Origin: a virus
Length of the DNA: 29,271 nt
Virus record (IMG/VR): IMGVR_UViG_3300049893_001123
Coordinates: 1 to 29,271 of that record
Direction: 5' to 3' (one strand)
Under the pieces are notes generated by a model. It did no database searches. It had not been told where the DNA came from and saw only the letters and a list, made by a program, of their open reading frames with translations. Of the stretch, positions 1 to 29,271 are shown in pieces; the first letter of the stretch is position 1; each line of letters begins with the position of its first letter. A program made the translations under genes and the position numbers.

Positions 1-822
1 ATATTGAACCCAACCCCTCAAATTACCAAACCACAAAGCCAAATTTTCATCACTAGGAACTTGTGCTTGATGTTCAGTTGGTGATGCATGAATTGGATGT
101 GCCCCGACGAGACGGTTGTACAAAAGCAAATCATCTTCCAATGATGTACGTTTACCATCGTGAGATAGATAACTAACTCTTGCACAACGAGCAACTGACA
201 TTTTGATCAATGTATCGGGATTTATACTAACACGTTCTAATCCAGTGATATATGGTAAATGCCATTCACCAACTTTAAGAACGCAACATTCATGATTATC
301 AATGGCATTTCGCATCAATTGTGCGAGTGCATGAATTTCAGGTTGAGCATCTTCGTGATCACGGAGACTGAAAAAGTTATCCCATTCCGTTGCAGTAACA
401 ACTACATGCATAAATTGCCACGGTTCAAGCAATCTATTGGCGATTTGTTTATGCACACCAATTTTCATCATTCCCCAAGCAAATATACATGCTACCTTCG
501 CTGCTGTTTTCCAAGCAAACTTGGTTATCGTTTGTTTGAATGGAGAAAGTTCCTTTTTGGCTTGCATACCAGCCTGATTTTCTCCCCAATGCACAAACAA
601 AGCAGGTTCATTCCATACTTGAGACAGAACCTTCTTAACTGGGATCGCTCGACTAGATGACGAATTCCTTGAGAACATACGGTGAGTCATAAACTCAGCA
701 TGAATGAATCGAGGGTATCTTAGTTGCATTGTGATTAGTCGAGGACCATGCTCATACTTCGAATCCTCAATCACAACTGCCTCAAAACCCATATCCAAGT
801 ATTTCTGTAAATTTTCGTTCAT
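1..822 (-). CDS. thyX: Flavin-dependent thymidylate synthase ThyX (3' end cut by window edge)
   Basis: ThyX makes dTMP from dUMP using methylenetetrahydrofolate, FAD and NADPH, which supplies phage DNA synthesis. I read this frame directly from the minus strand. It is open from an ATG at 822 to the edge, 274 codons with no stop. Residues 46-60 read THRMFSRNSSSSRAI, a phage version of the ThyX signature RHRxxSxxxxSxR. Further on are the family-typical stretches HKQIANRLLEPWQF, TATEWDNFF and, at the edge, NLRGWVQY, which normally lies near the C-terminus, so only a few residues should be missing. I chose the start at 822 because its ATGA overlaps the stop of the NADAR gene and a GGAG lies 7 bases upstream. 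An in-frame ATG at 840 is possible but has a poorer ribosome site. It is the last visible gene of the primase-NADAR-thyX operon. Confidence 0.93.
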   Translation of the reverse strand, partial: MNENLQKYLDMGFEAVVIEDSKYEHGPRLITMQLRYPRFIHAEFMTHRMFSRNSSSSRAIPVKKVLSQVWNEPALFVHWGENQAGMQAKKELSPFKQTITKFAWKTAAKVACIFAWGMMKIGVHKQIANRLLEPWQFMHVVVTATEWDNFFSLRDHEDAQPEIHALAQLMRNAIDNHECCVLKVGEWHLPYITGLERVSINPDTLIKMSVARCARVSYLSHDGKRTSLEDDLLLYNRLVGAHPIHASPTEHQAQVPSDENLALWFGNLRGWVQY

Positions 823-1250
823 TGACATCTCCAAAACCATCGTACATTCATCAAAATCTTACCGAGTTTGTTTTTACCTACATTCTTACAAACGCCCCAA
901 TAGGTATCACCCCACCAGTTACCTTCAATCAATCCAGCATCACCAGTATCAAGAAGCTTCTGTCTAATGTCGAGATTATGTTCAAACTTGGCAAATACAA
1001 CATTATACATCACAGATTCCTTAACTCGTTCCCAATCTTCTCTTAAGAGAATTTCTTTACTACGCTTTTTGGCGATAGTAGGAGTAAGTGATTCAGCAAT
1101 AAAATCATGATCTACAAGATCAATTGTCTTTGCGGCTTGATAGGCATGTTCGCTTGAACGATACTCAACTCCTCGATATGGAACGACACATATATAGAAA
1201 TTACTCAAGAATTCATACTCACCTGAAAAATCTCTGATTACATCATTCAT
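819..1250 (-). CDS. NADAR-domain protein (YbiA-like)
   Basis: This 143-aa protein belongs to the NADAR/YbiA family, which cleaves N-glycosidic bonds. Known members hydrolyse riboflavin-pathway intermediates or remove ADP-ribose from nucleic-acid bases. The family landmarks are all present: FLSNF (14-18), SEHAYQAAK (33-41) and the C-terminal GNWWGDTYWG (110-119). The length is normal for a stand-alone NADAR domain. The ATG at 1250 follows GGAG closely and lies 1 base after the primase stop. The open frame extends further upstream inside the primase gene but has no convincing site there. In this phage an anti-defence role (removing ADP-ribose or clearing NAD-derived products) is an inference; a macro-domain gene occurs at 20015-20473. 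Family assignment is firm, substrate is not. Confidence 0.92.
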   Translation of the reverse strand: MNDVIRDFSGEYEFLSNFYICVVPYRGVEYRSSEHAYQAAKTIDLVDHDFIAESLTPTIAKKRSKEILLREDWERVKESVMYNVVFAKFEHNLDIRQKLLDTGDAGLIEGNWWGDTYWGVCKNVGKNKLGKILMNVRWFWRCQ

Positions 1251-1251
1251 T

Positions 1252-2271
1252 TCATACTCCAATTTTCTTCCATTCATTGAACTTAGCTTTGGCTTCAAGT
1301 CCACTATATGTATGTGTATCAATTGCCAATTTTAGTTGATCTGATGTTAAACCACCACGGATAGCATCGTTCAAATCTTTGTACGGCCATGTTTCAGGTA
1401 ACATACATACATTCTTGCCCATATTGATCAAAGTCTTGTAGACCTTGAGAATGTCTGGGTTCCTGCGTTCAAAATCAGGAATGTATGTCACGTCGTCGGC
1501 TGAAAACTTCCACAAAGCAGCATCACCAACAGCAACACAGTTATCCAAAAACATGCTGTCGATTGGCCCTTCTACACAATACACTTTCCGATCTAAATCT
1601 ACACGATCCAATCCAAAGATTTTGGGCTTACTTTCATCAAGCATGATTGAGTAATACTTTGGCATTTCAGGACCAAATGCCCTTGCTTGATAACCAATAA
1701 TTGCACCATCTTCATCATACCACGGAATTACAAATCGTGGATGATTGTCGTTCATAACGCTTTTGAATTTATCTGTATGTCCTTTTGTCCATTCAATAAA
1801 CCGTGGAATGTAGAACATTTCAGCCAAAAACTTAGCTGGAATCTTTCTATTTTCGATTATCTTTCGAGCCGGATGATCTTCTGGTAAATCTAGGATCGCA
1901 GTTAACCCATGAAAAATATCTGGTACATACTTTTCAACTGGTTCTTGAGGGATCGCAGGATACTTCTCTGCTAGATTGAACCCTCCATTCCTGTCCTTCA
2001 AAACGGACAGCTTGTATTCACTCCAAAGGGGATAGTCGAAGCCTTTAAGAAACTTGCTAAAGTGTTCAGAGGCATGACAGTTATGACAGTAGAAGAATAA
2101 CTTATCACCTTTTGCAATGAAGTATCCTCTTGCCTTGCGACCCTCCTTGTCTTGTTCGCAATATGGACACTTGCAGTTTGCAAGAAACGTATTTCCGGTG
2201 TCTTTCTTAACCTTAAATTTTTGAAGTCGGTATGTAACCCGCTTCAAGTACATCACATCAGTATAAAGCAT
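1252..2271 (-). CDS. DnaG-type DNA primase (T4 gp61-like)
   Basis: The primase makes short RNA primers for lagging-strand synthesis and acts with the gp41-type helicase encoded at 14111-15496. The N-terminus has a zinc-binding domain with CPYC (35-38) and CHNC (62-65). The centre and C-terminus form a TOPRIM core with EGPIDS (234-239) followed by VAVGDA. The 339-aa length is close to T4 gp61. The start at 2271 gives MLYTDVMYLK with a GTGAG upstream; an in-frame ATG at 2253 is an alternative. It is the first gene after the sigma70-type promoter at 2300-2328 and the terminator at 2332-2357, so it heads an independent operon with NADAR and thyX. Confidence 0.93.
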   Translation of the reverse strand: MLYTDVMYLKRVTYRLQKFKVKKDTGNTFLANCKCPYCEQDKEGRKARGYFIAKGDKLFFYCHNCHASEHFSKFLKGFDYPLWSEYKLSVLKDRNGGFNLAEKYPAIPQEPVEKYVPDIFHGLTAILDLPEDHPARKIIENRKIPAKFLAEMFYIPRFIEWTKGHTDKFKSVMNDNHPRFVIPWYDEDGAIIGYQARAFGPEMPKYYSIMLDESKPKIFGLDRVDLDRKVYCVEGPIDSMFLDNCVAVGDAALWKFSADDVTYIPDFERRNPDILKVYKTLINMGKNVCMLPETWPYKDLNDAIRGGLTSDQLKLAIDTHTYSGLEAKAKFNEWKKIGV

Positions 2272-2281
2272 TTCATGCTCA

Positions 2282-2289
2282 CATTTATA
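2282..2289 (-). promoter_or_regulatory. Possible T4-type late promoter box upstream of primase
   Basis: The minus strand reads TATAAATG, one base from the T4 late consensus TATAAATA, just upstream of the primase ribosome site and downstream of the sigma70-type -10 box. A single 8-base near-match in AT-rich DNA is weak evidence. No late sigma factor (gp55) gene is visible in the window. Confidence 0.2.
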
Positions 2290-2299
2290 GGATATAGAT

Positions 2300-2328
2300 A
2301 GTATACCCTAAATCGAAATAAATGTCAA
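2300..2328 (-). promoter_or_regulatory. Sigma70-type promoter of the primase-NADAR-thyX operon
   Basis: The minus strand has TTGACA at 2328-2323, a 17-base spacer and TATACT at 2305-2300. That is a perfect -35 box, the ideal spacing and a 5-of-6 -10 box. It lies in the only gap between the lysis-end terminator and the primase start. It should be read by unmodified host RNA polymerase, so early expression is likely. Confidence 0.85.
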
Positions 2329-2331
2329 ATG

Positions 2332-2357
2332 AAAAAGCCGGTTTTTACCCGGCTTTT
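2332..2357 (-). terminator. Rho-independent terminator after the virion/lysis block
   Basis: Perfect 9-bp arms, AAAAGCCGG at 2333-2341 and CCGGCTTTT at 2349-2357, enclose a 7-base loop. On the minus strand the stem is followed by a T run, which fits termination of the lysis transcript ending at 2373. The plus-strand side is also T-rich, so the element could work in both directions, but no plus-strand gene needs it. The primase promoter begins only a few bases further on. Confidence 0.85.
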
Positions 2358-2372
2358 CCTCTCAAAATTGCC

Positions 2373-2642
2373 TTAATCGGTTTTTTTCTTGAATATTCCA
2401 ACCGCATTAAAGATTGCAACCAAACTACCAACAATTGACTCCATAACCGGCCACACTTGTTGGAATGTAGCAGTAAGGTCGGTAGCAGTTGCGAACACTT
2501 TTTCAAGTGCTGCCTTAACTAACTCTAGCTTTTGTTTTCCTACTCCACCATCAGGTACAGCAGCTTCAACAGTCTTAATCAATTCAATAACAACCGGCAT
2601 AAGACTTACTACAGTTTTTATAACTGACAATACAGTGTTCAT
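2373..2642 (-). CDS. Small hydrophobic phage protein, possible holin or antiholin partner
   Basis: This is an 89-aa protein with a hydrophobic N-terminal segment (about 3-24), a mixed helical middle (about 35-60) and a hydrophobic C-terminal segment (about 63-83) ending in KKKTD. That pattern suggests a small membrane or membrane-associated protein. Similar proteins are common in tailed phages near lysis genes, but I do not recognise an exact family. The ATG at 2642 forms an ATGA overlap with the stop of the lipoprotein gene, with AAGG upstream. It is the last gene before the terminator. Its position right after a holin-like protein and a lipoprotein supports a lysis role, by inference only. 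Confidence 0.75.
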   Translation of the reverse strand: MNTVLSVIKTVVSLMPVVIELIKTVEAAVPDGGVGKQKLELVKAALEKVFATATDLTATFQQVWPVMESIVGSLVAIFNAVGIFKKKTD

Positions 2643-2851
2643 TTTTCAAACCTTTCGTAACATATTACCTTAACAAGAAATCCTTCAGCCTCCTTTATTC
2701 TCACTATCGCTGGAAGGGTCTTGTCCTCGTTCATCATTATTCCCACTCCCGGTCTGCACACCAATTTTTCGTGTAGTTGCGGTAGTGATATAGTTGTTGA
2801 ACATGCCGGCAAAAACAGCAACGGCACCAGCAACGGTAAGAATATCTTCAT
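2639..2851 (-). CDS. Small lipoprotein overlapping the holin-like gene (possible o-spanin)
   Basis: This 70-aa protein starts at the ATG at 2851 and reads MKIFLPLLVPLLFLPAC. That is a basic residue, a hydrophobic run and a lipobox LPAC with the lipidated cysteine at residue 17. The mature part is only about 54 aa and has two more cysteines. The frame extends further upstream without a start fitting a signal peptide, so I chose 2851; GGA lies about 10 bases upstream. About 167 bases overlap the C-terminal half of the holin-like gene in another frame, an arrangement like Rz/Rz1 spanins. It is less proline-rich than classic Rz1, so o-spanin is only the leading guess. The gene call rests on the clear signal peptide and tight coupling at 2642. 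Confidence 0.6.
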   Translation of the reverse strand: MKIFLPLLVPLLFLPACSTTISLPQLHEKLVCRPGVGIMMNEDKTLPAIVRIKEAEGFLVKVICYERFEK

Positions 2852-3014
2852 CTGAAAATCCAAATTGTGCTCTAATTTTAGGGAACATCGCCAACAAAGC
2901 ACCAACAAGACCTACAATTGCATTAACAATATTTTGGCGAACTTTCCATGTAGCAGGATCAGCTAAACATTCTCCTGCCTTCAGAACCTTGAAGAAGTTC
3001 CATAGCTTTCCCAT
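2685..3014 (-). CDS. Holin-like membrane protein
   Basis: A 109-aa protein with two predicted membrane segments: about residues 28-45 (IVNAIVGLVGALLAMF) and 60-77 (ILTVAGAVAVFAGMFNNYI), joined by a short polar loop. The tail is hydrophilic, with NDERGQDPSSDSENKGG at the end. The second segment and the following ITTATTRKIGVQ resemble a common group of small phage holins. Holins open the inner membrane at the time of lysis. The gene overlaps the preceding one (2959-3477) by 56 bases, with GAG before the ATG at 3014. Its hydrophilic C-terminal half is encoded on the same DNA as the lipoprotein at 2639-2851. No endolysin gene is visible nearby. Confidence 0.7.
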   Translation of the reverse strand: MGKLWNFFKVLKAGECLADPATWKVRQNIVNAIVGLVGALLAMFPKIRAQFGFSDEDILTVAGAVAVFAGMFNNYITTATTRKIGVQTGSGNNDERGQDPSSDSENKGG

Positions 3015-3477
3015 CTTTTACTCTTTTCTTTCTTAGTCTACCGGGTGCAACATCGCCCGGTTTAATCCCACCAATGTTTTTGATGCTGTTAGCTGGTGGC
3101 GTACCAACAACAGGTTCACCATCTTCTACCATAAGAAGTAGTCGATTATACTCATCGAAACTTGATAGGTTTATTGTCTTACTGGTTAAGGTAGATTCGG
3201 TGATCAAATTTTCATCTGTAGTATTTAGGTTCTCTTTGACCAACATATATGCTGCAATAGCTGTAGCCAATCTGCTTCCACCACCGGGAATGGTAGCTAG
3301 AATCATTTTAAGCCTTGCACATAGACGATGAAGCATAGTCCAATTATCAGAATTGGCCTTTTTAATCACACGTCCATTTCCATCAATGATACCTTCTTTG
3401 TAAGCCTTCCAATCTGTGAATGGCTTTGTAAGTAGGTAGATAATGCGAAGTGCTATGGCATTGTCTACTGTTTTCAT
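2959..3477 (-). CDS. Conserved T4-superfamily phage protein of unknown function
   Basis: A 172-aa protein opening MKTVDNAIALRIIYLLTKPF and containing a helical region with SWTMLHRL-like NWTMLHRLCARLK (about 46-58) and a GGGSRLATAIAAYMLVKE stretch. I recognise this pattern from myovirus genomes in the virion gene region, but I know of no assigned function. The C-terminal third is basic and low in hydrophobicity. The start at 3477 overlaps the stop of the preceding gene as TAATG. It lies directly downstream of a second conserved phage protein (3477-3848), and the two look translationally coupled. Confidence 0.8.
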   Translation of the reverse strand: MKTVDNAIALRIIYLLTKPFTDWKAYKEGIIDGNGRVIKKANSDNWTMLHRLCARLKMILATIPGGGSRLATAIAAYMLVKENLNTTDENLITESTLTSKTINLSSFDEYNRLLLMVEDGEPVVGTPPANSIKNIGGIKPGDVAPGRLRKKRVKDGKAMELLQGSEGRRMFS

Positions 3478-3848
3478 TAAACGTCCAATCTTGCTAGAAT
3501 CTTTTTATTGATAGGAATCATGTTTACAGGTACATTCAAATAAGGAATTATATCAACTGGTTCCTGATTAATATGTCTCAAGAAAGTGCGAATCAGTGAC
3601 CACTTATCCTGCTCGTTCTTGAAAAACAACATCGCCATCGCTGCTTCACGATCAAAGGTATTGAAAAGAATAATGAAGTGATTGAGTACAAGCCTCAAAG
3701 ATACATCCTCTCCTGCAATAATTCGATTCAATAATCGTTTGATATGAATAACACGATTCACATCCTCGTTAAAAACATCTAGTGTTTTGCAGGATGGATT
3801 ATCATAGTGATTCATGGCAAACTTTAGATACGAATCATTGTTCAACAT
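3477..3848 (-). CDS. Conserved phage protein of unknown function
   Basis: A 123-aa protein with MLNNDSYLKFAMNHYDNP at the N-terminus, then a basic helical segment (VNRVIHIKRLLNRI) and a hydrophobic helix (LRLVLNHFIILFNTF, about 53-67). The pattern of a YDNP motif followed by an ILFN helix and an AMLFF segment recurs in T4-superfamily marine phages; no function is assigned. The ATG at 3848 follows the stop of the upstream gene by 8 bases with only a weak ribosome site. Its stop overlaps the next start (TAATG). Confidence 0.8.
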   Translation of the reverse strand: MLNNDSYLKFAMNHYDNPSCKTLDVFNEDVNRVIHIKRLLNRIIAGEDVSLRLVLNHFIILFNTFDREAAMAMLFFKNEQDKWSLIRTFLRHINQEPVDIIPYLNVPVNMIPINKKILARLDV

Positions 3849-3856
3849 AGTTTACA

Positions 3857-4525
3857 TCAAACGATGGTGTTAATAATGGTGCCGAGCGACTTGCTAACAA
3901 TGTACCATTTACTACCAGACTGCATTAGGGTAACTGTATCACCTTCAGCGGATAACAAAATGCCAGTTACATTTCCAGCAAAATCTCCACCAGCCTGTGG
4001 TGAAATAAGAGTATTACCCGACCCACCCTTTGATGCCAATATAACTGTAACAGTAGAAACTATTGATGCTGATGGTGATGGAAGATATAAGGTATTTAAG
4101 GTAGCTGACGTACTGGTAAGCTTCGTTACAGCATAACTAGATGATAAATTAGCTTCATTTGATTCTGGAAATGCTATTGTTTGCTGAGAAAGCTGAACAA
4201 TACCAGCAATACCAGCCCCACCAACTCGCATACTGCCTTTAACATACAACTTAACGCCAGCCGGAATAGAGTCACCAATATCTAGACCAATACCAACTCC
4301 ACGATTAGCATTTTTGCTGTCTACAACAAATAACAAATCAGTATCACCAATTGTCAATTCAACTGAACCAACTAAATTGATGTCGATACCTAAAGCCGCA
4401 AAAAAATCTTCGATAGTGAGTTGTCGATTAGCTGGGGTATCTGGCATACCTTGAATCAACATCAAGAGGTCTGATGCCGATACCGGATCAGCGGGATTTA
4501 ACTGAGATACTTTGATTTCTGACAT
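3857..4525 (-). CDS. Virion-type protein, paralogue of the 4527-4952 product
   Basis: A 222-aa acidic, Thr/Ser/Gly-rich protein. It begins MSEIKVSQLNPADPVSASDL and ends with GDTVTLMQSGSKWYIVSK. Both ends match the architecture of the 141-aa neighbour (ISQLDSATTLSSGD... and GDCLILLYAGSKWNVLSK), so the two look like diverged duplicates with a larger insert here. The N-terminal pattern (x-SQL, then D-LL/LP-I, then T at a turn) is common at the start of tail-fibre and head-decoration proteins. A structural role is inferred from composition and location. The ATG at 4525 lies 1 base past the preceding stop. Confidence 0.75.
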   Translation of the reverse strand: MSEIKVSQLNPADPVSASDLLMLIQGMPDTPANRQLTIEDFFAALGIDINLVGSVELTIGDTDLLFVVDSKNANRGVGIGLDIGDSIPAGVKLYVKGSMRVGGAGIAGIVQLSQQTIAFPESNEANLSSSYAVTKLTSTSATLNTLYLPSPSASIVSTVTVILASKGGSGNTLISPQAGGDFAGNVTGILLSAEGDTVTLMQSGSKWYIVSKSLGTIINTIV

Positions 4526-4526
4526 G

Positions 4527-4952
4527 TTATTTACTCAATACGTTCCATTTACTGCCCGCATACAAAAGGATCAGACAATCACCTTGAGTAGTTAACGGCA
4601 ATGAACTCCATCCATTACCGTTAGCTGATGTGATATTAACATCACCAGAAAGGGCATTAGCAATGATGATCTTCACCATATCTTGTGCTGGATTTGGCAA
4701 TGCAATGTTTACTGGACTTACTGAACCATTTGTAACAAACGAGATCGTCCTATCAACGGCAAGAGTACCAGAAGATTTAGTTTCTGTAGAACCACCAATC
4801 TTGATCAGACCTGTAAATGTTGCATCAAACATCTGAGCAAAAAGGGTAGCTAAAGTAACCTTCTTCGTTACTCCACCATTAACGATAGGCAGCACATCTC
4901 CGCTACTTAAAGTAGTAGCGGAGTCTAATTGTGAAATCGCCTTATCTGCCAT
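4527..4952 (-). CDS. Small virion-type protein with ISQL N-terminus
   Basis: A 141-aa protein, MADKAISQLDSATTLSSGDV..., rich in Thr, Ser, Gly and Val and predicted to be mostly beta strand. The N-terminal motif ISQLxxAxxxxxxDxLPIVxGG is a familiar anchor region in phage fibre and appendage proteins. The C-terminal GDCLILLYAGSKWNVLSK is the same kind of beta-helix or capping segment seen in many phage structural proteins. It follows the Ig-like protein directly (ATG one base past its stop) and precedes a larger paralogue. The ribosome site is weak, which suggests coupling to the upstream gene. Confidence 0.75.
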   Translation of the reverse strand: MADKAISQLDSATTLSSGDVLPIVNGGVTKKVTLATLFAQMFDATFTGLIKIGGSTETKSSGTLAVDRTISFVTNGSVSPVNIALPNPAQDMVKIIIANALSGDVNITSANGNGWSSLPLTTQGDCLILLYAGSKWNVLSK

Positions 4953-4953
4953 A

Positions 4954-5997
4954 TTAAGCTACGGTCAATGTGATTGGGTCGCTTGTTGCTGTTACAGCAC
5001 GGGTGCTTGTAACAACGCAAACAACGTCATGACCATCATGACCAGTCGAATCAGCGAGTGTATAATCGGCGGAATCTGTACCAACATTAACGTTGTTAAG
5101 CTTCCATTGATAATGCAACGTTCCACCAACAGGATCAATGCTTGCATCGGCAGTAAAGTCAACTGATGCTGGAGCAGTTACGCTTGCTGGATCAGGATCG
5201 GACGTAATAGTTACCGTGATAACTTCCACATTAACTTCGGCGGCGGCATCAGAAATATCTGCGAACGATGTGTCAGCAACTGCTTCTTCTACACCACCGG
5301 TTCCGATAGGATCAAATACATCACCAACAATTTCTTCACCAATAGTTAGACCAGCATTTGCGCCTGTTACAACGGAGCAATCACCAGCTACTACAGTGTA
5401 ATTGAACAAGTATGTCCAATCGCTTCCATCCAATACTTCACTATCGTATACTGCATGACGTACAGTTCCGTTTCCAGCTTGCACAGTAATATATGATCCA
5501 GCTTCAACACGAACACGTTCGCTTGCTGTAACAGTGATAGTGATTACGTCATCAGTTACCCAAGGACCAGTTGAAAGAGCAGCGGTGAAAGTTGGTTGAG
5601 CACCAAGGTCAGAAATCTTAGTTGCCTGATTGTTGTATGCACGAAGCACTTCAGTTAAAACTCTTGAACCGATAACTTGTGTTTTAACAACACCTTTATC
5701 AGTAATGCTAAGATTAAATGCTCTATTTTGAGTTGCATGAGCATTTGAACTTACAGAACCAGAGTCTTGTTTAACCGCTGTTGATGCTTGAAAAATACCA
5801 TCAATTTCATTAACGATAAGCACCTTACGAGCCGTATTAATGCGTTTAATTACAGCAGAAGCTGTAGCAGCACCAATGTTTGCTCCTTGATAGACAACTT
5901 CTCCAACAAGAAAGCCTGTAACACTGGCGACCTCAATTTCACCCAACTGTTTCTTAGGAAACTTGTAGGGATCAGTAATAGGTTGATAGATAGGCAT
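4954..5997 (-). CDS. Virion protein with C-terminal Ig-like domain
   Basis: A 347-aa, threonine-, valine- and alanine-rich, nearly all-beta protein. Residues up to about 250 contain repeated short beta segments. The last 90 residues have the marks of an immunoglobulin-like fold: SVDFTADASID, then LHYQWKLNNVNVGTDSADYTL, then a late cysteine in VVCVVTS. Ig-like domains are widespread on phage capsid, tail and fibre surfaces, where they help weak binding to cells or glycans. The start at 5997 has a strong AAGGAG site 8 bases upstream. It follows the about 585-aa protein and precedes two smaller beta-rich proteins, which supports a structural module. Confidence 0.75.
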   Translation of the reverse strand: MPIYQPITDPYKFPKKQLGEIEVASVTGFLVGEVVYQGANIGAATASAVIKRINTARKVLIVNEIDGIFQASTAVKQDSGSVSSNAHATQNRAFNLSITDKGVVKTQVIGSRVLTEVLRAYNNQATKISDLGAQPTFTAALSTGPWVTDDVITITVTASERVRVEAGSYITVQAGNGTVRHAVYDSEVLDGSDWTYLFNYTVVAGDCSVVTGANAGLTIGEEIVGDVFDPIGTGGVEEAVADTSFADISDAAAEVNVEVITVTITSDPDPASVTAPASVDFTADASIDPVGGTLHYQWKLNNVNVGTDSADYTLADSTGHDGHDVVCVVTSTRAVTATSDPITLTVA

Positions 5998-6015
5998 ATT
6001 CTTTACTCCTTCGCC

Positions 6016-7773
6016 TTATAATGGGTTCTTACGTGGACGACCACGACCACGCTTTGGTTGAGCGGCGGCATGTTTATCCACCATTTCTTTATCTTCGTCT
6101 GAAGGGTCATATGCCTTACCATAAGGTCCAACAACCTTTCTTACGTTTCCTTTCGGTTCATCTTTGTCTGAACCACCAAACCAATCATCTTCACGTTTCT
6201 TTTTCAAAGCTTCAAGCTTGTCTGCAATAATAGCTGACTTGCTCATAGCTTCAAGAATTGTTTGATCAATAGACTTAGTATATGATACTTGTTCATTTGC
6301 CATCTTGAATTGGCCGGGTTTAAGTGTTAGGTTAGTAACATCATCTGGTTTCTGTGGGACTCGGCGGCGAATTTGAACATTGATTCGTCCATCATCAAAC
6401 TTGTGAAAAATTCTTGCTTGCTTACCATGCAAACGATGACCCGGTGAATGAATAGTACACATTTCATCTTTACCATCGGCTCTTAAAGCTTCAAAAACGT
6501 CTTCCACTTCCTCATTACATTTGGTTCCACAAGCAGCATGGAAACGATGTGGATCGAAGCGAGGATTCATCTTCTTGAATACTTCTGCATGAATGTTAGC
6601 TTGTTCCTGACGCTTTGCTTCATCGGGGATTTGCTTTACGGTATCAGCAACCATTCGGAAGTGCTTGCGGGTTGCCTCATCGAGTTGTTCACGTTCATAT
6701 TCTTCATTTTTTAATGCACGAATATCTTGTTTATTAGCTTTACCTGTAGCAGTTGCACGAGTTATGCGATGACGGGCACGATGAGCCAATTCATCCCAAC
6801 CAGTATCCTTGATCTTCTCTTTTGCTGCATTTGCTACATCAGCAGCAACCTTTGCTGATTTGAATTTCTTAGCATGATCAATGTACTTTTGAGGATCATG
6901 CTCTTTTTCATGTCCAGAATAATCATCAGATGCTGATTGAACAGCATGTGCTAATGTTTTTGCTGAAATTTCATCTAGTTGTTCTTGTTTATGCATTTCT
7001 GCTCCTTCATGTTGTTTAGCTTTTTTTGCTAACCAACGTTTTTTGTAATACGGATCAATTGGTTCATCACTACCGGGTGGGGCTTCATAAGCATGTCCCA
7101 CCCACTTAAACTTCATTTTATTTGGAAGTTTACGCATAGGGTGATCACCACGCCTTTTACCACAATGAATACAGACTGGATCGGGACGATCTGGATACCT
7201 ACGTAGTTCACCTGATAAATTTACTTCATTAACTGAATCTTGTTTATCTGTCATATTTATTCCTTCATTTCTTGGATGTTTTTTCTGACGATTAACAAGA
7301 ATATGTGCTTTCATAGTATTCTTTAGAGCGTTAATATCTAGTTTGTTGGCTTTGCCAGCGTCAGTTGTATGAATAACAATATGTCGCTGCCTAAATGCAA
7401 GTTCATCGAAACCTTTTGCCTTGATCCTTTTTTTTGCTGCATTAGCTACATCAGCAGCAACCTTTGCTGATTTGTGTTTCTTAGCATATTCAATGTATTT
7501 TTGAGGATCATGATCCTTTTGATAAGGATCATTATCTGATGATGATTGAACTGCTTTAGCTAGTGTCCTAGCTGAAACTTCATCTAGTTGTTCTGTTTCT
7601 TCATTCCTTGCAGATGGAATGTATCTCCTATACTGCTTTATACGTGGATATGGTCTTTTGAACTTTAGTCTATCTGGGTCTCTCTTTACAATATCAGCAA
7701 CAATATCGTTGATATGTTTATTTACCTTTTCCCAAGATGCTGGTTCGAATGGTTTATCTTTATCTGTTGTCAT
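6016..7773 (-). CDS. Large repeat-containing phage protein with C-terminal AT-hook
   Basis: A 585-aa basic, highly charged protein of unknown function. Two copies of a module of about 92 aa (residues 61-152 and 264-356) begin EQLDEVSARTLAKAVQ or EQLDEISAKTLAHAVQ and contain the shared KSAKVAADVANAAK. A third EQLDE occurs near 362. Between the modules lies a possible zinc site (VCIHCGKRRGDH, about 200-211). The C-terminus carries PKRGRGRPRKNPL, a classic AT-hook for minor-groove DNA binding. The open frame reaches 7824, but I chose the ATG at 7773 because its ATGA overlaps the stop of the 887-aa gene. Strong internal Shine-Dalgarno/ATG pairs at 7254 and 6996 may give shorter products of 412 and 326 aa. 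A DNA-binding virion or assembly protein is plausible. Confidence 0.8.
   Translation of the reverse strand: MTTDKDKPFEPASWEKVNKHINDIVADIVKRDPDRLKFKRPYPRIKQYRRYIPSARNEETEQLDEVSARTLAKAVQSSSDNDPYQKDHDPQKYIEYAKKHKSAKVAADVANAAKKRIKAKGFDELAFRQRHIVIHTTDAGKANKLDINALKNTMKAHILVNRQKKHPRNEGINMTDKQDSVNEVNLSGELRRYPDRPDPVCIHCGKRRGDHPMRKLPNKMKFKWVGHAYEAPPGSDEPIDPYYKKRWLAKKAKQHEGAEMHKQEQLDEISAKTLAHAVQSASDDYSGHEKEHDPQKYIDHAKKFKSAKVAADVANAAKEKIKDTGWDELAHRARHRITRATATGKANKQDIRALKNEEYEREQLDEATRKHFRMVADTVKQIPDEAKRQEQANIHAEVFKKMNPRFDPHRFHAACGTKCNEEVEDVFEALRADGKDEMCTIHSPGHRLHGKQARIFHKFDDGRINVQIRRRVPQKPDDVTNLTLKPGQFKMANEQVSYTKSIDQTILEAMSKSAIIADKLEALKKKREDDWFGGSDKDEPKGNVRKVVGPYGKAYDPSDEDKEMVDKHAAAQPKRGRGRPRKNPL
6706..6984 (-). 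repeat. Second copy of the EQLDE protein module
   Basis: This encodes the downstream of two homologous stretches in the 6016-7773 protein (residues 264-356 counting from the start at 7773). It shares KSAKVAADVANAAK and a C-terminal GKANKQDI segment with the first copy. The copies have clearly diverged, so this is an old protein-level duplication, not a recent direct repeat. Confidence 0.75.
6994..7007 (-). promoter_or_regulatory. Internal ribosome site and ATG (start 6996)
   Basis: The minus strand reads AAGGAG, a 5-base gap and ATG, in frame within the 6016-7773 gene. It lies 12 bases (4 codons) before the second EQLDE module. This is as good as any site used to start a real gene in the window. 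It may produce a 326-aa internal product or be a relic of a gene fusion. Confidence 0.45.
7252..7265 (-). promoter_or_regulatory. Internal ribosome site and ATG (start 7254)
   Basis: The minus strand reads AAGGA, a 6-base gap (ATAAAT) and ATG in frame within the 6016-7773 gene, giving MTDKQDSVNEVN at the beginning of the central zinc-site region. Use would give a 412-aa product. Confidence 0.45.
7318..7593 (-). repeat. First copy of the EQLDE protein module
   Basis: This encodes the upstream homologous stretch of the 6016-7773 protein (residues 61-152). It begins EQLDEVSARTLAKAVQ and ends GKANKLDINALKN, matching the second copy at 6706-6984 in order and spacing. Confidence 0.75.
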
Positions 7774-10433
7774 TTGACACCAATCTCTATTCTTTTTGCT
7801 TCTGAAAGTAAATTCTTGTTCCAACGAATACCTGATGACGTGGCAAGATTCAACATTCTACCCATCAATTTCCATGCATCCTTGGACCGTGAATATGACT
7901 TGAATTCGACTAAAGCACGATTAACTGTATTCTCTGTACTGTCAAGTAAATCAACTCCAATAGCATTAGCAATGATTGTAGCTGATCTATCCTTATCACA
8001 TGTGGCAGTTAGTTGTAGCCCTTCATCTAGTTCGTATTCGTTCAATTTCTCAACAATATCCTTTCGATATTGATGAGGTACACTGGTATTTATAGTTTTC
8101 AGAATCCGTTCCGTCTCCTCAAACAACGATTTTACCCGATTGTAGTTGTCCTGAGTAATTTTTAGAGACTCTTTAACTAGAGAATCTGTCGATTGGATCA
8201 ACCTAAGAAGTAGGAACCTATTAGCAGCACTCTTAATCATAGGATGAAATGCTTCGTAATGTTCCTTAACGAAGTTTTGTGTTTTGTATCCAATGAAAGC
8301 TATCTGATTATTTCCAGACCTGCGGCGGCGGCATGCATTAAAATCTTCTGCCAAATGATTAGCTAGAATAGCATCTTCGATCCAAATCCTCTTCATTTTG
8401 CCTGAATCGTCAACTACATTCAAGTAATTGGTCCCACACATGACAATTTCATAAAGATGTTCATCTTTCCTATTAACAACAATATCACCTTCATTGAGAA
8501 GTTCGCCATCAATGTACCGTTCACGTATATTCTCTTTTATGCCTTTATAGTTCAAGCGACCTTTAATGAGGTTCATCACCTTCTTAACATGTTCATCAGA
8601 AATGCTTTTGTTCATACCAGCACGAAACGAATTGAAGTTTCCTTCCATTGCCCACTTACGCATATCGGAAGCATGAATTCCATCATTACCTTGTTCATCA
8701 CGATTCGGATGGATTTCGTGACGAGAGAGAACATTCAAATTATCAAAATTGTATCCTTCACCCTTCTCATTGAATTTACCATTATACTGCTTCATCTTTT
8801 CAAACTCATCTTTACGATCATCACCTATAACAACGTCTGTATTCTTGTAACCCTTCCTGTGTAGATAACCCAAAACATGAGGAAGTGATGGCATCTTCTT
8901 ATCAGTCGCACAAAATATGTGCTTATGATCTGGGTGTGCCATTTTTAGCAGTTCAATTTTTTCACTTGCAGTCAATGGATTCCTCTTATCATCTTGTGTG
9001 TGAGTTACAAAGACGTGAGGATCGGCACCAGTCTTTTGTGCATGTGCTATAACTGCATGAACTAATTTATCATGCTCAACGTGCGGTGGGGAGAAACGGC
9101 CAAGTGCAACAACAGCATTGGTCTTTTTCTCTTCTTTTTGGCGTGGAGTCCAATCTTTTTTCTGTGTAAAGTTCTTGAGACTAAATCCACCATGACGTTG
9201 TACTAACTTGCTAGTGCCATGATGAGTAATTGAAACATATCCTTCTGGACCAGTTGGTTCCATTCCACCCTGTTCAGGATTGTCAAAGAAACGCTTAATC
9301 TTCTGATGTTGATTCAAATCCTTGATGATCGAATTCTTGAGGTTTGCAATATGACGATGAACATTCAACACATTCTCAAAGGACTTTTGATTCTGTCTTG
9401 CATCTGCCAACACACGATCACGGGTTTCAGTCTTTTGCTTCTTGGCAAAATCAGATTTGACCTTGGCGATTCCTTTGTTATGTTGATTTTCAGCATGAGT
9501 CATAAACCCCTGAAATGAAGGAGTTGAATTGTCTTTCACGGTACTATTGATATACGACAGTATATTAGCTTGGTGATCTGGATGCGATACCTTTTCGAAA
9601 TCTTCTTTCGAAGTGGTAGCTATCAAATGACCAATATGCTGTAAAGCAGCTTTATGATGTGTCATGTCTGCATGATCATGTGATATAGGCATGTTGAATA
9701 CATCTTCATGTTGCTTAACATCATTTTCATCAGCCGGTAGACGTTCACCCTTATCGTTATATTTGGTATGAACTGCGAACCCAATTTTAGCAGCGGCAGC
9801 TTTTTTGCCTAATTCACTATCAATAGGAATAGCATTTCTCACGATATTAGGTTTGAATGTAAGATGATTCTTACCTTCAATTTCCTTATGTGAAATGTCG
9901 CCCGGAGTGAACATCATATCACCCTGTAATACGCCATGTCCTTTGTAAATCTTAGGAAGATGATCAAGTGCATGGTGGAGTTTAGTTGCTAAACCCGGAG
10001 ATTCTCCATGATTACGATCAATATCTTCATGGGTATAGTTAACCTTTGGGTCTTTATTATAAAGACCTTTAGTGGCAACAAAGAACTTACCTGTTTCTGG
10101 ATGTTTACCAAAGAACAAACTTGGCGCACCATCAATCTTCGTTTGAGTTGTTATATGTTGCGGTGAATGAATCAATTTATGCAAGGTATCAATAGCATTC
10201 TGTGCGCCCTTTACACCATGCGTTAGTACATGATCCTCAAGATGAGGATAATGCAATAACACCGGCCCTCCATGAGAAGCAGAGTATGGTGTATGTACGG
10301 GAGTTAATCTACCAGCTTGATTTACGTGCGTTACAGTACTATTTTTACCGTAGCGACCAAATCCAAAATAAGTCAAGCCAAGGCCATTAGCTTGTTTATG
10401 TGCCAGCGATTCTTTCAGATCACGATATTTCAT
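7770..10433 (-). CDS. Ligase-fold nucleotidyltransferase fused to cytidylyltransferase/NMNAT-like domain
   Basis: An 887-aa multidomain protein. Residues about 90-415 carry the covalent nucleotidyltransferase motifs of DNA/RNA ligases in order: motif I KIDG (99-102), LQGD (169-172), GFAVHTKY (218-225, motif III-like), EGYV (397-400, motif IV) and KLVQR (409-413, motif V). Residues about 440-600 form a cytidylyltransferase-like domain: GRFSPPHVEH (445-454, an HxGH site with E replacing G) and the late IHASDMR (586-592, in place of ISSTxIR). A small beta domain follows (GDIVVNRKDEHLYEIV, 649-664), then a helical C-terminus. Catalysis is likely, but whether it acts on nucleic acid, NAD or virion protein is unknown. 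The start at 10433 lacks a clear ribosome site and lies just past the upstream stop, suggesting coupling. Confidence 0.8.
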   Translation of the reverse strand: MKYRDLKESLAHKQANGLGLTYFGFGRYGKNSTVTHVNQAGRLTPVHTPYSASHGGPVLLHYPHLEDHVLTHGVKGAQNAIDTLHKLIHSPQHITTQTKIDGAPSLFFGKHPETGKFFVATKGLYNKDPKVNYTHEDIDRNHGESPGLATKLHHALDHLPKIYKGHGVLQGDMMFTPGDISHKEIEGKNHLTFKPNIVRNAIPIDSELGKKAAAAKIGFAVHTKYNDKGERLPADENDVKQHEDVFNMPISHDHADMTHHKAALQHIGHLIATTSKEDFEKVSHPDHQANILSYINSTVKDNSTPSFQGFMTHAENQHNKGIAKVKSDFAKKQKTETRDRVLADARQNQKSFENVLNVHRHIANLKNSIIKDLNQHQKIKRFFDNPEQGGMEPTGPEGYVSITHHGTSKLVQRHGGFSLKNFTQKKDWTPRQKEEKKTNAVVALGRFSPPHVEHDKLVHAVIAHAQKTGADPHVFVTHTQDDKRNPLTASEKIELLKMAHPDHKHIFCATDKKMPSLPHVLGYLHRKGYKNTDVVIGDDRKDEFEKMKQYNGKFNEKGEGYNFDNLNVLSRHEIHPNRDEQGNDGIHASDMRKWAMEGNFNSFRAGMNKSISDEHVKKVMNLIKGRLNYKGIKENIRERYIDGELLNEGDIVVNRKDEHLYEIVMCGTNYLNVVDDSGKMKRIWIEDAILANHLAEDFNACRRRRSGNNQIAFIGYKTQNFVKEHYEAFHPMIKSAANRFLLLRLIQSTDSLVKESLKITQDNYNRVKSLFEETERILKTINTSVPHQYRKDIVEKLNEYELDEGLQLTATCDKDRSATIIANAIGVDLLDSTENTVNRALVEFKSYSRSKDAWKLMGRMLNLATSSGIRWNKNLLSEAKRIEIGVK

Positions 10434-10436
10434 AGA

Positions 10437-13175
10437 TTACTTTTTGATTGGTTTCTTTGCAGAGTGTGCCTTAATTTCTTCAGGGGTCATTGCTTCGACC
10501 TTAACAACCCTCATACCACGATAAGGCTTCTTACCAACAATATTGTTTGCTTGCCACACGGCATTCTTATCATCAAGTGCTTTAACACGAATACGTGGAC
10601 CCGGTTTTCCAGTTAACAACATTTGTGTATGAATGACGTGAGTTTCGTTAATAACAGATTCAACAGCATTTCCTAGGTATTTCACTGGAGCAGTTCCTTT
10701 TTCTTGTTTTGGTTTTTCATTTGGCTTATGCTCAAGATCAAGTGGTGGAGATTCATTACGCTGCCTGTTACGGGCTTGAATATCAGCCAACTTACGCATG
10801 ACAATACCATGACTGCGAGATTCATGAGCATCTTCGGTTCTTGGAATTGGTTTGTCAACACAACCGAGTTTCATCTTACTCATACTCTTAGTATTTACAC
10901 CATCGGTAGCTATTTTTTTAGGCGTTCCCTTAGTGCCATCTGGATTCATCGTTTCTACTGAAAATTGAGAATCAGGAAGAATGCTATTACTTTCCTGAAA
11001 TGATTCTGGAGCGAATACAACAGCGTTATTAGTTCTTTTATCATAGACACCAAGAATGTCCTTTTTCTCATTTTGAGCAACAATACGACCATGAACTTTA
11101 TCATGCCATGTTTTATAATTTCCCTTACCATGATCCTTATCTAATTGCTTTCTCCATGATCGAGTCTTGGATACTGTTCCTCCAAATTCTTTCCACGATT
11201 CATGCATTTCGCTCTTATCCTTCTTGTCGTCTTTCTTCTCAACCTTTTTCAACTTACCATAATAGTTGGGGTCTTCCGACAGGTGATCGAGAGCGATTTC
11301 ACGGGCAACATCAGCATGTGAAGTATGTTCCATTTCAACTTTAATGCCTTGACCAATCTTTGTTTCAGCCGTTTCATGGTCCCATCCATATTTATGAGCC
11401 AGAGTATCGAGAGATGGAGTAGGTTTATCAAGAAGCCTTTTACCATCTGGCTCAGATTCATGAATCTCTGATGTACTTTCGAAAACAACTCCATGTTTTG
11501 CAGCATGTTGTTCTAGTTCAGAATGACTTTTGATATTGTTCTTATCCATGTAATCCTTCTTGAATTTCATATGACTAGCATAATGCTTCTCATACCTTTC
11601 CTTCATATCAGGAGTTGGATTATTAGAACGTTGAATAGCATCAATCATACTAACCAGTTTTGAATGTGATTTGGCTAAATCATGAATTGTAGATTCACTA
11701 ATTCCATTTTTCTTTCTATGGTAGAGAACTGTACTAGCATCATTCACTTGATCTAAGTATTTTGCTTCTGCCGCAGGATTATGTCCCTTCATTGCCCTTG
11801 CAGCTTCACCAGCATCTTTGATGATGTAATGTAATTCTGCTGAAGTTTTTTTGTGATAAGGATGATCTGGAATTGGTGTATTACCTTCGCCAAGATTTGC
11901 TGTTTTATGACTTCCTAATCTATCCTTAATGATCTGTTTGATTCGCTCTTTTGCCTTATCTGGGTTAACACCTTTTTTGATGTCTCTTGATGCACCTATA
12001 CCCTTAATAAGAGGATCAATCTTTCCTTTCATGAGTGAAGGGCTAGATTGTTGATTTGGATACCACTTTCCATCAATCATTCTACCTTCTTCAATAGTAG
12101 GCGCTTGATAATCTTCTCTCAATGTATAACCACCATCTTTAAGATCATTATGAACTTCTGAATGAGAATTACCTTCCCATTTCTTATGCTTCTTCATTTC
12201 ACCTTGATGAACTTTGGTTAATTCATATTGGTAGTTTCCTGTGTTCCACAAATGGAACTTGTCACCATCTTTGTGATAGACTCCCATCAAATGAGTAGCA
12301 GCTTCATCAACTTCCATCATTTCTTCATGAACTTGTACTTTGTTATAACCATTGTTGGTGATTTCATGATGAACTTCCGAATGAGATTTACCTTCCCATT
12401 TCTTGTGAGGTTTGATTCTACCATTATGATGTTTTGTTAATTCATACTGATAGTTTCCTGTATGCCATAAGGTGTATCTATCACCATCTTTGTGATATGC
12501 GCCCATATAATGATTTTCATCCATCTGCATCATTTCCTCATGGACTTGTACTTTATGTGAAGGAACTTTTGCTGATTCGTATTCGCCAACATCAACCACA
12601 TAGAATGGTGAACCATGCTTTTCACCTTTGTCATAACGAACAACTTTACCAGAAGTCATCTTTCCTTTATGTGGTACTCTAACTTTTGCACCAACAGCGT
12701 GAATTTGATTTTCATCGAGTGATTCTTCTAATGATTCTCCGACTCGTTTCATAGCATGGTATCCACGTTCAGCAGCATAATCAAGCTTGGCTTTTTCAGC
12801 TTCCTTTGCGGTCTTATGAGATGAAATTGTTTGTGGCTTAACTTCTCCACCAACAGCAGCAGGATAAGGCTTGAATATTACGTTATACGTGCTTTTATTC
12901 TTTACACCCGGATCAGGCATAATAGAAGTGTAAACACTCCCACCACGAGGATCAATCTTCGCAGCATCGAAACCCTTATCCAATGCTGAATCAATTTCTT
13001 CTGCTCTTTCCCGTAGTGTTTTGTGTTTCATGGCATTGCTTAACATTTTCGTTCCTTTATCCGCTTGATTGAACTCTTTGGCAACTGATTGGTCAATACC
13101 AACCTTATCAGCAAACTCTTTGTCATGTGCTGCCGCTGCCATAAGTCTCGCTTGTTTTTCTGATTTACTTGGCAT
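10437..13175 (-). CDS. Very large virion- or assembly-associated protein with tandem repeats
   Basis: A 912-aa, Lys/His/Asp-rich protein. It opens MPSKSEKQARLMAAAAHDKE followed by VGIDQSVAKEFNQADKG, a segment I recognise at the start of many phage proteins of unknown function. Residues 208-278 and 279-351 are tandem copies of a module of about 72 aa (KVQVHEEMM ... GAYHKDGD ... GNYQYELTK ... HKKWEG ... SEVH). Residues about 441-490 (KTSAELHYIIKDAGEAARAM and following) match another recurrent phage module. The rest is low in hydrophobicity with no membrane segment or catalytic motif I can defend. The start at 13175 has GAGGT upstream. It heads the block of three giant genes. An internal virion or scaffold role is inferred from size, charge and neighbours. 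Confidence 0.8.
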   Translation of the reverse strand: MPSKSEKQARLMAAAAHDKEFADKVGIDQSVAKEFNQADKGTKMLSNAMKHKTLRERAEEIDSALDKGFDAAKIDPRGGSVYTSIMPDPGVKNKSTYNVIFKPYPAAVGGEVKPQTISSHKTAKEAEKAKLDYAAERGYHAMKRVGESLEESLDENQIHAVGAKVRVPHKGKMTSGKVVRYDKGEKHGSPFYVVDVGEYESAKVPSHKVQVHEEMMQMDENHYMGAYHKDGDRYTLWHTGNYQYELTKHHNGRIKPHKKWEGKSHSEVHHEITNNGYNKVQVHEEMMEVDEAATHLMGVYHKDGDKFHLWNTGNYQYELTKVHQGEMKKHKKWEGNSHSEVHNDLKDGGYTLREDYQAPTIEEGRMIDGKWYPNQQSSPSLMKGKIDPLIKGIGASRDIKKGVNPDKAKERIKQIIKDRLGSHKTANLGEGNTPIPDHPYHKKTSAELHYIIKDAGEAARAMKGHNPAAEAKYLDQVNDASTVLYHRKKNGISESTIHDLAKSHSKLVSMIDAIQRSNNPTPDMKERYEKHYASHMKFKKDYMDKNNIKSHSELEQHAAKHGVVFESTSEIHESEPDGKRLLDKPTPSLDTLAHKYGWDHETAETKIGQGIKVEMEHTSHADVAREIALDHLSEDPNYYGKLKKVEKKDDKKDKSEMHESWKEFGGTVSKTRSWRKQLDKDHGKGNYKTWHDKVHGRIVAQNEKKDILGVYDKRTNNAVVFAPESFQESNSILPDSQFSVETMNPDGTKGTPKKIATDGVNTKSMSKMKLGCVDKPIPRTEDAHESRSHGIVMRKLADIQARNRQRNESPPLDLEHKPNEKPKQEKGTAPVKYLGNAVESVINETHVIHTQMLLTGKPGPRIRVKALDDKNAVWQANNIVGKKPYRGMRVVKVEAMTPEEIKAHSAKKPIKK
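12123..12341 (-). repeat. Tandem protein repeat, copy 2
   Basis: Encodes residues 279-351 of the 912-aa protein. It matches copy 1 in KVQVHEEMM, YHKDGD, NTGNYQYELTK, HKKWEG and SHSEVH, directly adjacent with no spacer. Confidence 0.8.
12342..12554 (-). repeat. Tandem protein repeat, copy 1
   Basis: Encodes residues 208-278 of the 912-aa protein. The Tyr/Trp/Gly spacing (YHKDGD, LWHTGNYQYEL, KKWEG) looks like a small beta-rich binding module duplicated in tandem. Confidence 0.8.
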
Positions 13176-13182
13176 GATGACC

Positions 13183-13971
13183 TCAAGTAAGAAGTAGACC
13201 GGGGGACAATTTACCCATCATTCTAAAATTAGCCATTACATCCATAGACACTCTACCAGTGCTATTCAATCCCCTTGGTTGAATTCTGGCTTCTAATCTA
13301 GCATCAAATCCTGTTAGTTTAGGTATCTGACGTTTGAAAATCTTTCCGACAATATCATTAGATAAACCACCAGTTCTATCCCCTTCATATACAGAATTAC
13401 CAATCATGAATAAGAACAAACTGTGATCGGCATCGTGGCGACGGGCTTTAGAAAATTTGGTTTTGTAATGATGAATAACGAGTCTACCAAATTCATTTGA
13501 TTGAATTTTAGATATGGTGTAATTATCTACGTTATTAGCGAACTTTTCAGCTTTCTTTCTACGTTTCAATTGGTCGCCTTCAATATTGAACATACTAACT
13601 GAAAGATTGGTAACACGCTTGTCAAAATATTTTTTGCTATCATCCAAAAGACGCTTTGCATTCTTTACAGCTTCTTTGTCCTTATTCATGATTTCAATCA
13701 CAAGGTCTTTTTCTTCATTTGGTTTTGGCACCTTAAATAGTCTACCATCAAAAATCCAATCTCTAACACTTCCCATTTGTGCCCTTGCATCTGCTTTGTA
13801 TTCAACATGAATATCAATGCTTTTACGATCTATCAACACACGGAATCCAAAATCTGGAAATCCAGCATCAAATCCAGCAGGATTTGCAAATGGTTCTGGA
13901 TCAGCCAAATAGCTTTCCATTTTTTTGAATGCCATAAGTTCAGCTTGCTTCGCCGCATTTGCTACTGGCAT
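13183..13971 (-). CDS. Unknown phage protein, possible PD-(D/E)XK-like nuclease fold
   Basis: A 262-aa protein starting MPVANAAKQAELMAFKKMES. The stretch FGFRVLIDRKSIDIHVEYKA (about 50-69) has an acidic residue, a beta strand and an E-x-K, the order seen in PD-(D/E)XK nucleases. This is only a motif-level hint. The middle is basic and helical; the C-terminus (RIQPRGLNSTGRVSMDVMAN) is not recognised. The open frame extends to 14097 through a TTG and an ATG at 14067. I prefer the ATG at 13971 because it has AGG at a good distance and the DNA upstream forms a strong hairpin. It is the first gene of the virion-type block, after the helicase. It could equally be a head or tail-completion protein. 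Confidence 0.6.
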   Translation of the reverse strand: MPVANAAKQAELMAFKKMESYLADPEPFANPAGFDAGFPDFGFRVLIDRKSIDIHVEYKADARAQMGSVRDWIFDGRLFKVPKPNEEKDLVIEIMNKDKEAVKNAKRLLDDSKKYFDKRVTNLSVSMFNIEGDQLKRRKKAEKFANNVDNYTISKIQSNEFGRLVIHHYKTKFSKARRHDADHSLFLFMIGNSVYEGDRTGGLSNDIVGKIFKRQIPKLTGFDARLEARIQPRGLNSTGRVSMDVMANFRMMGKLSPGLLLT

Positions 13972-13996
13972 AGTATTTACCTGTTTTGGAAACGAC

Positions 13997-14026
13997 AATA
14001 CCCTATCTTGGGCAAGACAGGGTATT
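13997..14026 (-). promoter_or_regulatory. 30-base hairpin in the leader of the virion block
   Basis: AATACCCT (13997-14004) pairs perfectly with AGGGTATT (14019-14026). After one A/C mismatch, TCTT pairs with AAGA around a GGGC loop. On the minus strand no T run follows, so it is not a typical terminator. It ends 25 bases before the ATG at 13971, which would suit an mRNA-stabilising 5' stem, a processing site or an operator. Confidence 0.6.
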
Positions 14027-14086
14027 GAGAAATTTTGGGCGTTAGTACGTGCATACAAGGTATCCATTAACGATATAGTTACCTTA

Positions 14087-14094
14087 TATTTATG
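14087..14094 (-). promoter_or_regulatory. Possible late promoter box before the virion block
   Basis: The minus strand reads CATAAATA, one base from the T4 late consensus TATAAATA, in the short gap just after the helicase stop. The location is where a late promoter for structural genes would be expected, but the match is imperfect and could be chance. Confidence 0.3.
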
Positions 14095-14110
14095 CAAAAA
14101 TTAGCCCAGC

Positions 14111-15496
14111 TTAATCGAAATCCAAGGGTAGATATTCTCCTCTTTTCTTTTGTTCTGTACCAAATTTCGATGAATCGAACACTGGCCCATCATCAATGAT
14201 GTTGTTTTGTGCAGACTGCTCCACTTCATACAAGTAGAATTTGTCTATCTCAACACCAATGACAAACTTTCGCAAAGCATTGATGTCTGCGTATCGAGAT
14301 TTCAACTGCACAACCATGATCTGATTGATCGCATCCAATTCTGGTGTACGAATTAGTGCAAAGAACAAGTCCAAAGTCATTGGCAAACCAAACGATTCTG
14401 AAACGTCAGTGATTGCGATTTCACTGTTGTTCGCACCTTCACGATTCGTTTGAGTAGCGGTCAGAATCGGCACGTTGTACTCAATCGCCATCGCCCGTAA
14501 TTCTTCGGCAATCGCTTTGACCAAGGTGTACGAATTCACCGCACCATTGTTCTTCAACCTTTGTGAAGCACAGATGTTCAAATAGTCAACGTAGATAACA
14601 TCCGGCGTGAAGTCCTGTTTGAGTTTCAGTTCATCAAGTAGCGCCCTAAAGTGACCAGCATGAGCCGAAGCAGTTGGGTATTCCTTGATAATCAATCGAC
14701 CATAAGACTTCTCTTTCAACGCATCGAATTGACCCAAAAAGTCCTTCTTGGACATTTTAGCAAGATCATCAATGCCTACGCTGAATGTGTTGCAGTCGAT
14801 TCTTTCAGCAATACGTTCTTCTGCCATTTCCAACGTAATGTAGAGAGCATTCCTGCCAGTCTTGATTACATTGGCTGCATGATCGCACAAGAACAATGAC
14901 TTACCCACACCAGTTGGAGCAAGAATACAGTTCAGTGTCTTTGGAAGCAAACCACCCTTTGTCATCTTGTTGAAGATGTCAAGGTGAAATGGAATCTTCG
15001 TTTCATTCTTGTGATAGAAGTCATAACGCTTCTCAGCATCCGCCGAGAAATCGTGACCTACCGACTTGTCGAAACTGACAGAAATCGCTTCCTGCAATAT
15101 AGATGGAATCGCATCTTGAGAGAGTTTCTTACTCTTTCCATCTAGGATTTCAATCGACTTGTAGATAGCATTGTAGACTGCTCGATCACGACAGAATTTC
15201 TCTGTCTGTGTCAGCAACCACATACCATCATCAAGTGGAGCATCCTTGATTTCACCAAGTACATTGTTGATCAACTCCATTTCTGCCTGACGGACTTCTG
15301 TGGAGTCAATATCAACGATCAACGCAGTCTTTGATGGTGATCGGTTGTACTTCTGGAAATATTTGTTGATGCAGTCAAATACTACCCGATCTGGACGTTC
15401 CCTGAAGTAATCACCTTGCAAGAAGGGCAGAACCCTTCTTGCATACTCTTCATTTGTGACCAGATTCGATAGAATGACACCTTCGATTCTATCCAT
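14111..15496 (-). CDS. Replicative DNA helicase (T4 gp41/DnaB-like)
   Basis: A 461-aa RecA-fold helicase that unwinds DNA at the fork and partners with the primase at 1252-2271. The N-terminal about 160 residues are helical, as in DnaB-family proteins. The core has Walker A APTGVGKS (193-200), an LEMAEERIAERI segment typical of DnaB motif 1a, Walker B VIYVDYL (300-306) and the ATQTNREG sensor region. The length is close to T4 gp41. The ATG at 15496 shares its A with the TAA of the upstream gene (TAATG). It is the last gene of the polymerase-UvsX operon before the leader of the virion block. Confidence 0.93.
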   Translation of the reverse strand: MDRIEGVILSNLVTNEEYARRVLPFLQGDYFRERPDRVVFDCINKYFQKYNRSPSKTALIVDIDSTEVRQAEMELINNVLGEIKDAPLDDGMWLLTQTEKFCRDRAVYNAIYKSIEILDGKSKKLSQDAIPSILQEAISVSFDKSVGHDFSADAEKRYDFYHKNETKIPFHLDIFNKMTKGGLLPKTLNCILAPTGVGKSLFLCDHAANVIKTGRNALYITLEMAEERIAERIDCNTFSVGIDDLAKMSKKDFLGQFDALKEKSYGRLIIKEYPTASAHAGHFRALLDELKLKQDFTPDVIYVDYLNICASQRLKNNGAVNSYTLVKAIAEELRAMAIEYNVPILTATQTNREGANNSEIAITDVSESFGLPMTLDLFFALIRTPELDAINQIMVVQLKSRYADINALRKFVIGVEIDKFYLYEVEQSAQNNIIDDGPVFDSSKFGTEQKKRGEYLPLDFD

Positions 15497-15798
15497 TATG
15501 AACCACCCTTATAAACAGCCTTTCGTGTCAAAACGTCACCAAGCATAATGTCTGCCAAGATTGGTCCCGCAAATTCCTTGAATCCAACTGGATCGAAATC
15601 TTGAATGGGCCTGATTATATGGTAATCGAAGTCCATTACGGCAACTCCATTTTCTTCACTTAGTTTAACACGTCCGAAAGTAAATTGCAAGCCAGTAAAC
15701 TTGCCTTTCACGATTTCGATGATTGAGAACCCATTACCGGCATATTCATTCAGAACCTTATATGGTGGCTCAAAATCCGTTGTCTTTAGGAACCTCAT
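15496..15798 (-). CDS. Unknown 100-aa protein between UvsX and gp41
   Basis: A mixed alpha/beta protein of 100 aa (MRFLKTTDFEPPYKVLNEYA...) with no motif I recognise. It has GRVKLSEENG and an acidic/aromatic MDFDYHIIRPIQDFDP stretch. The ATG at 15798 has AAGG at ideal distance and lies 29 bases inside the preceding gene, while its stop overlaps the helicase start. In T4 small accessory genes also lie between uvsX and 41. A replication-linked role is inferred from position only. Confidence 0.8.
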   Translation of the reverse strand: MRFLKTTDFEPPYKVLNEYAGNGFSIIEIVKGKFTGLQFTFGRVKLSEENGVAVMDFDYHIIRPIQDFDPVGFKEFAGPILADIMLGDVLTRKAVYKGGS

Positions 15799-16222
15799 TT
15801 TCTGCCTTTCTATATTCTGACTTTGGAGTATATGGGAAAGTTACATTTACACGACTTCTGTAATTGGTGTAACAATGCCCATTTTCATCTTCCCAAATAA
15901 TACCGTCAATATCATAGGCTTGTTCATTTGTTTTGAATACATGACTACAACGGTTATTCTGAAACACTCCATCACCAACTTCACTCCATTCATCATCTTC
16001 GCCAGTGAGCGGAGCAATAATACCCCATCTTGCAAGTTTGTCAAACAAACTCAATGCATATGGAGCCGTAGTACCAGAATGTCCCTGATTTCCAAACAAC
16101 TCTAGCAAGTCCAATACATCCTGACAAATGGCTTGTTGCATTTCATCTTTGAATTTACCATCCTCAGTACACCATCCTGCGGCATAAAATTCCTTGTGGG
16201 CATGCTTTGCTAAATTACTCAT
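15770..16222 (-). CDS. Conserved phage protein of unknown function (MSNLAKHAHKEF family)
   Basis: A 150-aa protein. Its pattern is MSNLAKHAHKEFYAAGW, then a helical segment with EMQQAICQDVLDLLELF, then APYALSLFDKLARW, a PLTGEDDEWSEVGDGVFQNN motif and RCSHVFK. I recognise this combination as widespread in phages of different types, without a known function. The conserved His/Cys/Asp residues in GEDDEW and NRCSHVF could bind metal. The open frame extends to 16456, but those residues overlap UvsX in another frame. The ATG at 16222 lies within the last codons of uvsX with GTGAG upstream. Confidence 0.88.
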   Translation of the reverse strand: MSNLAKHAHKEFYAAGWCTEDGKFKDEMQQAICQDVLDLLELFGNQGHSGTTAPYALSLFDKLARWGIIAPLTGEDDEWSEVGDGVFQNNRCSHVFKTNEQAYDIDGIIWEDENGHCYTNYRSRVNVTFPYTPKSEYRKAENEVPKDNGF

Positions 16223-17264
16223 TTTCAGTCTCACTTTCTTCAGTAATATCCCTCGACAACATATTGTTTGCTGCCAATTGATAACGAACTCTAATCTTCT
16301 CTTGAAAGGTTTCGTCCAATAGAATTGGCATCCAGAAATCATCGTTATCCAGATCAGCTTCACGGAAAAGCTTTTGTGATCCCTTACGAGCGTACCATCC
16401 GTTCTTTGGTTTGACGATTTCTCCCAAATCCATACACAACTCAAGCAAACCAGCATTCCTCGAAATACCAGAATCGAACATAACAGTCAATGGAATCTTC
16501 GACTTTTCCTTTACGAACCGTGACTTTTCCACGTTGATGATGAAGGTATAACCAGCTACGGAAGTGCCTTCCTTTTCTTGTTGACGGCCAATGATCCAAA
16601 TTGTGTTTGCAGAATAGTATGCACCAGTTCCACCAGCAACCACATCCCTTGGGAACAAACCAATTTCCTTGTAAGTATGATTAACAACCACACAAGGAAT
16701 ATCCTTAGTAGTCATGTGTGGTGTGATGATGCGGAACAATGACTTCATCGCCTTTGCACGGGTCATATCAGCAACCGACTTTTCATCATGGGCATCTTCA
16801 ACTTCCTTTTTAGAAGCCAAGTTACCGATAGAGTCGATAAAGATGATGACCTTATCCCCACGCTCGATTTCCTCTAGTCGCTTGACAATATCGAACTTCA
16901 GTTGTTCAATATGCTCGACCGGGATGTGAAGAATACGATTTGGGTCAATACCATTCGACTTGATATACTCTGGTGTAATACCAAATTCAGAGTCATAGAA
17001 TAGACATACCGAATCTGGATACTGGTCAAGATAAGCCCTAACCATGATAAGACCCATATTGGATTTGAAGTGTTTGCTTGGGCCGGAAATCATGGTAACA
17101 CCGGGAGTTAACCCACCATCGACTCGGCCAGATAGAGCGATATTGATCGCATGGACTTGAGTAGGAATGACATCCTTCTCATTGAATAGGACTGACTCAG
17201 ATAGAGTAGCCGCAGTTTTGATTGACCCTGCACGGGCCAGTTTTTCTAGTAGTTTTGATGACAT
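16215..17264 (-). CDS. uvsX: UvsX, RecA-like recombinase
   Basis: UvsX forms filaments on single-stranded DNA and drives strand exchange for recombination-dependent replication and repair. This 349-aa protein has an N-terminal helix and linker, Walker A GPSKHFKS (61-68) with the SK-x-FKS form typical of UvsX, Walker B VIIFIDSIG (139-147), and GGTGAYYSANTIWII (loop region). The C-terminus is acidic (ITEESETENE), as in RecA and UvsX. The start at 17264 follows AAAGGAAAG. It is separated from the polymerase gene by a perfect hairpin (17290-17313). Its partner UvsY is not identifiable in the window. Confidence 0.93.
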   Translation of the reverse strand: MSSKLLEKLARAGSIKTAATLSESVLFNEKDVIPTQVHAINIALSGRVDGGLTPGVTMISGPSKHFKSNMGLIMVRAYLDQYPDSVCLFYDSEFGITPEYIKSNGIDPNRILHIPVEHIEQLKFDIVKRLEEIERGDKVIIFIDSIGNLASKKEVEDAHDEKSVADMTRAKAMKSLFRIITPHMTTKDIPCVVVNHTYKEIGLFPRDVVAGGTGAYYSANTIWIIGRQQEKEGTSVAGYTFIINVEKSRFVKEKSKIPLTVMFDSGISRNAGLLELCMDLGEIVKPKNGWYARKGSQKLFREADLDNDDFWMPILLDETFQEKIRVRYQLAANNMLSRDITEESETENE

Positions 17265-17289
17265 ATCTTTCCTTTGATTGATTTGTTAT

Positions 17290-17313
17290 GGAGCATGGTG
17301 GATTCCATGCTCC
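17290..17313 (-). promoter_or_regulatory. Perfect hairpin between polymerase and uvsX genes
   Basis: GGAGCATGG (17290-17298) and CCATGCTCC (17305-17313) form a 9-bp stem with a 6-base loop, four bases after the polymerase stop. On the minus strand it is followed by an A-rich stretch, not by Ts, so a simple terminator is unlikely. It lies about 25 bases upstream of the uvsX start. An RNA processing or stabilising site, or a partial attenuator, fits better. Confidence 0.65.
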
Positions 17314-17317
17314 GTGA

Positions 17318-19789
17318 TTAGACGAAGAAATCTTCTAGTGAAGCCTCGTCTCTGACCTTCCATTTAATTGCATCAGTGATGCCCTTCAATGGAGACATAA
17401 ACGCTGTTTCCCATTGCTTGTCATAATCTATGTATTTATGCAATCCAAGCGAAGCTGGAAGCGTATCATGTGAAGGGAATGAGATTACGTCATTCCGAAT
17501 CGGATTTGGCAATCTCAAATAAACGAACTTAACCTTGTCACCCTTCTTGATTGGAGTGAAGTCCTTGTTAGCCTTCATTGCATGATTCATCAACAATGCT
17601 CCCCTAACATGAATCGGGCACTTCTTTCCAAAGATGGTACGAGAGTCTGCATACTTGTCAATGTCATTAGCGGATCGAGGAAATGAAATTTCCTCAACTG
17701 GAGTCTTGATGAATTCATCATAAGTCTTACCGACAAAATCATACAATGCACGTTGATCCTGTTCGAATATAACCTTGAGACATTGTAGTAGCTTATCCCT
17801 TGCAAATGATGGAGTACTTGACTTAACCAAATCAAGACCCATGACCTTTAGATAGTATGGTTCATATCGAACACCTTCCGAATCATGAACCATCATGGCA
17901 TAACGTTTCTTTGCAGTCCAAATCGCTTTAGATGCAATTGCTTCACGCTTCATGCTCATAGTCATCTTGTAACCATTACTACGGTCAAATAACAACTTAA
18001 CCGATGCATTGATTTCAGGTTGAATCTTCTCCTCGCAAATCTTGTCGATTGCCTTGATGTAATAGTCGAGAGACTGATTTGGTTTGAAGTATTGCTTCAC
18101 CAACGGATCAATATTCAAATAAACAGAGTCCGTGTCACCAGCAATGATATAGTCCTCATTTTCTGTTCTCATTACTTCATTCATGAACTTGTTGATTGTC
18201 AGAACGATATGTCGATCACTTGCCTGTCCAGTTTTCGTGACTGCTTCTGCAATTCGCAAATCGTAGTAACGGAAACCCGGATTACTCAAGGCACCATACA
18301 GAGCATTTGCAAGAATCTTGAATGCCATTTGCTTCGCATCCAAAGATGCGATCTGGTCATCATAGATGAGATCATTGAGCCGTTCCAATTCAAGCATCTT
18401 TTTCTTGGTCAGCTTTCTGCTATCAAGAATGCTTTGTACCACTTCTGGAACGATACCCATTTTGTCCCGCTTGAACATTGCACCGTTAGCGGCAATGGTG
18501 AGATTCTTCTGAATCAAGTCATCTGGAAAGTTGTTTCCTTCAATGAATGAATCCACATCCATTTCAGGATATATACCATAAAGGGTATCAGGTGACATAT
18601 TCCATTGCATCAGAATGTTTGGGTACAGAGAAGTAAAGTCGAAACCAACAACCCAACCAAACATACCAATCAGCGGGTCTTTCACCCATGCGCCCTCAAA
18701 CTCACCTGCCTTATTATTCTTCTTATCTGGAATGACAATATTCTTGTTCCGCAAATGATTGAAGATTAAAACGTCCCAAACACGTACCGGACCAAACACG
18801 TCCTTGAATTGGCACTTTGCCAAAAATGCAACCGTTACAAGAATCTCAAGGAAGTTCAGTTTCTTATCGATCATCGAAACAAGTTCAGCGTCCCGTGCAT
18901 TGTATCGCACAAAGTCATCCCAATGATTCGTGTATGAATCCTTGAAAGTACCACCGAGTTGATGCTTGGCCTCACCCAATTCGTAGGTCGAGATATACTG
19001 TAGGCTATACGATTCCCTCTTGTTGTATGTGAACTTCTGATACAAGTCGAGATAGTCGATGATGTTGACACCAATGATGTCCCAAACCGTCTTAGATTTC
19101 ATCATCACAAAGATTTCTCGACTGTTGACGATCCCCCACGGAGACAGTTTGTTTACGAATTCATCACCTAAAATGCGACGAATCCGATTGATCAGATACG
19201 GAATGTCGAATCCCTCGATGTTCCACCCTGTTACGTTGTCAGGAAAATTCTTGTTCCAGAAGGTAACAAATGCCTTGAGCATTGAATATTCATCTTTGAA
19301 TTGCTTATAGACGAATTTATCATTGTTCTTTTCATTGTAACTTTTGGTTCCGAATACAACAGTTTGACCAGAGTTATGATCCCGAATAGCGATCAAAAGG
19401 ATCGCTTCATTTGCAGTATCAATGTCTGGAAAACCATCTTCACTCTTACATTCGATGTCGATAACCCATGTCCTCATTTTCTTGAGGTCATATTCAATTT
19501 CGTTTGGGTACTCTTCTGCAATGTACTGATAAGCAAATTGCCGCATACCATGAACGCTGAAATTTGCAACGTCTTCATACGTTTTGCAATAGTCTTTTGC
19601 CTTTGAAATTGACTCGAAATAAACGGGTTCAACACACTCGCCAAAAATGGTAAGTGTGTTGGTCTTTTTCTTCGAAGGAACGAAAAGAGTTGGCTTGAAA
19701 GCTACCTTTTCAGAGATAGGTTTTCCATTGTCATAACCCCGATACAAAATGTTGTTTCCCCATTGAACAACAGATGTATAGAATCTCAT
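17318..19789 (-). CDS. Family B DNA polymerase (T4 gp43-like)
   Basis: The phage replicative polymerase with 3'-5' proofreading, 823 aa (T4 gp43 is about 900). Exonuclease motifs: D-I-E at 111-113 (Exo I), NIEGFDIPY at 190-198 (Exo II) and YNARD at 296-300 (Exo III). Polymerase motifs: DFTSLYP (384-390, motif A), KILANALYG (491-499, motif B), GDTDSVY (551-557, motif C) and the later KKRY. All expected catalytic acids are present and there is no intein or split. The frame also opens at a TTG one codon earlier, but the ATG at 19789 has GAGGAG upstream and shares bases with the previous stop (TGATG). A hairpin and then uvsX follow. Confidence 0.96.
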   Translation of the reverse strand: MRFYTSVVQWGNNILYRGYDNGKPISEKVAFKPTLFVPSKKKTNTLTIFGECVEPVYFESISKAKDYCKTYEDVANFSVHGMRQFAYQYIAEEYPNEIEYDLKKMRTWVIDIECKSEDGFPDIDTANEAILLIAIRDHNSGQTVVFGTKSYNEKNNDKFVYKQFKDEYSMLKAFVTFWNKNFPDNVTGWNIEGFDIPYLINRIRRILGDEFVNKLSPWGIVNSREIFVMMKSKTVWDIIGVNIIDYLDLYQKFTYNKRESYSLQYISTYELGEAKHQLGGTFKDSYTNHWDDFVRYNARDAELVSMIDKKLNFLEILVTVAFLAKCQFKDVFGPVRVWDVLIFNHLRNKNIVIPDKKNNKAGEFEGAWVKDPLIGMFGWVVGFDFTSLYPNILMQWNMSPDTLYGIYPEMDVDSFIEGNNFPDDLIQKNLTIAANGAMFKRDKMGIVPEVVQSILDSRKLTKKKMLELERLNDLIYDDQIASLDAKQMAFKILANALYGALSNPGFRYYDLRIAEAVTKTGQASDRHIVLTINKFMNEVMRTENEDYIIAGDTDSVYLNIDPLVKQYFKPNQSLDYYIKAIDKICEEKIQPEINASVKLLFDRSNGYKMTMSMKREAIASKAIWTAKKRYAMMVHDSEGVRYEPYYLKVMGLDLVKSSTPSFARDKLLQCLKVIFEQDQRALYDFVGKTYDEFIKTPVEEISFPRSANDIDKYADSRTIFGKKCPIHVRGALLMNHAMKANKDFTPIKKGDKVKFVYLRLPNPIRNDVISFPSHDTLPASLGLHKYIDYDKQWETAFMSPLKGITDAIKWKVRDEASLEDFFV

Positions 19790-20001
19790 CAAATCTCCTC
19801 TAAATCCTTTTCTGGAATGGTGAAGAATGGATAATCACCATCATTTTTGAATGTGACTGACCTATGTGGATAGCCTCGACCAAGTTCATCTTCCCACGAT
19901 AATCCAAGATCAGAATCCATGAGTTCATAAACAACATCACCAACTCGTACTTCGTCGCTTGCCGCTTCCTTCGTACTCAAAACACGAAATGCTTTAGGCA
20001 T
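19789..20001 (-). CDS. Unknown small protein upstream of DNA polymerase
   Basis: A 70-aa protein, MPKAFRVLSTKEAASDEVRV, with a short beta-rich stretch (GDVVYELMDSDLGLSWEDE) and PHRSVTF near the end. The family is not recognised. The GDVVYELMDSD and RSVTF pattern suggests a small barrel-like fold. The ATG at 20001 follows GGAAAGG at an ideal distance; an upstream TTG in frame is not needed. The stop overlaps the polymerase start, so the two are translated together. Function is unknown; it could affect polymerase translation. Confidence 0.8.
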   Translation of the reverse strand: MPKAFRVLSTKEAASDEVRVGDVVYELMDSDLGLSWEDELGRGYPHRSVTFKNDGDYPFFTIPEKDLEEI

Positions 20002-20014
20002 TACCTTTCCTTTC

Positions 20015-20473
20015 TTATGCAAAACTCCATAGAGTCACATTGATACCCGGATAAGACTTGTGGGCATTATACGTCTTTTCAATCAACGCCTTTACCTTGT
20101 CCCATTCGAGTCCACCAATCCCACAACCGATTCGTGGAAGATGAACATCCTTATCAAGCAGTATAGCAAACTTGAACAATTTTGTCAAAGCAACTTCAAC
20201 ATGTTCATACTTTGCATCTGGACCGGGATATTCTTGAGTGAACAAATTGGCGATTGAAAGATCACTACCCACCATAATGACTTGACAATCTCCAAGCATT
20301 TTGCGCTTGTCTTTGTGAGCATTACAAAAGTTCTTGTATCTATCATATACATGAGGATACTTTTTAGCAACTTGTAACGCAAGACCGGCACCCATTACTC
20401 CGTAGCAGTTACATCCATGAGCAATGATTCCTTTTTCTGCGGTAAGGATGTTACCGACTTTTTCATAGATCAT
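20015..20473 (-). CDS. Macro-domain (Appr-1-p processing type) protein
   Basis: A 152-aa single macro domain. Macro domains bind ADP-ribose and many hydrolyse ADP-ribose-1''-phosphate or remove ADP-ribose from proteins and nucleic acids. The ligand-binding loops are visible: IIAHGCNCYGVMGAGLALQV (16-35), with asparagine and a glycine-rich turn, and LPRIGCGIGGLEWDKV (about 112-127). It is of the phage ADP-ribose-1''-phosphatase-like type. The ATG at 20473 forms an ATGA overlap with the previous stop, and GAGG lies upstream. Placement in the ligase-polymerase operon means early or middle expression. With the NADAR protein at 819-1250, the phage has two unrelated ADP-ribose-handling families. 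Confidence 0.92.
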   Translation of the reverse strand: MIYEKVGNILTAEKGIIAHGCNCYGVMGAGLALQVAKKYPHVYDRYKNFCNAHKDKRKMLGDCQVIMVGSDLSIANLFTQEYPGPDAKYEHVEVALTKLFKFAILLDKDVHLPRIGCGIGGLEWDKVKALIEKTYNAHKSYPGINVTLWSFA

Positions 20474-20676
20474 TTCTTTACCTCACGATTATCATAAAAG
20501 TATACCCTTAAACCATAAGAGTATCCAGTCCATACTTCCTGATAGCGGCGGGAAACAGTTTCTAGCCAAACATATTCACCAGAAATCAATCTAACAGGAT
20601 ACCATGCATACCAAGGAGTCCATTCGCTAGTAAAAAATGTTTTTTCATTAAAAATGAATGGCTTACCAAATCTCAT
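20470..20676 (-). CDS. Unknown small aromatic-rich protein
   Basis: A 68-aa protein with many Trp and Tyr residues (WTPWYAWYPVRL, YVWLETVSRRYQEVWTGYSY). It is soluble-looking and probably a small beta domain. I do not recognise a family. The ATG at 20676 forms an ATGA overlap with the ligase stop, with GGAG upstream, and its own stop overlaps the macro-domain start. The coupling on both sides makes it a real gene. Confidence 0.8.
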   Translation of the reverse strand: MRFGKPFIFNEKTFFTSEWTPWYAWYPVRLISGEYVWLETVSRRYQEVWTGYSYGLRVYFYDNREVKK

Positions 20677-21962
20677 TTCAATTCTCCAAAAGTATTAGCA
20701 ACCTTCTTGTCGGTACGAAACTCAATGAACCGTGGTAGGAACAGCGAGTATGTAGGTGATCCATCTTCACGGATCACTTCATTATACACCACCGCCACAA
20801 TTTTTCCTTGTGAGTTTCCACGATTAATTGTTGCACGTTCTTCATCGGAATAACCACCACCGACATTGACACGGACTTTTCCATCTGATGTTTCACAAAC
20901 AAGGGCACCAAGCATACCAGCATACTTACCATCACCCTCTTCCCAACCCACGACAATGAGATCGGCCTCATTTTCAGCCTTGATTTTACCCATTCCCTTA
21001 ACTCGCTTGGGTTCCCAAACAAAATCGAAATTTTTGATGACTGCACCTTCGTATCCTTCACTCATTAGTTCTTCTGCGTAATACCGTGCATCATGTTCGG
21101 AATGAACAACATCCCACGGGATTATACGAATACAATCCTTTTTGATTAAACCATTGGCATTACGAGGAAGATTCTCAAAACGAGAACATAGTTCATCAAA
21201 TCGTTGAATGTACGGAATGGTACTGGTAAAATCAACAATGTCCCATGTTACAAAAACAGCATCCTTCATTTGATCGGCTGGCAAAGTGCCTTTCAAGGCA
21301 CGATTAGCCAATCCATTACTAATCTTGCGAGGAAGTGGTTGTCCATCCTTGTAGAACACAAGTTCACCATCCCACACTTCACCGGGTTTCATCAGCAACC
21401 GAGCATAGGAATCAAAGTGACCATTGAGAACAAACTCATTTCCACCACGACTCAGTGCAATGGTTTGCCCTACATTATTCATTGAAAGATGACAACGAGC
21501 AGCATCCATCTTCATTTGAGCAAATGCTGGATATGTAATCCCTGCTAGGTCTTTATTTGCCAAACAAACATCGAAAGTTGGAATGAGACCCGGCCACACA
21601 GTATTTACTGTGCTGTCTTGCACACCGCAACGAAGATCGTGAAGAATGATCCGTGATAAAACAACGGCATCATCCTTCGTCAATTGTGACAAAAGATTCG
21701 TTAGGAATTCAGATGCCGCATTACCAGTAACATCACGATTGGAAAGTTTGGATAGATATGAAATGGCATCATCAAGCGACAACTTTCCACTATAGGAAGT
21801 AGGTTGTTCGATCTTCTTGATGAAGTAACGAATGTACGGATTTAAAGCAGCGTGAAGCACCGCTACAAGTAGCCGGTTTCCTTCATTGGCTTTCAGGATA
21901 GCCACTTTCTCATTGCGAGAAGGTGTCGCCGCAAGCTTGTCGATTAAGCTAAGAATACTCAT
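20673..21962 (-). CDS. ATP-dependent DNA ligase (T4 gp30-like)
   Basis: A 429-aa ligase that seals nicks and Okazaki fragments. Motif I is KMDAAR (151-156), where Ala replaces the usual Gly of KxDG but the catalytic lysine and arginine are kept. Motif III-like DGEL is at 198-201, motif IV EGAVIK at 305-310 and motif V KIK at 326-328. A helical N-terminal domain of about 140 residues precedes the core and an OB-fold-like domain follows (RVNVGGGYSDEERA, VVYNEVI). The start at 21962 has GAGG five bases upstream. It is the first gene after the palindromic sigma70-type promoter and heads the operon down to the helicase. Confidence 0.94.
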   Translation of the reverse strand: MSILSLIDKLAATPSRNEKVAILKANEGNRLLVAVLHAALNPYIRYFIKKIEQPTSYSGKLSLDDAISYLSKLSNRDVTGNAASEFLTNLLSQLTKDDAVVLSRIILHDLRCGVQDSTVNTVWPGLIPTFDVCLANKDLAGITYPAFAQMKMDAARCHLSMNNVGQTIALSRGGNEFVLNGHFDSYARLLMKPGEVWDGELVFYKDGQPLPRKISNGLANRALKGTLPADQMKDAVFVTWDIVDFTSTIPYIQRFDELCSRFENLPRNANGLIKKDCIRIIPWDVVHSEHDARYYAEELMSEGYEGAVIKNFDFVWEPKRVKGMGKIKAENEADLIVVGWEEGDGKYAGMLGALVCETSDGKVRVNVGGGYSDEERATINRGNSQGKIVAVVYNEVIREDGSPTYSLFLPRFIEFRTDKKVANTFGELK

Positions 21963-21984
21963 GTGATCCTCAAAATATAGTTAA

Positions 21985-22008
21985 CCCTGATATTATGCCA
22001 TATCAGGG
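21985..22008 (-). promoter_or_regulatory. Perfect palindrome covering the ligase promoter -10 region
   Basis: CCCTGATAT (21985-21993) and ATATCAGGG (22000-22008) are a perfect 9-bp inverted repeat with a 6-base centre. It covers the -10 box and much of the spacer of the promoter at 21992-22020. Binding here would block RNA polymerase, so it has the geometry of an operator. In RNA it would lie at or before the transcription start, so a hairpin function is less likely. Confidence 0.6.
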
Positions 22009-22020
22009 ATTATTTGTCAA
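21992..22020 (-). promoter_or_regulatory. Sigma70-type promoter of the ligase-polymerase-helicase operon
   Basis: On the minus strand TTGACA (22020-22015), a 17-base spacer and CATAAT (21997-21992). The -35 box is perfect and the -10 box has 5 of 6 bases. It lies between a terminator and the ligase ribosome site. Confidence 0.85.
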
Positions 22021-22026
22021 TACAAA

Positions 22027-22044
22027 TGCCCCCTTTCGGGGGCA
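22027..22044 (-). terminator. Rho-independent terminator of the TROVE-like gene
   Basis: A 7-bp GC-rich stem, TGCCCCC/GGGGGCA, has a 4-base loop (GAAA on the minus strand) followed by TTTGTATT. It lies 6 bases after the stop of the gene ending at 22050 and just ahead of the next promoter, so it separates the two transcription units. Confidence 0.85.
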
Positions 22045-22049
22045 CCTGT

Positions 22050-23486
22050 TTATTGCCAGTTATAGCGATCAACCATAACAGTTTCCAACATTGCTGCCGT
22101 TGGCGTGAAGTTTTGTGCTGAGAGACTCAATACGGACTTCATGATTGAAGGCGAGAAACCTGAAACAAGGATTGCTCCCGAATCATCAACCGTAACAGGT
22201 ACGTTACCGTACCTATTACCAGCTAGGTTCCAGAACACGACTTGAGGCATCGTGTAACCAGCCGCTTCATACTTCTTGCGGATCATATCAAACGCACGAG
22301 CGTTTGGATGCTCAGTACAAGCGTTGAATTGCATATCTGACAGAATCAGAACAGCAGATGGCAAGTCACTTGGCGCAACATCATTCCTCTTTGCCACGTC
22401 AAGAATCTTGGTGAATGCTGCTTCCAAGTTCGTTGACATTTCCCAGTTTGAATGATGCATTTGATCGACACGATCAGTGATGCTCTTACCTGTCAGGTGG
22501 ACAAACTCTGGGCGGCTTGAGAACGTCAAGAACAAGTCCTTGAAGCTTCCCGTGTTCTTTTCAGAACAATACAATCCCAAAGAGATTGCAATTGCCAAGA
22601 GCGATAGGCTGTTGTTACCACCAACATGAGCTGTCATTGAACCTGATACGTCAACGATTGGCAGAATCTTCGCATCGCCAATGTAGTTAGGCAGAGCCTT
22701 CCATTGTGCGTCGATCAGATCACGTTCGGTCTTGTCTCCGTAGAAACCGTGGATGCAACCCTTGATAACATCATAAGGGTAAACAGCACCAGCATTGACC
22801 TTGGCACTAACTTCACCGTTGACAAGTGAAGTGACGTACTTAGCGTACTCGGTAGTGTTGCGATTGAATGCCTTCTTGTAACGTGCAGCCGCCAATGAAG
22901 GAACGTGATTGAAGTTGATGTTATCCCAATCGCCGTTACACATTTGGGTTTCAACAACGTTAGTCAACGTGACCAACATACGACGGTAGTTCTTAGGAGT
23001 CATTTGCATGAAATCACGCAAATTGACCGCTTCGATACCCTTACGTGGCATCCACTTTGCACACAAACCATTACCGTCTTGTAATGCAGATTCGATAAGG
23101 GTGTACGCCTTGTTTACAACGTCAAGATCGTTCTTGAAGATCAAGAGGTCATCCCAACGACCGACTTCTGGAACCTTGTCCAAAAGATGCGAGAACACCA
23201 AAACAGCAGGATCATTAACTTCAAGCCATGCCATGATGTCACGGAATGATTGACGTTCACCAGCACCACCACGCACGTCCCGTGCCCACAATGCGATACG
23301 CAGTGCGAGGTCACGATCTTGCTCGTATGCAGCTTGGAACAATGGGACAACGTTTTGTCCACGCATCGAACCAATCTTGCCATAAAGATCAACGCAAACA
23401 TCTGCGGTGTTCTTGTTGGCAACCATACCATTTGTGGTAGTGGTGAAGTTTTGATCCTTTGTTGCAGCTTGTACGAATGAGTTCAT
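22050..23486 (-). CDS. TROVE/DUF2828-like protein with von Willebrand A domain (Ro60-like)
   Basis: A 478-aa protein of the Ro60-like architecture: a helical repeat N-terminal region (about 30-260) containing LWARDVRGGAGER (67-78), then a von Willebrand A domain. The metal-binding MIDAS site looks complete: DVSGS (279-283), Thr at 352 (STNLEAAF) and Asp at 384 (LSDMQF). Ro60 proteins bind misfolded or small noncoding RNAs in a ring-shaped helical domain; DUF2828 proteins are related and mostly unstudied. The ATG at 23486 follows AAAGGAAA. The gene has its own terminator and an inverted repeat upstream. RNA binding is inferred from family; no Y-like RNA gene is apparent next to it. Confidence 0.88.
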   Translation of the reverse strand: MNSFVQAATKDQNFTTTTNGMVANKNTADVCVDLYGKIGSMRGQNVVPLFQAAYEQDRDLALRIALWARDVRGGAGERQSFRDIMAWLEVNDPAVLVFSHLLDKVPEVGRWDDLLIFKNDLDVVNKAYTLIESALQDGNGLCAKWMPRKGIEAVNLRDFMQMTPKNYRRMLVTLTNVVETQMCNGDWDNINFNHVPSLAAARYKKAFNRNTTEYAKYVTSLVNGEVSAKVNAGAVYPYDVIKGCIHGFYGDKTERDLIDAQWKALPNYIGDAKILPIVDVSGSMTAHVGGNNSLSLLAIAISLGLYCSEKNTGSFKDLFLTFSSRPEFVHLTGKSITDRVDQMHHSNWEMSTNLEAAFTKILDVAKRNDVAPSDLPSAVLILSDMQFNACTEHPNARAFDMIRKKYEAAGYTMPQVVFWNLAGNRYGNVPVTVDDSGAILVSGFSPSIMKSVLSLSAQNFTPTAAMLETVMVDRYNWQ

Positions 23487-23499
23487 GTTGTTTCCTTTC

Positions 23500-23533
23500 A
23501 GGTTCAGTTGATTAAGTTTGCGGAAATGAACCT
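23500..23533 (-). promoter_or_regulatory. Inverted repeat upstream of the TROVE-like gene
   Basis: AGGTTCA (23500-23506) and TGAACCT (23527-23533) form 7-bp arms 20 bases apart in the 62-base gap between genes. The proximal arm lies a few bases upstream of the ribosome site of the TROVE-like gene. It may be an operator or an RNA stem that controls access. The large loop makes the RNA form modest in stability. No convincing sigma70 promoter is seen in the gap. Confidence 0.35.
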
Positions 23534-23548
23534 ATTATTCACGCATGA

Positions 23549-23821
23549 TTAAACTATTTTGTAAATCCTTTTTCTAGGGAGTGCAATGGCTCCTTGTTTT
23601 GTTACGTATTGTCCCATCTTGTAATCATAACGATAAACTTCAACAATTACCCTAACACTCGTCTCACGACCACGATCATCGTAGTTAATTCCAGAAAACA
23701 CGCCTTGTCTGACTTTCACTTCATGATTATATCCGTCGGATACAGCAATAACCTTATCTCCCGGATTAATCACTTGACCAAATTCATTGACAAACGGTTG
23801 AGCATTAAATTGAGGCTTCAT
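23549..23821 (-). CDS. Unknown small beta-rich phage protein
   Basis: A 90-aa protein starting MKPQFNAQPFVNEFGQVINP, with a segment GDKVIAVSDGYNHEVKVRQGVFSG that looks like a small SH3- or KOW-like barrel, and a Tyr/Arg-rich end. Not recognised further. I prefer the ATG at 23821 (AGG upstream) over the in-frame GTG at 23827. It lies between the SPFH lipoprotein and the TROVE-like gene in the same run of genes. Confidence 0.78.
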   Translation of the reverse strand: MKPQFNAQPFVNEFGQVINPGDKVIAVSDGYNHEVKVRQGVFSGINYDDRGRETSVRVIVEVYRYDYKMGQYVTKQGAIALPRKRIYKIV

Positions 23822-23830
23822 TGTCACCTA

Positions 23831-24634
23831 TTACTTGTTTACGTTTACGAAACCATTGAAATTCGATGGAAGGATAATGGTATGAACCCTTCCTTCACGA
23901 ACGGCCTTTGCTACTTCCATGTTTGCCATTGCATTCATGTAAGGAATTGCTTGAGCATTGCTGTTCAATGTTTGAATACGAATTGCTTCTTGCTTGGCAG
24001 TTTCGACTTCGATTTGCTTCGTCTTTAGATCGTTAACCGCACGAACAGCGGCATTTGCCGAAGCAACAATGTCATCAGCCGGTAGCACATTTCGCACCTG
24101 TACCTGTGAGACAATAAGCTTACCTTCAAGGTGATCTTCCTTAAGTGCTTCCATCACCAATTGCTTGATATTTTGTTCGATGTTTTGACGATTATCAGCA
24201 ACCTTCATTGCCTCATATTTGCGAACCGCTTTATATGACGCAGAATTCGTAATGTTGGTCATGTAGTTATACATCAAAAACCATTCATTATGTTCCTTGT
24301 CATACGCATGGAATGACCGACCTTGTTGTGTCCACAAATCTGAAACCGCAGCCGGATTGATTTCGTAAATCAACGTAAGATCAAAATCCTTCAACGTTGA
24401 GTTATCGACTGTTTGTGGAGTTTTGTTGTCCAAGTGAACGGCAACCGCCCGTACTTGAAAGTGAAGAACATCACCAATCAACGTTTGATTGAACGAGCCG
24501 GGTTGAAGTTCATTTGGATTCACCTGCTTGTCAAACTGAACACGCAATCCAACTTCACCTGTCTCGATTCGAGAACATGCTCCAATAACTAAAGCAATAG
24601 TTGCAATACCAACCCACTTCAAAAATTTATTCAT
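23831..24634 (-). CDS. SPFH/band-7 (prohibitin-like) lipoprotein
   Basis: A 267-aa protein. From the ATG at 24634 it reads MNKFLKWVGIATIALVIGAC, a lipoprotein signal with lipidated Cys at residue 20. The rest follows SPFH proteins: early SRIETGEVGLRVQF, a beta-rich domain to about 110, then a long helix with NRQNIEQNIKQLVMEAL, VQVRNVLPADDIVASANA and a charged coiled-coil KTKQIEVETAKQEA. SPFH proteins form large membrane rings; bacterial HflK/HflC cage the FtsH protease. Signal-peptide lipidation, instead of a transmembrane anchor, is notable. GGAGTG lies 5 bases before the start. Downstream of a two-TM protein in the same operon. A role in membrane remodelling, protease control or exclusion of other phages is inference. 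Confidence 0.88.
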   Translation of the reverse strand: MNKFLKWVGIATIALVIGACSRIETGEVGLRVQFDKQVNPNELQPGSFNQTLIGDVLHFQVRAVAVHLDNKTPQTVDNSTLKDFDLTLIYEINPAAVSDLWTQQGRSFHAYDKEHNEWFLMYNYMTNITNSASYKAVRKYEAMKVADNRQNIEQNIKQLVMEALKEDHLEGKLIVSQVQVRNVLPADDIVASANAAVRAVNDLKTKQIEVETAKQEAIRIQTLNSNAQAIPYMNAMANMEVAKAVREGRVHTIILPSNFNGFVNVNK

Positions 24635-24647
24635 AGAACACTCCATA

Positions 24648-24824
24648 TTAAAATGCGATTACAGCCATGATCAATACAACAAGGGCAATAAACCCAGCAA
24701 TGCCAGCCTTGAGTAAAGTTTTGAATATTAGCCTTTTTGTGAACCTAGAAGAATCATTCCAAGTATGAAAAGCTACAAAAAAGACCGCCGTTAAAAACAG
24801 GTAGATCAATACACCACGAACCAT
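24648..24824 (-). CDS. Small two-TM membrane protein
   Basis: A 58-aa protein from the ATG at 24824 (GGAG 6 bases upstream). Two hydrophobic segments (about 3-20, GVLIYLFLTAVFFVAF, and 40-57, AGIAGFIALVVLIMAVIAF) are joined by a basic loop (SSRFTKRLIFKTLLK). No family is recognised. Its stop is 13 bases from the SPFH start, so the two are likely made together and may act in the same membrane. Start codons further upstream in frame (ATG 24836) are possible. Confidence 0.75.
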   Translation of the reverse strand: MVRGVLIYLFLTAVFFVAFHTWNDSSRFTKRLIFKTLLKAGIAGFIALVVLIMAVIAF

Positions 24825-24835
24825 ACTAAACTCCA

Positions 24836-25063
24836 TCACGCATACTGAGGTTGATCATCAACAAGAGAAACCATACAAGAATGAATCTTATGTCCCTTAT
24901 TGTTCGCATTAGCAATCATTGCTGACCATTCACTTGCAGACATTTCAATAGTAAATGAAACATCCCTATTTCGTATTGCAAGGTTCACGACATCATCATA
25001 ATCGAGCATTGGATTATCATTAGCCTTTTGAATCTGCATCGAAATCTTTGCTTCCGTATTCAT
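24836..25063 (-). CDS. Unknown small protein, first gene of the SPFH operon
   Basis: A 75-aa protein, MNTEAKISMQIQKANDNPML, containing DYDDVVNLAIRNRDVSFTIEM and SEWSAMIANANNKGHKIHS. It is acidic and probably alpha/beta, without signal peptide or membrane segment. The family is not recognised. The ATG at 25063 has AGGAG 8 bases upstream; an in-frame GTG lies directly after that site and is less likely. It is the first gene after the strong promoter at 25091-25119, a typical place for a small early host-directed protein. Confidence 0.78.
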   Translation of the reverse strand: MNTEAKISMQIQKANDNPMLDYDDVVNLAIRNRDVSFTIEMSASEWSAMIANANNKGHKIHSCMVSLVDDQPQYA

Positions 25064-25090
25064 AATAAACACTCCTACACAATATCCCCT

Positions 25091-25119
25091 AGTATAGCAA
25101 ATTATTGATTATTTGTCAA
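25091..25119 (-). promoter_or_regulatory. Sigma70-type promoter of the SPFH/TROVE operon
   Basis: The minus strand has TTGACA (25119-25114), a 17-base spacer and TATACT (25096-25091). The first 13 bases, TTGACAAATAATC, are identical to those of the ligase promoter. The -35 box overlaps the stop codon of the GNAT gene. There is no terminator between the two units, so read-through from upstream may add to expression. Confidence 0.87.
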
Positions 25120-25559
25120 GGGGCTTTTAACACAATTTTCGTATCATCTTCATGGTCAAAAATGAACCCGCATTTGGTGAATGTTCTAAGACTTGCTTCA
25201 TTTCCTTTAAGAATTCTAGCATATGTATTGGGATAACGAGGCATGATCGTTTGAATCATTTCAGTAGCATATCCTTGACCTTTATGATCAGGATGAACTG
25301 CCACCCGCCAATCATCATCAACAACTCCAACAAATCCAACACGTTCAAATTTCCACCAATTCAAGATTGAGAAAACAAAAGGTCCGGGTATTGGTAGAAC
25401 TTGCCCAACATAATATTGATGGGCATGATCATTCATGAACCTAATATGTTCCTCATAAGGAAATTGCTTATTAGTGAAGAATCCATTCAAATTGTCGGGA
25501 TGAATTCTTGTTATGTAAATGAAGTCATAATCTTTTGGAGTTACTGGCTTGATTAACAT
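25116..25559 (-). CDS. GNAT-family N-acetyltransferase
   Basis: A 147-aa protein of the GNAT fold, which moves an acetyl group from acetyl-CoA to an amine. The acetyl-CoA loop is present as VHPDHKGQGYATEMI (88-102), matching the R/Q-x-x-G-x-G/A motif with HKGQGYA at 92-98, and the late strand-helix LRTFTKCGFIFDHE is typical. The start at 25559 has GGAG about 9 bases upstream and overlaps the glycosyltransferase stop by 7 bases. The open frame continues upstream without a suitable start. Substrate unknown; next to a glycosyltransferase, acetylation of a sugar amine is one option. Confidence 0.85.
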   Translation of the reverse strand: MLIKPVTPKDYDFIYITRIHPDNLNGFFTNKQFPYEEHIRFMNDHAHQYYVGQVLPIPGPFVFSILNWWKFERVGFVGVVDDDWRVAVHPDHKGQGYATEMIQTIMPRYPNTYARILKGNEASLRTFTKCGFIFDHEDDTKIVLKAP

Positions 25560-26377
25560 TGTATTGACTCCAACATGGTTTGTACTTGCTTCCAACCTTC
25601 AGGTAGATATTCGTGATTAGACTTCAAGCAATCTTGATTTGGCCTGTTAAACAAATCCTTACCAGTTGTAAGACATGTTTTAATCCATTCATCTGTCTTA
25701 AATGCTTGTTGGTTAACTTCAGTGTGCCCAATACTTTCCAGCTTGCGCTTGATATTGGCCTTTGACATGAAGTATGAAAAATGCCAACCACCGATCACCC
25801 TTTGCCATCTTGGATCACCACCAAATACCTTCCAAAATGAAAATGGTTGTTGATCAACCAACTTGTCTGAAATGATATAAGCTTGGCCCCATTTATCTGC
25901 CTTAATCCAATCGAAGTTGTAGTAATAAAAATCTTGCAACATGAAGATTGGATGTTGAGATGCCATTTGATACAATGCATCTACATTTTCAAACATTCGT
26001 TTGTCTGGAATTTCATCTACATCACCAACAATAACCAAATAAGGATGATCACCAACATACTGTTTGATAGCATTCTTACTCAATTCACGTTGAGCAAGTT
26101 CTCTCCACCAATCATCAGGATTATTGTTTGAACTGTAGGTGTACCAATCTGGTCTAGGAGGCAATCTATCTTGCTTAACAAACACAATCTTATCCATGTA
26201 TTTGTATAGATGTGGTATAGCAGCATCTATGAAGAACCTATCCTTCCAAGCACCGGAGAATGTTTCACCAGCTTCAACAATGACAAATAGATCAACTACA
26301 TCATACAGATATTCAAGACGATATTGTAGCAACTCGTCTCCATTGTAAGGAAACGCATCAATAATCTTTGGAGTCAT
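25553..26377 (-). CDS. Glycosyltransferase family 17-like
   Basis: A 274-aa protein from the ATG at 26377, MTPKIIDAFPYNGDELLQYR. The N-terminal phrase with VVDLFVIVEAGETFSG and the DxD-type metal site GDVDEIPD (118-125) match GT17 (beta-1,4-N-acetylglucosaminyltransferase-like) proteins, as does GGWHFSYF near the end. Such enzymes in phages may modify host surface sugars, virion proteins or DNA bases; which applies here is unknown. GAGG lies 6 bases upstream. It overlaps the GNAT gene downstream and nearly touches the DUF1937 gene upstream, so the three are a compact unit. Confidence 0.85.
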   Translation of the reverse strand: MTPKIIDAFPYNGDELLQYRLEYLYDVVDLFVIVEAGETFSGAWKDRFFIDAAIPHLYKYMDKIVFVKQDRLPPRPDWYTYSSNNNPDDWWRELAQRELSKNAIKQYVGDHPYLVIVGDVDEIPDKRMFENVDALYQMASQHPIFMLQDFYYYNFDWIKADKWGQAYIISDKLVDQQPFSFWKVFGGDPRWQRVIGGWHFSYFMSKANIKRKLESIGHTEVNQQAFKTDEWIKTCLTTGKDLFNRPNQDCLKSNHEYLPEGWKQVQTMLESIQC

Positions 26378-26378
26378 A

Positions 26379-26735
26379 TTAAACCTCGTCTTGAACAGTG
26401 TCAGGAGATAGATATGTGATCTTGATACCCATTTCTTTTGCAATCACAAGTTCAGCCTGAACACCCTTTGACTTCTCCCAACCCGGAAGGGTCAACACAC
26501 AAAGTTCATTTGAACATGAAAGATATGCACGATCATGTCCTTCCCAAAACTCCCATGTAGTAGGAAGATCAGTCACCGCAGAAATAGGATGTGAGTGAGT
26601 GATAGGAGAGAACGGAATCTTCTTATTGATCGTTAACCACGCAGCAGCTTTATTCGCCATGTGAAAACGATACTCTCGTACTTTAGGGTCTTTATGTGTG
26701 TAAGGGCAAGCAAGATAAACCAATGGTCTATTCAT
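26379..26735 (-). CDS. DUF1937-like protein (nucleoside deoxyribosyltransferase-like fold)
   Basis: A 118-aa protein: MNRPLVYLACPYTHKDPKVR (start of the first strand and nucleotide-site loop), HMANKAAAWL, FSPITHSHP, and PGWEKSKGVQAELVIAKEMG (84-103). These are the hallmarks of DUF1937 and the wider nucleoside 2-deoxyribosyltransferase group, which break or exchange N-glycosidic bonds. The start at 26735 has GGAG 5 bases upstream; upstream codons in frame lack a good site. It directly follows RegA in the transcript. Activity on nucleosides or NAD-type compounds is inferred from the fold. Confidence 0.85.
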   Translation of the reverse strand: MNRPLVYLACPYTHKDPKVREYRFHMANKAAAWLTINKKIPFSPITHSHPISAVTDLPTTWEFWEGHDRAYLSCSNELCVLTLPGWEKSKGVQAELVIAKEMGIKITYLSPDTVQDEV

Positions 26736-26753
26736 AACAACTCCAATCAATTA

Positions 26754-27152
26754 TCAGTGACGCACTCCAATGATGTACTTTGGAACCAATTCCCAATTGA
26801 ACTTATCCTTATGAGCAACGATCTTAATCGAAGTCATAGGTGCATATTCAAGTAGAATCTCTGGATTTGTGATCTTCAACAAATCCCATTCCTGTAACAA
26901 CTTTGCAATTGTGTTTCTGCGAGCAACATCATCATCAGTAAGAGTTGATTTCTTTCCATCTAGTGCAAACAATTCCTTGAAATGCACAATGTAATAGCGG
27001 CCCTTCTTATGAAGGATGTGACAAGATTGATATAGCTTTTTATCCTTGTAAGACGGGATACCAATCCTAGTTAGGGTTTCTTTGATTTTCAAGAAGCAAT
27101 CAGGGTTGTCCAATGATACTTCAACCAAGTTAGAGATTACATCATCATTCAT
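26754..27152 (-). CDS. regA: RegA translational repressor
   Basis: RegA binds the start region of many early phage mRNAs and represses their translation, including its own. This 132-aa protein closely follows T4 RegA: FLKIKETLTRIGI (20-32), LYQSCHILHKKGRYYIVHFK (40-59), DDVARRNTIAKLLQEW and the C-terminal WELVPKYIIG. The length is about that of T4 RegA. The ATG at 27152 overlaps the gp62 stop as ATGA, with AGGTGGA upstream. The order gp44, gp62, RegA is as in T4, but the polymerase gene has moved away and accessory genes follow instead. Confidence 0.95.
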   Translation of the reverse strand: MNDDVISNLVEVSLDNPDCFLKIKETLTRIGIPSYKDKKLYQSCHILHKKGRYYIVHFKELFALDGKKSTLTDDDVARRNTIAKLLQEWDLLKITNPEILLEYAPMTSIKIVAHKDKFNWELVPKYIIGVRH

Positions 27153-27529
27153 GATCTTCCACCTTTTCTTGTTATACTACGAATTTCACTAAGTTGTTGT
27201 TGAGAGAGCAACGAAAGCATCCTTTCGGCCTCTCTAGTATTTATATCGTAGTATTTTTGCAACATCTCTACATCTTGATGTAATTCATCCTTTTTGATCC
27301 ACTTGTCGAATCTATTGCCCTTTGGCAACCCAAAATAATAGAAATGAAACTGTTGCTTGTTTGGCATGAGTGGATACTTGTTCAACTCAGCCGCAAACAG
27401 AATCGTTCCTACATTGAAGCTATAAGCACGGTTAATGACAAATGAATTGTATGCGGATTCAACTTCCTCAGTCCATTCAATTAACTGTTGTTTCTTATCG
27501 ATACAATTCTTGAACTCAAAAGGCGTCAT
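27149..27529 (-). CDS. Clamp loader small subunit (T4 gp62-like)
   Basis: A 126-aa protein, shorter than T4 gp62 (187 aa). It is assigned by position between gp44 and RegA and by its own pattern: VNRAYSFNVGTILFAAELNKYP, then FHFYYFGLPKGNRFDKWIKK, the RF-x-KW-x-KK motif seen in short gp62 proteins of related phages. gp62 forms the clamp loader with gp44 and loads the sliding clamp. The start at 27529 overlaps the upstream gene by 14 bases without a strong ribosome site. T4 gp62 translation is coupled to gp44; here coupling would be to the intervening unknown gene. Confidence 0.85.
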   Translation of the reverse strand: MTPFEFKNCIDKKQQLIEWTEEVESAYNSFVINRAYSFNVGTILFAAELNKYPLMPNKQQFHFYYFGLPKGNRFDKWIKKDELHQDVEMLQKYYDINTREAERMLSLLSQQQLSEIRSITRKGGRS

Positions 27530-27902
27530 GATTTATATCACATGAAACATACAGAAGATGGAAGTTTTGAACTTCACCATCTGTTACAGAGCCAGTACCA
27601 ACACTACTAAATTTAAGCATACCTTCATCAAGGGATTCAATCAATTTATCTAACATGCGACCGCTAGGAGTGTCGAGTAAACTAATATCACCAACTAACT
27701 CGTTGTTCATTTCATTAATCCTTAAATTAGTACACTTAAACGCTACTTCCTCAAGATTTAATTGAACTGAAAGAGACTTACCAACAGTACCAAAAACCCC
27801 CTTTTCATTTGCCTTATCAATTACACGTTTGACATCATCAATATCATACCTGTAATAACCATTACTAAGTCTACACAGAGAGACATTCTCAAATTTCTTC
27901 AT
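27516..27902 (-). CDS. Unknown phage protein between gp44 and gp62
   Basis: A 128-aa protein, MKKFENVSLCRLSNGYYRYD. The middle, ELVGDISLLDTPSGRMLDKLIESLDEGMLKF, followed by SSVGTGSV, recalls the segment of phage prohead-protease-like proteins in which G-x-I/V-L-x-TP-x-G is followed by a helix and an SSxG turn. The catalytic Ser/His pattern is not clear, so it may be an inactive or only distantly related fold. I prefer the ATG at 27902, which forms an ATGA overlap with the gp44 stop and has GAGG upstream, over an in-frame GTG at 27911. It separates two clamp-loader genes that are adjacent in T4. Confidence 0.78.
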   Translation of the reverse strand: MKKFENVSLCRLSNGYYRYDIDDVKRVIDKANEKGVFGTVGKSLSVQLNLEEVAFKCTNLRINEMNNELVGDISLLDTPSGRMLDKLIESLDEGMLKFSSVGTGSVTDGEVQNFHLLYVSCDINHDAF

Positions 27903-28846
27903 GATTTCCACCTCACACTTCTCATAATTTCAACCATAGCTGCCATCGTATTCAATTCCTTATCCTTAACAAAAGCTTCTTGGTGTTGATACTTCGCCAA
28001 GATAAGAATCAATTCTGGAATTGATGCCGGTTCCATCTGTGTTATAGATATGTCATACAACCTAGAATACAGGCTATCAGAGTCATCCGCATTTTGGGCG
28101 ACCCATTTGCGGACATCATTAAATTTGTTGGCCTTGAGCGCCTTGATCAAATCTCGGAATGATTCCACACTATCAGCAGTTAGAATACCCGGATCAAGCG
28201 TACCCGTCGCTGAATGGTGTTGTAGTTCATTCAGGATACGACGAAAGTCTGGAAAGAACTTTGAGATAACTTCAACAAGAACACGCTTGTCATACTCAAT
28301 TTTCTCTTGCTTGAGAATGATCTCTGCCCGCTTCATAAAGTCACCGGCAAGCTGCGGCTTGTCTGATGCCTTAATGCGGAATTCGATTGGAGGGAATCTT
28401 GAACGCAATGGTTCAATGATTTTGTTCTTGTAATTAGCTGTCAGAATGAACGTAGTGTTCTTACTAACATCCTCAACAAAAGCCCGTAACGCAGTTTGCG
28501 CTGGGCCTGTGAGTGAATCAGCTTCATCAAGAATGATGACCTTCTTAGCACCAAAGAATGATACTGTACTTGCAAATTGAGCAATCTTTGTCCGCAAAGT
28601 ATCAATACCATTTTCATTTGAAGCATTGATCAGCATATACTCTGCTCCAGCTTCCATGCAAAGTGCCTTGGCAATAGTAGTCTTGCCAACACCAGCAGTA
28701 CCAGTTAGAAGCATAGAAGGGACACGATCACCAGATGCAATAGCCTGAAATTTGGCCTTTAGGTCATCAGGTAAAATACAATCAGCAACCTTTTGTGGTC
28801 GATATTTTTGCGACCAAAGAAATTCCAACTTATCATGTTCAATCAT
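27899..28846 (-). CDS. Clamp loader ATPase subunit (T4 gp44-like)
   Basis: A 315-aa AAA+ ATPase that, with gp62, loads the sliding clamp. Motifs: LWSQKYRPQKVADCILP (10-26) at the N-terminus, Walker A GTAGVGKT (49-56), Walker B VIILDEAD (103-110), and the SRC-like LRSRFPP. The lid and collar domains follow to the expected length (T4 gp44 is 319 aa). GAAAG precedes the ATG at 28846. It lies 19 bases after the stop of the glycine-rich fibre gene. In T4 the clamp (gp45) gene precedes gp44; here it does not. Confidence 0.95.
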   Translation of the reverse strand: MIEHDKLEFLWSQKYRPQKVADCILPDDLKAKFQAIASGDRVPSMLLTGTAGVGKTTIAKALCMEAGAEYMLINASNENGIDTLRTKIAQFASTVSFFGAKKVIILDEADSLTGPAQTALRAFVEDVSKNTTFILTANYKNKIIEPLRSRFPPIEFRIKASDKPQLAGDFMKRAEIILKQEKIEYDKRVLVEVISKFFPDFRRILNELQHHSATGTLDPGILTADSVESFRDLIKALKANKFNDVRKWVAQNADDSDSLYSRLYDISITQMEPASIPELILILAKYQHQEAFVKDKELNTMAAMVEIMRSVRWKS

Positions 28847-28865
28847 AACAAACTTTCAATAGTTA

Positions 28866-29271
28866 TTACGAAACGGCACCCTGAACAGTACCATGATTTG
28901 CATCAGTCCACGTTAATGTTTTTGAGTTCAATGAAATTGCCCTACCACCACCACTGGTATTTCCGCCAGAAGTTGTAGGTCCACCGGGCGAGATAGAACC
29001 ACCATCACCTGCGGCACCACCATTACCCCATGATCCTCCACTACCACCTGCACCACCAAAAGCAGTAGTATAAAATGTTCCACTTGCAAATTCAGATGAA
29101 CCCGATCCGCCACTACCCGGTCCAGCAGAAGAACCGGCACCACCATTATTATTTTCAGGGGCACCACCACTGCCCGCTGCCGCATTATTATAACCTTGCC
29201 CGCCACCGCCACCACCACCGCCAGCGTCTACGTTATAGGTATCGTCGTTGAAGCCGCCACCACCGCCACCA
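28866..29271 (-). CDS. Glycine-rich tail fibre/adhesin protein, C-terminal part
   Basis: I read this frame directly. It is open from the right edge (first full codon at 29270) to a TAA at 28868-28866, 134 residues, with the start outside the window. It is extremely Gly-rich in short runs (GGGGGG, GGAGGSGG, GNGGAAGDGGS) broken by polar and aromatic residues. It ends RAISLNSKTLTWTDANHG followed by TVQGAVS. This matches the C-terminal part of phage adhesins, where glycine tracts pack as polyglycine II helices and loops between them contact the receptor. It is thus a likely host-range determinant. It is oddly placed directly upstream of the clamp-loader genes, with no terminator or clear promoter between. 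Confidence 0.82.
   Translation of the reverse strand, partial: GGGGGGFNDDTYNVDAGGGGGGGGQGYNNAAAGSGGAPENNNGGAGSSAGPGSGGSGSSEFASGTFYTTAFGGAGGSGGSWGNGGAAGDGGSISPGGPTTSGGNTSGGGRAISLNSKTLTWTDANHGTVQGAVS

What the first reader, a model, noticed from the sequence alone, without database searches (positions are those of the whole stretch)
7770..10433. Ligase-type nucleotidyltransferase fused to a cytidylyltransferase-like domain
One 887-aa chain holds a full set of covalent nucleotidyltransferase motifs (KIDG, LQGD, EGYV, KLVQR in order) and then an NMNAT/cytidylyltransferase-like domain with an unusual HVEH in place of HxGH, plus extra C-terminal domains. It lies among virion-type genes, not with the replication genes, where the real DNA ligase already is. 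The pair could make and then use a nucleotide conjugate, repair or cap nucleic acid, or modify a protein in the particle.
Basis: partly seen in the sequence, partly recalled or inferred. Interest (0 to 1): 0.7.

Follow-up and report, generated by a model that had tools for sequence, protein, structure and literature searches.

The report
Phage-head ligase-like/NMNAT-like enzyme pair
This virus protein joins a very divergent ligase-type nucleotide-transfer domain (known until now only as the unexplained family DUF6267) to an NAD-synthesis-type nucleotidyltransferase domain; hundreds of marine T4-like phages carry the same pair, usually as neighbouring genes that often bear the tag T4 uses to load proteins into its head, so it is probably an enzyme set carried in the particle and used as infection begins.

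Summary
One 887-aa ORF (minus strand, 10433..7770) carries the motifs, and relatives prove them real: in 106 DUF6267 sequences K99, D101, G102, K122, Q170, D172, E397, G398 and K409 are invariant. The first half is Pfam DUF6267 (PF19782, unknown function). Its AlphaFold model is confident (pLDDT 93). No PDB match is significant, but the best is an RNA ligase and 17 of the top 50 are ligases or capping enzymes. Sequence profiles do not link it to T4 RNA ligase 1. The second half is NMNAT-like (Foldseek probability 1.00).

The pair is widespread (519 phage records, mainly T4-like cyanophages): adjacent genes in conserved order, fused in a minority, and DUF6267 is also fused to other nucleotidyltransferases. 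New here: both proteins often begin with a T4-type capsid-targeting sequence (57% and 67% versus 7% of control ORFs). Published virion proteomics fits: three tagged NMNAT-like proteins were found in virions; untagged ones were not reported.

HVEH is unique to this copy, and its NMNAT half deviates at 15 of 45 conserved positions while the ligase-like half keeps every catalytic motif residue. Its own targeting sequence is degenerate. Best reading: a head-packaged, ejected nucleotidyl-transfer module. Substrate unknown.

The parts
7770..10433 (-). Fused DUF6267 / NMNAT-like gene, 887 aa (P0001)
   Evidence: ORF; Pfam and PHROG matches
10275..10433 (-). N-terminal segment aa 1-53: degenerate capsid-targeting-like start (MKYRDLKE|S) and a short module (about aa 9-48) homologous to the segment after the targeting sequence of cyanophage NMNAT-like proteins
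   Evidence: blastp aa 5-43 vs L028, 47.5% identity, E 7e-7, and 13 further relatives; low model confidence aa 12-57
9156..10256 (-). DUF6267 domain aa 60-426: ligase-type (covalent nucleotidyltransferase-like) domain with K99xDG, K122, QGD170-172, E397G, K409xxxR413 and a helical insertion (about aa 258-374)
   Evidence: PF19782 E 5.9e-77; invariant columns; AF2 pLDDT 93.4, pTM 0.90; Foldseek
8559..9119 (-). NMNAT-like (HIGH superfamily) nucleotidyltransferase domain aa 439-625, motif GRFSPPHVEH, diverged active-site positions G453E, S587H, K590D
   Evidence: PF01467; phrog_395; Foldseek probability 1.00 to NadD/NMNAT/NadM; conservation
8364..8483 (-). SH3-like small beta-barrel, aa 651-690
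   Evidence: DSSP of model; phrog_4808; blastp aa 630-700 to many family NMNAT-like ORFs
7773..8336 (-). Helical C-terminal tail aa 700-887, unknown
   Evidence: AF2 confidence mostly 33-78; tblastn of aa 653-887 finds only BUCT-ZZ01 UTS51989.1, E 3e-4; blastp E 2e-12
10437..13175 (-). Neighbour, 912 aa, virion-type protein
   Evidence: N-terminus matches phrog_22033/25121 'virion structural protein' and annotated virion structural proteins of large phages
6016..7824 (-). Neighbour, listed as 602 aa; true start probably further in, at the ATG near 7773 that overlaps the end of the fused gene
   Evidence: ORF list and sequence at the junction

Best explanation
The protein is a fused version of a two-enzyme set of T4-like phages that is loaded into the phage head and delivered with the DNA. 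The DUF6267 half is a very divergent ligase-type covalent nucleotidyltransferase: Lys99 of KIDG would attack a nucleotide to form an enzyme-NMP intermediate (most likely AMP from ATP, or from NAD+) and pass the NMP to an acceptor, most plausibly a 5'-phosphate end of RNA such as a cleaved tRNA. The NMNAT-like half would make or remake a dinucleotide (NAD+ from NMN and ATP). Together they would restore RNA and/or NAD+ in the newly infected cell, where bacterial defences destroy both. Shown: homology, motif invariance, folds, conserved gene pairing and fusions, targeting-type N-termini in relatives, virion detection of relatives (published). Inferred: ligase-type chemistry, packaging and ejection of this copy, substrates, purpose. 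In this copy the NMNAT half may have changed or lost its activity.
For: Motifs: invariant in 106 relatives, in ligase order, with spacings like T4 Rnl1 (K to second K 23 vs 20; K to motif-III acid 73 vs 60; EG to motif-V K 12 vs 13). Structure: pLDDT 93.4; best PDB neighbour an archaeal ATP-dependent RNA ligase, 17 of the top 50 ligases/capping enzymes from about 7 families; in the viral library RNA ligases are prominent among the named proteins beyond the family. NMNAT-like: Foldseek probability 1.00, E 1.6e-4 to NadD. Pairing: 114 loci with both as separate genes, 113 in the order DUF6267 then NMNAT-like; 8 fused ORFs, two of them from S-PM2 records; DUF6267 fused to other CTP_transf_like domains on either side in L119, L077, L058, L064 and weakly L082. 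Targeting: T4 capsid-targeting pattern at the N-terminus in 85/148 DUF6267-only, 102/153 NMNAT-like-only, 110/1527 control ORFs (Fisher p 6e-48 and 2e-64, inflated by relatedness); the pattern picks only IPII and IPIII among 25 T4 genes. Virion proteomics: NMNAT-like protein detected in S-SM1 (PMC3037559), S-CREM2 (PMC10665884), S-SZBM1 (PMC9146016), all with the sequence; the S-PM2 protein without it was reported undetected (PMC3037559), and untagged DUF6267 proteins of S-CREM2 and S-SZBM1 are absent from the protein lists.
Against: No Foldseek PDB match for DUF6267 reaches E 0.001 (best 0.054, low TM). hhalign with the Rnl1 family is no better than a negative control. Not every DUF6267 protein has a targeting sequence, and none was seen in the two virion protein lists read. 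The N-terminus of this copy does not match the pattern used in the test. Its NMNAT half lacks the motif glycine. CsCl-purified virions can carry contaminants, as the S-CREM2 authors say. No activity data.
Confidence: 0.45

Rival explanations
1. DUF6267 is ligase-folded but acts in virion assembly, as T4 gp63 (RNA ligase 1) also catalyses tail-fibre attachment; the NMNAT-like protein is a structural or scaffold-associated partner.
For: T4 RnlA is annotated as RNA ligase and tail fibre attachment catalyst; the S-CREM2 DUF6267 gene lies two genes after the long tail fibre gene; virion-type genes surround the pair.
Against: Catalytic residues of both domains are strongly conserved in relatives; the N-termini point to the head interior; in the S-PM2, S-SM1 and S-SZBM1 genomes the pair lies after gp41, not by fibre genes.
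Confidence: 0.2
2. The NMNAT-like protein is an NAD+ salvage enzyme against NAD-depleting defences, and DUF6267 is an NAD+-consuming adenylyltransferase whose released NMN is recycled by it.
For: Closest folds are NaMN/NMN adenylyltransferases; such recycling would explain the tight coupling; phages are known to encode NAD+ salvage (PMC9503650).
Against: No NAD-binding Ia domain was identified, though it was not searched for specifically; no NadV gene was annotated beside the pair in the loci read; motif changes in this copy.
Confidence: 0.2
3. The second domain is a true cytidylyltransferase or sugar-nucleotide enzyme and the pair modifies host or virion glycans.
For: Database names; Pfam CTP_transf_like; HIGH-superfamily enzymes act in phage sugar-nucleotide pathways (PMC7824862); a glycosyltransferase gene lies in the window.
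Against: The best structural matches are NadD/NMNAT/NadM and FAD synthetases, not glycerol-3-phosphate cytidylyltransferase; gives no role to the ligase-like half.
Confidence: 0.1
4. DUF6267 is not a covalent nucleotidyltransferase; KxDG and EG are structural, and the structural ranking is weak noise.
For: No significant sequence or structure match.
Against: Invariant K, D, G, K, E, G, K in the right order, K at a strand end and EG opening a strand, plus class-specific structural neighbours in two libraries.
Confidence: 0.2

Closest known systems
Pfam DUF6267 (PF19782) / phrog_455 / cyanophage T4-GC 71
   Same: Full-length membership of aa 60-426 (E 5.9e-77)
   Different: Family has no assigned function; here joined to an NMNAT-like domain and inserted behind an N-terminal module typical of the NMNAT-like protein
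Cyanophage 'cytitidyltransferase', T4-GC 190 (phrog_395/3041)
   Same: Homologous NMNAT-like domain, the following SH3-like domain, and the N-terminal module
   Different: Diverged active site (HVEH, S587H, K590D); usually a separate gene
Synechococcus phage S-PM2 fused protein (CFW42325.1, 591 aa)
   Same: DUF6267 fused to the NMNAT-like domain in the same order
   Different: No N-terminal module or targeting sequence; its SH3-like piece is a separate 91-aa ORF
T4 RNA ligase 1 (Rnl1) and other ATP-dependent RNA/DNA ligases
   Same: Order and spacing of KxDG ... K ... acid ... EGYV ... K motifs; structural neighbours
   Different: No significant sequence or fold match; QGD in place of the usual motif III; large helical insertion
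Bacterial NadD / NMNAT / NadM
   Same: Fold, GRFxPPxxxH signature
   Different: Glycine of (H/T)xGH replaced by Glu; joined to a ligase-like domain
T4 internal head proteins IPII and IPIII
   Same: MKxFxxFLxE|A-type N-terminus in many relatives, as MKTYQEFIAE|A in T4
   Different: Enzyme-like domains follow; this copy has only a short, degenerate version

Membership tests
DUF6267 (PF19782) | Match above gathering score over the full profile | tested here: met
   260 bits against 27, profile 2-376 of 376
Covalent nucleotidyltransferase (ligase/capping) superfamily | Motif I KxDG with invariant lysine | tested here: met
   Invariant in 106 sequences
Covalent nucleotidyltransferase (ligase/capping) superfamily | Downstream acidic motif III, EG motif IV and lysine motif V in order | tested here: met
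   D172, E397-G398, K409 invariant; spacing as in Rnl1
Covalent nucleotidyltransferase (ligase/capping) superfamily | Recognisable fold or profile similarity | tested here: inconclusive
   Ligases are the most frequent class among the top neighbours but none is significant; hhalign no better than control
Covalent nucleotidyltransferase (ligase/capping) superfamily | Motif residues in one pocket; lysine-NMP adduct | not testable with these tools
   Model coordinates not available; needs biochemistry
T4 Rnl1 family (PF09511) | Profile match | tested here: not met
   2 of 106 members at best E 0.017, the window protein not among the matches
NMNAT-like HIGH-superfamily nucleotidyltransferase | Fold | tested here: met
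   Foldseek probability 1.00, E 1.6e-4
NMNAT-like HIGH-superfamily nucleotidyltransferase | (H/T)xGH motif | tested here: not met
   HVEH in this copy; GH in the relatives with a recognisable motif
T4-type capsid-targeted internal protein | About 10-aa N-terminal targeting sequence ending in (L/I)xE | tested here: inconclusive
   Family strongly enriched; this copy MKYRDLKE|S fits only a relaxed form
T4-type capsid-targeted internal protein | Present inside the virion | not tested
   Only relatives, from published MS (PMC3037559, PMC10665884, PMC9146016)
NARP-type NAD+ reconstitution | Adps+Namat or NAMPT+NMNAT gene pair | not tested
   DUF6267 was not compared with these enzymes; none was annotated next to the pair in the loci read

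The most novel reading that the evidence does not exclude
DUF6267 founds a new family of covalent nucleotidyltransferases that works as an obligate pair with NMNAT-type enzymes, both packaged in T4-like phage heads by a capsid-targeting sequence and injected to perform a nucleotide-transfer reaction not yet known (for example NAD+-linked RNA repair, or modification of RNA or protein) in the first minutes of infection, across many marine T4-like phages.
Probability: 0.35. Interest if true: 0.85.

Novelty: new variant of a known kind. Interest (0 to 1): 0.62.

Why it matters
T4-GC 190 was reported as a core gene of 16 cyanophage genomes, and DUF6267 occurs in over 400 phage records, yet I found no tested function for either; the former is treated as an unexplained 'cytitidyltransferase' found in virions. 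Recognising DUF6267 as probably ligase-type, its steady pairing with NMNAT-type enzymes, and a shared capsid-targeting start turns two orphan genes into one testable system: an enzyme set delivered by the particle, with named catalytic residues and a clear packaging prediction.

Tried and rejected
Sequence links to ligases: Pfam, NCBIfam, PDB profile and hhalign searches gave nothing significant; weak PDB hits (ribosomal protein eS8, protelomerase) judged chance. Name 'cytidylyltransferase' taken literally: not favoured by structure. Name 'ribonucleotide reductase alpha subunit' (phrog_4808) for aa 630-707: judged a mislabel of the SH3-like domain, because the match is a ~78-residue segment that recurs after the NMNAT-like domain in many family members. 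Fusion as an assembly artefact: unlikely, since other contigs carry the fusion and S-PM2 deletion-mutant record LN828717 reads it intact where the reference record shows two ORFs. Targeting sequence as a predictor of all virion proteins in the S-CREM2 stretch read: not significant (Fisher p 0.52), as expected for a head-interior tag. No padloc match for the protein.

Full report
What is there. The ORF lies on the minus strand, 10433..7770, 887 aa. The window is an IMG/VR fragment of 29,271 bases from a T4-like phage: DNA polymerase B, UvsX with the T4 C-terminal domain, DnaB/gp41-type helicase, gp44-type clamp loader and an ATP-dependent DNA ligase. Pfam splits the protein into DUF6267 (aa 60-426) and CTP_transf_like (443-544); PHROGs add phrog_455 (unknown), phrog_395 and phrog_3041 ('cytidyltransferase') and phrog_4808.

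Relatives. tblastn finds 519 annotated phage records, mainly T4-like cyanophages, also Pelagibacter and Methylophilales phages and some phages of other hosts. DUF6267 alone is found in 421 records. In S-PM2, S-SM1 and S-SZBM1 the order is helicase gp41, MazG, (other genes), DUF6267, NMNAT-like, virion-type genes, primase gp61. In the loci collected here, 114 hold both genes separately, 113 of them with DUF6267 first; 8 ORFs are fused, two of them from the two S-PM2 records. DUF6267 is also fused to other nucleotidyltransferase domains, before it in L119 and L077 and after it in L058, L064 and (weakly) L082. Repeated fusion and steady adjacency argue for a shared task.

The ligase-like half. 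In 106 sequences the invariant residues (P0001 numbering) include K99, D101, G102, K122, Q170, D172, H222, N296, K366, E397, G398, K409, F417 and N421. T4 Rnl1 relatives have K99, D101, G102, K117, K119, E159, E227, G228, K240, K242 invariant; the spacings are alike, and TKEDGSL...FKSKGS / IEGYVAVMKDGSHFKIK of Rnl1 resembles TKIDGAP...VATKGL / PEGYVSITHHGTSKLVQR here. The AlphaFold model of aa 50-437 is confident (pLDDT 93.4, pTM 0.90): K99 ends one strand before a loop and a second strand, E397-G398 precede a strand followed by the strand bearing K409, and a helical insertion lies between motifs III and IV. Foldseek against the PDB gives no hit below 0.001, but the first is archaeal ATP-dependent RNA ligase (5d1o, E 0.054) and 17 of the first 50 are RNA ligases, DNA ligases or capping enzymes. 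In the viral library the family itself comes first, and RNA ligases are prominent among the named proteins further down. Profile comparison with Rnl1 does not beat a negative control. I conclude: probably a covalent nucleotidyltransferase fold, very divergent, not a member of a named ligase family.

The NMNAT-like half. Foldseek on the full-length model gives NaMN adenylyltransferase with probability 1.00 (E 1.6e-4), then other NadD, NMNAT, NadM and FAD synthetase structures. HVEH is found only here; relatives with a recognisable motif end in GH. Among 45 columns conserved in 90% of relatives, this copy deviates at 15 (the next worst 8, median 1), including G453E, S587H and K590D; the DUF6267 half deviates at 3 of 41 and at no catalytic motif residue. 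So the ligase-like half is kept under strong constraint while the NMNAT half has changed its active site or lost activity.

Packaging. T4 loads IPII and IPIII into the head by a 10-aa N-terminal targeting sequence; small N-terminal peptides are cut off by the gp21 protease (PMC9958956). A pattern for it picks exactly IPII and IPIII among 25 T4 genes. It is found at the start of 57% of DUF6267-only and 67% of NMNAT-like-only ORFs, against 7.2% of 1,527 control ORFs; a stricter form gives 51% and 60% against 1.8-5.3% for same-strand controls, highest close to the pair. These counts include related sequences, so the p-values are inflated; the pattern was also drawn up after seeing some family N-termini. 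Published virion proteomes fit: the NMNAT-like proteins of S-SM1 (MKKFSAFLNE|A; PMC3037559), S-CREM2 (MKNFSSFLTE|A; PMC10665884) and S-SZBM1 (MRFRQFIIE|A; PMC9146016) were detected. The fused S-PM2 protein, without the sequence, was reported as not detected (PMC3037559), and the untagged DUF6267 proteins of S-CREM2 and S-SZBM1 are not in the lists. This is a small, after-the-fact comparison. The authors of PMC10665884 had already suggested injection of the cytidyltransferase, with the caution that it may be a contaminant.

This copy. Its start, MKYRDLKE|S, fits only a relaxed form of the targeting sequence. The next stretch (about aa 9-48) is homologous to what follows the targeting sequence in cyanophage NMNAT-like proteins (47.5% identity over aa 5-43, E 7e-7). 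So DUF6267 appears to have been inserted between the N-terminal module and the NMNAT-like domain. Packaging of this copy is inferred from its family.

Function. Substrates are unknown. The commitment made here (RNA end or NAD+ repair at the start of infection) rests on the nature of the two folds, on delivery with the DNA, and on known phage strategies (PMC9503650); I hold it at 0.45 as a whole, with the fold assignment (about 0.75) and packaging of the family (about 0.75) firmer than the purpose.

Literature. A search for DUF6267 in the held library found no paper, so the ligase-like assignment and the targeting-sequence link appear to be new; the virion detection of the cytidyltransferase and the idea that it may be injected are not.

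Noticed in passing
20015-20473 (-): Macro-domain protein, strongly similar to the DarG macro domain (PADLOC DarG E 4.5e-24; Pfam Macro): possible ADP-ribose eraser against DarT-type defence.
   Followed up: partly
22050-23486 (-): DUF2828/DUF7788 protein with a weak von Willebrand A match, unusual in a replication gene cluster.
   Followed up: no
23831-24646 (-): SPFH/Band 7 protein matching a phage lipoprotein family, phrog_200.
   Followed up: no
26379-26750 (-): DUF1937/DUF4406 protein.
   Followed up: no
6016-7824 and 10437-13175 (-): Large neighbours on both sides; the 912-aa one begins with a module shared with virion proteins of large phages; both seem to contain internal repeats (by eye).
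   Followed up: partly
L119, L077, L058, L064, L082: DUF6267 fused to other CTP_transf_like domains, N- or C-terminally.
   Followed up: partly
L004:9212-9583, L005:9197-9589: Small gene between DUF6267 and the NMNAT-like gene that itself starts with a targeting-type sequence.
   Followed up: no
L005:6875-7960, L008, L013, L007 (ORFs of 332-361 aa upstream of DUF6267): A further gene just before DUF6267 with the same kind of start; the head-targeted set may be larger than two.
   Followed up: no
L002 (S-PM2 reference) vs L039 (S-PM2 deletion mutant): The reference record splits the fused gene into two ORFs while the mutant record reads one 591-aa ORF: an apparent frameshift or sequencing difference.
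   Followed up: partly
phrog_4808; S-PM2p144: The SH3-like domain of this family appears mislabelled 'ribonucleotide reductase alpha subunit' in databases.
   Followed up: partly
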